Shown piece after piece: positions 1-64,000 of a stretch of DNA of 64,000 bases. The position numbers and the translations under genes were made by a program. Position 1 is the first letter of the stretch. Every line of letters starts with the position of its first letter. The DNA lies in assembly GCF_014863605.1 (NCBI RefSeq), contig NZ_CP062252.1:3915001-3979000 (forward strand), written 5' to 3'. The notes beneath the pieces are model-generated. The model was not told the origin of the DNA and made no database searches. It worked only from the letters and a program-made list of their open reading frames with translations. The DNA comes from Pseudomonas allokribbensis (GTDB lineage: Bacteria > Pseudomonadota > Gammaproteobacteria > Pseudomonadales > Pseudomonadaceae).

Positions 1-69
1 TTCGAGAAATACGTAGCGGTTGAGGAACACCAGAATCCCCATGCCGAAAATCACTGCCCAGACGATCAT
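1..69 (-). CDS. azlD: AzlD family branched-chain amino acid exporter subunit (partial)
   Basis: Only the first 23 codons lie in the window; the gene continues beyond base 1. The visible N-terminus is hydrophobic and ends in a short aromatic/charged segment, as in small four-helix AzlD proteins. Its ATG overlaps the stop of the upstream azlC-like gene by four bases, the usual translational coupling for this pair. AzlCD complexes are inner-membrane exporters of branched-chain amino acids. The assignment rests mainly on the partner gene, because the fragment is too short to identify alone. Confidence 0.75.
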   Translation of the reverse strand, partial: MIVWAVIFGMGILVFLNRYVFLE

Positions 70-764
70 GTGCGCTCCCGATACAGCTTGTTGCAGATAA
101 ACCCTGCGGTCATTCCCGCCAGTCCCGACAGCACCAGCGCCGAACCCCACTGCCAATAGCTGAACAGCACCGAGCAGAACAGCGACACCGCCACGCAAAC
201 CACGGTCGGCACGTTGCGCACCACCGGGGTGATCAGGGCGATGAAGGTCGCGGCAATCGAGAAGTCCAGCCCCAGGTGCTCAAGTCCCGGAATGCTGCTG
301 CCGAGCACGATGCCGGCCAGGGTGAAGAGGTTCCAGGCGATATAGAACGTCAGGCCGACGCCGAGGGCATACCAGCGATTGAACTGCTGACGGTCGTGCT
401 GACTGGTCAGGGCAAACAGTTCATCGGTGAGCAAAAAGCCCAGGCCAATGCGCCAGCGACCCGGCAACGGCGAAATCACATGGCGCATGCTCATGCCGTA
501 AAGCAAATGCTGCGACGTCAGCAGCAGCGTGGTCAGCAATATCGAGAAAATCCCGGCACCGCCCTTGAGCATGCCGATCGCTACCAGTTGCGCAGCACCG
601 GCAAACACGATGCTCGACAGGCCCTGCCCTTGCAGCGGCGTAAGGTTGGCTTCGATCGCCATGGAGCCGGCCAGCAGCCCCCACGGCGCGGTCGCCAGGG
701 ATAACGGCATGATCGCCGCGGCTCCGCGAAGAAAGGCACTGCGCGGCATTAATGAGTCAGACAT
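66..764 (-). CDS. azlC: AzlC family branched-chain amino acid permease
   Basis: The product is a 232-aa polytopic inner-membrane protein, probably the large subunit of an AzlCD exporter for branched-chain amino acids. It has the family pattern of an N-terminal helix rich in Gly, Ala and Pro, then FAGAAQLVAIGML, then the segment around TSQHLLYGMSMR near residue 85. The ATG at 764 is preferred over the TTG four codons upstream because an AAGAG ribosome-binding sequence sits just before it. The stop overlaps the azlD start. Length fits the family (about 230-250 aa). The substrate is inferred from family only. Confidence 0.88.
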   Translation of the reverse strand: MSDSLMPRSAFLRGAAAIMPLSLATAPWGLLAGSMAIEANLTPLQGQGLSSIVFAGAAQLVAIGMLKGGAGIFSILLTTLLLTSQHLLYGMSMRHVISPLPGRWRIGLGFLLTDELFALTSQHDRQQFNRWYALGVGLTFYIAWNLFTLAGIVLGSSIPGLEHLGLDFSIAATFIALITPVVRNVPTVVCVAVSLFCSVLFSYWQWGSALVLSGLAGMTAGFICNKLYRERT

Positions 765-918
765 AACGCTCTTCAACCGTGAGACAAGACCCCGGACTCT
801 GCCAGTAAACGCCTTTTCATGGCTTGAACAATCTTGCGCAGTTGCCAGAAATCTCTCAGCCGCGAGCCGCCGACCGGCGTACCATTGCAGCCACTCACAT
901 CTTCGTCAGGGAGACGAC

Positions 919-1305
919 ATGCTGTATCGAATTGCCGCCGACGGGCTGGTGCTGTTTCACCTATCGTTCATTCTGTTCGTGCTGTTTGGCGGGCTGTTGG
1001 TGCTCAAGTGGCACCGCGTGGCCTGGCTGCATCTGCCGGCCGCAACCTGGGGCGTGATGGTCGAGGTGTTGCACCTGACCTGCCCGCTGACTTACTGGGA
1101 AAACCTGATGCGCCACGCCGCCGGGCAGACCGAGTATGCCGGTGGTTTCATCGAGCATTACGTCTGGCCGATCATCTACCCGGCGGGGCTGACCCCGCAG
1201 ATTCAACTAGCGCTGGGCAGCGTGGTGCTGGCGATCAACCTGCTGGTATACGGGCGTCTGATCCGTCAGTGGAAACTGCGTCGCGCCGCCCGCATTCCGT
1301 TTTAA
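919..1305 (+). CDS. DUF2784 family membrane protein
   Basis: A 128-aa protein with three to four predicted membrane helices and the DUF2784-type pattern: an N-terminal helix, a LHLPAATWGVMVEV segment, then TCPLTYWENLMR and a YVWPIIYP stretch. The family has no known biochemical role. The ATG at 919 follows a GGGAGA ribosome-binding site. The stop overlaps, by three bases, the stop of the convergent gene downstream, so the two transcription units have no intergenic space. It stands alone on this strand. Confidence 0.8.
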   Translation: MLYRIAADGLVLFHLSFILFVLFGGLLVLKWHRVAWLHLPAATWGVMVEVLHLTCPLTYWENLMRHAAGQTEYAGGFIEHYVWPIIYPAGLTPQIQLALGSVVLAINLLVYGRLIRQWKLRRAARIPF

Positions 1306-1823
1306 CGCGTTTTCAAGGTTTCCAGCCAGGCCGGATCGAGGCGCGTCTGATCGGTGTCCAGACCGAGCGCCTCCATCCGAGCCTTGTGTGCCTCGACTTC
1401 CCGATGCAATTGCGCATGATCGCTGGAGTTGCCGTCCAGTTCATGCATCTGGGTCAGGCCAAGGTGATAGAAACGCAGTACTTTCATCGCCGTCGGATCC
1501 CCCTTCTCGACCGCCGCCGTCACCTGATGCATGACGTTGGTGACGCTCATCAGACTGCGCTTGAGCCGCCAGCCATATACCGCCGGGGCCATCCAGGTCT
1601 GATGCCAGAAACGCCCGCGCAACAACGCTGCCGTCAACAGAAATGCGCCGAACACCCCGCCGACATTGAACCGCAGGTTATCCCCGCCCGGCTCGCCGAA
1701 CAGCGCCACCGCCACGGTCGAAAACGCCATCGCCAGCACCAGGAACAGCACCGCGATAATCAGCGTGCTGCGCCGGGTCTGATGGCGATAAGTGATGGCA
1801 TCGATCGGTTGAATCTCGAACAT
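1302..1823 (-). CDS. DUF3087 family membrane protein
   Basis: A 173-aa protein with two membrane helices near residues 20-42 and 50-68, followed by a soluble C-terminal half rich in charged residues and helix. This matches the architecture and sequence feel of DUF3087 proteins common in Pseudomonas, whose function is unknown. It is convergent with the DUF2784 gene. The divergent neighbour is ppnN about 210 bp away, and the gap between them contains no open frame I can support. Confidence 0.72.
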   Translation of the reverse strand: MFEIQPIDAITYRHQTRRSTLIIAVLFLVLAMAFSTVAVALFGEPGGDNLRFNVGGVFGAFLLTAALLRGRFWHQTWMAPAVYGWRLKRSLMSVTNVMHQVTAAVEKGDPTAMKVLRFYHLGLTQMHELDGNSSDHAQLHREVEAHKARMEALGLDTDQTRLDPAWLETLKTR

Positions 1824-2034
1824 CGTGACAGGCTTCCATGGCTTGAAATAAAAAGAGGCCGGCGCATTATCGCCTCTGAGGCGGATTTAGCTATGCTGGA
1901 GCTCCTTTTCATCTTTTCAGCGTCCAACGGGGACATGGCGATACCACGCAGATCGTGCCATCTTCATTCATGGATACACACTATTCGGATGCCATTGGCC
2001 AGGCCGGCAATGACATCGTTTTAAGGATCACTGC

Positions 2035-3408
2035 ATGACCCAACGACACGTAATCAATGCCTCGGTCAGCCCAAAAGGCAGCCTGGAAACCCTTTCCCAA
2101 CGTGAAGTTCAGCAACTGAGCCAGGCCGGAACCGGCAGCACCTACACCCTCTTCCGCCAGTGCGCCCTGGCAATCCTCAACACCGGCGCCCATGTCGACA
2201 ACGCGAAAACCATTCTGGAAGCCTACAAAGACTTCGAAATCCGCATCCACCAGCAGGATCGCGGCGTGCGCCTGGAACTGCTGAACGCCCCGGCCGACGC
2301 CTTCGTCGACGGCGAAATGATCGCCAGCACCCGGGAAATGCTGTTCAGCGCCCTGCGCGACATCGTCTACACCGAGAACGAACTCGATGCCCTGAGCATC
2401 GACCTCAGCACCTCCCAGGGCATCAGCGACTACGTCTTCCACCTGCTGCGCAACGCGCGCACCCTGCGTCCGGGCGTCGAGCCGAAGATCGTCGTGTGCT
2501 GGGGCGGCCACTCGATCAACACCGAAGAATACAAATACACCAAGAAAGTCGGCCACGAACTGGGCCTGCGCAGCCTCGACATCTGCACCGGCTGCGGCCC
2601 GGGCGTGATGAAAGGCCCGATGAAAGGCGCAACCATCGCCCATGCCAAACAACGCATCCACGGTGGCCGCTATCTGGGCCTGACCGAACCGGGCATCATC
2701 GCCGCCGAAGCGCCGAACCCGATCGTCAATGAGCTGGTGATCCTGCCGGACATCGAAAAGCGCCTCGAAGCCTTCGTCCGCGTCGGCCACGGCATCATCA
2801 TCTTCCCGGGCGGCGCCGGCACCGCCGAAGAGTTCCTGTACCTGCTGGGCATCCTGATGCACCCGGACAACGCCGGCCTGCCGTTCCCGGTGATCCTGAC
2901 CGGGCCGAAACATGCCGCGCCGTACCTGGAGCAACTGGACGCTTTCGTCACCGCCACCCTCGGCGAGGCAGCGAAACAGCACTACGAAATCATCATCGAC
3001 GACCCGGCCGAAGTGGCGCGCCAGATGACGGCGGGCCTCAAAGCCGTGAAACAGTTCCGCCGCGAACGCAACGACGCGTTCCACTTCAACTGGCTGCTGA
3101 AGATCGACGAAGGCTTCCAGCGTCCGTTCGATCCGACCCACGAAAACATGGCCAACCTCAAGCTGCACCGCGAGCAGCCTCCCCACGAACTGGCGGCCAA
3201 CCTGCGCCGCGCGTTCTCCGGGATCGTCGCCGGCAACGTCAAGGACAAGGGCATTCGCCTGATCGAGGAACACGGCCCGTATCAGATCCGTGGCGACGCC
3301 GCGATCATGCAACCGCTGGACCTGCTGCTCAAAGCCTTCGTCGCCCAGCACCGGATGAAACTGCCGGGCGGCGCGGCGTACGTACCGTGCTATCGCGTGG
3401 TTTCCTGA
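2035..3408 (+). CDS. ppnN: Pyrimidine/purine nucleotide 5'-monophosphate nucleosidase PpnN
   Basis: A 457-aa cytosolic enzyme of the LOG/YgdH type that cleaves nucleoside monophosphates into base and ribose 5-phosphate. The central Rossmann-like domain carries CTGCGPGVMKGPMKGA (near residue 184) and the signature PGGAGTAEE (near 258), which form the catalytic and phosphate-binding site. N- and C-terminal regions correspond to the regulatory extensions of the long YgdH form, in which (p)ppGpp stimulates activity. Length fits E. coli PpnN (454 aa). The ATG at 2035 follows an AAGGA site. A palindrome lies just past the stop. Confidence 0.93.
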   Translation: MTQRHVINASVSPKGSLETLSQREVQQLSQAGTGSTYTLFRQCALAILNTGAHVDNAKTILEAYKDFEIRIHQQDRGVRLELLNAPADAFVDGEMIASTREMLFSALRDIVYTENELDALSIDLSTSQGISDYVFHLLRNARTLRPGVEPKIVVCWGGHSINTEEYKYTKKVGHELGLRSLDICTGCGPGVMKGPMKGATIAHAKQRIHGGRYLGLTEPGIIAAEAPNPIVNELVILPDIEKRLEAFVRVGHGIIIFPGGAGTAEEFLYLLGILMHPDNAGLPFPVILTGPKHAAPYLEQLDAFVTATLGEAAKQHYEIIIDDPAEVARQMTAGLKAVKQFRRERNDAFHFNWLLKIDEGFQRPFDPTHENMANLKLHREQPPHELAANLRRAFSGIVAGNVKDKGIRLIEEHGPYQIRGDAAIMQPLDLLLKAFVAQHRMKLPGGAAYVPCYRVVS

Positions 3409-3421
3409 CTCGAAGATGTAC

Positions 3422-3448
3422 GTGCCTGAAGCGCAAGGCTTCAGGCAC
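3422..3448 (+). terminator. Perfect inverted repeat after ppnN
   Basis: Two perfect 11-base arms separated by five bases begin 14 bases after the ppnN stop. No T-tract follows on the + strand, so termination is plausible but not proven; it may be an mRNA-stabilising hairpin. Confidence 0.6.
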
Positions 3449-3537
3449 AACTCTCACGCTTCAACGCCTCCTGCCTGCAGACATTCCATCGTAAAAACGG
3501 CCTCCGACGAGTGGTGGCCACTTGTCACTCGGCAGGT

Positions 3538-3565
3538 TTGACAGCCTATTGGCCGTGACTATGAT
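3538..3565 (+). promoter_or_regulatory. Near-consensus sigma-70 promoter
   Basis: TTGACA at 3538-3543 and TATGAT at 3560-3565 are separated by 16 bases. This is the best-looking sigma-70 promoter I noticed in the window. It sits about 260 bases upstream of the phospholipase C-like gene, implying a long leader that contains a short open frame with a strong ribosome-binding site. Confidence 0.6.
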
Positions 3566-3610
3566 CCACGTGCAGCCAGCACCGTGCTGCATTGCCATGG
3601 AGGCAACCTC

Positions 3611-3697
3611 ATGTCCGGATTCACGGATGTCTTTCGTATGCGCTGCGCCAACCGGCGCAAGTTCCGCCTACCCCACTGTCGCGATGTCGTCTGGTAG
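3611..3697 (+). CDS. Possible 28-aa leader peptide
   Basis: A short open frame of 28 codons begins with ATG at 3611, seven bases after a perfect GGAGG ribosome-binding sequence and about 40 bases downstream of the promoter at 3538-3565. The peptide is strongly basic (seven Arg, one Lys) and has two Cys. It has no membrane segment. It could be a real small protein or an upstream regulatory frame for the gene at 3824. No homologue is known to me. The rest of the 3449-3823 stretch holds no other supported feature. Confidence 0.35.
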   Translation: MSGFTDVFRMRCANRRKFRLPHCRDVVW

Positions 3698-3823
3698 TCC
3701 GCGGCGATTACGTAGCCGTACCTTTTTGAAACCTTGAATGTTCCTGCCTGGACCCGGCGCGTTGTTCGGCGCAGTCGTGCCTGCACGTCCAGAGTTTTTC
3801 CTCAGTCATAATGGAGACTGGAA

Positions 3824-5476
3824 ATGACCGAAGCCAATAAACCAAAGGATCCCGGAAATGCTTCCGGTGGCAGAATCGGCGAATTGCTGGACCTTCTGTT
3901 CAGTGAGGAGGGCATCGCCATTCCAGGCGATGGCACTGTGCTGGACCTGGTAGCACTGGGCGAACACACGCTCAAGTATCACAAGATGGCCGACCCGCAG
4001 CAGCGGCTCTCTACGCCAGTCAAGGGGGGGCCGAGCGAATTCTTTGAAGGCGGTGAACATACAGCGATCGGAGACAGCGTGACGTTGTACTTTTCCGGAA
4101 GCGACTCCGGCTCGCCCGCCTGGTCCGTGCCATTGCACCTGCCCAATGGCCTGCAACTCACCTATGGCCAGGTTGTCGCCCTCGGCGGAGATTTCTACGG
4201 TATCCCGGACAAGCCTATTTCCGATGGTGCCACGGCCGGCGACCGCATCAAGCGCTTCTCGGCAGCGTTCGACTCGCTGGCAACCCTGCCGGCATCCAAG
4301 GCCGAGGCAGGCGAAATCCTGGCGGTGATGCAGGAAGAAATCAAAGCAGCCAATCAAGCGATTCTGGACGGGGTTCAGCCCCATGTTGCATACGACAAAC
4401 TCGACGACGACCTGTCGAAAAAATGGAATCGGATCACTGGCGGCGGCTACCTTATCCCGCCGTGGATTCCCATGGGCCGCTACCTGAAGCTGGCCGCGAC
4501 CAACTGGGATCACTTCGGCGACTGGGCCGTGCTGGCCTACAAGGCCGGCCACGCTGCGGCCCTCAATCAGGCAGTGAAGGCTCATGGCACAAAGCAGCGC
4601 AAGGATCTGGAACTGGCCTACGCAATGAACGCCTTTGCCGACCACTTCCTTTCCGACCTGTTCTCTGGCGGTCATCTGCGCACGCCGCGCAAGCAGTTGT
4701 ATGAAAAGGTTACGCCCAGCGATATCGGCTCACTGCTGTCTCGCTCCATGCACGATGAAGACTGCAAGTTCGGTCTCAACGTTTTCAATGCAATGGATGA
4801 AAACTGGCACGCCTATGGCGACAAGCGCTACTTCGATACGGTTGATGTCGCCAACCGCAACAATGTCAATACGGTCGTGCAGACCTCGGTGGACGAAATC
4901 TTCGAAACCTATATGAATGGGAGTGCACCGAGCGAGGGCCAGTACCAGGCGTTGCTCTATGTGCCCGACCTGAAACAGGTGCAGAACCATCTGAGCACCG
5001 CCAACTACTCTGCGCTGTTCGTGGCACAGAACAATACGGTGCTGCGTCGCCAGGACATCAACAATCTCAACGACCGCAACTGGACCGACAACTGGTGGGG
5101 GTCAACCACGTTGGCGCTGCTGACCAACGACTACCACCCCAAACCACCGGCCGGCTACCTGAACCCGCCGACTCAAGCTCCCACCATTCAGGCAAACGGC
5201 TGGCAGAGCCATACGCCCAGCCCACCGAACTGGGTCGACGGTAACGCGGTGCGCTATGCCTACAGCTTCACCAATGGCCTGAACGAGTCGTACACCGGGC
5301 CGTGGTCGGCGTTCGTCACCCTCGAAGGTAGCTACCACCCGTCCGTCACCGTTCCGCTGGACACCAGCGGCAAGTCCACCGCCCGCAACGTCTTCCGTCA
5401 GTTCGAGGGCAAGGCGCCAACTCTGGTGGGCAGCGTGGCCAATGGCGAAAGCACCTTCATCGATCAGCAGAACTGA
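3824..5476 (+). CDS. Zinc-dependent phospholipase C-like protein
   Basis: A 550-aa protein I place near the zinc phospholipase C / S1-P1 nuclease fold. The main evidence is the zinc-ligand pattern DHFLSDLFSGGH at residues 273-284 (His-x3-Asp-x5-His), preceded by DHFGDW and a nearby His near 230-245. It is followed by MHDEDCKFGLNVFNAMDENWHAYGD near 308-330. These are the spacings expected for the three-metal site. The C-terminal 120 residues look like a beta-rich binding domain. There is no Sec signal peptide, which is odd for a phospholipase. It is first in a likely three-gene operon. Family placement is by motif only, so substrate is unknown. Confidence 0.55.
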   Translation: MTEANKPKDPGNASGGRIGELLDLLFSEEGIAIPGDGTVLDLVALGEHTLKYHKMADPQQRLSTPVKGGPSEFFEGGEHTAIGDSVTLYFSGSDSGSPAWSVPLHLPNGLQLTYGQVVALGGDFYGIPDKPISDGATAGDRIKRFSAAFDSLATLPASKAEAGEILAVMQEEIKAANQAILDGVQPHVAYDKLDDDLSKKWNRITGGGYLIPPWIPMGRYLKLAATNWDHFGDWAVLAYKAGHAAALNQAVKAHGTKQRKDLELAYAMNAFADHFLSDLFSGGHLRTPRKQLYEKVTPSDIGSLLSRSMHDEDCKFGLNVFNAMDENWHAYGDKRYFDTVDVANRNNVNTVVQTSVDEIFETYMNGSAPSEGQYQALLYVPDLKQVQNHLSTANYSALFVAQNNTVLRRQDINNLNDRNWTDNWWGSTTLALLTNDYHPKPPAGYLNPPTQAPTIQANGWQSHTPSPPNWVDGNAVRYAYSFTNGLNESYTGPWSAFVTLEGSYHPSVTVPLDTSGKSTARNVFRQFEGKAPTLVGSVANGESTFIDQQN

Positions 5477-5489
5477 CAAGGAGTCAGAC

Positions 5490-5681
5490 ATGTCCATCAC
5501 CATTACGGTAAATCTGGCATCGGGCGAATCGGCCAAAGGCATCGCTCTGGAGTTGCTGTCGGATGGCGTCCCGGTGGCGCGAGCGACGATTGATGACCAG
5601 GGACGAGCAGTGTTCAACACGACAGCCACCCATGGACGACTGGCGGTGCGGTTCGATCGCTCGACAGTCGATGAAGCATGA
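5490..5681 (+). CDS. Small beta-domain protein between PLC-like and VWA genes
   Basis: A 63-aa soluble protein starting at ATG 5490 behind an AAGGAG site, 13 bases after the preceding stop. Short alternating hydrophobic strands with GIALELLSDGVPVARATIDDQGRA resemble a trimmed carboxypeptidase-regulatory or transthyretin-like beta-sandwich. There is no signal peptide. Tight spacing on both sides (16 bases to the next start) indicates co-translation with its neighbours. Function unknown; it may be a chaperone or accessory subunit for them, which is inference. Confidence 0.65.
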   Translation: MSITITVNLASGESAKGIALELLSDGVPVARATIDDQGRAVFNTTATHGRLAVRFDRSTVDEA

Positions 5682-5697
5682 GCAGGGAGCACACAAC

Positions 5698-7059
5698 ATG
5701 ACCAACGTTTCAGTGGTTCCAATAGTCGATACTTCGGCCAGCATGACCGGCTCCGGGTATGTAGCGCAAACGGTCATCGACACCCGCGCGTTCTTGCGTC
5801 TGCTCAAGCCGGGCGACAAGGTGGCGGTGGTGGCCTATGACACCAACGCACGCAATGTCTATCCAAACAACAACAGTCTGGCCACGGTCGATCAGGCATT
5901 GACCGTGACCAAGAACGCCTCGGATGCAGTGGGCGGACTGTCGTTCAATGGCAACTCCACCGCCATCGGCAGGGGCTTGCAGCAGAGTCGCAATTTTCTT
6001 GACGCGGCCGGCGAGCCCCGCGCTTGTATATTGCTGACTGATGGTTACCAGAACGACGGACCTCCGCCATTGGACGTTTTGCCGGGTTACCGGGTGATGG
6101 CTTGCGCCATGGGGGCCAACTCGGATCAGCAATTGCTGAAACAGATCGCTTCGCGCACGGGCGGCCAGTTCTTCTATGCGCCGCGCGCGGCGGACATGAT
6201 GAAGGTCTACAACCAGATTCGTTCGGACACCGCCTCGGCCGCTTTGCTGGTCAACGAACTCAATGACATCCAGCAGAACGATTACCGGTTGATCCCCGCC
6301 GTCGTCTCACAACGACCAGGGGGTGCCCAAATGTCGGCGGTGTGGTCGAACACCGAGATCAGCTACACCCGAGGCAGTCCTTCGGGCAATCAGTTGTCAG
6401 TCACGCTGGTCGACCCGTCCGGCTCCACCAGTGCGCTGAACCCGACGATCATCGGCGACGGTTTCGTCATCTACAACGTCGACAACCCGGCACCAGGGCA
6501 GTGGTACGTCCAGCTCGAGTTCGCCGGAGGCGGGCAGTTGATCAACTGCACCGGCGGCGCATTGCAATATTTCTCGCAGTCCCTCCGGAGCGCAGCAAGC
6601 CTGGAACTGAGCATTGACCTACCCACCTTGCACAGCGTCGGTCAGCCTTTACCACTGAACATCCATCTGGATGCAGGCGGTGAAATCCTCAGCAATGTGC
6701 GCGCCCACGCTATCGTGCAGCGACCGACCATCAGCCTTGCAGATGCGCTGGTCAAATACGATGCTCAACTTGGCTCGGTGCAACCTGACCCGGCAGACCT
6801 GGCCCGCGGCGTACCGTCGGCCAACGCCCGCCTCGCGGCCTTGCGCCAACGATTGCTGCCCGAGCAGGACATCCTCGCTCACCAGCAAGGTGTGGTGCAC
6901 CTCAAGACCGCCAACAATCTCCCTCTGACCACGTTGATCGATACGCCAGTGGCGGGTTCATACAACGTACAGGTGGTGGTCACTGGCGAGGGCAGCCTGT
7001 CTGGACCGTTCCAGCGCAGTCATCTGGTCAGTGTGTTGGTGAACGACGTACGAAGTTAA
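5698..7059 (+). CDS. von Willebrand factor type A domain protein
   Basis: A 453-aa protein whose first 190 residues form a VWA domain with an intact metal-ion-dependent adhesion site: DTSAS at residues 11-15, a Thr in the GNSTAIGRGL loop, and TDG in LLTDGYQNDG. The rest is beta-rich with a segment around WYVQLEFAGGGQ that looks like an Ig/pre-peptidase type domain. There is no signal peptide or transmembrane helix. It is third in the cassette, following the 63-aa gene by 16 bases. VWA proteins usually mediate metal-dependent protein contacts; the partner here is plausibly one of the two upstream products. Confidence 0.8.
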   Translation: MTNVSVVPIVDTSASMTGSGYVAQTVIDTRAFLRLLKPGDKVAVVAYDTNARNVYPNNNSLATVDQALTVTKNASDAVGGLSFNGNSTAIGRGLQQSRNFLDAAGEPRACILLTDGYQNDGPPPLDVLPGYRVMACAMGANSDQQLLKQIASRTGGQFFYAPRAADMMKVYNQIRSDTASAALLVNELNDIQQNDYRLIPAVVSQRPGGAQMSAVWSNTEISYTRGSPSGNQLSVTLVDPSGSTSALNPTIIGDGFVIYNVDNPAPGQWYVQLEFAGGGQLINCTGGALQYFSQSLRSAASLELSIDLPTLHSVGQPLPLNIHLDAGGEILSNVRAHAIVQRPTISLADALVKYDAQLGSVQPDPADLARGVPSANARLAALRQRLLPEQDILAHQQGVVHLKTANNLPLTTLIDTPVAGSYNVQVVVTGEGSLSGPFQRSHLVSVLVNDVRS

Positions 7060-7255
7060 GTCCGCAGTAACCGTGCAACCGGTCTGGCGCAGGCTGGCCG
7101 GTTGTACACTGCCGAATTCTGACACTCTATGTCCGTACAACTCGCTGGTACTACCAAACCGTCCTGCTCTCTGACACAAAAGCCCCGCTGATTCCCCACG
7201 ACAGCCGTCATGTGGGCGTACTAAGCTGGGCGATTGATTTGTTCAGGGACGATCC

Positions 7256-7990
7256 ATGAAACGTTTTGCCGCCTGCCTGCTGTCTTTTCTGGCCCTGACG
7301 GCCAATGCGGCAGATCTGCAACTGCTCACCGACAATCATCCTCCGCTGCATTTCCTTCAGGGCGATCAACTGGTGGGCTTCGGCGTGGATGTGGTGCAGG
7401 CCCTGGCCGCGCAGACCGGCGATCGCATTCATCTGCAACAAGTGCCGCTGCTGCGCGCCCTGCGCATGGCCAGCGATACCCCGGACACCGGCGTATTTAC
7501 TGTCCTGCGCACCGACGCACGCGACGACAGCTACCAATGGGTCGGGCCGTTGATCGAAGTCGAAACCGCGCTGTATGCCCACGACAATTTTCACCCACCG
7601 GTACGCAGCCTGCGTGAAGCCGATCACCTGGGCCGGATCACCGTGCCACGCAAATGGCTGGTCTACAGCTATTTGCAGGAACAGGACCTGACCAACCTTT
7701 ACGGCGTGGAAACCCCGGAACAGATGATGCGTCTGTTCAGTCTCGGGCGGACCGACTTTGTGGTGTCCGACACCTTGTCCAGCGCCGCCCTCGCCCGCGA
7801 GCAAGGCATGGAACCGGGGCGTTTGCAGTACCAGTTGCCGTTGATGAAGCAGGACACCTACATCGCGTTCTCCCGACAGACCGACCCCAAACAGGTCGCA
7901 CGCTGGCAACAGGCACTGGATACGCTGCGCGCCGACGGCCGCCTGGAGAAAATGCGCCAACGCTGGCTGAGCAACACCCTGCCGCGCTGA
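7256..7990 (+). CDS. Periplasmic substrate-binding protein (amino-acid ABC type)
   Basis: A 244-aa protein with a clear Sec signal peptide (about 18 residues ending LTANA) followed by a type-II periplasmic binding fold of the SBP_bac_3 class. The mature start DLQLLTDNHPPLHF and the GVDVVQALA segment are typical of the polar amino-acid binding family. No permease or ATPase gene is adjacent, so it is an orphan binding protein. It may feed another transporter or a signalling system. The ligand cannot be read from sequence. Confidence 0.82.
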   Translation: MKRFAACLLSFLALTANAADLQLLTDNHPPLHFLQGDQLVGFGVDVVQALAAQTGDRIHLQQVPLLRALRMASDTPDTGVFTVLRTDARDDSYQWVGPLIEVETALYAHDNFHPPVRSLREADHLGRITVPRKWLVYSYLQEQDLTNLYGVETPEQMMRLFSLGRTDFVVSDTLSSAALAREQGMEPGRLQYQLPLMKQDTYIAFSRQTDPKQVARWQQALDTLRADGRLEKMRQRWLSNTLPR

Positions 7991-8096
7991 TCACGCATCA
8001 ACGCCTTTGATAACAACTATCTGAAAAGGTGTTTTTTCTTCTGGCGCCCGTGGCCATAAAGTGGCGGTCATCTTCTTCCCACTTTCTGGTGCACCC

Positions 8097-8318
8097 ATGA
8101 AAGACTTCATTGCCCTCGGGTTCATCGTCGCGCTGATCGGCGCCACTTCAGCGATTGCCAACGCCCACGGCAACGGGCACGTCGTAGCCATGACCAGTGT
8201 CGGCCAGTCCGGCACATTGAACGTCGACACCGTCGGCCTTGGCAGCGAAGCCACGGACAGCCTGGAGCAGACGCTCTACGTTGCGCAGAACGCCTCCGAG
8301 TACGGTTACGACTATTGA
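8097..8318 (+). CDS. Small secreted hypothetical protein
   Basis: A 73-aa protein whose first 23 residues form a signal peptide (hydrophobic core, then AIANA). The mature part is short, acidic, and rich in Gly, Ser and Thr, with no cysteine. The ATG at 8097 is chosen because the signal peptide begins there. The 3' end overlaps by seven bases the convergent FAD-protein gene. I do not recognise the family. Confidence 0.55.
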   Translation: MKDFIALGFIVALIGATSAIANAHGNGHVVAMTSVGQSGTLNVDTVGLGSEATDSLEQTLYVAQNASEYGYDY

Positions 8319-9715
8319 GCCACCAGCCGCGCCGCCAACGCCTTGGCCTGCGACGCGACATCGGTCACTGCGGTACTTTCCCACCACATCCCTCTGAGTG
8401 GCGGGCCCATCGCGAACAGTCTTTGTGACACTTTCCCCTGAGCATCCAGCACCGCGCCGTCCACCGCCGCCGCAATCCCCAGCGCCAATGGCCCCGGTTG
8501 CACCAGCCCACGGGCCAGCAACTGCTGCGGCAAGGGCCGGTCTACCCGGCGCCAGTCATACTCGATACCACTGGAATTGATCAGCGCCGCGCCTTGCACC
8601 ACGCGCGTTTCACTCCCGCCCCGACGACGGACGCGAATGCCGACACCTCCGCCCGACACCGGTTCAAGACCTTTATAGGACGCGGCGTGAATACGCAGGC
8701 GCCCTTCGCGGTGCAGACGCTCGACCAGCTCCGCACTCAGCGGCGGCGAACGATGGTGATGGCTCTCCCACCACGGCCGCACATGCCGCACGAATTGCCG
8801 GCGCTGCGCATCGCTCGCCTGGCTCCACAGCCGACCGATGTGCGCGCGCACCGTATCCAGCGGCGCCTGCCAGTCGATGCCTTGGGCGATGGCGACCTGG
8901 CAATGCCGGCGCAATTCGCGCAGCAACTGGCGTGGCGTGCGGAGGCTGTGATCCTCGGCGAGAAAGTCCACCCACGCCGGCGGCTGTCGACGCACATGGG
9001 GCAACAGTCCGTGCCGGGAAAACACTTCGATCGGCCCGCGATGCCCGGCCTGCTCCAGCGAGACCACGGCATCGACCATGGTCAGGCCCGAGCCGATGAT
9101 CAACACCGTGGATTGCGGATCGAGCTGGCGCATGGCGCCCACATCCCACGGGTCGAGCGCGGCGGCATTGAGGCCGCTGGACTGCTTTTGCGGCGTACGG
9201 GCGGCGGGGAACATGCCGGTGGCGAGCACCGCAAAAGCGCCTTGCAGTCGCTGGCCGTCGCTCAGGGTGAGCTGCACCGAATCAACTGAAGCCTGTACAT
9301 CAATCACCTCTGCGCGCACGTGCTCGACCGTCGAACCATGCTGCGCGCCCACCTGCTGCGCTTCGGCCAGATGCTGCTGCACATAGACGCCAAACAGGCC
9401 CCGTGGCGGAAACAGTTCACTGACTGGCACATGCTGCTGATCCGATTCCGGCCAGCCGCCATCGGCAATGTGATCGGTCAGCCATTGAGTCAGGTCATCG
9501 GCATTGTCCGGATCAACGCTCATCCGCGCCGCGTTGCCATTGAGCGTGTGGCCCAGTTCAACCGCGCTGTACGCTTCGCCCCGGCCCAGTTCGGCCCGGG
9601 GCTCGATCACCAGAATCCGTCGCTGGCCCGGCAGGCGCAGCAGTTGCACCGCCAGCATCGTGCCGCTGAGGCCGCCACCGACAATCAGGATGTCGGCCGT
9701 ATCGGTTTGAGTCAT
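8312..9715 (-). CDS. FAD/NAD(P)-binding protein (YdhS-like)
   Basis: A 467-aa cytosolic flavoprotein. The N-terminus has the dinucleotide-binding motif VGGGLSGTMLA at residues 12-22, followed by an acidic residue at the end of strand 2. A second nucleotide-binding stretch, IIGSGLTMVDAVVSL, lies near residues 205-219. This layout matches the FAD_NAD(P)-binding family that includes E. coli YdhS. The substrate is unknown. It lies 60 bp downstream of the flavin monooxygenase gene on the same strand, so the two may be co-transcribed and act in one oxidative pathway. Confidence 0.82.
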   Translation of the reverse strand: MTQTDTADILIVGGGLSGTMLAVQLLRLPGQRRILVIEPRAELGRGEAYSAVELGHTLNGNAARMSVDPDNADDLTQWLTDHIADGGWPESDQQHVPVSELFPPRGLFGVYVQQHLAEAQQVGAQHGSTVEHVRAEVIDVQASVDSVQLTLSDGQRLQGAFAVLATGMFPAARTPQKQSSGLNAAALDPWDVGAMRQLDPQSTVLIIGSGLTMVDAVVSLEQAGHRGPIEVFSRHGLLPHVRRQPPAWVDFLAEDHSLRTPRQLLRELRRHCQVAIAQGIDWQAPLDTVRAHIGRLWSQASDAQRRQFVRHVRPWWESHHHRSPPLSAELVERLHREGRLRIHAASYKGLEPVSGGGVGIRVRRRGGSETRVVQGAALINSSGIEYDWRRVDRPLPQQLLARGLVQPGPLALGIAAAVDGAVLDAQGKVSQRLFAMGPPLRGMWWESTAVTDVASQAKALAARLVAQ

Positions 9716-9774
9716 GCCGTTCTCGCTGCAGAGGGTTTGCTCAAGTCAGTTTCGTGCAGACGCTGCGAGCGAGT

Positions 9775-11178
9775 CTAGACAGACGCGACCTTTTTCTCCT
9801 GCCGATGCAACTCGCCCAGGTTTCGATAACCGCTGCCCGGATGGACCTGCGGCAATTTCGGTCCTTCGCCAAACAGCTTCTCGCGCAAGGTCCCCGGCGC
9901 ATATTCGGTCTTGTAGACACCGCGCTTCTGCAACTCCGGCACCAGCAACTCCACGGCGTCGATGAAGGTCTCGTGGGTCAGCGCGTAGGCCAGGTTGAAG
10001 CCGTCGACATCGGTTTCGTCGACCCATTCCTGCAACAGGTCCGCCACCGTTTCCGGGCTGCCGACGAACAATGGGCCGAAACCGCCGATGCCGACCCAGT
10101 CGGCCAGTTCGTTAGGCGTCCAGACCTTGTTCGGATCCGCCGTGGAAAACGCCTCGACCGCCGACTGAATGGCATTGGTGTGCACATGCTTGAGCGGTTC
10201 GTCCGGTTTGAAGCGGCTGAAGTCGATGCCGGTCCAGCCCGAAATCAGCGCCATCGCGCCCTCGTAGCTGACCCAGGATTTGTACTCCTCGAACTTGGCT
10301 TTGGCCTTGGCATCGGTTTCGCCGAGAATCACCGTTTGCAGGTTGAAGATCAGAATCTTCGACGGATCGCGCCCTGCCTCGGCAGCGCGGCGGCGAATGT
10401 CGGCCACGGTTTTCTTGAGCAGCACTTTCGACGGCGCAGCGACGAAAACGCACTCGGCATGCTCGGCAGCAAACTGCTTGCCCCGGCTGGAAGCGCCCGC
10501 CTGATAGAGAACCGGCGTGCGCTGCGGCGACGGTTCGCAGAGGTGAATGCCCGGCACCTGGAAGTGTTTACCGTGGTGGCGGATCTCGTGGATTTTGCTC
10601 GGGTCACTGAAAATCCGCCGTTCGCGATCCCGCAGAATCGCGCCCTCTTCCCAACTGCCTTCCCAGAGCTTGTAGCAGACCTCCAGGTATTCCTCGGCGA
10701 AGTCGTAGCGCGCGTCGTGTTCAGTCTGGGCTTGCTGACCGATATTCTTCGCACCGCTCTCCAGATAAGAGGTGACGATGTTCCAGCCAGCGCGGCCCTT
10801 GGTCAGGTGATCGAGGGTCGAGAGGCGTCGGGCAAATGGATACGGATGCTCGAAGGACAACGAAGCAGTCAGGCCGAAACCCAGGTGCTCGGTCACCAGC
10901 GCCATCGGCGGGATCAGTTGCAACGGATCGTTGACCGGCACCTGCGCCGCCTGCCGGATGGCCGCCTCGCCGTTGCCGTTGTACACGTCGTAGATGCCCA
11001 GCACGTCGGCGATGAACAGCCCGTCGAACTTGCCGCGTTCGAGGATTTTCGCCAGATCGGTCCAGTACTCCAGATCCTTGTACTGCCAGGAACGATCCCG
11101 AGGGTGAGCCCACAGGCCCGGCGACTGGTGGCCGACGCAGTTCATGTCGAAGGCGTTGAGGCGGATTTCACGGGGCAT
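9775..11178 (-). CDS. LLM-class flavin-dependent monooxygenase (NtaA/SnaA/DszA type)
   Basis: A 467-aa bacterial luciferase-like monooxygenase that uses reduced FMN supplied by a reductase. The N-terminus REIRLNAFDMNCVGHQSPG and the segment DGLFIADVLGIYDVYNG are characteristic of the NtaA/SnaA/DszA branch, which oxidises chelators, sulfonates or thiophenes. I use the ATG at 11178 because GGGAG lies nine bases upstream; an ATG ten codons earlier has no such site. The FAD gene follows on the same strand. No sulfonate transporter is adjacent, so the substrate is open. Confidence 0.88.
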   Translation of the reverse strand: MPREIRLNAFDMNCVGHQSPGLWAHPRDRSWQYKDLEYWTDLAKILERGKFDGLFIADVLGIYDVYNGNGEAAIRQAAQVPVNDPLQLIPPMALVTEHLGFGLTASLSFEHPYPFARRLSTLDHLTKGRAGWNIVTSYLESGAKNIGQQAQTEHDARYDFAEEYLEVCYKLWEGSWEEGAILRDRERRIFSDPSKIHEIRHHGKHFQVPGIHLCEPSPQRTPVLYQAGASSRGKQFAAEHAECVFVAAPSKVLLKKTVADIRRRAAEAGRDPSKILIFNLQTVILGETDAKAKAKFEEYKSWVSYEGAMALISGWTGIDFSRFKPDEPLKHVHTNAIQSAVEAFSTADPNKVWTPNELADWVGIGGFGPLFVGSPETVADLLQEWVDETDVDGFNLAYALTHETFIDAVELLVPELQKRGVYKTEYAPGTLREKLFGEGPKLPQVHPGSGYRNLGELHRQEKKVASV

Positions 11179-11394
11179 CAGACGGCACTCCCGATTTTCA
11201 GGAGGCATTTAGTGGTGTGATTTGAGGTGGTCATGTGAGGCGACTCCGTGGTTTCCGGATGAGGATCCAGAACCCTTAGCAGGAGTCATGCCTGAATATA
11301 TTTTCGTTATTTATCAATAGATTGAGATAACAACCTAAAGTAGTCTGCACGAAGAATAGAGCAAACTGTTTATCCGCTGTCGGCCCTGCAACAG

Positions 11395-11958
11395 TCAAAT
11401 CACCACATTACGCACGAAGCGCGCCGCGACTTCCCCGTCATTGCGATAGGTGTGCGGCTGATTGCTGGCGAACATGAAAAACTCACCGGCGGCGATGTGC
11501 TGCGGCTGGTCGCCGAGCATCAGGGTCAGGCAGCCTTCAAAGACGAAAATCTGCTCGCTCCAGCCCTCGGCGTCCGGTTGCGAGGGATAGACCTCACCCG
11601 GTTGCAGGCACCATTCCCACTGTTCCACCGCGCGGGTGGCGTTGGCCTTGGACAGTAAAACGGCTTTGCTGCCGGGAATGCTGCCGGCCCAGGCGAGTTC
11701 GTTGATACGGCCCGGATCGCGGTTGTCCGGGGCCTGGATCAAATCGCTGAACGCCACTTCGAGGGCTTCGGCGACACGATCGAGGGTGGTCAGGCTGACG
11801 TTTTTTTCGCCGGCCTCGATCGCGACCAGCATGCGCCGGCTGACCCCGGACTTTTCCGCCAAGGCCGTCTGGCTCATGTCGGCGGCGTGGCGCAGGCGTC
11901 GGACGTTCTGGCTGACGTGTTGCAGGACCGAAGCCCGCTGTACAGAATCTTTGTGCAC
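11395..11958 (-). CDS. XRE-family regulator with C-terminal cupin domain
   Basis: A 187-aa regulator with a helix-turn-helix near residues 10-65 (SQTALAEKSGVSRRMLVAIE) and a cupin sensor domain over the last 70 residues ending in FMFASNQPHTYRN. The start is uncertain. The GTG at 11958 gives a conventional N-terminus, while an ATG at 12045 would add 29 residues and run through the intergenic promoter region. It is divergent from an EamA exporter gene, a common regulator-target layout, so I infer it controls that exporter and itself. The small-molecule signal is unknown. Confidence 0.85.
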   Translation of the reverse strand: MHKDSVQRASVLQHVSQNVRRLRHAADMSQTALAEKSGVSRRMLVAIEAGEKNVSLTTLDRVAEALEVAFSDLIQAPDNRDPGRINELAWAGSIPGSKAVLLSKANATRAVEQWEWCLQPGEVYPSQPDAEGWSEQIFVFEGCLTLMLGDQPQHIAAGEFFMFASNQPHTYRNDGEVAARFVRNVVI

Positions 11959-11985
11959 TATATTGCTCACTGGCTGGGGTTGGGC

Positions 11986-11993
11986 AGTATACT
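11986..11993. promoter_or_regulatory. AGTATACT palindrome in the divergent regulator/exporter region
   Basis: A perfect 8-bp palindrome centred between the two divergent genes supplies a TATACT hexamer on each strand, 28 bases before the regulator start and 51 before the exporter start. TGCGCAA recurs at 11993-11999 and near 12033. Overlapping divergent -10 elements are plausible; no -35 is convincing. Confidence 0.4.
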
Positions 11994-12043
11994 GCGCAAC
12001 ATTTGGCGCATTGTGCGTCGCCTCTTCAAAAGTGCGCAAGGTC

Positions 12044-12982
12044 ATGACGTCAGCCAACTCCCCCCAAACTCCCCTGCGGTTTTCCCGGTTCAGCAAAGCC
12101 GAATGCGTGCTGGTGCTGATTACCATGCTTTGGGGTGGCACTTTTTTGCTGGTGCAGCACGCGATGACCGTCAGCGGGCCGATGTTTTTCGTTGGTCTGC
12201 GCTTTGCCGCAGCGGCGAGCATCGTCGCGCTGTTTTCGTGGAAACACCTGCGTGAGCTGACCTTGTTCGAACTCAAGGCCGGCGCGTTCATCGGCGTGGC
12301 GATCATGCTCGGCTATGGCTTGCAGACCGTTGGCTTGCAGACCATCCCCAGCAGTCAATCGGCGTTCATCACCGCGTTGTACGTGCCGTTTGTGCCGCTG
12401 CTGCAATGGTTGGTACTCGGTCGTCGTCCCGGCTTGATGCCGAGCATCGGGATCATGCTGGCGTTTACCGGGTTGATGCTGCTGTCGGGGCCGTCCGGCG
12501 CATCGTTGAATTTCAGTCCCGGTGAAATCGCCACGCTGATCAGCGCCATCGCCATAGCGGCGGAGATCATCCTGATCAGCACTTATGCGGGCCAGGTCGA
12601 TGTGCGCCGGGTAACGGTGGTGCAACTGGCGGTGACCTCGGCACTGGCGTTTTTGATGGTGGTGCCGACCGGTGAAGCGCTTCCGGACTTCTCGTGGTTA
12701 CTGCTGAGCACCGCCCTGGGATTAGGTGCGATGAGCGCAGCGATTCAGGTGGCGATGAACTGGGCGCAGAAAAGCGTTTCGCCGACTCGTGCGACCTTGA
12801 TCTACGCGGGTGAGCCGGTCTGGGCCGGGATCGCTGGTCGGATTGCCGGGGAGCGTCTGCCGGCGATTGCGTTGGTGGGCGCCGGGTTGATTGTGGCGGC
12901 GGTGATCGTCAGTGAGTTGAAGACCAAGGGCAAAACCACGTCGGACCTCGAAGAAGAGCTGAGCCGCGAAACCGAGCACTGA
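12044..12982 (+). CDS. EamA/DMT-family exporter
   Basis: A 312-aa inner-membrane protein with about ten helices arranged as two EamA repeats (residues about 15-145 and 160-295), typical of drug/metabolite transporters that export amino acids or related compounds. The motif MLWGGTFLLVQHA in the first helix and ALYVPFVPLLQWLVLGRRP at the end of the first repeat are characteristic. The start at ATG 12044 is within one base of an antisense ATG. It is divergent from an XRE-cupin regulator that probably controls it. Substrate unknown. Confidence 0.88.
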   Translation: MTSANSPQTPLRFSRFSKAECVLVLITMLWGGTFLLVQHAMTVSGPMFFVGLRFAAAASIVALFSWKHLRELTLFELKAGAFIGVAIMLGYGLQTVGLQTIPSSQSAFITALYVPFVPLLQWLVLGRRPGLMPSIGIMLAFTGLMLLSGPSGASLNFSPGEIATLISAIAIAAEIILISTYAGQVDVRRVTVVQLAVTSALAFLMVVPTGEALPDFSWLLLSTALGLGAMSAAIQVAMNWAQKSVSPTRATLIYAGEPVWAGIAGRIAGERLPAIALVGAGLIVAAVIVSELKTKGKTTSDLEEELSRETEH

Positions 12983-12984
12983 TC

Positions 12985-13008
12985 GAACCCACGCTAAAGC
13001 GTGGGTTC
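12985..13008 (+). terminator. Hairpin after the EamA gene
   Basis: A perfect stem of ten base pairs with a four-base loop (TAAA) starts three bases after the exporter stop. No long T-run follows on the + strand, so termination efficiency is uncertain. Confidence 0.65.
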
Positions 13009-13144
13009 GCGCATTTCCCCTCCCTGAAACAATGTGAACCAAACAATTTGCGGCTACTTTGTAGGATTCAGAGACATCCTTGCGTTTGGCGATCCGGGAG
13101 CTGGCACGTATGATGCTTCACAAACTTCCGCAGATTAGAAGCCT

Positions 13145-16045
13145 ATGTCCCTGATAGTTCTACTGCTTCTGCCTTTTGTGGGCAGCTGTCTGGCAGCCGT
13201 GCTGCCGCACAACGCACGTAACGCCGAATCCCTGTTGGCAGGTCTGGTCGCTTTGATCGGTACTGTCCAGGTCGCCTTGCTGTTCCCGCAAATCGCCCAT
13301 GGCGGCGTGATCCGTGAAGAGTTCACGTGGCTGCCCAGCCTTGGCCTGAACTTCGTCCTGCGCATGGACGGCTTCGCCTGGCTGTTCTCGATGCTGGTGC
13401 TGGGCATCGGCACCCTCGTTTCCTTGTATGCCCGTTATTACATGTCGCCGGATGACCCGGTGCCGCGTTTCTTCGCGTTCTTTCTGGCGTTCATGGGCGC
13501 CATGCTCGGGCTGGTGATTTCGGGCAACTTGATCCAGATCGTGTTCTTCTGGGAGCTGACCAGCCTCTTTTCGTTCCTGTTGATCGGTTACTGGCACCAC
13601 CGCCACGACGCCCGGCGCGGCGCCTATATGGCGCTGATGGTTACCGGTGCCGGCGGATTGTGCCTGCTGGCGGGGGTCATGATCCTCGGCCATGTGGTCG
13701 GCAGCTATGACCTGGACAAGGTCCTGGCCGCCGGCGATCAGATACGTGCACATGCCCTCTACCCTATCCTGCTTCCCCTCATTCTCATCGGCGCCCTCAG
13801 CAAAAGCGCCCAGTTCCCCTTCCACTTCTGGCTGCCCCACGCCATGGCGGCGCCGACACCGGTTTCGGCCTATCTGCACTCGGCGACCATGGTCAAAGCC
13901 GGGGTCTTCCTGCTCGCGCGGTTATGGCCGTCGCTGTCCGGCAGCGAAGAATGGTTCTACATCGTCAGCGGTGCCGGCGCCGCCACGCTGTTGCTCGGCG
14001 CGTACTGCGCGATGTTCCAGAACGACCTCAAGGGGCTGCTGGCCTACTCGACCATCAGCCACCTCGGCCTGATCACATTGCTGCTGGGCCTGAACAGTCC
14101 GCTGGCAGCGGTCGCGGCGGTGTTCCACATTCTCAACCACGCGACTTTCAAGGCTTCGCTGTTCATGGCCGCCGGGATCATCGACCACGAAAGTGGCACC
14201 CGCGACATCCGCAAGCTCAACGGCCTGTTCAAACTGATTCCGTTCACCGCCACCCTGGCGATGGTCGCCAGTGCGTCCATGGCCGGCGTGCCGTTGCTCA
14301 ACGGTTTCCTGTCGAAAGAAATGTTCTTCGCCGAAACCGTGTTCATCAATGCCACGGCGTGGGTTGAAGCCGCGCTGCCAATCGTGGCGACCATCGCCGG
14401 TACGTTCAGCGTTGCGTACTCGCTGCGCTTTACCGTCGACGTGTTCTTCGGCCCGACCGCCACCGATCTGCCGCACACCCCGCACGAGCCGCCGCGCTGG
14501 ATGCGTGCACCGGTTGAGTTGCTGGTGTTCACCTGTTTGCTGGTAGGGATTTTCCCGGCTCAAGTGGTCGGCCCGTTGCTGGCCGCCGCGGCGTTGCCGG
14601 TGGTCGGTGGCGTGCTGCCGGAATACAGTCTGGCGATCTGGCACGGTCTCAATGCACCGATGATCATGAGTCTGATCGCCATGTCCGGCGGCATCGTGGT
14701 CTACCTGCTGCTGCGTAATCAGCTCAAGCGTGGCCGTTTCAAGTTCCCGCCGCTGGTAGGCCGCTTCAATGGCAAGCGCCTGTTCGAACGCAGCCTGGTG
14801 GCGATGATGCGCCTGGCCCGACGTCTGGAGCGGCGGATCGGCACCAAACGCCTGCAAACGCAGTTGTTCCTGATGGTATTGGCGGCAGTGCTCGCCGGGC
14901 TGATCCCGATGCTGCACAGCAGCCTGAGCTGGGGCGACCGGCCGAAGATCCCCGGTTCCATCGTGTTCGTGACCCTGTGGCTGCTGGCAATCGCCTGCGC
15001 CCTCGGCGCTGCGTGGCAGGCCAAGTATCACCGTCTCGCCGCCCTGACCATGGTCAGCGTCTGCGGCCTGATGACTTGCGTGACCTTCGTCTGGTTCTCG
15101 GCACCGGATCTGGCCCTGACACAACTGGTGGTCGAAGTGGTGACCACGGTGCTGATCCTGCTGGGCCTGCGCTGGCTACCACGACGGATCGAAGAGGTTT
15201 CGCCGCTGCCGAGCAGCCTGCGCAAGGCCCGTGTGCGGCGTCTGCGCGACTTGCTGCTGTCGATTGCCGTCGGCGGCGGCATGGCGCTGCTGTCCTACGC
15301 GATGCTGACCCGCCAGACCCCGAACGACATTTCCTCGTTCTACCTGAGCCGTGCCCTGCCTGAAGGCGGCGGCAGCAACGTGGTCAACGTGATGCTGGTG
15401 GACTTCCGTGGCTTCGACACCCTCGGCGAAATCACCGTACTGGTGGCCGTGGCGCTGACCGTATTCGCCCTGCTGCGACGCTTCCGCCCACCGAAAGAAA
15501 GCCTGCAACTGCCAGCCCAGCAACGCCTGCTGGCGCCGGACGTGGTCACCGATCTGGTCAACCCGCGTTCGGCCAGCGACACCGCACTCGGCTTCATGAT
15601 GGTGCCGGCGGTGCTGGTTCGCCTGTTGCTGCCGATTGCATTGGTGGTGTCGTTCTACCTGTTCCTGCGCGGCCACAACCAACCGGGCGGCGGGTTCGTC
15701 GCCGGCCTGGTGATGTCGGTGGCGTTCATCCTGCAATACATGGTCGCCGGCACCCAGTGGGTCGAGGCGCAAATGAGCCTGCGACCGCTGCGCTGGATGG
15801 GCACCGGATTGCTGTTCGCCACGGTCACCGGTCTTGGCGCGATGCTGGCGGGTTATCCGTTCCTCACCACGCACACCTGGCATTTCAGTGTGCCGGTGCT
15901 GGGTGAAATCCATATCGCCAGCGCGCTGTTCTTCGACATCGGTGTGTATGCGGTGGTGGTGGGTTCGACGTTGTTGATCCTCACCGCCCTCGCCCACCAA
16001 TCGGTCCGGGGTCACAAAACCGCTGCCATCAAAGGAGCCGTCTGA
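13145..16045 (+). CDS. mrpA: Monovalent cation/H+ antiporter subunit A, fused A-B form
   Basis: A 966-aa integral membrane protein, the large proton-translocating subunit of the Mrp (Sha/Pha) Na+/H+ antiporter. The N-terminal 500 residues are homologous to complex I NuoL, with a conserved Glu/Lys-containing TM5 region and HFWLPHAMAAPTPVSAYLHSA near residue 225. The last 140 residues are the MrpB-like domain, recognisable from FLRGHNQPGGGFVAGL. Such A-B fusion is the group 2 arrangement found in Pseudomonas and rhizobia. It leads a six-gene operon whose next gene starts at its stop codon. Confidence 0.96.
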   Translation: MSLIVLLLLPFVGSCLAAVLPHNARNAESLLAGLVALIGTVQVALLFPQIAHGGVIREEFTWLPSLGLNFVLRMDGFAWLFSMLVLGIGTLVSLYARYYMSPDDPVPRFFAFFLAFMGAMLGLVISGNLIQIVFFWELTSLFSFLLIGYWHHRHDARRGAYMALMVTGAGGLCLLAGVMILGHVVGSYDLDKVLAAGDQIRAHALYPILLPLILIGALSKSAQFPFHFWLPHAMAAPTPVSAYLHSATMVKAGVFLLARLWPSLSGSEEWFYIVSGAGAATLLLGAYCAMFQNDLKGLLAYSTISHLGLITLLLGLNSPLAAVAAVFHILNHATFKASLFMAAGIIDHESGTRDIRKLNGLFKLIPFTATLAMVASASMAGVPLLNGFLSKEMFFAETVFINATAWVEAALPIVATIAGTFSVAYSLRFTVDVFFGPTATDLPHTPHEPPRWMRAPVELLVFTCLLVGIFPAQVVGPLLAAAALPVVGGVLPEYSLAIWHGLNAPMIMSLIAMSGGIVVYLLLRNQLKRGRFKFPPLVGRFNGKRLFERSLVAMMRLARRLERRIGTKRLQTQLFLMVLAAVLAGLIPMLHSSLSWGDRPKIPGSIVFVTLWLLAIACALGAAWQAKYHRLAALTMVSVCGLMTCVTFVWFSAPDLALTQLVVEVVTTVLILLGLRWLPRRIEEVSPLPSSLRKARVRRLRDLLLSIAVGGGMALLSYAMLTRQTPNDISSFYLSRALPEGGGSNVVNVMLVDFRGFDTLGEITVLVAVALTVFALLRRFRPPKESLQLPAQQRLLAPDVVTDLVNPRSASDTALGFMMVPAVLVRLLLPIALVVSFYLFLRGHNQPGGGFVAGLVMSVAFILQYMVAGTQWVEAQMSLRPLRWMGTGLLFATVTGLGAMLAGYPFLTTHTWHFSVPVLGEIHIASALFFDIGVYAVVVGSTLLILTALAHQSVRGHKTAAIKGAV

Positions 16046-16389
16046 TGGAAGAAGTCATCGCAATCGCCATCGGAGTGCTCGCTGCCTCCGGCGTCTGGCT
16101 GATCCTGCGCCCGCGGACGTTCCAGGTGGTCATGGGCCTGTGCCTGCTGTCCTACGGCGTCAACCTGTTCATCTTCAGCATGGGTAGCCTGTTCATCGGC
16201 AAGGAACCCAACATCAAGGACGGCGTACCGCAGGATCTGCTCAATTACACCGATCCGCTGCCTCAGGCGCTGGTGTTGACGGCCATCGTCATCAGCTTCG
16301 CCATGACCGCGCTGTTTCTGGTGGTGCTGCTCGCTTCACGGGGCCTGACCGGCACCGACCATGTGGACGGTCGGGAGCCCAAGGAATGA
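16045..16389 (+). CDS. mrpC: Monovalent cation/H+ antiporter subunit C
   Basis: A 114-aa protein with three membrane helices, homologous to complex I NuoK. The central SYGVNLFIFSMG and ALVLTAIVISFAMTA segments contain the conserved positions of this subunit. Its ATG shares a base with the mrpA stop, and its stop overlaps the mrpD start, so translation is coupled. It belongs to the hetero-oligomeric antiporter, which exports Na+ or K+ in exchange for protons. Confidence 0.95.
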   Translation: MEEVIAIAIGVLAASGVWLILRPRTFQVVMGLCLLSYGVNLFIFSMGSLFIGKEPNIKDGVPQDLLNYTDPLPQALVLTAIVISFAMTALFLVVLLASRGLTGTDHVDGREPKE

Positions 16390-18065
16390 CGGCGATGACT
16401 CACCTGATCGCTGCGCCGATTCTGCTGCCGCTGCTGACCGCCGCCATCATGCTGATGCTCGGCGAGAAACACCGGCCGCTGAAGGCCAAGATCAACCTGT
16501 TCTCCAGTCTGCTGGGCCTGGGCATTTCCGTACTGTTGCTGCAATGGACCCAGACCACCGGCGTACCCGGTTCCATCGGCGTCTACCTGCCGGGCAACTG
16601 GCAAGTGCCGTTCGGCATCGTGCTGGTGGTCGATCGGCTGTCGGCCTTGATGCTGGTGCTGACCGGCATCATCGGCGTCAGCGCCCTGCTGTTCGCCATG
16701 GCGCGCTGGGATGGCGCAGGCTCAAGCTTCCACGCGCTGTTCCAGATTCAGTTGATGGGCCTGTACGGCGCGTTCCTGACTGCAGATCTGTTCAACCTGT
16801 TCGTGTTCTTCGAAGTGCTGCTCGCGGCGTCCTACGGTTTGCTGCTCCACGGTTCGGGCCGGGCACGGGTGTCGTCGGGGCTGCATTACATTTCGATCAA
16901 CCTGCTGGCCTCGTCGCTGTTTCTGATTGGCGCGGCGCTGATCTACGGCGTCACCGGCACGCTGAACATGGCCGACCTCGCAATGAAAATTCCGCTGGTG
17001 CCGGAGGCCGATCGTGGCTTGCTGCATGCCGGCGCGGCGATTCTGGCGGTGGCGTTCCTGGCCAAGGCCGGGATGTGGCCGCTGAACTTCTGGCTGGTCC
17101 CGGCCTATTCCTCGGCCAGTGCACCGGTGGCGGCGATGTTCGCGATCATGACCAAGGTCGGCGTCTATACCTTGCTGCGCCTGTGGACGCTGCTGTTCTC
17201 CGGGCAGGCCGGCGCCTCGGCCTACTTCGGCGGCGACTGGCTGATCTACGGCGGCATGGCGACCATGCTCTGCGCGGGCGTGGCGATCATCGCCGCGCAA
17301 CGCCTGGAGCGCATGGCCAGCCTGAGCATTCTGGTGTCGGCGGGGATTCTCCTGTCGGCGGTCGGTTTCGCCCAGCCGAACCTGATCGGCGCGGCGCTGT
17401 TCTATCTGGTCAGCTCGACACTGGCACTCAGCGCACTGTTCCTGCTGGCGGAACTGATCGAACGTTCGCGCACCGCCATCGAAATACCGCTCGAAGACGA
17501 AAACGAGTTGCTGCCGCGTCCGCAGGAATGGCAACGACCGGTCAAGGGCATCAACCTCGACGATGACCAGAAAGCCGTCGTCGGCCAGGTGATTCCGTGG
17601 ACCATGGCCTTCCTCGGCTTGAGTTTCATTGCGTGTGCGCTGTTGATCATCGGCATGCCGCCGCTGTCGGGGTTCATTGGCAAGCTGAGCCTGATCGGCG
17701 CATTGCTCAACCCGTTGGGGCTCGGCACTGGCGAACCGATCTCGAATGCTGCCTGGGCGTTGCTGGCATTGCTGATCCTCACCGGCCTCGGCTCGTTGAT
17801 GGCTTTCTCGCGTTTGGGTATCCAGCGTTTCTGGTCGCCGGAAGAGCGCCCGTCGCCGGTGCTGCGCAAACTCGAATGCGTGCCGATTTTCCTGCTGCTC
17901 GGCCTGAGCATCGCCCTGACCTTCAAGGCTGAGCCGCTGCTGCGTTACACCCAGGCTGCCGCAGACGCCCTGAACAACCCGCAGCAATACGTGATGGCGG
18001 TGCTTGGTACGCGCGCCGTGCCAAGCCCGGAAGCCAAGGCTGCGCTGTTGGAGGTACAACCATGA
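16386..18065 (+). CDS. mrpD: Monovalent cation/H+ antiporter subunit D
   Basis: A 559-aa polytopic subunit homologous to NuoM/NuoN, with about 14 helices. Key proton-path signatures are present: LFNLFVFFEVLLAASYGLLLHG near residue 140 and LAKAGMWPLNFWLVPAYSSASAPVAA near 225. The insert around residues 360-390 is acidic and probably cytoplasmic. Start at 16386 overlaps the mrpC stop (ATGA). The second ATG three codons downstream is an alternative. Fifth-gene overlap at the 3' end continues the operon. Confidence 0.95.
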   Translation: MTAMTHLIAAPILLPLLTAAIMLMLGEKHRPLKAKINLFSSLLGLGISVLLLQWTQTTGVPGSIGVYLPGNWQVPFGIVLVVDRLSALMLVLTGIIGVSALLFAMARWDGAGSSFHALFQIQLMGLYGAFLTADLFNLFVFFEVLLAASYGLLLHGSGRARVSSGLHYISINLLASSLFLIGAALIYGVTGTLNMADLAMKIPLVPEADRGLLHAGAAILAVAFLAKAGMWPLNFWLVPAYSSASAPVAAMFAIMTKVGVYTLLRLWTLLFSGQAGASAYFGGDWLIYGGMATMLCAGVAIIAAQRLERMASLSILVSAGILLSAVGFAQPNLIGAALFYLVSSTLALSALFLLAELIERSRTAIEIPLEDENELLPRPQEWQRPVKGINLDDDQKAVVGQVIPWTMAFLGLSFIACALLIIGMPPLSGFIGKLSLIGALLNPLGLGTGEPISNAAWALLALLILTGLGSLMAFSRLGIQRFWSPEERPSPVLRKLECVPIFLLLGLSIALTFKAEPLLRYTQAAADALNNPQQYVMAVLGTRAVPSPEAKAALLEVQP

Positions 18066-18550
18066 AGCGTCTGTTTCCTGCGCCATGGCTATCGCTTGCG
18101 CTGTGGCTGTTGTGGCTGGTGCTGAACCTGTCGATCAGCCCCGGCAATCTCCTTCTCGGTGCCGTACTGGGCTTCTGCGCGCCACTGATGATGCGCAAAC
18201 TACGCCCGCAACAGATCCACATCCGCCGGCCCGGTGCAATTCTGCGCCTGTTCCTGCTGGTCGGGCGTGACGTGATCATCTCCAATCTGGCGGTGGCCTG
18301 GGGCGTGCTCAACGCCGGTCGCCGCCCGCCTCGCTCACGCTTCATCAAGGTGCCACTGGATCTGCGCGATGCCAACGGTCTGGCGGCGCTGTCGATGATC
18401 TGTACGGTCGTGCCCGGCACGGTGTGGTCGGAACTGGCGCTGGATCGCAGCATTCTGTTGCTGCACGTCTGGGATCTGGATGACGAGGCGCAATTCATCC
18501 AGCACTTCAAGGTCACTTACGAGCGGCCGTTGATGGAGATTTTCGAATGA
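18062..18550 (+). CDS. mrpE: Monovalent cation/H+ antiporter subunit E
   Basis: A 162-aa subunit with two or three N-terminal helices and a cytosolic C-terminal domain carrying SMICTVVPGTVWSELALD, the MrpE signature. MrpE is required for antiport activity in characterised systems, though it has no complex I counterpart. ATGA overlap with mrpD upstream and mrpF downstream indicates a tightly coupled polycistronic message. Confidence 0.94.
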   Translation: MKRLFPAPWLSLALWLLWLVLNLSISPGNLLLGAVLGFCAPLMMRKLRPQQIHIRRPGAILRLFLLVGRDVIISNLAVAWGVLNAGRRPPRSRFIKVPLDLRDANGLAALSMICTVVPGTVWSELALDRSILLLHVWDLDDEAQFIQHFKVTYERPLMEIFE

Positions 18551-18825
18551 GCCCACTGCTGTCGAATGCGATTCTGCTGACGCTGTTCCTGTTCTCGCTG
18601 GCGATGGTACTGACGCTGATTCGCCTGTTCAAAGGGCCGTCAGCACAGGACCGGGTACTGGCGCTGGACTACCTGTACATCGTCGCCATGCTGATGATGC
18701 TGACGCTGGGAATTCGTTACTCCAGTGACACCTATTTCGAAGCGGCGCTGCTGATCGCGCTGTTCGGCTTCGTCGGCTCGTTTGCCCTGGCGAAATTCCT
18801 GCTGCGTGGCGAGGTGATCGAATGA
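18547..18825 (+). CDS. mrpF: Monovalent cation/H+ antiporter subunit F
   Basis: A 92-aa protein with three membrane helices and the MrpF pattern FKGPSAQDRVLALD near residues 28-41, also found in the bile-acid/cation subunit family. The overlap with mrpE and mrpG (ATGA at both ends) is retained. It is a structural subunit of the antiporter membrane arm. Confidence 0.94.
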   Translation: MSPLLSNAILLTLFLFSLAMVLTLIRLFKGPSAQDRVLALDYLYIVAMLMMLTLGIRYSSDTYFEAALLIALFGFVGSFALAKFLLRGEVIE

Positions 18826-19184
18826 ACGCTGAATTGTCTCTGTGGGTGGAAATCCCGGTGGCGATCTTGCTGGTGCTCAGCGGCGTGTTTGCCCTGATCG
18901 GTGCGGCCGGGCTGTTGCGGATGAAGGATTACTTCCAGCGCATGCACCCGCCGGCGCTGGCCTCGACCCTCGGCGCGTGGTGCGTGGCGCTGGCGTCGAT
19001 TATCTGCTTTTCCGCGCTCAAGTCCGGGCCGGTGCTGCACGCATGGCTGATCCCGATTCTGCTGTCGATCACCGTGCCGGTGACCACCCTGCTGCTGGCG
19101 CGTGCGGCGTTGTTCCGCAAACGCATGGCCGGGGACGATGTGCCGGCCGAGGTGAGCAGCCGACGCACCGAGAGCGGCAGCTAG
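18822..19184 (+). CDS. mrpG: Monovalent cation/H+ antiporter subunit G
   Basis: A 120-aa subunit with three helices and the MrpG signature GLLRMKDYFQRMHPPALASTLG near residues 30-50. It closes the operon. Its stop overlaps, by three bases, the stop of the convergent DUF3995 gene, so there is no room for an intergenic terminator. The complete A(B)CDEFG set suggests a functional sodium/alkaline-pH tolerance antiporter. Confidence 0.94.
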   Translation: MNAELSLWVEIPVAILLVLSGVFALIGAAGLLRMKDYFQRMHPPALASTLGAWCVALASIICFSALKSGPVLHAWLIPILLSITVPVTTLLLARAALFRKRMAGDDVPAEVSSRRTESGS

Positions 19185-19621
19185 ATCCAGGCAACAGCCA
19201 ACAGCCCGGCTCCCAGAATCAGACACAACGGTGAGTAAATCCAAGTGTCGAGCCGGGCAAACCGCGAACCCTTCACTTCCTTGAAAAAACCCACCAGTTC
19301 CGAATCACCGATCGCCCTCGCAAACATCAAGAGCGCAATCGCGCTGATCACCCACTGCAACGCCCAGTGATGCACCGGCGAAAACCACCAGCCCACCCTC
19401 ATGCACACCAGTGCGGCAATCAGTAGCAGGGCTGCCGCCACCGCCAACGTGATCCAGCCTGACGGCTTGAACGCCGGCCTGAGCGTCAGTCCGCCGTTAT
19501 CCACCGGAACCTGCGGCACCACCGCCACAGCCGCCCACTCTCCACCCATCGCCCAATACACATGCATCAGGCTGATCGCCGCAAATATCGTCACCAGCCA
19601 TTGAGCCAACACAAAGGTCAT
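19181..19621 (-). CDS. DUF3995 family membrane protein
   Basis: A 146-aa protein with four predicted helices and the DUF3995 pattern: an ISLMHVYWAMGG segment near residue 18 and a C-terminal RLDTWIYSPLCL stretch. The family has no assigned function. The ATG at 19621 is chosen over farther upstream starts because AAGGA lies just before it and the first helix begins immediately. It is convergent with mrpG and divergent from the DUF2946 gene. Confidence 0.78.
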   Translation of the reverse strand: MTFVLAQWLVTIFAAISLMHVYWAMGGEWAAVAVVPQVPVDNGGLTLRPAFKPSGWITLAVAAALLLIAALVCMRVGWWFSPVHHWALQWVISAIALLMFARAIGDSELVGFFKEVKGSRFARLDTWIYSPLCLILGAGLLAVAWI

Positions 19622-19715
19622 GGTCGAGAATCCTTTCAAGGGACTTGAACAAAACATCCTAGTCGGCATTTTTACATGTGCACGACCGGTCAGCGGTGCG
19701 GTAAAGTGCCGCCCC

Positions 19716-20102
19716 ATGAAATTCACCCGTTCCGATCGCTCACTGCTGGCCTGGATGCTCTATTGCTGCGTCCTGTTCAACGTGTTCGCCTGCAGTATCG
19801 GTCACGGACAAATGGTCGGGATGCAGCTCAACGGAATCGGTGGCCAGTTCTGCGCCGTCGACCCGAGCACCCAGGCGCCACTCGCGTCCAATCCTTCCGA
19901 AGAAAAACTGCCGACCCTGGCCAAAGCCTTTGGCTGTCCGCTGTGCTCCACCGGCGGCATGGGCCCGGCGTTCAACTCCAGCCTGACCCTGGCGATCCTG
20001 CCGGAACAACACAGCCCGCCGCTGCCGGTCATTGTCAGCGCCGACCTCCCTGCTCGCTTCACCTGGCCTTCGGCCAACCCCCGCGCCCCGCCGCTCGCCT
20101 GA
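19716..20102 (+). CDS. DUF2946 family protein
   Basis: A 128-aa protein with an N-terminal helix or uncleaved signal (SLLAWMLYCCVLFNVFACSIGHG), several cysteines and a CPLCSTGG motif near residue 83, characteristic of DUF2946. These proteins commonly sit beside TonB-dependent metal receptors in Pseudomonas. Here the receptor gene begins 93 bases downstream on the same strand, so co-transcription is likely. A metal-related role is inferred from context and the Cys/Met-rich sequence, not demonstrated. Confidence 0.78.
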   Translation: MKFTRSDRSLLAWMLYCCVLFNVFACSIGHGQMVGMQLNGIGGQFCAVDPSTQAPLASNPSEEKLPTLAKAFGCPLCSTGGMGPAFNSSLTLAILPEQHSPPLPVIVSADLPARFTWPSANPRAPPLA

Positions 20103-20195
20103 GTGTCTTTGCCTTTTTGATTTGTCAGCCCACTGCGCCAACGCGCGGCGTTCGTCTGTGCGCTGACTCCTAGACAAGCATTCAGGATTCAATCG

Positions 20196-22328
20196 ATGAA
20201 ACAACTTACCTTGCTGGCGAGCCTGTGCGGCTGCCTGTCCGTCAACGCCTGGGCACAATCCACTGTGGATCTGGCGCCGATCACCATTGACGGCGAGTCC
20301 GCCGCCGAACCGGGGCTGAGCCTCGACCAGTCCAGCGGCATGGCCTCGCGCCTCGGCTTGAGCGTACGCGACACCCCGGCCTCGGTAGCCATCGCCAACC
20401 GCAACGACATCGAGCGCCACGGTGCGCAGAACTTCCAGGACGCCGCCAACACCCTGCCCGGCGTCAACGCCAGTGCACCGCCGGGGTTTGGCGGATTCGT
20501 GTCCTATCGCGGTTTTACCAGCAGCCAGATCACCCAGATGTTCAACGGCGTCAATGTCTCTGGTGGTTTGGCGCGGCCGGTGGACTCGTGGATCTATGAT
20601 CGGGTGGAGCTGGTCGGCGGCCCGTCGTCGCTGATCAACGGCGCCGGTTCGGTGGGCGGCTCGCTGAACTACGTGACCAAACTGGCCACTCGCGACGAGC
20701 AAGCCGCCGAAGGCCGGGTCAGCTACGGCACTTACGACACCACCGAAACCGCGTTCGGCCTCAACCACGCCCTCAGCCAGCCCGGCGCCGACGTGCAGCA
20801 TTACGCCCGCCTCGACGTCAGCCACAACACCAGCAACGGCTACATCGACCGTCAGGAACGCGATGCCTGGAGCATGGCGTTCTCGCTGCTCAGCGACCTG
20901 ACGCCGAACCTGTCGCACACCCTGGCCCTGGAATATCAGGACGAACACGAAGACAGCCCGTACTGGGGCACCCCGGTGCTCAACCCCAAGGCTGGCGAGT
21001 TGAAAATCGACCGGCACAACCGCTTCAACAACTACAACGTCGAGGACGGTCGCTACGAGCAGCGGACGATCTGGGTGCGCTCGATCATCGATTACCGGAT
21101 CAACGACAGCACCACCCTGCGCAACACGCTCTATCACCTCGACAGCCAGCGTGATTACCGCAACCTCGAAACCTACCAGTACAACGCCGACAACAGCGCG
21201 GTGAACCGCTCCACGGCCTATCAGGTCCGGCATCAGGGTGAGCAGGACGGCAACCAGTTCGAACTGCGCCACGACAACACGCTGTTCGGCCTCGACACCA
21301 CCTGGTCCGGCGGCTTCGAGTACAAGGTCAACCAGACCACCAACTCGCCGCTCAACGTCAAAGGCGCGAGCACCGTGGACCCGAACAATTATCGCCCGGG
21401 GCATTTCTATGACATTCCGGGCACGAAGCCGGGGTTTGTCAGCGACAAGACCAACGAGGTCACCACCAAGGCGTTGTTCGCCGAAAACCGCCTGGCACTG
21501 ACTGACAAACTCTCGTTGCTCACCGGCCTGCGCTATGACGACATCGACCTGGACGTGACCAACCATCGCACGGTGACGGCGAGCAACCCGCGCCACCTCA
21601 AGCGCAGTTGGGAACCGGTCACCGGGCGCGTCGGCCTGACCTACCAGTTCATTCCATCAGCCAACGTTTATGTGCAATACAGCACCGCCGCCGAGCAACC
21701 CGGTGGTACTCAGGACTTCGATGTTTCAACGGGCAAGCAATGGGAAATCGGCAGCAAGTTCGACTATCTGAACGGTCGCGGTTCCGCGACAGTCGCGGCT
21801 TACACCATCGAGCGCAAAGACTTTGCCGTCACCGATCCACTGGACCCGACCAACAGCATTCCGGTCGGCCAACAGACGTCCAAAGGTATCGAGATTGCCA
21901 GCTCACTGCGGATCACCGACAAGCTGCTGGCCGAGGGCAATTTTGCCTGGGTCGATGCGCAGTACGATGAGTTCAACGAGAAGAACGCCGCCGGCGTGGT
22001 GGTATCACGCAAGGGCAACACGCCGACCAATGTGCCGGATCGGGTCGGCAATCTGTGGCTGACCTATGACTTTTCGCCACAGTGGCAAGGTGGGGTTGAT
22101 GCGCGGTATGTGGCCTCGGTGTATGCGGATAATGCCAACACCATGACCGTACCGTCGTACACGTTGTTCGGGAGTTTCCTCAGCTACAAGGTCGATACTC
22201 ACACCACCGTCACCGGACGCGTGCGTAACCTGACGAACGAGGTATATGCCGAATTCGCCCATGTGTCGCCGGCTTACTACCTGGGCACACCGCGCACCTT
22301 TGAACTGGCGGTGCAGACCCGGTTCTGA
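20196..22328 (+). CDS. TonB-dependent outer-membrane receptor
   Basis: A 710-aa outer-membrane receptor. Residues 1-20 are a signal peptide ending NAWA. A plug domain begins near residue 50 (DTPASVAIANRNDIERHG) and includes the usual LPGVNASAPPGFGGFVSYRGF and RVELVGGPSSLINGAGSVGGSLNYVTK stretches. The rest is a 22-strand barrel ending in a terminal Phe, the outer-membrane insertion signal. There is no N-terminal STN signalling domain, so it is not a sigma-factor transducer. It resembles ferric-siderophore receptors, but the DUF2946 neighbour leaves open a copper or other metal ligand. Confidence 0.9.
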   Translation: MKQLTLLASLCGCLSVNAWAQSTVDLAPITIDGESAAEPGLSLDQSSGMASRLGLSVRDTPASVAIANRNDIERHGAQNFQDAANTLPGVNASAPPGFGGFVSYRGFTSSQITQMFNGVNVSGGLARPVDSWIYDRVELVGGPSSLINGAGSVGGSLNYVTKLATRDEQAAEGRVSYGTYDTTETAFGLNHALSQPGADVQHYARLDVSHNTSNGYIDRQERDAWSMAFSLLSDLTPNLSHTLALEYQDEHEDSPYWGTPVLNPKAGELKIDRHNRFNNYNVEDGRYEQRTIWVRSIIDYRINDSTTLRNTLYHLDSQRDYRNLETYQYNADNSAVNRSTAYQVRHQGEQDGNQFELRHDNTLFGLDTTWSGGFEYKVNQTTNSPLNVKGASTVDPNNYRPGHFYDIPGTKPGFVSDKTNEVTTKALFAENRLALTDKLSLLTGLRYDDIDLDVTNHRTVTASNPRHLKRSWEPVTGRVGLTYQFIPSANVYVQYSTAAEQPGGTQDFDVSTGKQWEIGSKFDYLNGRGSATVAAYTIERKDFAVTDPLDPTNSIPVGQQTSKGIEIASSLRITDKLLAEGNFAWVDAQYDEFNEKNAAGVVVSRKGNTPTNVPDRVGNLWLTYDFSPQWQGGVDARYVASVYADNANTMTVPSYTLFGSFLSYKVDTHTTVTGRVRNLTNEVYAEFAHVSPAYYLGTPRTFELAVQTRF

Positions 22329-22335
22329 CTCAACC

Positions 22336-22360
22336 TGGCGAGGGGCAAGCCCCCTCGCCA
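22336..22360. repeat. REP-like hairpin / bidirectional terminator
   Basis: An inverted repeat built on TGGCGAGGGG and its complement separates two convergent genes. The same arms recur at 46794-46818. Elements of this type are frequent between genes in fluorescens-group genomes. Confidence 0.6.
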
Positions 22361-22365
22361 CCTCA

Positions 22366-23379
22366 CTACAATCCTGCCTGAACCTTCTCCGCCACATCCT
22401 TAGGCAACCACGCCTGCCACACATCCGGATGGGCCTTCATGAACGCCTCCGCAGCTTCCCGTGGCGGGGTGTGTTTCTCGCTCATATCGGCCAGTGCCTT
22501 GTTCAGATCCTCGATCGGAAAATCGACCTTGCTGAAAAACGCCGCGATCTGCGGATATTGCTTCTGAAACGGTGCAGACACCCCGATCGACAGTTTCGAG
22601 GCCAATGAACGGGTCGGTTTCGGGTTGGGATTGTCGGCGTCGGTCAGGGTCTTCCAGGCCTCGGCGTCGAACGGTGGCTCTTCCAGTTGCACCAGTTTGA
22701 ACTTGCCGAGCAACGGCGTCGGCGACCAGTAATAGAACAGTACCGGTTTGCCCCGGCGGATCGACGAACTGATTTCGGCATCCAGCGCCGCACCGGAGCC
22801 GCTGCGGAAATTGGTGAAGTCATCCTGCAGCCCATAAGCCGCGAGCTTCTGTTTGTTCACCACTTCCGACGTCCAGCCGATCGGGCTGTTGAGGAACCGC
22901 CCCTTGCTCGGGGTTTCCGGGTCCTTGAACACGTCCTTGTACTTCTTCAGATCGCTGACGCTGAGCAGGTCCGGCGCCAGTGGTTTGATGCCCTTGGCCG
23001 GATCGCCCTTGATCACGTATTCCGGCACCCACCAGCCTTCGGTGGCGCCTTTGACCGTGTCGCCCAGGCTGGCGACCTTGCCCTCGGCCTCGGCCTTGAC
23101 CCAAACCGGACTGCGCCCGGCCCACTCCTCGCCGATGACCTGAATGTCATTGTTGGCCAGCGCGGTTTCCAGGGTAATGGTGGTGCCCGGCAACGTGTCC
23201 GTCGGCAGGCCGTAGCCCTTCTCGACGATGATCCGCAGGACATCGGTGATCAGGCTGCCACTTTCCCAGTTCAGGTCGGCGAAGTGAATCGGGGTCTGCG
23301 CCGCATTGACCGTCGGTACCGCAGCCATCAAGCCGAATGTGGCCATGAAAGCGGCCAGCAACCGTCGAAATCCGTTCAT
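22366..23379 (-). CDS. Glycine-betaine/proline-type ABC substrate-binding protein
   Basis: A 337-aa periplasmic protein with a signal peptide (about 26 residues ending VNAA) and an OpuAC-type ligand-binding domain. The mature start HFADLNWESGSLITDVLRIIVEKGYG and the segment ATEGWWVPEYVIKGDPAKGI are typical of ProX-like quaternary-amine binding proteins. The start at 23379 follows a GAGGTG site. No permease or ATPase gene is adjacent, so it probably supplies a transporter encoded elsewhere or is a paralogue with a distinct ligand. Confidence 0.87.
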   Translation of the reverse strand: MNGFRRLLAAFMATFGLMAAVPTVNAAQTPIHFADLNWESGSLITDVLRIIVEKGYGLPTDTLPGTTITLETALANNDIQVIGEEWAGRSPVWVKAEAEGKVASLGDTVKGATEGWWVPEYVIKGDPAKGIKPLAPDLLSVSDLKKYKDVFKDPETPSKGRFLNSPIGWTSEVVNKQKLAAYGLQDDFTNFRSGSGAALDAEISSSIRRGKPVLFYYWSPTPLLGKFKLVQLEEPPFDAEAWKTLTDADNPNPKPTRSLASKLSIGVSAPFQKQYPQIAAFFSKVDFPIEDLNKALADMSEKHTPPREAAEAFMKAHPDVWQAWLPKDVAEKVQAGL

Positions 23380-23495
23380 GCTTTTGCACCTCGTGCTGTT
23401 CACAGCAATAGCAGGAAGGCCTGGGGCCTCTGAATACTCAGTCAACTGACTGTAGACGAGGTTCCTGCTTTTTCAGGGGCATGACACGGACGAGG

Positions 23496-23702
23496 CTACT
23501 TTTCAGACATTTCCTTCAAGCGTTGAAGCTCGCGTCTGACCATGCTGGCGTACTCAGCAGGCTGCAAAGCGTAGATCTGCGAGGCGACCCAACCGAGCCA
23601 GGCACCCTTCAATTCGGCCTTTGCATCGAACAGGCGCCGGGCTTCGTCGCGGGCGCTGTCGAGGTTCTGCAAATGGAAATCGGCGCGACTCACGCCCGTC
23701 AC
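23496..23702 (-). CDS. Small hypothetical protein
   Basis: A 68-aa soluble, mostly helical protein starting at GTG 23702, which overlaps the stop of the upstream gene (GTGA). It is rich in Ala, Glu and Arg and has no membrane segment. The coupling suggests it works with the 149-aa protein. Not recognised. It might be an over-prediction, but the overlap with a clear neighbour and the clean frame favour a gene. Confidence 0.5.
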   Translation of the reverse strand: MTGVSRADFHLQNLDSARDEARRLFDAKAELKGAWLGWVASQIYALQPAEYASMVRRELQRLKEMSEK

Positions 23703-24148
23703 TCGCTGGCCTTGAAGGTCACCAGCTCACCCTTGCGCCACTTGGCGGCCTTGGCGGTGACGGCTTTGAGGGTTTTGGTCAGGCCTTCCTGTAGCTGCTC
23801 GTTGGCGGCGAACACCGTAACTGCGCTATGGCCTTCCTTGAATACGATGGCATGGCCATCGGCCGTGGTGACGAAGGCATAGTCGCCCAGGCCGTACACG
23901 GTCATTTTGATCTCGCGAAAACGGATGTCCATCTTGCCGCCTTCACGGCTGGGCAGTACCGAAGCGCTGAAATGATCGCCGACCTTGAGCTTGAGGCCGG
24001 GCTTGTCGTCGACCACCAATGCGCTTTCGGTGTCGATTTCGGCAACGTAAATGCCTTCGGCGTTTTGCTCGGTGATGTAAACAAAACGCGATTGAAACTG
24101 CTTGACCAGCTTTGCCCGCAAATCACCCAGCACGAACAAAGCATGCAT
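23699..24148 (-). CDS. Hypothetical soluble protein
   Basis: A 149-aa protein beginning at ATG 24148 (HALFVLGDLRAKLVKQF). An upstream ATG at 24253 would add 35 residues of poor coding quality. Alternating hydrophobic strands (RFVYITEQNAEGIYVAEIDTESALVVDD) suggest a beta-barrel or OB-like core; a basic helical C-terminus follows. No signal peptide or known motif. The downstream 68-aa gene overlaps it. Function unknown. Confidence 0.55.
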   Translation of the reverse strand: MHALFVLGDLRAKLVKQFQSRFVYITEQNAEGIYVAEIDTESALVVDDKPGLKLKVGDHFSASVLPSREGGKMDIRFREIKMTVYGLGDYAFVTTADGHAIVFKEGHSAVTVFAANEQLQEGLTKTLKAVTAKAAKWRKGELVTFKASE

Positions 24149-24575
24149 ATCGAGGTTACTGACTGCCAAAGAAACATCCCCACACTTGAAAGAGTGCCGC
24201 ACGCGAAAAACGCGCACGACATTAAAAACGGCCAGGCCGATGGTGTTGCGCAATGACTCGAATAAAAGCCTGAACGAGCCAAGTGCTCATTCAACGCGAG
24301 GTTCACAAGACTACTGGAATGCCACTCGCGAAACCTGCAAAGACGTTCTCCAAATGTTGAAGGAAAACGCCTCACGGTCGGCCAGAGAAAACTGACTACG
24401 AACTTTAGGGAAAAAACTCACCAAGAAAAGCACTTTTCCGACATATCGCACGCAAAAAATTGCTTTAGATAACGTCATGCCGTCAACAGGTGTTGGCGAT
24501 TCTAGAGCAGCGACGCTGCTCGCGACTACCCGCAACCGTCTGTAAATGCGGGTCAATCCATAAAAAGGACTTCAT
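24149..24575. other. 427-bp region without a supported gene
   Basis: This stretch is less GC-rich than its surroundings. It contains short open frames on both strands, none with a ribosome-binding site and coherent composition. A short hairpin around 24507 (AGCAG...CTGCT) is the only structure seen. It probably carries the promoters of the divergent small genes. Confidence 0.4.
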
Positions 24576-24824
24576 ATGTGCACTTTGACCCACTTTGCCG
24601 TGGCCCACGAACCACCCTTTGTCTTGAATGGCCCAAGCCTGGGGACTGACTACGCACCGGAACGATGTGGCCGGGAGCCACTGTTCCAGGTGATCCCGGC
24701 CGGCAACGCCTTTTTCCATATCAGGGAAAAGTCGACAGGTCGCGTCAGAGGTTTCCGTGAGGATCACAACGCAGCCTGTGCTCTCGCCCGCTCGCTGGAG
24801 TCACGGGCAGCACACGGCCATTAA
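24576..24824 (+). CDS. Small hypothetical protein
   Basis: An 82-aa soluble protein beginning at ATG 24576, nine bases downstream of a strong AAGGA site. The C-terminal half (NAFFHIREKSTGRVRGFREDHNAACALARSLE) looks like a compact alpha/beta fold with conserved-looking aromatic and basic residues. There are two Cys in the N-terminal half. No signal peptide. I do not recognise the family; the ribosome-binding site and composition support a real gene. Confidence 0.6.
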   Translation: MCTLTHFAVAHEPPFVLNGPSLGTDYAPERCGREPLFQVIPAGNAFFHIREKSTGRVRGFREDHNAACALARSLESRAAHGH

Positions 24825-24830
24825 GCGCAA

Positions 24831-25034
24831 TCAATGCAGGCTGTCAGCGGATTCGGCGCCCAACTGCGCAAGCCACGCAGCCCTGCACTCCTCCGCCTCG
24901 CCACGACTGGCGAACGCCGTACCCCGGCGCTCGCCATTGAGCAGTACCACCCAGCAGACGCTTTGCCCCATCGCACGCAGCCCGGCCGGAACACCGCTGC
25001 CGATCATCACCGCGACATCGACTCTGCATTGCAT
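24831..25034 (-). CDS. Small hypothetical protein
   Basis: A 67-aa protein starting at ATG 25034 behind a GGGAGGT ribosome-binding site. A hydrophobic strand-rich N-terminus is followed by SRGEAEECRAAWLAQLG, a helix with one Cys. It is convergent with the 82-aa gene, with only six bases between stops. Not recognised. The strong start signal is the main evidence. Confidence 0.6.
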   Translation of the reverse strand: MQCRVDVAVMIGSGVPAGLRAMGQSVCWVVLLNGERRGTAFASRGEAEECRAAWLAQLGAESADSLH

Positions 25035-25147
25035 GCTGACCTCCCGAATTCATTAGCAACCTAACTATGCAGGCATGTTAATGATTTCAATCAAGAGGAA
25101 AAAGCAACGCTCGTGCACAGCTTAATTGCAGTTCCGGCAACAATGCC

Positions 25148-26752
25148 TCACCGCGGGTTCTCTGGTTTGTAGCCAAGGCGCAACCCGCCCCAGTGCCGCC
25201 CCTTGACCATGATCGGCACCGACAAGTCGTGCATCAGCTCGCCGGTATCGCGAGTGTATGTCTGCAACAGCACCGGTTGCTGATGGCTGCCACAGCGAAT
25301 ACCGGTGCGGTCGGCGAACTTGCGTTTGGTGCGGTTGTGCACGGTATCGACCTGCACATCGCCGGTCAGCGGTTGGCTGAACGCCTGGTTGTGGGTCGGT
25401 ACATAACCTTGCTGCGTGCAGGCGATAGCGAACACCAGACCTTCATGACGCGGCAACAGTGGCTCCTGAATCGCCGGCAGCACCTGATCGGTGTAGCGGT
25501 CGAAACGAGTCTGGAACTTGGCAGGCTGAGTGTTCGGGATCGGCTGGTACTGGCGGTCGAACAAGTCATCAAGGCTGATCCGGCCCTGTTCGACATCGGC
25601 CTCGAAACGCGCGGCAATCTGCCCCGCACCTTCACGGGCCAGGTCGTAGATACGCTGGTGATAGTCATCCAGACCGACTTCGGCCAGGCGCTCGCTGATG
25701 GTTTCCGCCTGCCCCTCCATCTGCACCGCCGCCTCGGCCAGGCGCCGGGTCTGCTGATCGCTGATCGCCAGGTCGCTGCGCATCTGCTCGATGGCGGAGA
25801 ACAGGCTGTCGAGTTGCTCGCGATTGGTCTCGGCACCGCGGGCGATTTCGCCGACCTGGGATTCCACCCCGGCAGCCAGTCGCGCGATGTTTTCCAGGTG
25901 CTGGCCGGTGTGTTCGACCTGCTCGACACCGATGTGCAAATCGTCGGAGAGCTGGCGGATCTGCTCCACCACCTGCGCCGTGCGTTGCTGGATGTCGGCG
26001 ACCATCTCACCCACTTCACCGGTGGCCGTCGCCGTACGAGCCGCCAGACCGCGCACCTCATCCGCCACCACCGCAAAGCCGCGTCCGTGCTCGCCGGCCC
26101 GGGCCGCTTCGATGGCCGCGTTCAATGCCAGTAAGTTGGTCTGGCTGGCAATGGACTGAATCACCAGAGTCACGCGCTGGATGTCGTCGCTGCGCTGACT
26201 CAAGGCTTCGATGAGTTCACGACTGGCATTGGCGCGCTGACTGAGTTGATGCATGCGCGAAATGGAATCGACCAGTTCGGTCCGCCCCGCTGCGCTGCTG
26301 TGGTGAGCTTCACTGGCGGCGCCCAATGCTTCGCGGCTGAGTTGGGAAGTGGCTTGTTCAGTGGCGATCATCACTTCGGCGTTGTTGACGATCTGCGCGG
26401 CGGCGTCGAGTTGCGATTGCAGCTTGCCGGCCAGTTCCTTGACGGAAAACGCCACGCCGGCGGCTGACAGCGCGTTATGACTGGTGGTGTAGGAAAGGTC
26501 GCGAGTCAGCTCGGACATCGCATTGCTGCTATCGACCGGTTGCGCATCGGGGACCGCTCGGGAGCGCAGGCGCGGCAGCCAGACGATCAGTACCGCCAGC
26601 GGCATGCCCACGTATAACGGCCATTCGCCCAGAGTCATCCCGGCCAGCAACAGCATCAGGGCGATGCTTTGCAGGGTCGGCGTCAACCAGCGATTCTTCG
26701 GCAAAACAACTGGTGCAGGCAGAGCCGCAACCAGAGATCCATCTCTCGTCAT
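25148..26752 (-). CDS. Methyl-accepting chemotaxis protein with C-terminal extension
   Basis: A 534-aa chemoreceptor. A short N-terminus with two helices (about residues 22-62) anchors it in the membrane with almost no periplasmic domain. The coiled-coil signalling domain carries the conserved hairpin tip around [29 protein letters not shown] near residues 205-233, which contacts CheA and CheW. About 180 residues follow the signalling coil, ending [11 protein letters not shown]. This C-terminal region looks like a sensor domain (Cache-like strand pattern), unlike the usual N-terminal sensing layout. The ligand is unknown and no che genes are nearby. Confidence 0.88.
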
Positions 26753-26889
26753 TTCGTTACCCCACGCTTGTTCTCATTGTTGTGGCTGCATTAAACGCCA
26801 CTACAAGGCCATTATCCATGGTCCGTTAGTCGTGGGTCTGTGGCAGGTCAATGGAACGGTGCGGGGATTTCCGGCAGACGAGAAAAAGC

Positions 26890-26944
26890 AAAGATCGCAG
26901 CCTTCTGCCGCTTTAAATAAAAGCTGCAGAAGGCTGCGATCTTT
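26890..26944. repeat. 19-bp perfect inverted repeat, REP-like, between convergent genes
   Basis: Two perfect 19-base arms (AAAGATCGCAGCCTTCTGC and its complement) flank a 17-base spacer. The arm sequence matches a repeat family common in fluorescens-group genomes. With A and T at the outer ends it could also terminate the chemoreceptor and DksA-like transcripts. Confidence 0.7.
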
Positions 26945-26980
26945 TCGCGACGACCCACACTGAAGGGGTCGCCTCAGGAA

Positions 26981-27385
26981 TCAGGCCTGACGCTGGTGCT
27001 TGTCGATCTGCTCGTGACGCTCTTGAGCTTCGATGCAGTACTTGGTGGTCGGGCTGATCAGCAGGCGTTTCAGGCCAATCGGCTCGCCGCTGTCGTCGCA
27101 CCAGCCAAAGCTGTCTTCCTTGATACGCTCAAGGGCTTGTTCCAGTTGCGGCAGCATGCGCTGGTCGCGATCGATCGCGTTTACCAGCCAGGTGCGCTCT
27201 TCTTCCACCGAGGCGGCGTCCGCCGGATCAGCCGGGGTGTCCAGGCTCTCGATGGCAATACGGTTCTGCTCAATGCGCTCATGGGTTTCGACTTTCATGT
27301 TCTGCAACAGCTCGCTGAAGAAAGCGTGTTGCTCGGCATTCATGTAGTCATCTGCCGGCATGGCCAGCAACTTGTCCTTTGTCAT
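26981..27385 (-). CDS. DksA-like RNA polymerase-binding protein, two-cysteine form
   Basis: A 134-aa protein with the DksA layout: an N-terminal coiled-coil hairpin carrying the tip region around DPADAASVEEERTW, then the C-terminal globular domain FGWCDDSGEPIGLKRLL and PTTKYCIEAQERHEQ. Canonical DksA has four zinc cysteines (CDSC and CIDC); here the second of each pair is Ser/Ala-like, leaving two. This resembles the zinc-independent DksA2 paralogue of P. aeruginosa, which partly replaces DksA under zinc limitation. The ATG at 27385 is chosen by homology. I see no clear Zur box upstream. Confidence 0.85.
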   Translation of the reverse strand: MTKDKLLAMPADDYMNAEQHAFFSELLQNMKVETHERIEQNRIAIESLDTPADPADAASVEEERTWLVNAIDRDQRMLPQLEQALERIKEDSFGWCDDSGEPIGLKRLLISPTTKYCIEAQERHEQIDKHQRQA

Positions 27386-27767
27386 TGATATCTCTATAAA
27401 AAAACGTGCATTAAGGCGAATTAGGGAGCGTTCCGGCGAACCGCCTGCGGTCATCGGAAAGGCATCGTTTATTGCAAACGCCACCCGGCACTCAATTTAC
27501 GAAGGGGCGGCAGTCTAAGGCCCGTTTGAGGCCTCAGCAACTGTAAATACAGGGAATTTGTCCGACAAAGCCCGGAAAGTGCTCTGACACAGGCTTCACG
27601 GCGGTCATCGGAGTGCGTTTATAGCAAGAAATTCAGTCGAGCGGATGCATATAGAAGACAAACGGCGGATGAGCGGCGCTTTGTCGCATTTTCTGACGGC
27701 AGAATCCCCAAATTTGTACGCGCCAGCCAATGCCTCGCACTGGCTGGCGTTGTGCATGAGCAGAAAC
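27386..27767. other. 382-bp intergenic region
   Basis: It lies upstream of the DksA-like gene and downstream of the Ala-Gly lipoprotein gene, both on the minus strand. A few short open frames exist but none has a credible start site. It presumably holds the DksA-like promoter. No repeat or RNA gene is evident. Confidence 0.4.
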
Positions 27768-29144
27768 TCAAGGTTGGCGAATCTGTGGCTGCGGTAGACT
27801 TTTCTCCAATAAATCGCGAACAGACTTGGGAAGGAGTTTCGGGTCTGCATTCTCCTTGATCAACACCACGACTCTGTCATGCGATGGCTCCAGTTCTCCG
27901 AGGTTCTGTGCAGTTACTAGAGGTGGAAGCAACGACTCAATGCTGTAGTTGATACCCCGGTACCCGATAGCAACCGGCCGAGCAAATGCCTGACGCAAGG
28001 TCACACCCAACGCGGAGGACCTGACTACCGACCCCGTCACGCCCGGCAAATCTGGAGCAACTTTGTTCACCCGGTCACGCAGTTGAGAATTGACCTGCTC
28101 CAACTCGGCTTCCAACTCGTCAATTCTGGCTTGACTGGTCGTCGACACTGCCGCGGCTGCGGTTTTTACCTCAGGCTGGGGCTTACCAGGCTTTTGAGGG
28201 TCTGCCGGCTTGGTTTCCTTGTCTTCTTTAGTTTGAACCTTGCCTTCAGCACCAGCACCAGCACCAGCACCAGCACCAGCACCAGCACCAGCATTTGGCT
28301 CCTTGCGGAGTTTGATCAACTGCGCTTCGATGCTTTTCTTCTTGTCACTCAGATCAACCATCGCCATGGTCAATGCCGAGAACGTGGCACTCATGCCCTC
28401 CTCAGAAGAAACACTCACATCAATGGCTCGGGCCAGGTATACGTCCGTGATCAAAACCAATACCGACTGCGCGCCCTCAGAACCTCTGCGACTCGTGCTT
28501 AATGCCTGCGCGGCCTCCTTTAACATTTGACGATCCTTTATGCTGTAACGCGTCGGCGCCACCTCATTGAACCGGCGTCGTGCCTCCAGATAGCTCACAC
28601 CATAGGTCTCCGCCGCCGGAACCGAGTAAGACACGCTGTATTGTGATCGACGTCCCAACCCGATAAGCGCACCGATAGCATTGCTGGTGACATTGACGCC
28701 AACATCACTTTCAGCCAGCGAAGCAAAGGTAAATCCTGGGAAAGCTACCAAGCTATTTATCACCCGGTCACGAACCTTCAATGGCAAAACTTTTCTGGTC
28801 TGGACAGTACCACTGCCCGTGCCATCGTCGTAGGTATCCGAGGACTCGAAGGTCACTGTTGGTGCAGACCGGTACAACTCCTCACTCAGATCGATGTGAT
28901 CGACGCGGATCGATCCCAACACATAATCGGCAGTCTTGCTTTTCTGGCCCTTCCCAACAGAACGCGCAACAAAAACATCACCGACCTCGAACTGTGCCCG
29001 AGGTGGATATATCGCCTGAATGCCTAATTGCTCTGTATTGGTTGCCCAGTTTTCGGCGACCACACCGGGAGTCGGTCTCGAGCCACATCCTGTTAATGCG
29101 CCCGCGCCAACCAGACACCAAATTAAATAACTGTGCTTGTACAT
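27768..29144 (-). CDS. Outer-envelope lipoprotein with Ala-Gly repeat linker
   Basis: A 458-aa lipoprotein: residues 1-19 end in the lipobox LTGC. A folded region to about residue 280 is followed by a low-complexity (Ala-Gly)n linker, a charged Lys/Pro/Glu-rich stretch and a coiled coil (ARIDELEAELEQVNSQLRD). A last domain ends near the C-terminus. The linker is encoded by seven tandem copies of a 6-bp unit, so its length may vary between strains without shifting the frame. It is monocistronic. I do not recognise the folded domains. Confidence 0.75.
   Translation of the reverse strand: MYKHSYLIWCLVGAGALTGCGSRPTPGVVAENWATNTEQLGIQAIYPPRAQFEVGDVFVARSVGKGQKSKTADYVLGSIRVDHIDLSEELYRSAPTVTFESSDTYDDGTGSGTVQTRKVLPLKVRDRVINSLVAFPGFTFASLAESDVGVNVTSNAIGALIGLGRRSQYSVSYSVPAAETYGVSYLEARRRFNEVAPTRYSIKDRQMLKEAAQALSTSRRGSEGAQSVLVLITDVYLARAIDVSVSSEEGMSATFSALTMAMVDLSDKKKSIEAQLIKLRKEPNAGAGAGAGAGAGAGAEGKVQTKEDKETKPADPQKPGKPQPEVKTAAAAVSTTSQARIDELEAELEQVNSQLRDRVNKVAPDLPGVTGSVVRSSALGVTLRQAFARPVAIGYRGINYSIESLLPPLVTAQNLGELEPSHDRVVVLIKENADPKLLPKSVRDLLEKSLPQPQIRQP
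28250..28291. repeat. Tandem 6-bp repeat, seven copies of CACCAG
   Basis: Seven exact head-to-tail copies lie inside the lipoprotein gene and encode alternating Ala and Gly. Gain or loss of units would change linker length in steps of two residues. Confidence 0.95.
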
Positions 29145-29508
29145 GCTTTAACCCTCCCTTGAGTTTCCAGAGCACGCCTTTGCGTATCGATCGCGCGCAG
29201 GTCGGCACCTCAACGATCAAGGGGTCATGGACTGCAAGGGAGTAATACAAACGAGTACAGAGCCAGAGGGCCTGAACTCGCTTAACTTTTCCATCCCTGG
29301 TCGGTGCTGGCACTTTGACTATAGATACGACAGAACCACTGGCAAGGCCCTCGAAAGCCTTTATTTTCGGGTGTTTCATGGTTGTTACAGATTCTGTTTC
29401 AACAATGAAAAAACTCAACGGCCGAGTTACCCAGTAGTCAGCCGGCAAGCTTTACCGCTAAATTCGACAATCCATCGAATGGCCGTGATCTGCCCCAAGG
29501 AGTTGCAC
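29145..29508. other. 364-bp divergent intergenic region
   Basis: It separates the lipoprotein gene from the glutathione transferase gene. The open frame of the transferase runs upstream through part of it, but the codon use there is poor and the transferase N-terminus is clear at 29509. No hairpin or small gene is convincing. Confidence 0.4.
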
Positions 29509-30114
29509 ATGAAACTGATAGGAATGCTCGACTCACCCTACGTGCGCCGCGTGGCGATTTCCGCCAAGTGCCTTGGGATCGAACTGGAACACGACCCGGT
29601 GTCGGTGTTTCGCCACTTCGAGCGCTTCCAGCAGATCAATCCGGTGGTCAAGGCGCCGACCCTGGTGCTCGACGACGGCCAGGTACTGATCGACTCGACG
29701 CTGATCCTCGATTACCTCGAAGCCCTGTCCGGCAAAACCCTGCTGCCCACCAACCTGACCCAACGGGTAAAAGCCCTACGCCTGATCGGCCTCGGTCTCG
29801 CCGCCTGCGAAAAAGCCGTGCAGCTCTACTACGAACGCAACCTGCGTCCGGTCGACATTCAATATCAGCCGTGGGTCGAACGCGTCGAAGGCCAACTCGC
29901 CGCCGCCTTCACCGCCCTCGAACACGAGCTGCAAAAACACCCACTGCCCACCGATGGCACCCTCCAGCAGGACGGCATCACCCTCGCCGTCGCCTGGAGC
30001 TTCACCGGCCTCGTCGTCCCCGACCAGATCGACGCCGGACGATTCCCGCGCATCGCCCAATACACCGCGTACGCCGAAGGCCTCCAAGCGTTCATCAGCA
30101 CCCCGATGACCTGA
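29509..30114 (+). CDS. Glutathione S-transferase family protein
   Basis: A 201-aa cytosolic GST. The N-terminal thioredoxin-like domain has the family start MKLIGMLDSPYVRRVAIS with the Ser/Tyr-type catalytic position at residue 9, cis-Pro in KAPTLVL near 49, and the glutathione-binding IDSTLILDYLE near 60. A helical C-terminal domain follows. The ATG at 29509 has an AAGGAG site. It is followed two bases after its stop by the AlkC-type gene, so the two form an operon that may deal with electrophile damage; the link is inference. Confidence 0.9.
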   Translation: MKLIGMLDSPYVRRVAISAKCLGIELEHDPVSVFRHFERFQQINPVVKAPTLVLDDGQVLIDSTLILDYLEALSGKTLLPTNLTQRVKALRLIGLGLAACEKAVQLYYERNLRPVDIQYQPWVERVEGQLAAAFTALEHELQKHPLPTDGTLQQDGITLAVAWSFTGLVVPDQIDAGRFPRIAQYTAYAEGLQAFISTPMT

Positions 30115-30116
30115 CC

Positions 30117-31223
30117 ATGAGCACAACCGAAACCACCGCCCCGGCCCTGAAAGAAATCTTCAACGCCGAACGCCTGCAACACATCGCCACAGAAATGAGC
30201 GCCGTGTACCCGGCGTTCAAGGCCAAGGCGTTTCTCAAGCACGCCAACGACGGCCTCGCCGACCTCTCGGTCATGCAACGCATGGCCCGCGTCAGCGAAT
30301 GCCTGCACGCCGTGCTGCCACTGGACTACGAAGATTCCCTCGCCGTACTACGTGAACTCGCCCCACGACTGAACAGCGGCTTCGTCAGCATGAGCCTGCC
30401 GCACTACGTCGCAAGCTACGGCACGCACGCGTTCGACACCTCGATGGAGGCCCTGAAGTACTTCACCACCTTCGGCTCCTCCGAATTCGCCATCCGCCAC
30501 TTCCTGCGCAGCGACCTGGAGCGCTCGCTGGAACTGATGCACGACTGGGCACGAGACGAAAACCACCACGTCCGCAGACTCGCCAGCGAAGGCAGCCGCC
30601 CTCGCCTGCCATGGTCGTTTCGGCTGGAACCGGTGCAGGCAAACCCGCAATTGGCCGCCGGGATTCTTGACCGGTTGAAGGCGGATGAGAGTTTGTATGT
30701 GCGCAAATCTGTGGCGAATCATTTGAATGACGTGACCAAGGAACATCCAGAGTGGGTGCTGGATACAGTTGAGGGGTGGTCGCTGGAGAACAAGCACACG
30801 GCGTGGATTGCGAAGCATGCGCTGCGAAGTTTGATCAAACAGGGGGATTTGCGGGCGCTCACTGTTATTGGTGCAGGGGCGAAGGCTGAGGTTGAGTTGC
30901 TGGATGTGAAGGTTGAACCGGCGGTTGTGCGGCTCGGAGAGACGATCACTTTGTCATTCACCGTGCGGTCGTTGGTGCCGGTGGAACAGCGGTTGGTGAT
31001 TGATTATGCGATTGACTATGTGAAGGCGAATGGTGGGACTTCGGCCAAGGTTTTCAAGTTGAAGACGTTGGTGTTGGAGGGGTTTGGGAGTGAGGTTGTG
31101 ACCCGCAGGCAAGTGATTAAGGATTTCACTACGCGCAAGCATTATGCGGGGGAGCATGCGGTGCATGTAACGATTAATGGGGAGCGGTTGGGGACTGCTG
31201 CCGTTAACATCCTCGTTTCATAA
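30117..31223 (+). CDS. AlkC-type DNA alkylation repair protein
   Basis: A 368-aa protein of the AlkC/AlkD glycosylase superfamily, which excises alkylated bases with a HEAT-like repeat scaffold. Helical repeats run to about residue 260, including HDWARDENHHVRRLASEGSRPRLPW and DESLYVRKSVANHLNDVTKEHPEWVL, which are AlkC/AlkD signatures. The last 100 residues look like an immunoglobulin-like beta domain, as in AlkC forms. Codon use changes sharply near base 30,655: C-rich before, G-rich after. It is coupled to the upstream GST gene. Confidence 0.85.
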   Translation: MSTTETTAPALKEIFNAERLQHIATEMSAVYPAFKAKAFLKHANDGLADLSVMQRMARVSECLHAVLPLDYEDSLAVLRELAPRLNSGFVSMSLPHYVASYGTHAFDTSMEALKYFTTFGSSEFAIRHFLRSDLERSLELMHDWARDENHHVRRLASEGSRPRLPWSFRLEPVQANPQLAAGILDRLKADESLYVRKSVANHLNDVTKEHPEWVLDTVEGWSLENKHTAWIAKHALRSLIKQGDLRALTVIGAGAKAEVELLDVKVEPAVVRLGETITLSFTVRSLVPVEQRLVIDYAIDYVKANGGTSAKVFKLKTLVLEGFGSEVVTRRQVIKDFTTRKHYAGEHAVHVTINGERLGTAAVNILVS

Positions 31224-31267
31224 ATATAAAAAATAGTTTGGTCATCAAGCCACATAAGGATATCCCC

Positions 31268-31768
31268 TTGCGAAGATTGTTCCTCAGTAACAAAAAAGTC
31301 CGAAACACCCCCCGTCACCTCCGCTCCTTGGAGCACTGGGCCGCGAGTTTTAGCGGCGAGCTCCATCCTCGCAGCGATGAGCAAGAGCGTTACACACACT
31401 GGAAAATCCCAGTACTCAACAACCTCGTTCAAGGTCCGCAAGCACGTATCGAAGTGCAGGCCTTCTGTGTTCAGCAATTGCTCGAAGCAGCGGCTCATCT
31501 TTCCCGCGCAGCGGATCGCAGCCAAGGTTACTACCGCATTGCCTGCCTGGTGGTATGGCCCTGGTTACACCAGAGCGAAGTGACAGTGTTCTATGACCGT
31601 GAGTACTACTTGAGTTTTCTGGGGCAGCATAACTCGCTTGCCCCGATACACTTGAGCGAAAGGCTTGCGTTGGATGTGCCCGAGAATTTCATTGAGCATG
31701 GGCATGATGTAACCCAGGACGATGATGAAGTCGAAGTTCAGTGGTGGTGTATCGGGGAGCACGCCTGA
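31268..31768 (+). CDS. DUF3916 family protein
   Basis: A 166-aa soluble protein. The TTG at 31268 is preferred because AAGGA lies eight bases upstream; a TTG ten codons earlier would extend it. The N-terminal RNTPRHLRSLEHWAASF and the later VVWPWLHQSEVTVFYDREYYLSF segments match my recollection of DUF3916, a family of unknown function. No signal peptide or membrane helix. It is monocistronic, with the GFA gene 137 bp downstream. Confidence 0.65.
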   Translation: MRRLFLSNKKVRNTPRHLRSLEHWAASFSGELHPRSDEQERYTHWKIPVLNNLVQGPQARIEVQAFCVQQLLEAAAHLSRAADRSQGYYRIACLVVWPWLHQSEVTVFYDREYYLSFLGQHNSLAPIHLSERLALDVPENFIEHGHDVTQDDDEVEVQWWCIGEHA

Positions 31769-31905
31769 TCAGTAACAGCCTATTGTCCGGGATGCTCCTG
31801 GCGAAAGTTTTAATTTCCCGAATCCCAACTTCAGGCATCAAGCGATTGGTCGACTGATCAGACTGAGACGGTTACGCTGACGTTTTTCACCTGAACGGAA
31901 AGCGT

Positions 31906-32352
31906 ATGTCAGAGGTGTACCAGGGAAGCTGTTTGTGCGGAGTCGTCGGTTACGAATTAACCACCTCACCAAAAGCAGTGAGCCATTGCCATTGCAGTCA
32001 ATGCCGTAAAGGTCACGGGGCCGCATTCGCTTCGTACGGCAGTGTTCCGCAAAGCGCACTTCGCATACTCCGTGGCTCCGCCAGCATTAAATCCTTTGTT
32101 TCTTCGGAGTCGGTATTACGCGAGTTCTGCTCGGAATGCGGTTCTACTTTGTTCTGGTCACGATCTCAAGGTGAGTTTGCCGACTGGGTTTCGATAGCAC
32201 TGGGCACGCTCGATACGCCGTTCCTGCCTGAAAAGCAGAAGCACGTTCATACTGATTCTGCAGCCCCTTGGTATATCTCCTCCAACCCATGTATATCAGG
32301 TGGACGCCCCCCCTTCCCTTTGGCTCCAATGGTAGCGCCAAGCCACGAATGA
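31906..32352 (+). CDS. GFA/CENP-V family zinc protein
   Basis: A 148-aa protein of the glutathione-dependent formaldehyde-activating (GFA/CENP-V) fold. Its zinc ligands are visible: CLCGVV at residues 9-14, HCHCSQCRKGHG near 28-39, and CSECGSTLFW near 76-85. Most members do not act on formaldehyde, so the name is structural only. The last 25 residues (after PWY) are unlike the usual short C-terminus and follow a run of C; an indel there is possible but not shown. Confidence 0.85.
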   Translation: MSEVYQGSCLCGVVGYELTTSPKAVSHCHCSQCRKGHGAAFASYGSVPQSALRILRGSASIKSFVSSESVLREFCSECGSTLFWSRSQGEFADWVSIALGTLDTPFLPEKQKHVHTDSAAPWYISSNPCISGGRPPFPLAPMVAPSHE

Positions 32353-32386
32353 TAAGGTTCAGCCTCAAAATCACGGACGACACCTC

Positions 32387-32746
32387 GTGCACAAACAATG
32401 TCTTGCAGCAGCAGCGATAACCTTCACCATCAGTCTTTCCGCTCATGCCTCCCCTGTGCCGCAGGAAGAGCTCGAAGAGTGCCAGCGAATAGAAAACTCG
32501 GCCAAACAGGTCATGAAAAGCAGGCAGCAAGGCGCGCCCATGGATTCGGTGTGGGAACTGGCCGAAGCGGCAGGCAAGCAGAGCGAGTATGTGGGTGAGT
32601 TGTTCAAGACGCTGATTCGCGAGGCGTACGCGATTCCTCAGTACTCAAGCGAGAGCTTGCAGCAGAAAGCGATCAGCGATTTCCATACCAATTTCTACAA
32701 AGCCTGCATCGTGACGGCGGAAAAGAGAGCAGACGCCAACGGTTGA
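32387..32746 (+). CDS. Small periplasmic hypothetical protein
   Basis: A 119-aa protein starting at GTG 32387, with a signal peptide of about 21 residues ending SAHA and a helical, charged mature domain carrying two Cys (one near the start, one near the C-terminus) that could form a disulfide. It is 34 bases from the GFA gene stop. It ends before a strong terminator. Family not recognised. Confidence 0.65.
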   Translation: MHKQCLAAAAITFTISLSAHASPVPQEELEECQRIENSAKQVMKSRQQGAPMDSVWELAEAAGKQSEYVGELFKTLIREAYAIPQYSSESLQQKAISDFHTNFYKACIVTAEKRADANG

Positions 32747-32760
32747 GCTAGTCGAACAAA

Positions 32761-32799
32761 AAAAGGGAGCAGATTCAGGTAATGGATCTGCTCCCTTTT
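32761..32799. terminator. Strong bidirectional terminator
   Basis: A perfect 14-bp stem with A's at one outer end and T's at the other separates two convergent genes. It can terminate both transcripts. Confidence 0.85.
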
Positions 32800-32814
32800 A
32801 CTTGAGGGCGGCCT

Positions 32815-33177
32815 CTACGCTTTCAGCTCTACCTTATCCAGCGCCTGATTCACGGCCAGCCCCGCGACCATGACCACTTGCGCGATACCCAGTGCGGTTT
32901 TGCGGTGGGCGGGTTCGAGAATGGCGGCGAAGTTGCTGAGCATTTCGCTGGCGGAATCGAGGGATTCGCTGGCGTTGGCCAACAGGGATTCGCTGTTGTA
33001 GGCGGGGTTGGCCAGGAACATGGGGTCGTGTGTGGTGTGGCTGCCCATGATGCGTTGTTGCGGGGTCAGGTAATGGTCGAGGGCGCGTTCGGCGGCTTCG
33101 TTCAGGGTTCGGGAATCGGGGAATTGGTAGGGTGAGACTGGATCGGTTTCTGGTGGATTCGGTGTTGGTTTGATCAT
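32815..33177 (-). CDS. DUF6124 family protein
   Basis: A 120-aa soluble protein with the DUF6124 pattern: a Pro-rich N-terminus, a LNEAAERALDHYL segment, and a long Ala/Ser-rich helical region around NSESLLANASESLDSASEMLSNFAA. The family is Pseudomonas-restricted, usually multicopy and of unknown function. The ATG at 33177 follows AGGAGT. Upstream lies a roughly 220-base leader with extensive self-complementarity, so expression is probably controlled at the RNA level. Confidence 0.8.
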   Translation of the reverse strand: MIKPTPNPPETDPVSPYQFPDSRTLNEAAERALDHYLTPQQRIMGSHTTHDPMFLANPAYNSESLLANASESLDSASEMLSNFAAILEPAHRKTALGIAQVVMVAGLAVNQALDKVELKA

Positions 33178-33400
33178 GGTGAAACTCCTAATTATTGGTA
33201 AGGAGCCTTCACCCTCGCTACCAAACGAAGGGTGGCGGCCAATACGCGGGTTGGTAGACCGGTAACTAGGAACCCGGCGCACCCGAAGGTGCCCTGCGCA
33301 TGGCCACCATTAAGCAGAGACCCGAAATGGTCTGCGAACGATGCGCTATGCGACTAGTTAACTCGGGCTACCAAACCCGATCACTGTTTTTCAGTGACCC
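33178..33400 (-). ncRNA. Structured 5' leader of the DUF6124 gene
   Basis: Several helices can be drawn by eye. Bases 33247-33257 pair with 33368-33379 (one bulge), and 33264-33269 with 33354-33359, closing a long-range stem around smaller hairpins. The smaller ones include one with a TTCG-type loop near 33285 and one around AGACC/GGGTCT near 33320. A second TTGGTA/TACCAA pairing spans the ribosome-binding region near 33192-33230. A short hairpin with a T5 loop lies at 33381-33397. The pattern suits a cis-regulatory RNA. Confidence 0.6.
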
Positions 33401-33688
33401 GGAAACGATAAAACCCGTGCCCCAGACGCACAAGCCGGCGGATTCTGTCTTAGGTGTAGGGAGTGGCGCAAGGCGTTGTGGGCATCGGGATGTGACGAGA
33501 GGCATCTCATAAACAGGCCACGTGTTTCGTGTTTAATTTCTGACAAAAGAGACTGTTTCGCAGTCCGACGGGAATACGTAAATCAGATCGTCCGCTTTCA
33601 CCCAAACACCGCCAGTCCCCTGTGTCTAAAAAACCGGCCACCCTGCATAATCCGCGCAAATTCCTCCATCAATCCAAGTCCGACCGTC
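33401..33688. other. 288-bp region between the structured leader and the DUF4337 gene
   Basis: It must contain the promoters for both divergent transcripts. I see no open frame with a credible start and no unambiguous -10/-35 pair. A GTG-rich imperfect palindrome occurs near 33520 (CACGTGTTTCGTG). Confidence 0.35.
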
Positions 33689-34267
33689 ATGCCTGAAGAG
33701 TTCGAAGTCCCCAGTCCTCACGAGCAACACGTTGAACACACCACCCATCATGCCCACGCAAAAGGCGATCGCTTTGCCAGCAAGATTGCGGTCATGACGG
33801 CGATCATGGCGACGGTCGGCGCCCTGATGAGTTATCAGGCCGGTTCGACGGAGAGCGAGGCGGCCATGGACAAAAACAACGCGGCCATCCAGAAGACCGA
33901 AGCAGCCAACGAGTGGAACTACTATCAGGCCAAGTCCAGTCGGCAGAACCTGTCGGAGCTGGCCAGCCATCTTCCGGGGCTGGATTCCGCTCATTATGTT
34001 GCCGAGGCTCGGCGCTACGCGGAGCAGAAAGAGGACGCCCGCAAAAAGGCGGAAACACTTGAGCAGCAGGCGCGAGAGTGGGACGAGAAGTCAGAGCAGG
34101 TCCTGCATCAGCATCACCGCTGGGCCCAGGCCATGACCGCGATTCAAATCGCCATTTCACTGGCGGCCATCACCCTGCTGACGCGCAAGGAATGGCTCAG
34201 GCGCGTCTCGTTTGGGGCGGCGGGTGTGGGTGTCATGTTGGGTTCGCTGGCCTGGTTGCATATTTGA
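33689..34267 (+). CDS. DUF4337 family membrane protein
   Basis: A 192-aa protein: a short His-rich N-terminus, a membrane helix near residues 33-53, a long coiled-coil stretch (about 60-145) and two C-terminal helices. This matches DUF4337, a family of unknown role in the inner membrane. The N-terminal HVEHTTHHAHAKGD stretch could bind metal, but this is speculation. Confidence 0.8.
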   Translation: MPEEFEVPSPHEQHVEHTTHHAHAKGDRFASKIAVMTAIMATVGALMSYQAGSTESEAAMDKNNAAIQKTEAANEWNYYQAKSSRQNLSELASHLPGLDSAHYVAEARRYAEQKEDARKKAETLEQQAREWDEKSEQVLHQHHRWAQAMTAIQIAISLAAITLLTRKEWLRRVSFGAAGVGVMLGSLAWLHI

Positions 34268-34362
34268 GTGCGGCAGTACGTCTGCCGGTTGAATCCACAG
34301 CCAGAAGCCGTCATTGCATGACAATGGTAACGTCCACTCCTTATCAAAATTCCTGAGAGATT

Positions 34363-34410
34363 ATGAATAGAATCAAATCTTTTGTGAGTCTTCTACCTTG
34401 CTCTCGTTGA
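34363..34410 (+). CDS. Possible 15-aa leader peptide coupled to the next gene
   Basis: Fifteen codons from ATG 34363 to a TGA that overlaps the next ATG as TGATG at 34408-34412. A purine-rich GAGAG lies six bases upstream. The overlap suggests translational coupling rather than a functional peptide. Confidence 0.35.
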   Translation: MNRIKSFVSLLPCSR

Positions 34411-35525
34411 TGGATGTCTACATGCCCAACACATCGCAGAACGCGAGATTAAATAAGTTGCTGGCCGTGAGCGAAGCCCGTCTGGACAGGGCTGAATCCA
34501 AGGACGACCTATTGGAAGTGATCCATGAGTTCGTCTCGTACAATGGCCCGCTCAAGTTCAATTACACACGCGCATGGTGGTTTTTCGGCACTGGCATGTT
34601 ATTGATTGCGAGCACTGTGGCCCTTTATGGGTATCTGGATTCCCGTAACGTCGCTTCTTTTTTTTACCAACTGCAAATTGATCCCGTCTTGTTCGGCATG
34701 GGCTCTGGCTTGCTTGGCATCGTGTCTGCCATTTGGAGTCTGCTATGGATGAAATCCAAATCTGATCGCTTGCCTGCACTCAGTAGCAAAATTGCTCGAC
34801 TGTCATCCTACTTCCACAACGGATTGACTTACCTGCAAGAAGACTCGAGCTTGACCCTCAAAAAGCTGGATGCGCAGTTTAGTGATTACTGGCGGGGCAA
34901 CTACAGCCGCGAGTTGATCGATTCGATGCAGGGTGTATTTACCGGCACGCTCCGCAACCTCCCTTACGAGTACCACCGGCTGCACTACATCAACAAACGA
35001 ACGGAGAAAACCACTGTTACCGACGACCAGGGAAAAACAAAAACGGAGACTCGAGTGATTTATGACCACTATGACAGGTACAGTCTGGTCATCGACTTTC
35101 CATGGGTCACCGGGGTATCGGTCAGATCTGATGATCAGTCAGAGAACGACTATCCGTGCCGCATGGACACCGCTTCTCCGGATTTTAATAAAGCGTTCCG
35201 TTTGACGGGTGGCAGCGAGATGCTCTGTGCGAAATTCATCAAGCCTTCGACGGTGCTCCACTTGCTGAAGCTGTTCAACATCCTCCATCGTCCAAACCTG
35301 GAGTTCGCCGACAGTGGAAAGCTCTGCCTGAGCTTCGCGGATAGCGACCTGCTCGCGTTCGGTACTCAATATTCGCTGTCTTCACCCAACGAGTTTTATG
35401 CAGAAATTTCTGCTGGTGTCGATCTGCCACGCCTGATGTCTGCGCTCCAATGGAGCCATGCACTCAGTGAGCTGCACGACGACAACTTTACCTCCTCTCT
35501 CCCAAAAAACCGCCAAGAGAAGTAA
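34410..35525 (+). CDS. Two-TM protein paired with LemA (DUF3137-like)
   Basis: A 371-aa protein with two close membrane helices near residues 53-75 and 90-112 and a large cytosolic C-terminal domain. The order, two helices then a soluble domain, and the immediately following lemA gene match the DUF3137/LemA pairs seen in many bacteria. Start at ATG 34410 is favoured because it overlaps the stop of a short leader frame; an ATG four codons later is possible. Function is unknown. The stop is three bases before the lemA start. Confidence 0.65.
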   Translation: MDVYMPNTSQNARLNKLLAVSEARLDRAESKDDLLEVIHEFVSYNGPLKFNYTRAWWFFGTGMLLIASTVALYGYLDSRNVASFFYQLQIDPVLFGMGSGLLGIVSAIWSLLWMKSKSDRLPALSSKIARLSSYFHNGLTYLQEDSSLTLKKLDAQFSDYWRGNYSRELIDSMQGVFTGTLRNLPYEYHRLHYINKRTEKTTVTDDQGKTKTETRVIYDHYDRYSLVIDFPWVTGVSVRSDDQSENDYPCRMDTASPDFNKAFRLTGGSEMLCAKFIKPSTVLHLLKLFNILHRPNLEFADSGKLCLSFADSDLLAFGTQYSLSSPNEFYAEISAGVDLPRLMSALQWSHALSELHDDNFTSSLPKNRQEK

Positions 35526-35528
35526 GAC

Positions 35529-36098
35529 ATGGACATCCCACTCGCCCTCTCCGCCATTATCGCTGCAGTCATAATCGTGACGGGCTTCGTCATCTACAAC
35601 GGCATTATCGGGGGGCACAATCGAGTACAACGTGCCTGGGCGGACGTCCTCGTTTACGAACGCCAGAAGACGAAGATTCTCGATCAACTGCAAAAGGTGC
35701 TCGCAGACTTCATGGTCTTTGAGGCTAGCCTCCTCGAAAAAATAGCCGGCCTTCGCAGCGCCGTAAAAAGCCTTCCTGCCGGAGCGGACGGCAATGCCCT
35801 CGCGACCGTTGAAACCGCCACGAAGGCGCTGATGGGTGGCTTGCACATCGCGTTTGAGGCTTACCCTGATCTGAAAGCATCGGAAGCGGCGAACAACATG
35901 ATGCGTGAAATTGCCGAACAGCAAGAGAATGTCGGCGCGGCCATCACCATTTACAACCGGAACGTCGAGCTGTTCAACAACTCCATCGAAATGTTCCCTG
36001 GCTCGGTCATCAATGGCCTGTTCAACAAGAAATCTCCGGTTACGCCGTTCTCCGATAGCGAAGCTTCGCAAGGTTTCTCTTACACCCCGAATCTCTGA
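35529..36098 (+). CDS. lemA: LemA family protein
   Basis: A 189-aa protein with one N-terminal membrane helix (residues about 5-23) followed by a helical bundle. The LemA pattern appears as an N-terminal IYNGIIGGHNRVQRAWADVLVYERQKTKILDQL, and later NNMMREIAEQQENVGAAITIYNRNVELFNNSIEMFPGSVI. LemA proteins sit in the envelope; their molecular role is undefined. It is co-translated with the upstream two-TM gene and followed by a terminator. Confidence 0.92.
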   Translation: MDIPLALSAIIAAVIIVTGFVIYNGIIGGHNRVQRAWADVLVYERQKTKILDQLQKVLADFMVFEASLLEKIAGLRSAVKSLPAGADGNALATVETATKALMGGLHIAFEAYPDLKASEAANNMMREIAEQQENVGAAITIYNRNVELFNNSIEMFPGSVINGLFNKKSPVTPFSDSEASQGFSYTPNL

Positions 36099-36111
36099 TC
36101 CGCGTGATGCC

Positions 36112-36142
36112 CTGATCGTCCACAAGGGTGATGGACGATCAG
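36112..36142 (+). terminator. Hairpin after lemA
   Basis: Perfect 11-bp arms with a nine-base loop lie 14 bases after the lemA stop. No T-tract follows. Confidence 0.6.
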
Positions 36143-36217
36143 AGCGGCGCCCCCAAGACCTCCTCCAGCCTGCCAACACCAAAGGCACCGGCAGACCGGA
36201 CTCCACAGCTCAAAACC

Positions 36218-37456
36218 TCAGTAAGGATTACACCGCTGAGCCACCGCCGTCGCCTGATCTACATACGGCCGCGCCGGTTCCAGATTCCATTCCGGCTTGT
36301 TCCTCACAGGCTTGCCATCGAACGACGCGGCCAAGTGACAAACCAGCTGCCGGCGCAATGACCCGCCATTGACGCTGTACATCCGCCATTGCTCGTCGTC
36401 TTTGTGTTTGTTGTACAGCTCGGCAAACATCCGGTCGGTCTGGTCATCCTTGATCGCACGTCCGCAAGCAGTCGGCACGACTTGCAGCGACCAGGTCTTC
36501 GGCCCGAGTTTCGGGTCGTCGCGTTGGGCCCAGGTGCTGGATTCGATGTACTTGTCGCAGAACTGTTGGGCCGGTGGCGCCGCGGTCTGGATGCACGAGA
36601 ACGTAGCCTTGCTGGTCGGCGTTTTTGGGAAGTCGATCTTGACGATGTTGCGGTCCTTGCCGGTCTTGGCCTTATAGTCGCGCTGGTTGGCCAGGGCGTC
36701 GTTCAAACCCCGTGAATCGCTGTAGAAAAAGGCCAGGATCGGCAACTCATCAGTCTTCGGATTGCCCAGGCGCAACTCGGTCTGGGTCTGGAATTCACGG
36801 GTGTTGATGACGCGTCGGGCGCCCATGAAGTTCTGGAACGCGTTGACCCGATCCTGGCTGCTCATCGGGTTGCGCATGTTGAAGCCGCATTGCAACTGGT
36901 CCTGCTTGCGGTCGTTGTTGAACTTGGTGAAGTGCGCGACCCAGGCGTTGACGTTGGTGATTGGCGGGGCCATGGACTGGCAGACTGCCTCGGTCTGACT
37001 GGTGTTCTTGTTGTTACCGCAGCCACGGTCGTCGCGAAAATCGGTCCAGGCATCGTTGGGGAATGCGCAGTAAACGTGCACGGGATTTTCCGGGTCACGC
37101 ACCATGTCGACCGGGGTGATGATGTAGCCGTTCTGGGTGCTCATGCCGGGGTCTTCGTAGCTGATGCCATCGGCCCGCATGTAGGACGCGGCAAACGTGC
37201 CCAGCTCGACCGCTTTGGGGCTGGGGTTCCAGACATCCCACTTCTGTCCTTTTGCCGGATCGGCGCGGTGAGTGCCGCGAATCAGCAATCCCGAACAGTC
37301 TGACGCCGGGTCTTTGCCGCAACTGGCGGTGGTGTTGTTGTACAGGCTTTCAACGCGCTTCAGCGTGTCTTCGCAGGACTCGGCATTGGCCAAGGTCGCG
37401 TGCAGAAACAACGGAACCGCAAATAATGGGACGATCCTGCTCCAGCGTTCTTTCAT
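36218..37456 (-). CDS. Secreted halovibrin-like protein with one DUF2599-type domain
   Basis: A 412-aa protein with a signal peptide (about 25 residues ending ANA). The N-terminal ~280 residues resemble halovibrins of Vibrio and Pseudomonas, with features including TLKRVESLYNNTTASC, CSGLLIRGTH and FAASYMRAD; halovibrins are secreted NAD-glycohydrolase/ADP-ribosyltransferase relatives. The C-terminal ~105 residues (YIESSTWAQRDDPKLGPKTW to RCNPY) form a DUF2599-like domain found twice in the next gene. Many paired cysteines fit an extracytoplasmic protein. Enzymatic activity is not shown by sequence alone. Confidence 0.6.
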   Translation of the reverse strand: MKERWSRIVPLFAVPLFLHATLANAESCEDTLKRVESLYNNTTASCGKDPASDCSGLLIRGTHRADPAKGQKWDVWNPSPKAVELGTFAASYMRADGISYEDPGMSTQNGYIITPVDMVRDPENPVHVYCAFPNDAWTDFRDDRGCGNNKNTSQTEAVCQSMAPPITNVNAWVAHFTKFNNDRKQDQLQCGFNMRNPMSSQDRVNAFQNFMGARRVINTREFQTQTELRLGNPKTDELPILAFFYSDSRGLNDALANQRDYKAKTGKDRNIVKIDFPKTPTSKATFSCIQTAAPPAQQFCDKYIESSTWAQRDDPKLGPKTWSLQVVPTACGRAIKDDQTDRMFAELYNKHKDDEQWRMYSVNGGSLRRQLVCHLAASFDGKPVRNKPEWNLEPARPYVDQATAVAQRCNPY

Positions 37457-37522
37457 GACGTGTTTCTCCCTGATTGTTCTTCTCGTCTTCCCTGTTCAAT
37501 GACGTCCGGTACCCGGCGGGGC

Positions 37523-39211
37523 TTAGCGCGTAACCGGATTGCACCCCGCCGCCCGGGTCTCGGCGTCCGAAAGCGCAGGCCGGAAGGGTTCAAGATTCCA
37601 CGGTGTCTTGGCGCGATAATTCACCAGAACGCAATTCAATTGCTGACGCATGCTGCCGACGGATTTTTCGTTGTCGCGCCAGTTGCCATCGGCGCCCTTG
37701 AGGGCGAACAACTGCTGGTACAGAGCATCGATTTGATCGTTGGGCAAAGCGCGTCCGGCCGCCGTTGGCACGACACTCAAGGTCCATTCGTCCTGACGGG
37801 TGCCCGGGTCGTAGCGTTTGACCCAGTCGGCGGAAGCGATGTACTGCGGTGCCTTGACCGGCAGCGGGTTGCAGCCAGCCTTGGCGGCTTCCTGTGGGCT
37901 GACGACGGGACGGAACGGTTCCAGGTTCCACTCGGTCTTGCCCGGGTAGTTCTGCACCAGACAACTGAGTTGCTGACGCATGCTGCCGGGAGATTTTTCG
38001 TTGTCGCGCCACTGGCTGTCGGCACCGCGCAGCGCGAACAGTTCCTTGTACAACGCTTCCTGATCGCTGGCCTGAATCGCCTTGCCCTGAGCGGTGGGCG
38101 TGACGTTGAGCGTCCATTCGTTTTTGCCGGCACCGGGATCGTGGCGTTCGACCCAATTGGCTGAAGCAATAAAGCGAGATGTCACCGGTGCAGGCTGGCC
38201 GTTGCCGGCGGTCGTCAGATCAATCGCCTGATCCGCCGCGACATAGCTGAAGCGCTGCTCCGGCGGCTTGGTGAAATCCAGCCGCAGGACCGGCACGCTG
38301 TAACCCTGGGCCTGAAGTTTCTTCTGGAAATTGCGCGCACTGTTCAGGCCGTCTTCCGGTTTGGGTGGCGCCTGATCGCCGCGAGTGGCGAAGTTCTGGG
38401 TGCTGTTGACGTTGTAAATGAAGGCGTCGATGTACTTCATGTTTTCGCTGCCATCGTTGGTGGCCGAGGCGTTCTTCAACATGAATTCGTTGACCTGCGC
38501 ACTGAAGGCGAACGGGTCTTTGTTGGTGGTGTTCACCCTTGATTCATGGACACGGATCATCGCGTTCCAGTCGCTGGGTTTTTCCGCATTCCAGGAGCAC
38601 TGGCCGTACTGGATCGGTCCTTTCATCAGCCCGGTGTACTTGTTGGTCCACTGCTCGGCAGTGCTCACCCCGGCCTCCGCGCAGGTACCATAAGCCAGCG
38701 CGGCGTTCTTGTTGTTCATGGTTCCCTGTGCGGCGCGCGGCGGTTCGCGGCTGTCGAAGAAGCCACAGCCATACCACTTGCGCTCGGGCCCGGTGCCGCC
38801 ATCGAACGCGTAGATGCAGGTGAAGCCTTGCTCCTTGACCGGCAGTTGCAGCGCCGCTGCATCGGTGGGATTGCGCAGGATGAAACCGGCCGGGTGAATG
38901 AGGATGCGCGTGCTCAGATCCTTGCGAATCCACGAGTAGGACGTCGCACCGATCTTGATCGCGTAAGGGCTGTAGTCCCACGGGTTGAACGGCCCGTCGT
39001 TGACCATGCGCAACGTCACGCCACTGCAGTAGTAATGCCCGCGAGCGGCGCCGGTGTCAGGCTCCTGGCACGCATCCTTGAGGGTGTTGTAGTTGCGGTT
39101 GATGCGGTTCAGGGTTTCCAGCGGATCCAGGGGTGGCTGGGCAGCCACGGCGCTGAATGCCAGGGGCAGAAACAGACTCAGGATAAAAGGCGAACGAACG
39201 GCTGCGCGCAT
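37523..39211 (-). CDS. Secreted halovibrin-like protein with duplicated C-terminal domain
   Basis: A 562-aa paralogue of the next gene downstream. The ATG at 39211 lies eight bases after AAGGAG; a GTG three codons upstream overlaps that site and is rejected. After a signal peptide (about 25 residues) comes a halovibrin-like region with CSGVTLRMV and YSWIRKD. Two tandem copies of the DUF2599-like domain follow (residues about 342-450 and 455-562), each with SxWVxRxDPG, EWTL-V-PTA and a MRQQL-C core ending AGCNP. The paralogue has only one copy. The gene is probably co-transcribed with it (66-bp gap). Confidence 0.6.
   Translation of the reverse strand: MRAAVRSPFILSLFLPLAFSAVAAQPPLDPLETLNRINRNYNTLKDACQEPDTGAARGHYYCSGVTLRMVNDGPFNPWDYSPYAIKIGATSYSWIRKDLSTRILIHPAGFILRNPTDAAALQLPVKEQGFTCIYAFDGGTGPERKWYGCGFFDSREPPRAAQGTMNNKNAALAYGTCAEAGVSTAEQWTNKYTGLMKGPIQYGQCSWNAEKPSDWNAMIRVHESRVNTTNKDPFAFSAQVNEFMLKNASATNDGSENMKYIDAFIYNVNSTQNFATRGDQAPPKPEDGLNSARNFQKKLQAQGYSVPVLRLDFTKPPEQRFSYVAADQAIDLTTAGNGQPAPVTSRFIASANWVERHDPGAGKNEWTLNVTPTAQGKAIQASDQEALYKELFALRGADSQWRDNEKSPGSMRQQLSCLVQNYPGKTEWNLEPFRPVVSPQEAAKAGCNPLPVKAPQYIASADWVKRYDPGTRQDEWTLSVVPTAAGRALPNDQIDALYQQLFALKGADGNWRDNEKSVGSMRQQLNCVLVNYRAKTPWNLEPFRPALSDAETRAAGCNPVTR
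37526..38185. repeat. Tandem ~330-bp duplication encoding two C-terminal domains
   Basis: Two direct copies offset by about 330 bp (110 codons) are visible at DNA level, for example TTGCTGACGCATGCTGCCG near 37638 and again near 37968. They encode the two DUF2599-like domains and have diverged moderately. Confidence 0.8.
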
Positions 39212-39296
39212 AACCGACACTCCTTGTCGTGCGAGATGACACTTCCATGAAAAGCAGCGTAGTTAGCACAACCCTGACGGTCAAACCGATAGTGGA

Positions 39297-39782
39297 TCAA
39301 GCCGCACTTCTGCTGCGCCTCATATGAATCAACGCCGTCCGCCCACCACCCGGCGCGGCGCGCTCCTCGATATCAAACGGCACAAACCCCAGCGTCGGAT
39401 ACAGCAGCAATCCCGCCGTATTTTCGTTGAAACAGGACAACTGCACCTCTTTGGCCTCCCAGCGCTCGAAGGCCAGTTCAGTCATGGTCTCGACGATAAA
39501 CCGGGCCACGCCTTTGCCCCGGGCACTCGGTGCCACGATCACATTGCCGATGCAGCAAATACCCTGGCGCTCGGCGCGATAGAAGTTGGCGAACCCGACC
39601 ACCACGTCATCCACCTCGAAAACCGTGGAGTCGAAGCGCTGGCTGATCGCGGCGTTCATCTGCGCTTCCGTCAACGGAAATTCCGCCTTCGGGAACATGA
39701 AATACAACTCCTGAACGCCCTGCGGAAAACCGCAAATGGTTTTGACGTCGTCAGCCTTCACCGGCCTGTGTTTCAAGTTCAT
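39297..39782 (-). CDS. GNAT family N-acetyltransferase
   Basis: A 161-aa acetyl-CoA-dependent transferase. The acetyl-CoA-binding motif A is visible as IGNVIVAPSARGKGVARFIVE (Q/R-x-x-G-x-G/A pattern as RGKGVA), near residues 78-97, and the C-terminal motif B region NENTAGLLLYPTLGFVPF follows. The start at 39782 is set by homology. The DUF4287 gene lies 13 bases upstream on the same strand, so the two are likely co-transcribed. Substrate unknown. Confidence 0.88.
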   Translation of the reverse strand: MNLKHRPVKADDVKTICGFPQGVQELYFMFPKAEFPLTEAQMNAAISQRFDSTVFEVDDVVVGFANFYRAERQGICCIGNVIVAPSARGKGVARFIVETMTELAFERWEAKEVQLSCFNENTAGLLLYPTLGFVPFDIEERAAPGGGRTALIHMRRSRSAA

Positions 39783-39795
39783 GGCTGCCCTGCCC

Positions 39796-40011
39796 TCACT
39801 TTTTGCCGCTTGCCAGATGATGGGCGACCAGCGCGTTCGCATGCCCATGGCCCATGCCGTGCTCGGTCTTGAGCCAGGCGACCAGTTCCATGTGTTTTTT
39901 GTCGGTGATACTGGCGAGAAGCTTCAGCCAGTGATCGATGGGCTGGCCGTACTTCTTTTCGATTGAAGGAAAGTAGGATGCCGGGCCTTTCACTTTTGCG
40001 TCTTCGCTCAT
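39796..40011 (-). CDS. DUF4287 family protein
   Basis: A 71-aa cytosolic protein with the DUF4287 pattern: SYFPSIEKKYGQPIDHWLKLL, then HMELVAWLKTEHGMGHGHANALVAHH. The family function is unknown. The ATG at 40011 follows AGGGAGC. It precedes the acetyltransferase gene by 13 bases. Confidence 0.85.
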   Translation of the reverse strand: MSEDAKVKGPASYFPSIEKKYGQPIDHWLKLLASITDKKHMELVAWLKTEHGMGHGHANALVAHHLASGKK

Positions 40012-40115
40012 GCTGCAAGCTCCCTGGGATCACGACGGAGTGTCGGATAACGCTCCTTGTCGTCGAGCGATAGATTGGACGCCAAACGCTGGCCCGGCAA
40101 GTGCGCCCGGTTGTC

Positions 40116-40985
40116 TCAGTTCAAACCTGCCCTGACGGAAAGTTTTGATGACCAGGACTCTTGTCCAGCCTTCATTATCGGCTCGGCGGGGAAGCGGTAA
40201 TTGCCAAAGGCCTCGAGCACGGCTTGATCGACAGCGGCGTTTCCCGAACTCTCGACCAATATGATTTCAGGCACCAGCGAGCCGGGTTTGCCTTTGATTT
40301 CCAGCGTGACGGGTTTATTGGCGGAACCAGGTTTGATCTGTTTCTTAAGGGCAAACTCCATGTCGCCCACCGTTCCGGAGAGGCTGTTGCCGGTACTCTC
40401 ATACCAGATTGTGTTGTAGCGCTCGACCTGCTCGGCTGTCATGGCCAGACCTTGAGCACGAACTCGCTGAACGCCTTCCCATGAGGTGTCGCCGACATAT
40501 CGGCTGGCATTCAGGTAGTGCGTCATTGCACCGGACAGATCCTGTGGGCCACCTTTGCCCTCCTCCATCAAGCGCGCCAGCCGGGCATCACTGTACGCAC
40601 TGCCAGGTTGCACTCGCTGATACAGTCGTCGCGCTTCACTAGCGTCTGCCACTTGACCGCTGCCCTCTTCCGCCATTCGCGCGAGTTGCTCGTAGCCGGC
40701 GGTATCGTGCGCAGCAACAAGCTCATAAATAGCTTTGGCCTTATGAACATCTTGCGGCAGCCCACGGCCAAACTCATACAGCACGCCAAGCGCAATCTGG
40801 CATTGCGGATTACCGTTGTCGCTGGCCTCGCGGATGTATTCGACCCAGTCTCTGGAGATGTCTTTTGTCGTGGCGAATATCCGGCATCGCATGCCGGTCA
40901 AGCTCTGTTCCTGGAGTGTTGGCGGGGTGGTTTTACAGCCAGCGACGAGGGTCACCAGAGCCATTAAAGCAACAGCCTTGTTCAT
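40116..40985 (-). CDS. Sel1-repeat lipoprotein with TonB-like C-terminus
   Basis: A 289-aa lipoprotein. The N-terminus MNKAVALMALVTLVAGC ends in a lipobox. Sel1/TPR-like repeats run from about residue 45 to 170 (for example CQIALGVLYEFGRGLPQDVHKAKAIYELVA). The last 70 residues have the beta-strand/SSGNAAVDQAVLEAFGNYRFP pattern of a TonB C-terminal domain, probably acting as a periplasmic contact module. The start at 40985 is chosen for the signal peptide. It is monocistronic. Function unknown. Confidence 0.78.
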   Translation of the reverse strand: MNKAVALMALVTLVAGCKTTPPTLQEQSLTGMRCRIFATTKDISRDWVEYIREASDNGNPQCQIALGVLYEFGRGLPQDVHKAKAIYELVAAHDTAGYEQLARMAEEGSGQVADASEARRLYQRVQPGSAYSDARLARLMEEGKGGPQDLSGAMTHYLNASRYVGDTSWEGVQRVRAQGLAMTAEQVERYNTIWYESTGNSLSGTVGDMEFALKKQIKPGSANKPVTLEIKGKPGSLVPEIILVESSGNAAVDQAVLEAFGNYRFPAEPIMKAGQESWSSKLSVRAGLN

Positions 40986-41055
40986 GGAGTCGGTCCGTTG
41001 AAGGTATGCGAACTCCATCGGCCGCTTTTTTGAGAAATTGAACCCGGATCAGAGA

Positions 41056-42358
41056 TCAGAGTACGACGGCACTCGGCTGCCGGGTTGATTCAACACCAGA
41101 CCGCTGCACTGTCTCCGGTACCGCCACCCAAAGCAGCACCAGCGCCGCCATCGCCACCGCCGCCAATGTCAGAAACGCAGCGCTGTACCCTGCTTCCTGA
41201 ACCACAAACCCCGCCAGGCTGTTGCTCAACGCCGCACCCAGACCAAACACTGTCGAAATCGCCCCCCAGGCTGACATTGAAATGCCCGGTCCCCAGCGTC
41301 AGGTCTTTCACCACCACCGGAAACAGCGCCCCGAAAATCCCCGCGCCGACGCCATCGAGTAACTGCACTGAAACCAGCCACCACGGATCGTTCGACAGCA
41401 CATACAACCCCCCACGTAACGGCAGGATCAGAAACCCCGCCAACAGCAACGGCTTGCGCCCCCACAGATCGGCCTTTGCGCCCACCAGCAACGCGACCGG
41501 CACCATCACCATTTGCGCCGCAACAATGCAGGCGGACGTGAGCGGCGTGGCCATCTGCAGATTGGCTTGCGCCAGTTTCTGACTCACCAGCGGCAACATC
41601 GCCGCGTTCGCCAGATGAAACAGCGCACAGCAAATCGCGAACATCAGCAGCGGTCTGTTGATGAGCAACACGGAAAGCCCCGAAGGCTGCTTGCCCTGCC
41701 CCGTTTCGCTGGGTGAAAGACCTCGGGCGAGATCGTGATCAATGGCATCGGCCGATACGAACGAGACGGCAATCACACTGGCCAGCGCCATGACCGCCAT
41801 CAGATAAAATACGGCAACCGGGCCGAACAGGTACGCAGACAAACCGGCCAGCAGTGCGGCGCAGGCGTTGCCGGCGTGGTTGAAGGTTTCGTTTCGCCCG
41901 GTCCTTCGCGTGAAAGCGCGAGGCCCGGTAATGCCGAGGGTGATTGCGCAGATGGCGGGGGCGAAGATCGAAGCGGCAACGGCACTGATGGCTTGCGTCA
42001 CGGCCACCAGGGTAAATGACGTCACGAACGGCAGCAGCAGGCAGCTTCCGGTCACCACCAGCGCGGCAATCGCTATCAGCGCTCGTTTGAAGCGTGTGCT
42101 GTCGACCAGCGCGCCTGCCGGGGTCTGCGTGATGAGCGCGGCGATCCCGGCAATCGTCATGACCAGACCAATGCTCGCCGGCTCCCAGTGGTGAACCGCC
42201 AGCAGATAAATCGCCAGATAGGGGCCGAGCCCGTCACGCACGTCGGCGAGGAAGAAGTTCAGGCTGTCGAGGGACAGATTATTGCGGCGATCGAGGTGAG
42301 TAGCCACGGGAAGCGTCTTCGTTGTCGAGGTTCTGCGTGATGACTCAACCTCCGCCAT
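41056..42358 (-). pseudogene. MFS transporter disrupted by a frameshift in a C6 tract
   Basis: The first 360 codons (from ATG 42358) encode a normal MFS protein with MFS-A and MFS-B-type motifs, ending NVSLGG. The natural continuation (AISTVFGLGAALSNSLAGFVVQ to the stop at 41056) is in another frame. The two join if one C is removed from the six-C run at 41262-41267. Without that, translation ends in a 50-residue nonsense tail at 41090. A single-base insertion or a base-calling error in a homopolymer both fit. The intact protein would be about 430 aa with 12 helices; substrate unknown. Confidence 0.75.
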
Positions 42359-42406
42359 TCGAATGACCTTTTGCCGGGTGTTTTAGTTGCATGAAACAGC
42401 CGTCCG

Positions 42407-43294
42407 TTATTGCCCCATCAACAACTCGCGCTCGCCTTCACACAACCCCACCACGTAATCCCAAACCACCCGCAACCGCACCGACTTGTGCAACTCCCGC
42501 CGCGTGCTGATCCAGTAACTGCGCTCGATACTCTCATCCGGCAACAGCGCCACCAGATCCGGATCCGCAGCTGCCATGTAGCAAGGAAGCACCGCAATCC
42601 CCAACCCCGAACGTGCCGCCTGCTGCTGGGCGATCACGCTGGTGCTGTGAAACACCACGCGCGGATTGCGACAGAAGCTGTTGAGAAACATCAGTTCCTG
42701 ACTGAACAGCAGATCGTCGACGTAGCCGATCCACGCATGCCGGCCAAGATCCTCGCGACTGCGCAGCGGCGGCGCATTGTCGAGGTAAGCGCGGCTGGCA
42801 TAGAGCGCGAGCCGGTAATCGGTGAGTTTGCGGGTGACGAGCATGTCCGCCGCCGGCCGTTCCAGGTGAATACTGATTTCCGCTTCGCGGTTGAGGATGC
42901 TGACGAAGCGCGGCACCGCCACCAGTTCCACTTCCAACCCTGGATAGCGTTCGAACAGCCCGATCATGCGACTGGCGAGAAACATGATGCCCAAGCCTTC
43001 GGTGACACCGACGCGGATCTTGCCCAGCGGCGCGGTGGACTGGGTGATTTCTTCCTGAGCCAGCAGCGCGACGTTTTCCATCGCTTCGGCATGTTTGAGC
43101 AGTGCTTCCCCCGCCGGAGTCATTTCGTAGCCTTGGGCGTGCTGGACGAACAGCGCGGTGCCGAGGCTTTTTTCGATGGCCTCGATATGCCGGGCAACGG
43201 TGGCGTGCGTGGTGTTCAAGCGGCGGGCAGCCGTGAGCAAGCGGCCGCTGCGTTGCAACTCGAGAAAGAACCGCAGGTCGTTCCAGTCGAACAT
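42407..43294 (-). CDS. LysR family transcriptional regulator
   Basis: A 295-aa regulator. The winged helix-turn-helix spans residues 1-60 (MFDWNDLRFFLELQRSGRLLTAARRLNTTHATVARHIEAIEKSLG), and a periplasmic-binding-like effector domain follows. The ATG at 43294 has an AAGGA site. It is divergent from the GMC oxidoreductase/MHS transporter pair, and LysR proteins usually regulate such a divergent operon with a co-inducer related to its substrate. The co-inducer is unknown. Confidence 0.9.
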   Translation of the reverse strand: MFDWNDLRFFLELQRSGRLLTAARRLNTTHATVARHIEAIEKSLGTALFVQHAQGYEMTPAGEALLKHAEAMENVALLAQEEITQSTAPLGKIRVGVTEGLGIMFLASRMIGLFERYPGLEVELVAVPRFVSILNREAEISIHLERPAADMLVTRKLTDYRLALYASRAYLDNAPPLRSREDLGRHAWIGYVDDLLFSQELMFLNSFCRNPRVVFHSTSVIAQQQAARSGLGIAVLPCYMAAADPDLVALLPDESIERSYWISTRRELHKSVRLRVVWDYVVGLCEGERELLMGQ

Positions 43295-43427
43295 GGCTTG
43301 TCCTTGTCGGCTATCGTCAGAAAGCGCTGTTTGAAAACGCACAGCGGCTGCGCAAAAACTAACATTCTTTTGACGAAAGCTAACAACTAGGATGACTGAC
43401 AACAAAAACAATAAGCGAGGTCAGGGA

Positions 43428-45077
43428 ATGCAGACTTCCCTCGATGAATTCGATTACATCGTGGTCGGCGCCGGGCCGGCCGGGTGTTTGCTGGCCAATC
43501 GGCTGTCGGCCGATGCTCAGCAGCGCGTGTTGCTGCTGGAGGCCGGCGGCCGCGACAACTATCCGTGGATCCACATCCCCGTGGGTTACCTGTTCTGCAT
43601 CGGCAACCCCCGCACCGACTGGTGCTTCAAGACTGAAGAACAACCAGGCCTTAACGGCCGCGCGCTGAGTTATCCGCGCGGCAAGGTGCTGGGTGGCTGT
43701 TCGTCGATCAACGGCATGATCTACATGCGCGGCCAGGCCAACGACTACGACGGCTGGGCCGCCGAGGGCAATCCGGGCTGGTCCTGGAATGACGTGCTGC
43801 CGCTGTTCAAACAGAGCGAAAACCACTTTGCTGGCGCGGCGGATTTCCATGGCGACCAGGGTGAATGGCGGGTCGAACGCCAGCGCCTGTCATGGCCGAT
43901 TCTCGATGCGTTTCGCAGCGCTGCCGAACAGAGCGGCATCGCCAGCATCGATGACTTCAATCAGGGCGACAACGAGGGTTGCGGTTACTTTCAGGTCAAT
44001 CAGAAGGCCGGGGTGCGCTGGAATGCGGCGAAGGCGTTTCTGAAGCCGATTCGCGATCGGGCCAATCTCACGGTGTTGACCGACGTCGAGGTGGATCGCG
44101 TGCTGTTCGAGGACGGTCGCGCCTCAAGGGTCAGCGCACGTTGGCAAGGTCAGGAAAAGCGCTTCAAGGCGCGCAAGGAGATCGTGTTGTGCGCAGGTTC
44201 CGTGGGCTCGCCGAGCATTCTGCAACGCTCCGGGATCGGGCCGCGCCCGCTGCTGGAAAAGCTCGGGATCGGCGTGGTGCATGAACTGCCGGGCGTCGGC
44301 GGCAATCTGCAGGACCACCTGCAACTGCGGCTGATCTACAAACTGGAAAATGCCCGCACCCTCAACCAGATCGCCGGCAGCGTGTGGGGCAAGATGGGCA
44401 TGGGCCTGCGCTATATGTATGACCGCAGCGGGCCGTTGTCGATGGCGCCGAGTCAGTTGGGCGCGTTTGCCCGCTCGGGGCCGGAACAGACCTCGGCCAA
44501 TCTCGAATACCACGTGCAGCCGCTGTCGCTGGAGCGCTTTGGCGAGCCGTTGCACAGCTTCCCCGCGTTCACCGCGTCGGTGTGTGATTTGCGTCCGCAG
44601 AGCCGGGGCCGAATCGAGATCCGCTCCGCCGATCCTCAGGAAGCGCCGCTGATCCAGCCCAATTACCTGAGCCATCCCGAAGACCTGCGCGTGGCCGCCG
44701 ATGCGATTCGCCTGACCCGACGCATCGTCAGCGCCCCGGCCCTGCAAGCCTTCAACCCGGTGGAATACCTGCCCGGCGCCAGCCTGCAAACCGAAGAACA
44801 ACTGCACGAAGCGGCGGCGAAGATCGGCACGACGATTTTTCACCCGGTCGGCACCTGTCGCATGGGCAATGACGCGAACGCGGTGGTCGATGCGCAATTG
44901 CGCGTGCACGGTGTGCCCGGTCTGCGGATTGCCGATGCGTCGATCATGCCGCGCATTACCTCGGGCAACACCTGTTCGCCTACGCTGATGATTGCCGAAA
45001 AAGCGGCACAGCTGATCCTCAACCCAACCGCCCGGAGTTTTGCCGCCGAAGAAAAAGCATTGCCCGCACTCTCTTGA
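43428..45077 (+). CDS. GMC family FAD-dependent oxidoreductase (choline dehydrogenase-like)
   Basis: A 549-aa flavoenzyme. It carries the FAD-binding motif VVGAGPAGCLLANRLS at residues 11-26, the GMC signature PRGKVLGGCSSINGMIYMRG near 80-99, and the C-terminal HPVGTCRMG with the catalytic His/Asn region (ADASIMPRITSGNTCSPTLMIAEKAA). GMC enzymes oxidise alcohols such as choline or polyols. I use ATG 43428; an ATG 12 codons upstream has no better signal. The downstream MHS transporter probably imports the substrate. The overall pairing suggests an alcohol-utilisation operon under the divergent LysR. Confidence 0.92.
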   Translation: MQTSLDEFDYIVVGAGPAGCLLANRLSADAQQRVLLLEAGGRDNYPWIHIPVGYLFCIGNPRTDWCFKTEEQPGLNGRALSYPRGKVLGGCSSINGMIYMRGQANDYDGWAAEGNPGWSWNDVLPLFKQSENHFAGAADFHGDQGEWRVERQRLSWPILDAFRSAAEQSGIASIDDFNQGDNEGCGYFQVNQKAGVRWNAAKAFLKPIRDRANLTVLTDVEVDRVLFEDGRASRVSARWQGQEKRFKARKEIVLCAGSVGSPSILQRSGIGPRPLLEKLGIGVVHELPGVGGNLQDHLQLRLIYKLENARTLNQIAGSVWGKMGMGLRYMYDRSGPLSMAPSQLGAFARSGPEQTSANLEYHVQPLSLERFGEPLHSFPAFTASVCDLRPQSRGRIEIRSADPQEAPLIQPNYLSHPEDLRVAADAIRLTRRIVSAPALQAFNPVEYLPGASLQTEEQLHEAAAKIGTTIFHPVGTCRMGNDANAVVDAQLRVHGVPGLRIADASIMPRITSGNTCSPTLMIAEKAAQLILNPTARSFAAEEKALPALS

Positions 45078-45157
45078 CCAAAGGAATAGCGGCGCCAGCC
45101 CACGAGGTCGGCGCCGACAGTGGAACAACAAAAACAATCACTGTGAGGGATACCGAT

Positions 45158-46780
45158 ATGTCAGAACACGTTCAGTCTCTGGACGCCGTGCGCAGCACGG
45201 ACGCCAGCCCCGATACCCGAAAGGTCATCTTCGCCTCGTCCCTGGGGACGGTGTTCGAGTGGTATGACTTCTTTCTCTACGGCGCCCTGGCGGCGGTGAT
45301 CAGCAAGCAGTTCTTTGCCGGGGTCAACGACACCACGGCATTCATCTTCGCGTTGATGGCGTTTGCCGCAGGCTTCATCGTGCGGCCGTTCGGGGCGCTG
45401 GTGTTCGGTCGGTTGGGGGACATGATCGGGCGCAAATACACCTTCCTTGCGACCATCATCCTGATGGGCGTAGCGACGTTCGCCGTGGGTCTGCTGCCAA
45501 CCTACGCCAGCATCGGCATCGCCGCGCCGATCATTCTCGTGGGGCTGCGCATGCTTCAGGGCCTGGCCCTCGGCGGCGAGTACGGCGGCGCCGCGACTTA
45601 CGTGGCAGAACACGCGCCCATCGGCAAACGCGGTTTCCACACCAGCTGGATTCAATCCACCGCGACCCTCGGTCTGCTGCTGTCGCTACTGGTGGTACTC
45701 GGTTGCCGTTACTTCACTGGCGATCAGTTCGAAGTCTGGGGCTGGCGCATTCCGTTCCTGCTGTCGATCGTACTGCTGGGGATTTCCACCTGGATTCGCC
45801 TGAGCCTGCACGAGTCGCCGGCCTATCTGAAGATGAAAGAGGAAGGCAAGGCCAGCAAGGCGCCGATCCGCGAATCCTTCGGTAAATGGGAAAACCTCAA
45901 AGTCGTGCTGATCGCCCTGTTCAGCATCAACGCCGGGCAAGCGGTGACCTTCTACGCCGCGCAGTTCTACGTGCTGTTCTTCCTCACCCAGTTCCTGAAA
46001 ATGGACCCGGCGGTGGCCAACAGTCTGCTGATCATCAGCGTGGTGATCGGCGCGCCGTTCTTCATCATTTTCGGCTGGCTGTCGGACAAGGTCGGGCGCA
46101 AACCGGTGCTGATGCTCGGTCTGCTGCTGGCCACGGCGCTGTACTTCCCGATCTTCAAATCCCTGGCCCACTACGCCAACCCGGCCATCGACCACGCCAG
46201 CCAACAGGCGCCGATCACCGTGGTGGCGGATCCGGCCACCTGCACCTTCCAGTTCGACCCGGTGGGCAAGGCCAAATTCGACAGCCCCTGCGACAAGGTC
46301 AAGACCTTCCTGGTCAAGCAAGGCCTGCCCTACTCCAGCGTCGCCGCCCCGGCGGGCAGCGCGGTGCAAGTGAGCGTCGGCGACGTCAAACTCGATGGCT
46401 TCGACGAGGCATCACTGCGCGGTGCGATCACCCTCGCCGGCTACCCGCAACAGGCTGACCTGCAACAGATCAACAAGCCGATGATCGTGGCCCTGATCGT
46501 AGCCCTGATCATCATCTCCGCCATGTGCTACGGCCCGCTCGCAGCACTGATGGTTGAACTGTTCCCGACCCGCATCCGCTACACCTCGATGTCCCTCCCG
46601 TACCACATCGGCAACGGCTGGTTCGGCGGTTTCCTGCCGACCGTGTCGTTTGCGCTGGTGGTGTACACCGGGGATATTTTCTATGGACTGTGGTACCCGG
46701 TGCTGATTACCGGGGTGAGCCTGGTGGTGGGAATGATTTGCTTGCGTGAGACGAAGAATATCGATCTGGACAAGAACTGA
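45158..46780 (+). CDS. MHS-family transporter (ProP-like) with cysteine-bearing insert
   Basis: A 540-aa major facilitator of the metabolite:H+ symporter branch, recognised by SSLGTVFEWYDFFLYG near residue 28, GRLGDMIGRKYTF near 90 and GLRMLQGLALGGEYGGAATY near 132. Compared with ProP-type proteins it has an extra ~115 residues between helices near residues 360-450. The insert contains CTFQFDPVGKAKFDSPC, suggesting a disulfide-closed periplasmic loop. The ATG at 45158 follows GAGGGA. It lies 80 bases after the GMC gene. Substrate is inferred to be that enzyme's alcohol. Confidence 0.9.
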   Translation: MSEHVQSLDAVRSTDASPDTRKVIFASSLGTVFEWYDFFLYGALAAVISKQFFAGVNDTTAFIFALMAFAAGFIVRPFGALVFGRLGDMIGRKYTFLATIILMGVATFAVGLLPTYASIGIAAPIILVGLRMLQGLALGGEYGGAATYVAEHAPIGKRGFHTSWIQSTATLGLLLSLLVVLGCRYFTGDQFEVWGWRIPFLLSIVLLGISTWIRLSLHESPAYLKMKEEGKASKAPIRESFGKWENLKVVLIALFSINAGQAVTFYAAQFYVLFFLTQFLKMDPAVANSLLIISVVIGAPFFIIFGWLSDKVGRKPVLMLGLLLATALYFPIFKSLAHYANPAIDHASQQAPITVVADPATCTFQFDPVGKAKFDSPCDKVKTFLVKQGLPYSSVAAPAGSAVQVSVGDVKLDGFDEASLRGAITLAGYPQQADLQQINKPMIVALIVALIIISAMCYGPLAALMVELFPTRIRYTSMSLPYHIGNGWFGGFLPTVSFALVVYTGDIFYGLWYPVLITGVSLVVGMICLRETKNIDLDKN

Positions 46781-46793
46781 TCCTTGATCAGTG

Positions 46794-46818
46794 TGGCGAG
46801 GGGTTCACACCCTCGCCA
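46794..46818. repeat. REP-like hairpin between convergent genes
   Basis: Inverted arms TGGCGAGGG/CCCTCGCCA with a seven-base loop, the same family as 22336-22360. It can also act as a terminator for the transporter operon. Confidence 0.6.
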
Positions 46819-46830
46819 CCGCACTGAATC

Positions 46831-47199
46831 TCAGACCTCCGCCTCCAGCAATTCAAACTTCACCTGATCGGGATAGAACGCAACGTAATCCTTGATCTGG
46901 CTGACCGAAATCTTCGGATGTTCGTACGTCCACACCGCGTTCGCCCCCTCATGCCCGGGCACTTGCAGACTGAAATAATTGGCGTCGCCCTTGTACGGGC
47001 AATAACTCGTGTGGTCGGTGCGAGCGAAGTATTTTTCGTCGATGTCTTCGCGGGGGATGTAGTAGACCGGCGGGTAGTTGGCCTCGAGCAGCACCAATGC
47101 TCGGGCGGAGGCGGCGACTTGTATGCCATGGAACTTCACCAGCAGGCAGCCTGGCTGCTCGGCGATGGTGATGACGGGACTGGGACCGGAGGTTTTCAT
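46831..47199 (-). CDS. DUF427 family protein
   Basis: A 122-aa cytosolic protein with the DUF427 pattern: ARALVLLEANYPPVYYIPREDI, then TSYCPYKGDANYFSLQV and VWTYEHP. The family forms a small beta barrel of unknown function. The ATG at 47199 is chosen because AGGAG precedes it. It is convergent with the MHS transporter gene. A strong terminator lies between it and the protease gene upstream. Confidence 0.88.
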   Translation of the reverse strand: MKTSGPSPVITIAEQPGCLLVKFHGIQVAASARALVLLEANYPPVYYIPREDIDEKYFARTDHTSYCPYKGDANYFSLQVPGHEGANAVWTYEHPKISVSQIKDYVAFYPDQVKFELLEAEV

Positions 47200-47295
47200 C
47201 GGTTTCTCCTGACTGCAGCGAAGGGAGCGTTTCAGGTATAACCCATGCCGCCGGATCTCGTCGGGTTCGCAGCCGAACGGTTTTCCGCCCATAAA

Positions 47296-47325
47296 AAAAC
47301 CGCAGCCGGCGAAGGCTGCGGTTTT
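47296..47325 (-). terminator. Rho-independent terminator of the protease gene
   Basis: A perfect 12-bp GC-rich stem with a six-base loop is followed by seven T on the minus strand. It ends 12 bases after the protease stop. Confidence 0.9.
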
Positions 47326-47336
47326 CCGGTTTCAGA

Positions 47337-48743
47337 TCAGGCGACGATATCGGTCGCCACGGCCTGCCCCACAACACCCACTGCGAAGTCCACCGAACCC
47401 TGGCCCGTCAGGTCGATCATCAGGCTGGTCTGGTTGGTCTGTTCGAAGTAAGTGAGGATCGCGTCACCCGCGTGCCCGGTAAAGCCGCTGACGAAGTTCA
47501 GAGTGGCCGCCCCCGTGGCAAAACCGGCGATGCCCGACAGGTCGATCTTGTCCAGGCCACTGGTGAAATCCATGATCCAGTCCGGCGCGGTCATGGTCGA
47601 ATCGCTGGCAGCGCCGAACACGAAGGTGTCTGCGCCTTCACCGCCCCACAGCGAATCACCACCGCCACCGCCGTAGATGATGTCGTTGCCGGCACCGCCA
47701 ATCAGGTCGTTGGCCGCCGCGTTGCCGATCAGCAGGTCATTGCCCGAGCCGCCCACCGCGTTTTCAACGGTCACGCCATACGCGATGGAGACGTTGCCCA
47801 CCAGGCCGCCGACGTCGGAGAACGAACCTTCGTTGAGGTTGATCTTCTGGTTCTGGCTGAAGCCGGAGAAGTCCAGGGTGTCGTTGCCGCCGCCGTCCCA
47901 CACCGAGAACACCACTTTGGAGGTGTCCGAAGTAGCGCTGTAGTAGTCGCGGTCGGCGTTGGAGTTGAAGCCGTACACGGTGTCGTCGGCACGGGTTTCC
48001 AGGTTGGCACCGTAGAGTTTCTGCACGGCGACGATGTCGTCCAGCAACGGTGCGGAGGCGTAGGCGCCGCTGCCGTCCTTGCTGAAGTTCTGGTCGGTGT
48101 TGGCTTCGCTCCAGTAGCTCATCAGGCTGTAGCCACGGGTGTCTTCGGCGTACTTGGCGTCGCCGTAGGTCGGGTTGCCATTGCCGGCGTTGTAGGCGCC
48201 CGGGTGCGACAGGCCGAGGGTGTGGCCGATTTCGTGGGTCAGGGTCTGGCGCCCGTAGTTGTTGGTGTCCGGGGTCTTGTTGACCTGGTACTTATCGTTG
48301 ATCAGATACCACGACTGGCCGTCGTAGCTGCTGCCCTGCGGCAGGTAGGCAAACGCCGCGCCGCCGGTGCTGACGTCGTAGTTGCCGAAGGTCATGTGAC
48401 CGTCGCCGCCCTTGCCCTCGGTGAAAGTGACTTTGGCCACGTCCGACCACGATTGCATCGACAGGATGGCCTGGTCTTTCTGCTGAGCGCTGAACTCGCT
48501 GAAGTTGCCGAGTTTCGGGTTGTAGTTCGACGGTTTGTCGGTCAGGAACGTGTAGGTCAGATCAATCTTGCCGTCAGCGTTCTTGTCTTGCCACGACATG
48601 CCCTTGCGCAGGATTTCGTCGGCGGCCTGGTCGGCGGTGAACGACGGCTTGCCGTTGACGGTCCCGGTGCCACGGTCATACAGGTGGCTGAAAGTGTCGA
48701 CCGCGGTGAAGGCGCTGGTGGCCTGAGAGGAAGGTTGAGACAT
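47337..48743 (-). CDS. aprA: Serralysin-type alkaline metalloprotease (AprA-like)
   Basis: A 468-aa secreted zinc protease. The catalytic [13 protein letters not shown] (residues about 171-183) and the distal Met-turn (YSLMSYWS) mark the serralysin family. Glycine-rich calcium repeats ([40 protein letters not shown]) form the C-terminal beta-roll and type I secretion signal near residues 355-400. No signal peptide, as expected for type I export. The inhibitor and ABC exporter genes that usually follow aprA are absent here. The symbol reflects family, not proven orthology. Confidence 0.9.
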
Positions 48744-48790
48744 GGTGTACGTCCTTGTTTCTAAATGGTCAGTGTCAGACAGAAAAACGG

Positions 48791-48809
48791 CGATCTTCTG
48801 GCGAGATCG
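48791..48809 (-). terminator. Weak hairpin with T-run after the micro-ORF
   Basis: A six-bp stem with seven-base loop is followed, two bases on, by five T on the minus strand (48783-48787). It lies five bases past the 33-aa frame stop and upstream of the protease start. It would isolate that frame as its own transcript. Confidence 0.45.
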
Positions 48810-48814
48810 TCCTG

Positions 48815-48916
48815 TCACTCGCCCTGTTGAGGCAGATTGAACCTGCCACAGCCGCCAAGGGGGGCGCTAATCAATTTCTCGATAGCGTCCCCGATTGCCC
48901 CGGCGACGGCTGTCAT
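48815..48916 (-). CDS. Candidate 33-aa SOS-controlled micro-protein
   Basis: ATG 48916 is preceded by AAAAGGA nine bases upstream, and the palindrome with a LexA-like core lies just before that site. The peptide is an amphipathic helix-like stretch ([18 protein letters not shown]) followed by a polar tail, with one Cys. It is followed at once by a hairpin and T-run. The compact promoter-frame-terminator arrangement is the main support. No match to a characterised SOS peptide is claimed. Confidence 0.45.
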
Positions 48917-48927
48917 GACCGGCAATC

Positions 48928-48957
48928 CTTTTATCTGTATATCCATACAGATAAAAG
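48928..48957. promoter_or_regulatory. 30-bp perfect palindrome with LexA-type core
   Basis: Two perfect 13-base arms flank a four-base spacer. The middle 16 bases, 48935-48950, read CTGTATATCCATACAG and fit the gammaproteobacterial LexA pattern CTG-N10-CAG. It lies between topB on the plus strand and a 33-aa frame on the minus strand. LexA binding is inferred; another dimeric repressor could also fit. Confidence 0.65.
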
Positions 48958-49022
48958 TTGCCCCTTCGCCCGAGTCAGGCCATTCTGTGCGCCTCTTCGG
49001 GCAATGATCGACGACGGTGGTT

Positions 49023-50966
49023 ATGCGGTTGTACCTCTGTGAAAAACCTTCCCAGGCCAAGGATATTGCGGCCGTGCTGGGCGCCAGGCGCCGAGGCGAT
49101 GGCTGCTGGCTGGGAACGGACGTCACGGTGACCTGGTGCATCGGCCACTTGCTGGAAACTGCCCCGCCGGATGCCTACGACGCACGCTACAAGCGCTGGG
49201 TGCTGGCGGACCTGCCGATCATCCCGGACAAGTGGAAAATGACCGTCAAGCCGCGCACTGCCAGCCAGTACAAGGCAGTCAAACGCCTGCTCGGCGAGGC
49301 CAGCGAACTGATCATCGCCACCGACGCCGACCGCGAAGGCGAGATGATCGCCCGGGAACTGGTGGAACATTGCCGCTATCGCGGGCCGATCCGCCGCTTG
49401 TGGCTGTCGGCGCTGGACGAAGCATCGATCCGCAAGGCTTTGGCGGCTCTGAAGCCGGGCGCTGAAACCTTCAGCCTCTATCACTCGGCATTGGGGCGCT
49501 CACGAGCAGACTGGCTGATCGGGATGAACATGAGTCGCCTGTTCACCCTGCTTGGCCGGCAATCCGGCTATCAAGGCGTGTTGCCGGTGGGCCGGGTGCA
49601 GACGCCGACCCTGCGGCTGGTGGTGGATCGCGACCGCAGCATCGCTGACTTCGTGCCGGTGGCGTACTGGGCCATCGATGTGCAACTGCTGCAGGACGGC
49701 ACGGCGTTCACGGCGCAATGGCGTGCGCCAAACGATGCCTGTGACGATCAGGATCGCTGCCTCAATCAGGCTCTCGCCCAGCAAGCGGCCGCCGCAATCA
49801 GCAGCGCCGCCAGCGCCCGGGTGATCAAGCTGCGCACCGAGCGCATGCGCGAAGTGGCGCCTCTGCCCTTCGATCTCGGCACCTTGCAGGAAGTCTGCTC
49901 GAAGAAGCTCGGCCTCGGCGCCCAGGAAACCCTCGACATCGCCCAGGCCCTCTACGAAACCTACAAAGTCATCACCTACCCGCGCAGCGATTGCGGCTAC
50001 CTGCCCGTGAGCCAGCACAGCGAGGCGCCGGGGATTCTCGCGGCGCTGCGCCAAGCCGACCCGAGCCTCGACGCCTTGCGCGAACATCTGGAGCCACAGC
50101 GCCGCTCTCGCGCCTGGAACGACGCCAAGGTCAGCGCCCACCACGGCATCATTCCCACCGCCGCCGCGAAGAATCTCGAACGCCTGACCGGCAAGCACCG
50201 CGCGGTCTACACGCTGATTCGTGCGCGGTATCTGGCGCAGTTCCTGCCCAATCATGAATACGACCGCACTCAGGCCGATTTCGATTGCGCCGGTGAAGCC
50301 TTGCGTGCCGTCGGCAAGCAGATCATCGAGCCGGGATGGAAACGCGCACTACCGGAAGCACTGGCCCCGGCCAAGGGTCGTGAAGCCCCTGCCCCGCAAA
50401 CCCTGCCGACGCTGACCCAGGGCGCCGAGTGCGCTATCGCTGACGTGAAGCTCAAAGACTTGTGGACGCAGCCACCCAAGCCCTACACCGAAGGCGATCT
50501 GATCAAGGCGATGAAAAACGTCGCCAAACTGGTAGAAGACCCGCTGCTCAAGCAAAAACTCAAGGACACCACCGGCATCGGCACCGAAGCCACCCGCGCT
50601 TCGATCATTCAAGGCCTGCTGGATCGTGGTTATCTGGTGAAAAACGGCAAGGCCCTCGCCGCCACGCCCGCCGCGTTCAGCCTGATCGACGCGGTGCCGC
50701 GAGCGATTGCCGACCCCGGCACCACGGCGATCTGGGAACAGGCGCTGGACATGGTGCAGAGCGGCGAGATGAGTCTGGAAGAGTTCGTCACCAAACAGGC
50801 CGCGTGGATGAGCAAGCAAGTGACCCGTTGTGCCGGCCTGAGCCTGACCATCAGCGGCCCGCCCCCTGCCGGCAAAGCCGCTGCACCGTGGAAGAACAAG
50901 CGCAAGACCACTCGGCGCAAAACCACCGGCACCAGCAAACGTACGACGAAACCGGCAGCCAAATAG
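49023..50966 (+). CDS. topB: DNA topoisomerase III
   Basis: A 647-aa type IA topoisomerase that decatenates DNA and acts in recombination. The N-terminal TOPRIM fold is visible in the LYLCEKPSQAKDIAAVLG start and ATDADREGEMIARELVEH (DxDxE) near residues 101-118. The active-site tyrosine lies in the VITYPRSDCGYLP region near residue 320. The C-terminal tail is basic and low-complexity (KTTRRKTTGTSKR), replacing zinc fingers. ATG 49023 is used; a GTG two codons earlier is possible. A LexA-like palindrome lies about 75 bases upstream. Confidence 0.93.
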   Translation: MRLYLCEKPSQAKDIAAVLGARRRGDGCWLGTDVTVTWCIGHLLETAPPDAYDARYKRWVLADLPIIPDKWKMTVKPRTASQYKAVKRLLGEASELIIATDADREGEMIARELVEHCRYRGPIRRLWLSALDEASIRKALAALKPGAETFSLYHSALGRSRADWLIGMNMSRLFTLLGRQSGYQGVLPVGRVQTPTLRLVVDRDRSIADFVPVAYWAIDVQLLQDGTAFTAQWRAPNDACDDQDRCLNQALAQQAAAAISSAASARVIKLRTERMREVAPLPFDLGTLQEVCSKKLGLGAQETLDIAQALYETYKVITYPRSDCGYLPVSQHSEAPGILAALRQADPSLDALREHLEPQRRSRAWNDAKVSAHHGIIPTAAAKNLERLTGKHRAVYTLIRARYLAQFLPNHEYDRTQADFDCAGEALRAVGKQIIEPGWKRALPEALAPAKGREAPAPQTLPTLTQGAECAIADVKLKDLWTQPPKPYTEGDLIKAMKNVAKLVEDPLLKQKLKDTTGIGTEATRASIIQGLLDRGYLVKNGKALAATPAAFSLIDAVPRAIADPGTTAIWEQALDMVQSGEMSLEEFVTKQAAWMSKQVTRCAGLSLTISGPPPAGKAAAPWKNKRKTTRRKTTGTSKRTTKPAAK

Positions 50967-51013
50967 CCCGCTGCGCGCTACTGTTTCTGCTGTGATTGTC
51001 AGGAGCCAGCGAC

Positions 51014-51517
51014 ATGTCTGTCATCGAACTGCGCGTCGCCCGGCGCGACGAACTGGACACCCTCGAAAACCTGATGCAGTTCTACACCTACGACTTCAGC
51101 GAATGGCTGCCGCTGAAGCTGGGCGGGCATGGTTTCTTCCCGATCCAGTTGAAGGACGATTACTGGCGCCAACCGGCAACCCGGCCATTCCTGATTCACG
51201 TCGACGGCGAACTGGCGGGGTTCGTGACCGTCGATGACCACCTTCTCATCGAAGGCGCCGATTACAACATCGGCTATTTCTTCGTCAGCCGGCGCTGGCG
51301 TGGCCAAGGCGTCGCGCAGTTTGTCGCCTCTGCCCTCTTGAGCCATCTGCCTGGTCAATGGCAGATTTTCCATGTCGACGCCAACCTGCCTGCGCAGCGG
51401 TTCTGGGCCAGGGTCATCCCTGAGGTGAGCGGCGGCGACTTCACTCGCCAGCAGAAAACCGTAGACGGTTATCCCTGCACGTTCTACTGCCTGCGCAGCC
51501 CTTCCCACGCTGCCTGA
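51014..51517 (+). CDS. GNAT family N-acetyltransferase
   Basis: A 167-aa acetyltransferase. Motif A appears as YNIGYFFVSRRWRGQGVAQFVASALL near residues 80-105 (RxxGxG/A). The N-terminal RVARRDELDTLENLMQFYTYDFSEW segment is typical of a subgroup annotated only as GNAT. The ATG at 51014 follows AGGAG. It stands 47 bases after topB on the same strand and may be read through from it. Acceptor unknown. Confidence 0.88.
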   Translation: MSVIELRVARRDELDTLENLMQFYTYDFSEWLPLKLGGHGFFPIQLKDDYWRQPATRPFLIHVDGELAGFVTVDDHLLIEGADYNIGYFFVSRRWRGQGVAQFVASALLSHLPGQWQIFHVDANLPAQRFWARVIPEVSGGDFTRQQKTVDGYPCTFYCLRSPSHAA

Positions 51518-51562
51518 ACGGCCCTTTTCTCATTCCATAATGACTTTGTCCGACAATATGTA

Positions 51563-51853
51563 GTGACTAAAAATAATCACTACAAAACCGTTGACGGCGT
51601 CGTTTTGCTTTTGCATGATGCAGACGTCTCCCCGATCGGGAGCACTGGCAACACGCTTGAGCAAGCTCGTCTGACCGCCGAGCTGTTTTTTCCGGATACA
51701 CGCTGCCCACAAGGCAGATTGAAGAAGCTGACCTGGCCTGAACGTCCAGTACAAGGACGAGAAGCGCTGGCGAAAATTCTCAAGACGCTTGTGGTCGACC
51801 CTGAAAACGTCGTCAAGGAGCCTCCCGGTTTTCGCTGCTTCTCCTCGTTGTGA
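51563..51853 (+). CDS. Uncertain 96-aa ORF
   Basis: A GTG-started frame lacking a clear ribosome-binding site, in a less GC-rich 511-bp gap. A 7-bp inverted repeat (GTAGTGA at 51560 and TCACTAC at 51577) overlaps its start. The predicted protein has a charged, plausible composition (RPVQGREALAKILKTLVVDPENVV) but matches nothing I know. An antisense frame of 142 codons spans the same bases. It may be non-coding. Confidence 0.3.
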   Translation: MTKNNHYKTVDGVVLLLHDADVSPIGSTGNTLEQARLTAELFFPDTRCPQGRLKKLTWPERPVQGREALAKILKTLVVDPENVVKEPPGFRCFSSL

Positions 51854-52028
51854 CGCTATTGCGTAGCAGTTATTCAACACGACTACATGCAACAGATGCA
51901 TGACCCCGTACTTCACACGGGCGACCGCTGACGTCCTGGTTTCGGTGCCAGGGATCAACTAACCGATGGGCTACCTGTATTAGCGAATCAACTTTGAAAG
52001 ATCACCAGACTGGTCAAGGGGCAAAATC

Positions 52029-52358
52029 ATGAATCTGAACAATCAACCAACTATCGAAGAACTGGCTCGTATGTTCGCTGCGCAAAAAGACAGCCACGAC
52101 AGCCATATTCTGTGGATCAGCAAGTCGGGTCAGGTGCATATCGACTGCCTGTCGCCCCATGCTGGTGAAGACGAGTTCGACCGGAACAACCAGAACCTGC
52201 TGGCCCGCCTGAAGATGTACCGCCGCGGCCACGGCTATGTCGGCAAGAAAGCCGCGGCCGACAAGGACTTCATCGGTAATGTTCTGCAAACGCTGAAACA
52301 GGCGTGGGACTCGATGCAGAACAACAACGAAGTTCGGGTGATTGATCGGTTCTACTGA
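52029..52358 (+). CDS. Small conserved-looking hypothetical protein
   Basis: A 109-aa cytosolic protein starting at ATG 52029 with an AAGGGG site. It is hydrophilic and helical, with HILWISKSGQVHIDCLSPHAGEDEF in the middle and a basic stretch (LKMYRRGHGYVGKKAAADKDF). A strong terminator follows the stop, so it is a single-gene transcript. Family not recognised. Confidence 0.7.
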   Translation: MNLNNQPTIEELARMFAAQKDSHDSHILWISKSGQVHIDCLSPHAGEDEFDRNNQNLLARLKMYRRGHGYVGKKAAADKDFIGNVLQTLKQAWDSMQNNNEVRVIDRFY

Positions 52359-52376
52359 GTTCTAACTTCAATAAAC

Positions 52377-52412
52377 AAAAGGGCCTGCTTCCGATAAGGA
52401 GCAGGCCCTTTT
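52377..52412. terminator. Strong terminator, T6 tail
   Basis: A perfect 13-bp stem with a ten-base loop is followed by a T-run on the plus strand, and it also serves the convergent LysR gene. Confidence 0.9.
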
Positions 52413-52432
52413 TTATTGATCACCCGCAATGT

Positions 52433-53311
52433 TCATGAACGGTTTTCCAACACCATCTCCATGAACGCCACCGCCGCCGCACTGTGATAATTGTTCTTGC
52501 GCCGCAACAACGCCGCCCCTCGTTGCGGTGCCTCACTTTCGACCCGCAACCGGCGCAACGCCCGATCCTCCGTCGCAATCGCCTCCGGCAACATGGTCGC
52601 AATCGGCGCATGCCGGATCACTTCCAGCAACGTACTCACCGAGTTCACCTCGATCTGCACCTTGGGCGTGATGCCGTGCTGACGGAAATACTCGTCAATC
52701 GACAGCCGCGTGATGAAGTCCGGCGCCAACAGAGCGAAATCCAGTTGCGCAATATCATCCGACGTCAGCACTGCAGCACTGTCATACAACGGATGTTCAC
52801 GCCCGACCATCACGCCCAGCGTCTCGACAAACGCCGGAATGCATTCAATGTCCGGGCTGCGCACCGGGGTGAAGGCAATCGCGATATCCAGCGAGTCATC
52901 CGCCAGCCCGGCCTCGATGTCATCCATCGACAACTCGAAAATCTCCAGGTGAATCCCCGGATACCGCGCCACGTAATCGCGCACCAACGGCCCCACCAGA
53001 TACGCCATGAAGGTCGGGGTCATGGCCAAACGCAGCGAGCCTCGGGACAGATCCTTCACGTCATGCAACGCGCGCTTGCCCGCCTCCAGCTCCACCAGCA
53101 CCCGTCGTGCGCATTCGATGTAGGCCTGGCCGGCATCAGTGGGTTTGACCGAACGCGAGGTGCGGTCGAACAGATCCACACCGAGGCTTTCCTCCAACTG
53201 GCGGATCTGTTGCGACAGGGTTGGCTGCGACACGTGCAGCGCCTCGGCTGCCCGGGTGAAGCCGCCGTGATCGGCCACGGCCAGCAGGTAACGCAAATGT
53301 CGCAGCAGCAT
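52433..53311 (-). CDS. cynR: LysR regulator CynR of the cyanate operon
   Basis: A 292-aa LysR protein, with the winged helix in residues 1-60 (HLRYLLAVADHGGFTRAAEALHVSQPTLSQQIRQLE), divergent from cynS. CynR activates cyanate detoxification genes in response to cyanate in E. coli, and the pairing supports the same here. ATG 53311 is preferred since GGAGAG lies just before it; an ATG four codons upstream is an alternative. The 120-bp gap to cynS should contain the shared operator. Confidence 0.87.
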   Translation of the reverse strand: MLLRHLRYLLAVADHGGFTRAAEALHVSQPTLSQQIRQLEESLGVDLFDRTSRSVKPTDAGQAYIECARRVLVELEAGKRALHDVKDLSRGSLRLAMTPTFMAYLVGPLVRDYVARYPGIHLEIFELSMDDIEAGLADDSLDIAIAFTPVRSPDIECIPAFVETLGVMVGREHPLYDSAAVLTSDDIAQLDFALLAPDFITRLSIDEYFRQHGITPKVQIEVNSVSTLLEVIRHAPIATMLPEAIATEDRALRRLRVESEAPQRGAALLRRKNNYHSAAAVAFMEMVLENRS

Positions 53312-53431
53312 GGGGCTCTCCATCTATAGGCAGTACTTATGCTTTGCATTGTATATCGGTCTTGGACGCTATTGATCAATCGGCAGAAGATGAACCCCAC
53401 ACAGCAAGCCAACCCCGAAAGGAGAAACACC

Positions 53432-53896
53432 ATGCAATCTCAAGCCTACAACGACAGCCGCATCGCCCTGACCACTCGCGCCCTGGATGCCAAGGCACAG
53501 AAAAACCTGTCGTGGCAGGACCTGGCCGACGGCACCGGCCTGAGCCTGGCCTACGTCACCGCCGCCCTCCTCGGCCAACACCCGCTGCCAAAAGCCGCCG
53601 CTGAAGTGGTCGGTGACAAGCTTGAACTGAGCGTCGAAGACGTCGCCGCCCTGCAAATCATCCCGCTGCGCGGCAGCCTCGATGGTGTGCCGACCGACCC
53701 GACCATCTACCGCTTCCACGAAATGATCCAGATCTACGGCACCACCCTGAAGGCACTGGTTCACGAACAATTCGGCGACGGCATCATCAGCGCGATCAAC
53801 TTCAAGCTCGACATCAAGAAAGTCGAAGACCCTGAAGGCGGCTCCCGCGCCGTGGTCACCCTCGACGGCAAGTTCCTCCCGCTGCGTCCGTTCTGA
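53432..53896 (+). CDS. cynS: Cyanate hydratase (cyanase)
   Basis: A 154-aa enzyme that converts cyanate plus bicarbonate to ammonia and CO2. N-terminal helix-turn-helix-like fold ([27 protein letters not shown]) and the catalytic Arg/Glu/Ser region near residues 95-125 ([35 protein letters not shown]) are intact. Length fits the family (156 aa). AAAGGAG precedes ATG 53432. It is divergent from cynR and followed by a DUF2790 gene and a carbonic anhydrase gene. Confidence 0.96.
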
Positions 53897-53980
53897 TCCA
53901 TCCCGAGCCCGCACCCCGCGTGCGGGCCCGCCCAAACCTGAATTGCCAAGTCGTCACCACATCCGTCTGGAGGCTGCCCC

Positions 53981-54217
53981 ATGCAAAAAATTCTGTTGTC
54001 CCTGGCCCTGCTCGCCGGCCTTTGCGCTCAAGCCCAGGCCAGTGAAGAAGCTGTCGCCTACCGCTACGGCATGCAACTGGACATCGCGCAGGTCGTGAGC
54101 ATCACCCCGGTCGCCGACGTCTGCGGCGTAGTGCCGGTCGAGATGACCTACCTCGACAGTCACGGCGCAAAACACATTCTTCAATACAGCGAGTTCGGCA
54201 CTGGCTGCTCCAACTGA
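53981..54217 (+). CDS. DUF2790 secreted protein
   Basis: A 78-aa protein with a signal peptide of about 20 residues ending AQA and a compact mature domain with two Cys: [32 protein letters not shown], matching DUF2790. The family is Pseudomonas-restricted and linked to metal or stress genes. Here it lies between cynS and the carbonic anhydrase gene, separated by 84 and 11 bases, so it is probably co-transcribed with them. A paralogue is encoded at 62021. Confidence 0.85.
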
Positions 54218-54228
54218 GAGGACACACC

Positions 54229-54888
54229 ATGAAAAACCTGATCGAAGGATTCCTGAAGTTCCAGAGCGAAGCCTTTCCGCAACGCACTGAACTGTTCAAA
54301 TACCTGGCGACTACCCAAACCCCGGGCACCTTGTTCATCACTTGCTCCGACAGCCGTGTAATTCCGGAACTGCTGACCCAACAAGAACCCGGCGAGCTGT
54401 TCGTGATCCGCAACGCCGGCAATATCGTGCCGTCCTACAGCCCGCACCCGGGTGGAGTTTCGGCGACGGTGGAATACGCGGTGGCCGTGCTTGGCGTGAC
54501 CGACATCGTGATCTGCGGCCACTCCGATTGCGGCGCCATGACTGCCATCGCCCAGTGCAAATGCATGGATCACCTGCCCGCCGTCAGCGGCTGGCTGCAA
54601 CATGCCGAGTCAGCGAAAGTGGTCAACGAATCGCGGCCACACGCCAATGACGCGGCCAAGCTGAGTTCGATGGTGCGCGAAAACGTGATCGCCCAACTGG
54701 CGAACATTCAGACCCACCCGAGCGTGCGTCTGGCCCAGGAGAAAGGCCTGCTGAACCTGCACGGCTGGGTGTACGACATCGAGACCGGCTCCATCGATGC
54801 CTTGAGCGCCGACCGCCGCACCTTCGTCTCGCTGGCCGAGCAACCATCGACGTGCGCGGTGTATGGCCAAACGGTCGATGCCGCCTGA
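54229..54888 (+). CDS. cynT: Beta-class carbonic anhydrase
   Basis: A 219-aa zinc enzyme interconverting CO2 and bicarbonate. Zinc ligands are in [10 protein letters not shown] (Cys41, with Asp43-Arg45) and GHSDCGAM (His and Cys about 60 residues later). In the cyn locus it keeps bicarbonate available to cyanase by hydrating the CO2 released, as with CynT in E. coli. The start is 11 bases after the DUF2790 stop. A hairpin terminator follows. Confidence 0.93.
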
Positions 54889-54893
54889 ACCGA

Positions 54894-54918
54894 ACGCCCC
54901 GCACCTGCCGGGGCGTTT
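54894..54918 (+). terminator. Terminator of the cyn operon
   Basis: An eight-bp GC-rich stem (AACGCCCC/GGGGCGTT) with a nine-base loop lies five bases after the carbonic anhydrase stop. Confidence 0.75.
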
Positions 54919-54983
54919 GCTTTGTATCAGCGTGTAGCCAGCGCCCTGCCAGACACAGTTCCATGCACCCGCACCGGGAGGCG

Positions 54984-55002
54984 GACACATCAGCGATACA
55001 GC
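54984..55002 (+). promoter_or_regulatory. 19-bp motif shared with the EGKCG peptide gene
   Basis: GACACATCAGCGATACAGC, 57 bases upstream of the hydrolase ATG, differs at one position from 58508-58526 upstream of the EGKCG peptide gene. This suggests a shared promoter or operator, possibly for an ECF sigma factor; that type assignment is inference. Confidence 0.55.
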
Positions 55003-55059
55003 GTGCGCCTTGAATAAGCCCTGATGCTGCATCCCTCCTCCCGACACAAGGAACATTCG

Positions 55060-55833
55060 ATGAACAAGCTGTTTGCAGGACTGGCCCTTGCCGCCGCCAT
55101 GGCCGGCGCCACCTCGGCGATGGCCGCCGAGAAACCCACCGTGGTGCTGGTGCACGGAGCCTTTGCCGATTCCAGCAGCTGGAACGGTGTGGTGAAGATT
55201 CTGGAAAAGGACGGTTATCCGGTGATCGCGGCGGCCAACCCGCTGCGTACGCTCAAGGGCGATGCGCAATCAGTCGCCGACGTGCTGGCCGGAATCAAGT
55301 CGCCTGTGGTGCTGGTCGGCCACTCCTATGGCGGGCCGGTGATCAGTGAAGCCGCGTACGGCAACGCCAACGTCAAGGCGCTGGTGTATGTCGCGGCACT
55401 GGCGCCCGAAGCCGGTGAAACCGTGGCCGGACTAGCCGGCAAATTCCCCGGAAGCACCCTCGGCCCGACTCTCGCGCCGCCCGTTACCCTGAAGGATGGC
55501 GGCAAGGATCTGTACATCCAGCAGGACAAGTTCCACGACCAGTTTGCCGCCGATGTTCCGAACGCTGACGCAAAACTGATGGCCGCCACCCAGCGCCCGG
55601 TCACCGAGGCCGCGCTGAACGAGGCAGCCAGCGAGCCCGCATGGAAAACGATTCCGTCGTGGTTCGTGTACGGCGACAAGGACAAGAACATCCCGCCGCA
55701 AGCGATGGCGTTCATGGCCGAACGGGCGCACGCCAGACAGACCGTGGTGGTCAAAGGCGCGTCCCATGTGGTGATGGTGTCGAATCCGAAAACCGTGGCC
55801 AGCCTGATCGAATCCGCCGCCACCGCCAAGTGA
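55060..55833 (+). CDS. Secreted alpha/beta hydrolase
   Basis: A 257-aa protein with a signal peptide (about 22 residues ending MAAE) and an alpha/beta-hydrolase fold. The oxyanion-hole motif VLVHGAFADSSSW and nucleophile elbow GHSYGG are present; a catalytic His lies in KGASHVVM near the C-terminus. This subgroup (salicylate-esterase-like) is often annotated generically. AAGGAA precedes ATG 55060. It is monocistronic. Substrate unknown. Confidence 0.88.
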   Translation: MNKLFAGLALAAAMAGATSAMAAEKPTVVLVHGAFADSSSWNGVVKILEKDGYPVIAAANPLRTLKGDAQSVADVLAGIKSPVVLVGHSYGGPVISEAAYGNANVKALVYVAALAPEAGETVAGLAGKFPGSTLGPTLAPPVTLKDGGKDLYIQQDKFHDQFAADVPNADAKLMAATQRPVTEAALNEAASEPAWKTIPSWFVYGDKDKNIPPQAMAFMAERAHARQTVVVKGASHVVMVSNPKTVASLIESAATAK

Positions 55834-55839
55834 AACAAC

Positions 55840-55874
55840 AACGCCGCGCCTGTCATTGCGACAGGCGCGGCGTT
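55840..55874. terminator. Strong bidirectional terminator
   Basis: A perfect 15-bp stem with a five-base loop and a T4 tail separates the hydrolase and the convergent dehydrogenase gene. Confidence 0.9.
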
Positions 55875-55880
55875 TTGGTT

Positions 55881-57383
55881 TTAGCGTTTTACGCCCAGAT
55901 CGACCTGGGTCATGCGGCTGCGCACGGTGAACACACCGTCTCCGGAAAGAATCGCGCTGCGGGCGAACAACCGTCCGCTCTCCCAGTTCGAAAGCCCCAG
56001 TTCCGGCTTGTTCAGCGCGTACTGGCCGTCGACCCAACGGGTAATCCCGTTGCCCACGAACGGCGCATTGACCGCGCTGTAGAAACGCTCCTGGACCGCC
56101 GCGTCCTCGCTGATCAGCGACACCGTGAACTGCGGGCTGTAGCGGTTGAACAGCGCAATGGCCTGATCCAGATCGTCGACGATCATCAGGCTGGTTTCCG
56201 GGGTTTCTTCCCATTCCCACTCGCGGCCCAGTTGCGCTTCCGGCAATGGCTCGGCCAGGGCTTCGGTCTGGTAACCCTCGGCGCGATAGACCTCGACCGT
56301 CGCGTTCTGCCAGTCGCTCGGCAGGTAGCTTTCGCTGCCTTCGACGATGTGCAATTTGCAGCCCTGACCGCGCGCGGTGCCGGCCTGCTGCAACGCGTCG
56401 AGGAACAACGGCACCAGTTCAGCGGCACGCTCGCGCTGGATCAGGCAGACGTTAAGGGTGTTGCAGACCTTGCGATCCAGCGAGTTACGTACCACAGCGG
56501 CGAAGCGTTTGGCGTCGGCATCGCGATCGGCGATCAGCCACGCGCCACCGGTGCCGTGCAGGCTGACGGCGGTGCCGGCCTGCTGGGCGATGCTGCCCAA
56601 CTGGCTGACCGCACGGCCCGAACCACGGGCCACCGCCAGCGACAGACGCCGGTCGGCGAACATCGCCCAACCGGCGGCGTGGTTGACGCTCTCGACCAGC
56701 GACACCGCACCCGCCGGCAGACCGGCATCGGCGAGCGCCGGGTTCAAGGCGTGGGTGACGATGGCTTGTGCGGTGCCCAACGCATCGCTGCCAATGCGCA
56801 GCACGGCGGTGTTGCCGGTGCGCAGTACGCCAGCTGCGTCGGCGAAGACGTTCGGCCGGCCTTCGAACACAAACGCGACGATGCCCAGCGGCGACACCAC
56901 TTGCTCGACCTTCCAGCCGTCGTGTTCGACGCTGCTGATAACCTTGCCGCGCGTGGCCGGCGCATCACGCCAGGCGCGCAGGCCGGCGATCATGTCGCGG
57001 CGCATGCGCTCGTCGGCGAGCAAACGAGTGGTCGAACGACCGCGTGCCTTGGCCCGTTCGATGTCAGCGAGGTTGGCGGTTTCGATCAGCGCCCAGGCGT
57101 CCGGGTTTTCCAGGCGTTGGGCAAACAGATCGAAGAAACGGCTGATGTCTTCGTCCGACACAGCAGACAACGCAGTAAACGCCGCCGCTGCACGCTCGAT
57201 CGCCACCGAAGCCGCCTGCTGATCCACCACCGGAATCAGCAACAACTCGCCACTCACCTGCTCCACCAACAGGTGGTCGCCGGGTCGGAAACGCTCGGCC
57301 AGTTCGGGGCTGACCACGGTGACGCGGTTACCGGCGAAAGGGATGGGCGTGCCAGCGACGAGACGTTCGAGCGCGAGAGACAT
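55881..57383 (-). CDS. Aldehyde dehydrogenase-superfamily protein, ProA-like
   Basis: A 500-aa protein of the glutamate-5-semialdehyde dehydrogenase (ProA) branch. It has ProA-type segments (EGRPNVFADAAGVLRTGNTAVLRIGSDALG near residues 175-205) and the catalytic-Cys region NSLDRKVCNTLNVCLIQ near residue 305. It is longer than ProA (about 420 aa) and has an extra N-terminal ~70 residues. Whether it makes glutamate semialdehyde or acts on another acyl-phosphate or aldehyde is open. The adjacent glutaminase suggests glutamate-related metabolism. Confidence 0.7.
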   Translation of the reverse strand: MSLALERLVAGTPIPFAGNRVTVVSPELAERFRPGDHLLVEQVSGELLLIPVVDQQAASVAIERAAAAFTALSAVSDEDISRFFDLFAQRLENPDAWALIETANLADIERAKARGRSTTRLLADERMRRDMIAGLRAWRDAPATRGKVISSVEHDGWKVEQVVSPLGIVAFVFEGRPNVFADAAGVLRTGNTAVLRIGSDALGTAQAIVTHALNPALADAGLPAGAVSLVESVNHAAGWAMFADRRLSLAVARGSGRAVSQLGSIAQQAGTAVSLHGTGGAWLIADRDADAKRFAAVVRNSLDRKVCNTLNVCLIQRERAAELVPLFLDALQQAGTARGQGCKLHIVEGSESYLPSDWQNATVEVYRAEGYQTEALAEPLPEAQLGREWEWEETPETSLMIVDDLDQAIALFNRYSPQFTVSLISEDAAVQERFYSAVNAPFVGNGITRWVDGQYALNKPELGLSNWESGRLFARSAILSGDGVFTVRSRMTQVDLGVKR

Positions 57384-57452
57384 GGAGCGGATTCACCATA
57401 TTGAGGGCGGCCGGAAAATGTATAGGTTGCCCTGCCTCAAAGCAACACAGGC

Positions 57453-58361
57453 TCAGAACACCGACCAGCCGATCCGCGAACTGAGCATTTCCAGCGCCGC
57501 CATGCCCGCCAGCGAGTTGCCCGCTGCGTTGAGTTCAGGCGACCACACGCACACCGTGAATTGCCCCGGCACTACGGCAACGATGCCGCCACCGACACCG
57601 CTCTTGCCCGGCAAACCGACACGGTAGGCGAAGTTGCCGGCCTCGTCGTACAGGCCGCTGGTGGCCATGATCGAGTTGACTTGCTGGGTCTGACGGCGAG
57701 TGAGGATCTGTTCGCCGCTGTGCTTGCAATAGCCGTCGTTGGCCAGGAAGCAGAACGCCCGGGCCAGGTCGATGCAGCTCATGCGCAACGCGCAGTGGCT
57801 GAAGTAGCTGCGCAGCACCGCTTCGACGTCGTTGTGGAAGTTGCCGAAGGACTGCATCAGGTAAGCCATCGCCGCATTGCGTGCGCGGTGCTGGTATTCG
57901 GAATCGGCGACCTTGCCGTCGACCATCACTTGGGGATTGCCCGACAGCCGTCGCACGAAGTCGCGCATCGACAAGGCCGGCGCCGCGAAGCGCGACTGGT
58001 TGATGTCGCAGATCACCAGTGCTCCGGCGTTGATGAACGGATTGCGCGGGCGGCCGCGTTCGAATTCCAGTTGCACCAGCGAGTTGAACGGCTGGCCGGA
58101 CGGCTCGTGGCCCAGGCGTTCCCAGATCGCCTCGCCGGAGTGTTCGATGGCCTGCACCAGGCTGAACACCTTGGAAATACTCTGCACCGAGAACAGTGTC
58201 TCGGCATCGCCGGCGCAATACATCTCGCCGTCGTTGCCGTACACCGCGATGCCCAGTTGATCGGGCGGCACGGTGCCGAGGGCGGGAATGTAGTCAGCCA
58301 CCTTGCCCTGCCCGATCAAGGGCCGGACAGCGTCAAGGATCTCGTTCAACAGCGCTTGCAT
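57453..58361 (-). CDS. glsB: Glutaminase
   Basis: A 302-aa serine-dependent glutaminase converting glutamine to glutamate and ammonia. The beta-lactamase-like fold shows the catalytic [11 protein letters not shown] (Ser-x-x-Lys) near residues 58-68, INAGALV near 110, and a Tyr-containing segment near 190. Length fits E. coli YbaS/YneH forms. ATG 58361 is chosen by homology; longer frames upstream lack coding quality. It lies 69 bases upstream of the ProA-like gene on the same strand. Confidence 0.93.
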
Positions 58362-58507
58362 GCCGGGTCTCGAAGTCTCGCCCCATGGGATTGCGGGGAC
58401 ACCGTGGCTAGACGCTGCGCCCGCCAGCCGAATCACACCGCGTTTGTGTATCGCACTGTATACGACGCGGCGACGGACACACCACGAGCACAAATCCCCC
58501 CGTTCGC

Positions 58508-58526
58508 GACACATCACCGATACAGC
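58508..58526 (+). promoter_or_regulatory. 19-bp motif shared with the hydrolase gene
   Basis: GACACATCACCGATACAGC lies 76 bases upstream of the EGKCG peptide ATG. It matches 54984-55002 at 18 of 19 positions. Confidence 0.55.
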
Positions 58527-58602
58527 CCGACGTTCAAATGAACCTGTCGATCGGCAGCCCCGATCAAGCCTTTGAACTCACACATCGCATCGGAGATTCA
58601 CC

Positions 58603-58806
58603 ATGACCAAACTCTCGAAAACCTCCATGACGCTCGGCCTGCTGCTTGCCGGTGGCCTGGCCCTGTCCAACGCCGCTTCGGCATCTGAAGCGTTCAGCGT
58701 CAAGCAATTGGATCACGGCTACAGCCAGACCCAGGCCCAGGCCGACACCCCGGAAAAAACCTCGGAAGGCAAATGCGGCGAAGGTAAGTGCGGTGCCGGC
58801 GAATAA
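58603..58806 (+). CDS. Secreted HvfA-like EGKCG peptide
   Basis: A 67-aa protein: a signal peptide of about 28 residues (ending ASAS) and a 39-residue mature part ending in two tandem EGKCG motifs (residues 55-59 and 60-64; Cys58 and Cys63). EGKCG repeats after a Sec signal are the hallmark of HvfA/bufferin-type copper-binding RiPP precursors, whose cysteines are modified to oxazolone-thioamide groups by a DUF692 (MNIO) enzyme with a DUF2063 partner. Neither partner lies in this window; only a DoxX gene follows. The ATG has a GGAG site. Modification is inferred and depends on enzymes acting in trans. Confidence 0.75.
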   Translation: MTKLSKTSMTLGLLLAGGLALSNAASASEAFSVKQLDHGYSQTQAQADTPEKTSEGKCGEGKCGAGE

Positions 58807-58863
58807 CCCTCTTCACGGGGCACGCCGGTGTCCCGTTTTCCCTTGATTGAACGGAGCCATCCC

Positions 58864-59379
58864 ATGACCACTGCTCTCTCGACGGCCATCAAAGGCCTGC
58901 ACCTGAACCTCGACCGCGCAGGCCAATGGCTGGCGCCGCTGACCCTGCGCCTGTTCATCGCCTGGGAGTTTTTCGAATCGGGCCTGGAGAAATTCAACGG
59001 CCAGAACTGGTTCGAAGACATTCAGGACCGTTTCCCGTTTCCCTTCGATCACTTGCCGGCGACGCTGAACTGGGAGCTGTCGATGTGGGCCGAGCTGATC
59101 TGCGCGCTGGCGATCCTGATCGGACTCGGCACGCGGATCTCGGCCATTTCGCTGATCGTGGTGACGGTCGTCGCCACCGCCGCCGTGCACTGGCCGGCAG
59201 ACTGGTCGTCGTTGAGCGAACTGGCGCAGGGCTACGCGATCACCAACAAGGGCTTCGGCAACTTCAAGCTGCCGGCGATTTACCTGGCTGCGCTGGTGCC
59301 GTTGGTGTTTGCCGGGGCCGGCAAATTGAGTGTGGATGCGTGGCTGGCGCGTTTTTTCTGGAAACGCGCCAGCCGCTGA
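58864..59379 (+). CDS. DoxX family membrane protein
   Basis: A 171-aa protein with four to five membrane helices and the DoxX pattern, [23 protein letters not shown] near residue 20 and later [27 protein letters not shown]. DoxX proteins are quinone-associated membrane factors; the HvfD protein in HvfABCD operons belongs here. It starts 57 bases after the EGKCG peptide gene on the same strand with a CGGAG site, so the two are likely co-transcribed. This mirrors the ends of an hvf-type operon with the middle missing. Confidence 0.85.
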
Positions 59380-59382
59380 GGA

Positions 59383-60987
59383 TCAATGCGCCCGGTCAAG
59401 GCCCGCCAGCAACGCGCTGTCACGGCTGTAGATGTCCGGCGCGTAGAGCACGCGGCCCTTCCCGTCGACCTGTGCCGTCCAGTAAGTCATCAGGATCGGC
59501 ACCGGGTTGCTCAGGCGGAATTCATGGGTAGCGCCGGTGGCGAGCAACGTGTCGGTACGGGCCCTTTCCGCCGGGCTGAGCAGGAAGTCGCGCAGTTTCA
59601 TCGGATGCTCGACCCGCACACAACCGGAACTGAACGCCCGTGGCCCCTTGTCGAACAACGCCTTGCTCGGCGTGTCGTGCAGGTACACCGAGAACGGGTT
59701 GGGGAAGCGGATGACCATTTGCCCCAGCGGATTGCGCGGCCCGGCATCCTGACGCAGGAGGATATTGCCGGGGTTGTCCCAGTCGATGTCGGCGGCGGCC
59801 AGCGGCTGGCCATTGGCGTCGAGCACTTGCAGGTTCTGACGGCTGAGGAAGGTCTGATCCTTGCGGATTGCCGGCAGCTTGTCTTCTTTCCAGATGGTCG
59901 GCGGCACGGTCCAGGTCGGGTTCAGCGTCAGGCGCGTAACCCGGGATTTGAGCAGCGGCGTCTGGCGCTCGGCGCGACCGACCTGGGTGCGGGTCTGCCA
60001 CACCGGCTCGCCGCCCTGGTACAGGGTCAGTTCGGCCGCAGCGACGTTGACCAGCAAACCGTCGGGCTCCATGTCCTGGGCCAGCCAGCGGAACCGTTCA
60101 AGGTTGACCCGCAACTGTTCGCGACGTGTCAGCGGGCTGATATTCATCTCGGCAATCGTTCCTGGCCCGACCACACCGTCGGCCTGCAACGAATGGTTGG
60201 CCTGGAAGCTTTTCACCGCTTCTACCAAAACACCGTGATAAGCGTTGTCCGGCGTACCGACCACACTGCTCAGATAACCTTCGCTGTACAGCCGCTTGGC
60301 CAGTTCCGGCACGCGCTTGTCTTCCATGTCCGGACGCAACAGCGGCCCGTTGCCCACCGATTGCCAGTGCGGCAAGGCTTGCAGCCGTTGCGCGGCATAG
60401 AGGTGACGCAGGTTCTGATATTGCGCCAGGTTCGGCCGCGCCAGATCGAAGGCCGCCGCCATGTCATGCATGCCCGGCACGGCGATGGCGAGCAGTTCGG
60501 CCTGACGGTCACGCGGCGTTTCGTCGGCGTGCCACAGCGGCTCGAAGTGCGATTGCAGCAGGCGACCGTAATGCAGGTCCTGCAAGGCTTGCAGGTAGTT
60601 GCGACTGATGTCGATGTCGGCGCACAGATCGCCGTCCTGCGGGACTGTTTCTGCGACCGGATAGCGCTTCGGATTGAGGCCATCGTCGGCCAGCAGCTGC
60701 AATTGCGCGTGCAATTGCGGCAATTGCCCGGCCGCCGCCCACACCGGCAGCCAGTCCTGCTGCTGATAGAACGCCTGCAACTGTTCGAGCGCCGGGCCGC
60801 CGAGACGGGCGGCAATCGCCGGGCAGGCCTGAGGCAGGCTGATCAACGCGGCCTGCAGCGGGCTTTGCGGCTCGACAGGCATTTCTGCCGGCAGCATCGG
60901 GAGTGCCGGCAGAGGCTCATCGGCACAAACGACAAACGGCGCAGCGAGCAAACAAATGCTCAAGTAGCATGCGTACTTTTTGAACAA
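59383..60987 (-). CDS. L,D-transpeptidase (YcbB/LdtD-like)
   Basis: A 534-aa periplasmic enzyme that makes 3-3 cross-links in peptidoglycan. Signal peptide (about 22 residues, ending CAD), an N-terminal domain, a peptidoglycan-binding motif (AVKSFQANHSLQADGVVGPGTIAEMN near residue 265), then the YkuD catalytic domain. The active-site HDTPSKALFDKGPRAFSSGCVRVEHP (His/Cys/Arg) lies near residues 440-465. It is divergent from a second, smaller murein L,D-transpeptidase 152 bases away. Confidence 0.92.
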   Translation of the reverse strand: MFKKYACYLSICLLAAPFVVCADEPLPALPMLPAEMPVEPQSPLQAALISLPQACPAIAARLGGPALEQLQAFYQQQDWLPVWAAAGQLPQLHAQLQLLADDGLNPKRYPVAETVPQDGDLCADIDISRNYLQALQDLHYGRLLQSHFEPLWHADETPRDRQAELLAIAVPGMHDMAAAFDLARPNLAQYQNLRHLYAAQRLQALPHWQSVGNGPLLRPDMEDKRVPELAKRLYSEGYLSSVVGTPDNAYHGVLVEAVKSFQANHSLQADGVVGPGTIAEMNISPLTRREQLRVNLERFRWLAQDMEPDGLLVNVAAAELTLYQGGEPVWQTRTQVGRAERQTPLLKSRVTRLTLNPTWTVPPTIWKEDKLPAIRKDQTFLSRQNLQVLDANGQPLAAADIDWDNPGNILLRQDAGPRNPLGQMVIRFPNPFSVYLHDTPSKALFDKGPRAFSSGCVRVEHPMKLRDFLLSPAERARTDTLLATGATHEFRLSNPVPILMTYWTAQVDGKGRVLYAPDIYSRDSALLAGLDRAH

Positions 60988-61139
60988 CTGCTTTACTCCA
61001 ATCCATGGCCGTCTTGATTGACGGTCAACCTTACATCAGGTGCGGTGATACAGTCAGGTCCGATTCGCGGGCCTGCCGGGGACGACTGGACGTCAGGAGC
61101 CAAAGTGCCAAACATGTAACCAGTGAGGACTCACTTTAA

Positions 61140-61853
61140 ATGTTGACGTTTTTGCGCCGACTTCTGCTGACTGCCACTGCCATCGGGCTGGTGACCAGTC
61201 AGGTTTTTGCCGCCGGCACCTCGCAGCCGGTTCTCTACAACAGCCTCGCCCACGCCGCTCCGGAACTCAATCCCCAGGCGCTGAAAGGTGCCTTGAACGC
61301 CATGCAATGCGCAATCAACAACGGCGCGAAGCAGTCCCGTCACCTGGCGATCATCGATTATTCGCAACCGTCCACCGAGCGACGCCTGTGGATCTTCGAC
61401 CTGACCAAGAAAAAACTGATCCTGCGCGACCTGGTCGCCCACGGATCGATGTCCGGTGATAACTTCGCCACCCGGTTCTCCAACCGCGAAGGCAGTTTCC
61501 AGTCCAGCCTTGGACTGTTCCGCACCCAGGAAAGTTACGAAGGCACCCACGGTTATTCGTTGCGCATGGACGGTCTGGAACCGGGCGTCAACGACATGGC
61601 CCGTGACCGCGCCATTGTGATCCATGCCGCCGACTACGTGAATCTGTTCTGGAGCAAACGTACAGGCCGGCTGGGCCGCAGCCAGGGTTGCCCGGCCGTA
61701 CGCCCGCAGGTTGCCAGACGCGTGATCGACAGCCTGAAGGACGGCCAGTACATGTTCTCCTGGTACCCGGACCAGCACTGGCTGAAGTCCTCGCCGTACC
61801 TCAACTGCCAGCCGCAACAGATCGCCAGCATTCTCAGCACCCACGGCAGCTGA
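61140..61853 (+). CDS. Murein L,D-transpeptidase catalytic-domain protein
   Basis: A 237-aa secreted protein with a signal peptide of about 24 residues (ending VFAA) and a catalytic domain with the YkuD-type site VIHAADYVNLFWSKRTGRLGRSQGCPAVRP (His, then Ser-x-Gly-Cys) near residues 160-190. Length and sequence match the murein L,D-transpeptidase catalytic domain family. It stands alone, divergent from the larger transpeptidase, with a terminator after it. Confidence 0.88.
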   Translation: MLTFLRRLLLTATAIGLVTSQVFAAGTSQPVLYNSLAHAAPELNPQALKGALNAMQCAINNGAKQSRHLAIIDYSQPSTERRLWIFDLTKKKLILRDLVAHGSMSGDNFATRFSNREGSFQSSLGLFRTQESYEGTHGYSLRMDGLEPGVNDMARDRAIVIHAADYVNLFWSKRTGRLGRSQGCPAVRPQVARRVIDSLKDGQYMFSWYPDQHWLKSSPYLNCQPQQIASILSTHGS

Positions 61854-61873
61854 AAATATTCGCTGTAAAAAAC

Positions 61874-61895
61874 ATCCCCTGTTCTCACAGGGGAT
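61874..61895 (+). terminator. Terminator after the small transpeptidase gene
   Basis: A nine-bp perfect stem (ATCCCCTGT/ACAGGGGAT) with a four-base loop lies 20 bases after the stop, with a partial T-run following. Confidence 0.75.
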
Positions 61896-62020
61896 TTGTG
61901 TTTTCAGGGTTTCATTACAGCTTTGTCATTGAGTTGTCGGTTTGCCGAGCGGATCGCTCGGTAGCCTGAAGTTGTTCCGGCACCACTGCCGATCCACTTC
62001 ACCGACACGAGTGACTCATC

Positions 62021-62272
62021 ATGAAAACCCTGATCCTTGCCTTCACCGCCCTCCTCGCCACTGGCACCGTGTTCGCCGCCGAAATGCCGGACAACACGGT
62101 CATTCACGACACCAACGGCTTCTACGTGCACCTGGATGTCGACAAAGTCCTCTCCAGCACCGATATTTCCCAAGCCTGCGGCGTCATTCCCGCACGACTC
62201 AACTACCTCGACCACCAGGGCCGCGAACATGTGCTGGACTATCAAGTGCAAGGCAGCGGTTGCACCAACTGA
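62021..62272 (+). CDS. DUF2790 secreted protein
   Basis: An 83-aa protein with a signal peptide of about 20 residues (ending FAA) and the DUF2790 core ACGVIPARLNYLDHQGREHVLDYQVQGSGCTN with two Cys. It precedes the two-component regulator gene by 19 bases, so it may share its message. It is a paralogue of 53981-54217, and DUF2790 genes beside copper-type two-component systems are a recurring Pseudomonas arrangement. Confidence 0.85.
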   Translation: MKTLILAFTALLATGTVFAAEMPDNTVIHDTNGFYVHLDVDKVLSSTDISQACGVIPARLNYLDHQGREHVLDYQVQGSGCTN

Positions 62273-62291
62273 CCAGTGAGGCGCAGTGCCC

Positions 62292-62963
62292 ATGAATATC
62301 CTTGTCGTCGAAGACGAACCCAAGGCCGGCAATTACCTGCTCAACGGCTTGCAGGAACTGGGTTACAACGTAAGCCTGGCCCGTGACGGCGCCGACGGTC
62401 TGCACCTGGCGCTGGAACACGACTTCGACGTGATCGTGCTGGACGTGATGATGCCCAAAATGGATGGCTGGGAAGTTCTGCGCCGGCTGCGCAAGGAAGC
62501 CGACACGCCGGTGCTGTTCCTCACCGCCCGCGACGACATCGCGGATCGGGTCAAAGGCCTGGAACTGGGCGCCGACGACTACCTGATCAAACCGTTTTCC
62601 TTCGCCGAACTGGTGGCGCGCCTGCGCACCCTGACCCGGCGCGGGCCGATCCATGAAGAAGAGCAATTGCAGGTGGCCGACTTGCAGATCGACGTGCTCA
62701 AACGCCGGGTCACCCGCGCCGGCAGCCGGATCACCCTGACCAACAAGGAATTCGCCTTGCTGCAACTGTTCGCCACCCACACCGGCCAGGTGCTGTCGCG
62801 TTCGCTGATCGCCTCGCGGGTGTGGGACATGAACTTCGACAGCGACACCAATGTGGTCGATGTCGCCGTACGCCGCCTGCGGGCGAAGATCGACGACCCG
62901 TTCCCGCTCAAGCTGATCCACAGCGTGCGCGGCATCGGCTACCGCTTCGACACCCAGCCATGA
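62292..62963 (+). CDS. OmpR-family response regulator (CopR/CusR-like)
   Basis: A 223-aa regulator: receiver domain to about residue 120 with phosphoacceptor Asp in [15 protein letters not shown] (Asp51) and Lys101 in LIKPFSF, then a winged-helix domain ending [26 protein letters not shown]. The heavy-metal-type subgroup (CopR, CusR, IrlR) fits best. Start at ATG 62292 is used; a GTG two codons earlier is possible. Its stop overlaps the kinase start (ATGA). Confidence 0.9.
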
Positions 62964-64000
62964 AAGTCACCGGCACTTACTCCCTGACCTTGCGTCTGGC
63001 GCTGGTGTTCGCGGTGCTCGCCTTTGCTGCGCTGGCAGGCCTGGGCGCGGCGCTTTACAACCAGCTGGAAGAACAACTGACCCGCCGCGACGACATCCAG
63101 TTGGTCAGCCGCATCGATCAGTTGCGCACCATCCTCAACGACAGCAACACCCTGGAGTTGATCAAGAACAAACCGGCGCTGTTTCAGAACATGCTGGGCA
63201 ACCGCGAAGCGCTGTTGACCATCGGCGCGCCGGGGCAACCGCCCTTGTTCGTGGTCAACCCCAGCGACCTGGCACTGCCGAGTGTGCCCGCCGTGCCGGT
63301 CGACCATGTAATGGCCCTCAACGACGTGCAGCATTTGCCGAGCATCAACGGAGTGCCGTTCTCGGCGGTGGCAGCCAGTATCGACTCCGGCGACCAGGGC
63401 AATCTGCAAGTGCTGATCGGCAAGGTGATGAGCGAACGCACGGCGATGCTCGCCAACTACCGACTCAGCGTGTACGGCCTGGCGTCATTGGCAGCAATTG
63501 TCCTGGCGCTGGTGGGCTGCCTGCTGGTGTATCGCGGCCTGCTGCCGTTGCGGCGGATTGCCCGGCATGCCCACGGGATCGGCATCGCCAACCTCGGCGA
63601 ACGTCTCGACCGCCACGGCACGCCCCGGGAATTGCAGCCGATGATCGAAGCCTTCAATGCGATGCTGGACCGGCTCGACCGAGGTGTTGCGCAACTGAGC
63701 CAGGTCTCCACCGACATGGCCCACGAACTGCGCACGCCGATCAACAATTTGCTCGGTGAAACCCAGGTCGCCCTGCAACAGCACCGTAGCGTCGACGCCT
63801 ATCAACAGCTGCTCGCCTCTAACGTCGAAGAACTCGAACGGCTGGCGCGGATGCTCGACAACATGCTGTTTCTCGCCCGCACCGACCCGGCCAGTGCCTT
63901 GAGCCAGCGTCAGGAGCTGGACGCCTGCGATGAGATGCAGCGCATCGCCGATTACTTCGAAGGATTGGCGGCGGATGTCGGCATCAGCATCGAGGCCCGA
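62960..64000 (+). CDS. Heavy-metal-type sensor histidine kinase (partial)
   Basis: The first 347 codons are present; the gene continues past base 64000. Two membrane helices (about residues 10-32 and 168-190) flank a periplasmic sensing domain. A HAMP region follows, and the phosphoacceptor is His255 in HELRTP. The order and coupling to an OmpR-type regulator match CopS/CusS kinases. No Met-rich cluster is seen in the sensing domain, so copper is a family-based guess. The ATP-binding domain lies beyond the window. Confidence 0.88.

Follow-up and report, generated by a model that had tools for sequence, protein, structure and literature searches.

An EGKCG peptide gene of Pseudomonas allokribbensis as a probable part of a dispersed HvfABCX pathway, modified in trans and under BfmR-type control

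The gene pair hvfA-hvfX, found in a 64,000-nucleotide stretch of the Pseudomonas allokribbensis genome (hereafter, the window), probably belongs to an HvfABCX thiooxazole-metallophore pathway that is dispersed but intact, is modified in trans, and has its units under BfmR-type control. All parts of the pathway are present and fall into their families, they are spread over separate places, and a direct-repeat box is shared by their upstream regions. HvfB and HvfX are co-inherited across the genus, and selection acts on hvfA.

The two genes of the locus are as follows.

58603-58806, forward strand: hvfA, a 67-aa precursor with a Sec-type signal peptide (by eye) and two C-terminal EGKCG motifs
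58864-59379, forward strand: hvfX, a 171-aa DoxX-family membrane protein of the HvfX family (NF050144, PF07681)

A 57-bp gap lies between the stop codon of hvfA and the ATG of hvfX at 58864. The hvfX protein scores 156.9 bits with the NCBIfam model NF050144 (HvfX, cut-off 80) and 79.3 bits with PF07681. The HvfA peptide terminates in EGKCGEGKCGAGE, three residues past the last EGKCG motif, and the two EF-hands of the EfhP type are absent from hvfA. The peptide passes the NCBIfam two-motif model NF050137 (26.5 bits, cut-off 19.5) but fails the full-length HvfA equivalog model NF050188; because the score with the latter is 23.9 bits against a cut-off of 95, the peptide is regarded as HvfA-like and not as an HvfA equivalog. 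There is no Pfam match for the peptide, and the DUF2282 domain of Buf1 bufferin precursors is absent from it. The reading frame, the gap, and the NCBIfam match confirm what had been read from the sequence alone, namely a 67-aa secreted peptide with two terminal EGKCG motifs, 57 bp before a DoxX gene. The flanking genes, both on the minus strand, encode a glutaminase and an L,D-transpeptidase, and neither a DUF692 nor a DUF2063 gene is found among them, so that the local absence of the two middle genes of the operon, also claimed earlier, holds.

The DNA pattern for a single motif, GARGGNAARTGYGG, occurs five times in the 6.57-Mb genome, compared with zero occurrences of the reversed control. 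Two occurrences are in hvfA, two are in a second secreted open reading frame, and the last falls in a short open stretch encoding no secreted peptide. Across 22 hvfA sequences (231 pairs), pS is 0.330 and pN is 0.073 (ratio 0.22), and the EGKCG part is the most conserved, with a pN of 0.044. As judged from this purifying selection, the hvfA frame behaves as a gene.

The genome is a single contig, and both searches suggested by the sequence-only reading, for DUF692 genes and for other EGKCG peptides, gave positive results. Three DUF692 proteins are encoded, one of which is an HvfB-family MNIO located 1.53 Mb from hvfA-hvfX (NF003818, 418.2 bits, cut-off 360). Directly after it lies the gene of its DUF2063 partner HvfC (NF050145, 259.5 bits, cut-off 142; also PF09836 and PF22106). 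The closest solved structure to HvfB is 3bww, and the conserved His/Asp/Glu/Asn blocks, which we take to contain the residues binding iron, are retained. A small secreted Cys-containing precursor frame was sought upstream of hvfB; none was seen there, and a hidden precursor at that position was dropped. The other EGKCG protein is an EfhP-type precursor at 5.61 Mb (L017), 135 aa long from its likely start, in which one pair of the same motif is followed by two EF-hands (two stretches of PF13202). HvfA and the N-terminus of this protein are identical at 32 of 64 aligned positions.

The pathway genes are located at three separate places (2.44, 3.97, and 5.61 Mb) and not in one operon. Because hvfA, efhP, and hvfBC stand apart, the genome holds two substrates without an adjoining enzyme and one enzyme pair without an adjoining substrate. 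The word orphan, applied to the peptide earlier, therefore suits the locus only and not the genome, over which the parts of the pathway are spread. Between the two possibilities offered at that time, enzymes acting from elsewhere are strongly favored by the distant HvfB-HvfC pair, and an unmodified peptide is disfavored. Two other clusters of the same genome should be mentioned. At ~1.44 Mb (L015:4700-7086 on G000:C1), a Buf1-type cluster comprises a DUF2282-type peptide (by eye), BufB, a DUF2063 protein, and a DoxX protein; BufB scores 381.3 bits with NF050167 (cut-off 310), and the DUF2282-type gene has no GATACA within 220 bp upstream. At ~1.48 Mb (L016:3175-6300 on G000:C1), a 649-aa fusion of an MNIO with a SagB-type dehydrogenase domain adjoins an alpha-ketoglutarate HExxH-type protein, forming a different RiPP-like cluster.

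We infer a scheme in which the peptide is modified in trans and binds a metal, the BfmR-type regulator binds its boxes in this species, and HvfX has a role. A single HvfABCX (oxazolin/thiooxazole metallophore) pathway would consist of three physically separate units, the hvfA-hvfX pair being one of them. HvfA would be made with a Sec signal peptide and recognized by HvfC in the cytoplasm, where HvfB, encoded at its distant place, would turn the two EGKCG cysteines into 5-thiooxazoles before export. The oxazolone-thioamide chemistry assumed in the sequence-only reading has been revised to 5-thiooxazole for HvfA-type peptides, according to the available text of PMC13097082. The same text reports that the related FonBC modified a two-repeat substrate and not a one-repeat substrate; HvfA has exactly two motifs, as in the substrate modified by FonBC. 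For the two cysteines of a two-repeat FonA peptide, a mass loss of ~8 Da is given there. Modified HvfA may bind copper or another soft metal after its export, copper being the metal reported for relatives in the available parts of PMC12452194 and PMC13097082, and the membrane protein HvfX may assist maturation or metal handling. The HvfB-HvfC pair would also serve the EfhP-type EGKCG/EF-hand protein as a second precursor. What keeps the units matched would be a GAYACA-N5-GAYACA-like box at each of them, to which a BfmR-type response regulator would bind.

The features of the window related to this box are given below.

58508-58524, forward strand: direct repeat GACACATCACCGATACA of the form GAYACA-N5-GAYACA, predicted to be the BfmR box for hvfA-hvfX
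54984-55000, forward strand: second copy of the box, GACACATCAGCGATACA, one of the four exact matches in the genome
55060-55833, forward strand: alpha/beta hydrolase gene with a signal peptide (by eye); PF12697, 90.1 bits

The pattern SACACANNNNCGATACA is common to the regions before hvfA, hvfB, and efhP, and it has exactly four exact matches in the 6.57-Mb genome, which precede these three genes and the hydrolase gene. The half-sites are GACACA and GATACA before hvfA, efhP, and the hydrolase gene, and CACACA and GATACA before hvfB. The second box of the window also precedes the orthologous gene in G074 and in L167, and the hydrolase is possibly a further target. Since its gene occurs in the fetched hvfX flanks of only one of 80 named loci, it is probably a local addition, and the idea of the hydrolase as a fixed part of the pathway was dropped. 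The hvf boxes have a period of 11 bp, whereas the published TACAA-N3-GATACA spacing is one base shorter (10 bp). An ECF-type promoter was dropped as the shared element, since an 11-bp direct repeat better fits an OmpR-type regulator.

Across the genus, 106 exact matches to the strict box are found in 59 genomes, compared with 16 for the reversed pattern. At least 57 of the 106 precede a listed hvfB, hvfX, or EGKCG gene by no more than 600 bp; among the remaining 49, some precede efhP genes beyond those listed and others precede unrelated genes. We examined 80 named Pseudomonas hvfX loci, those of the closest HvfX proteins among 260 found, using also a relaxed form of the box (NACACAN4NGATACA). 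An EGKCG peptide is adjacent to hvfX in 21 of the 80 loci, and the box is present in all 21 (8 strict and 13 relaxed). In total, 66 loci have the box (24 strict), which stands directly before hvfX where hvfA is missing, and even the relaxed form is absent at 14 of the 80. The hvfA gene is missing beside hvfX in 59 of the loci (3 of them with less than 600 bp of upstream sequence), and the HvfA peptide is therefore dispensable to the pathway. In L235, the signal-peptide part of hvfA upstream of hvfX is deleted; the 33-aa remnant retains the motifs, and the relaxed box is also retained.

The 30 HvfB loci whose DNA was examined, the best-scoring of 84 genomes, consist of 12 with and 18 without an adjacent precursor. 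The relaxed box is present in 15 of the 18 loci without a precursor and absent in 3, and it is found within 800 bp of hvfB in none of the 12 loci with one. We also examined the 600 bp upstream of the EGKCG gene at 30 loci, each from a different genome; GATACA is present there in 26 of 26 genomes that bear a BfmS-like kinase and in 1 of 4 others. Among the 26, a pair of half-sites is found in 19 and a single GATACA in 7, and all of these 7 genomes have a precursor beside HvfB. G194 has a compact operon and no BfmS-like kinase; its hvfA is immediately preceded by a sigma-70 family gene (PF04542, PF08281; L164:6306-7604), which suggests another mode of control there.

The candidate regulator is encoded close to the enzymes: genes for an OmpR-type regulator and a kinase are found 3.4 kb from hvfC. 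The regulator shares 88-98% identity with its counterparts in four relatives, and PDB look-ups of the regulator and the kinase gave general family matches only. The promoter of the bfmR-like gene carries GATACACAGCGATACA and GATACACTGCAATACA, GATACAnnGC sites with a 10-bp period that fit the published footprint consensus. In P. aeruginosa, BfmR binds its own promoter at GATACAnnGC sites, as well as the PA4107 promoter, according to the available portion of PMC4148453. The part of PMC8025907 that is available gives TACAA-N3-GATACA as the ChIP-seq motif, in which GATACA is the shared half, and describes a GACACA half-site as needed at phoB; the published half-sites are GATACA and GACACA (PMC4148453, PMC8025907). 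It also reports that the three strongest BfmR peaks are at bfmR, pa4103, and pa4107 (efhP-PA4106-PA4105), and that efhP is the gene most activated by BfmR.

Gene order connects the regulator with the pathway in other genomes. In G045 (L147), the precursor gene, hvfB, and hvfC are followed on the opposite strand by hvfX, a ferric-reductase-like gene, and the kinase and regulator genes, and the same order is found in G039 (L165); it is that of PA4107-PA4101 in PAO1. No counterpart of the ferric-reductase-like gene of G045 was found in the examined stretches of the studied genome. With a kinase call of at least 560 bits, a cut-off that we chose (the next match is at 354), the BfmS-like kinase is present in 107 of 199 genomes, comprising 70 of the 84 with HvfB and 37 without it. 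Because of the latter 37, the kinase must have other work too. All 51 genomes in which hvfB and hvfX are split have the kinase, and in each of the 14 HvfB genomes without the kinase, no more than 5 kb separates hvfB from hvfX. The OmpR-type regulator of the window itself (62286-62963) was dropped as the controller: it is 35% identical to the BfmR-like protein, and no link to the box was seen.

The genus sample is one draw of 199 genomes, with presence defined by score cut-offs of 360 for HvfB and 80 for HvfX. By these profile scores, HvfB is present in 84 genomes and HvfX in 85, with both in 83 and neither in 113. The exceptions are G107 (HvfB only) and G075 and G183 (HvfX only); G075, a genome of 87% completeness, gives a partial HvfX match. 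An exact match to the double EGKCG pattern is found in 81 of the 84 HvfB genomes versus 2 of the 115 others, while some match to the MNIO model occurs in 165 of the 199 genomes. The genes hvfB and hvfX are less than 5 kb apart in 32 of the 83 genomes and apart in 51. In 26 of the 51, the two genes are on one contig, with 18 of these pairs more than 100 kb apart; the other 25 pairs are on different contigs, which in draft assemblies is weaker evidence of separation. EGKCG places were listed for 70 of the 83 genomes with the double EGKCG pattern, and precursor distances are from those 70.

A gyrB tree with midpoint root was built for 90 of the 199 genomes, a non-random choice made to include the exceptions and by the coordinates available. 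On this tree, HvfB undergoes 16 changes, HvfX 15, and the two jointly 17, with agreement in 87 of the 90 genomes. In 500 simulations with an independent second gene, joint changes numbered 24-31 and agreements did not exceed 66. Some of the joint losses could be single deletions, since the genes adjoin in part of the tree. G011, which has lost HvfB, HvfX, and the kinase, looks like the clearest loss from separate places, as HvfB and HvfX are more than 1 Mb apart in its tree neighbors G000 and G036. The efhP gene of G011 is decayed, with the signal-peptide part lost and the frame changed in the EF-hand part. G183 is a counter-example, in which HvfB and the kinase are lost, yet efhP and hvfX look intact. 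In L338 (G046), efhP is frameshifted at the EGKCG part, and this genome also encodes the EGKCG peptide next to hvfX.

The near one-to-one co-occurrence of HvfB and HvfX, the EGKCG pattern in 81 of 84 HvfB genomes, the box, the kinase in 51 of 51 split genomes, and the gene order therefore favor an intact pathway acting in trans. Counted against it are G183, the 59 of 80 hvfX loci without hvfA, the 11-bp versus 10-bp period, the CACACA half-site at hvfB, the loci without a box, the strict boxes that do not precede a listed hvf gene, and the kinase in 37 genomes without HvfB. It is improbable that HvfA works unmodified as a small thiol peptide with DoxX as its sole partner. The lack of an enzyme at the hvfA-hvfX locus and the intact-looking efhP and hvfX of G183 without HvfB are consistent with such a peptide, and the available text of PMC12452194 allows that unlinked precursors stay unmodified; the co-occurrence of HvfB and HvfX, an HvfB-HvfC pair with no other local substrate in sight, and the decay of efhP in G011 speak against it. 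Even less can be said for modification by BufB and BufC, encoded in the Buf1 (DUF2282) cluster (1.44 Mb), in place of HvfB, which we consider very improbable. Although that cluster offers peptide, MNIO, DUF2063, and DoxX genes with a BufB above its cut-off (381.3 bits), the EGKCG pattern tracks HvfB and not MNIO proteins in general, which occur in 165 of 199 genomes, and GATACA is missing from the 220 bp upstream of the DUF2282-type gene. We give hardly any credence to hvfA-hvfX as a relic, left over from a broken operon and out of use. The frequent absence of hvfA beside hvfX and the loss of the signal-peptide coding part in L235 could be read in that way, but a pN/pS of 0.22, the strongest conservation being in the EGKCG part, and the box in 21 of 21 hvfA-hvfX units are contrary to disuse.

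A separate question is which regulator binds the box. The site may belong to another OmpR-type regulator of similar specificity, such as a CzcR-, PhoB-, or CopR-like protein, and we judge this unlikely. In P. aeruginosa, CzcR and PhoB have targets in common with BfmR according to the available part of PMC8025907, a second OmpR-type regulator is encoded in the window at 62286-62963, and the period is 11 bp rather than 10 bp. However, the BfmS-like kinase is more frequent where the strict box is present (51 of 59 genomes) than where it is absent (56 of 140), the half-sites are identical to the published BfmR sites, and the gene order also argues for a BfmR-type protein.

The pathway proposed here, dispersed and served in trans, resembles the HvfABCD/oxazolin (Buf_EGKCG) clusters in that a secreted EGKCG precursor, the HvfB MNIO, its partner HvfC, and the DoxX protein HvfX are all in the genome. 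It differs in its three separate places, in the short precursor with a single motif pair, and in the second precursor with EF-hands. The bfmRS-PA4103/4104-PA4105/4106/efhP region of P. aeruginosa has like proteins, the same order as in L147 and L165, and the same half-sites, whereas efhP, hvfX, and hvfBC are apart here, each with its own box, and a short hvfA precedes hvfX. PA4106 is a DUF692 protein and PA4105 a DUF2063 protein in the available text of PMC4053335, and PA4104 would be HvfX from its position in the gene order. EfhP of PAO1 has four EGKCG repeats, as described in the accessible part of PMC11559002. At the "group III" efhP locus of P. fluorescens Pf0-1, efhP without adjoining DUF692 and DUF2063 genes was already noted in 2014; the available portion of PMC4053335 connects the missing genes neither with a shared box nor with a precursor-enzyme pathway. 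Stand-alone Buf_EGKCG precursors are likewise unlinked to an MNIO gene, and the part of PMC12452194 at hand asks about their modification in trans, gives 67 of 2583 genomes with Buf_EGKCG but no MNIO gene, and describes EF-hand fusions of EGKCG precursors with mention of EfhP. The present case differs from these precursors by the assignment of a regulator and of a particular enzyme pair at a distance. The available portion of PMC8719888 lists Pseudomonas clusters that combine DUF692, DUF2063, and DoxX with short peptides.

In the literature searched, we found no paper joining "BfmR" with "MNIO", nor any printed assignment of the shared box, the regulator, and an enzyme pair at a distance. The printed question on trans modification of unlinked precursors thereby obtains a testable case with an enzyme pair, substrates, and a regulator, and work on BfmRS is linked to that on MNIO enzymes. 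The EGKCG repeats of EfhP would also be read differently from the possible iron-sensing site proposed in the available text of PMC11559002. Mining of single gene clusters would miss split pathways of this kind.

Two groups of small proteins near the box or the regulator genes should also be described. In L119, L126, L132, L136, L138, and L145, and likewise in L342, L344, L349-L354, and L357, the box precedes a Cys-free secreted peptide with tandem AEGGSDRL/AEGGADRLQELRER repeats. The start codon is ~90-105 bp past the box, and the signal peptide resembles that of some HvfA peptides; the two peptides examined with the PtrA model NF041599 match it weakly, below the cut-off. These peptides were dropped as a part of the pathway, as they have no cysteines and the best match here is 64% over ~40 residues. 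Two DUF2790 proteins (PF10976) are encoded in the window at 53981-54217 and 62021-62272, one of them directly before the OmpR-type regulator at 62286-62963, and DUF2790 relatives adjoin the BfmR-like gene in G016 and G039.
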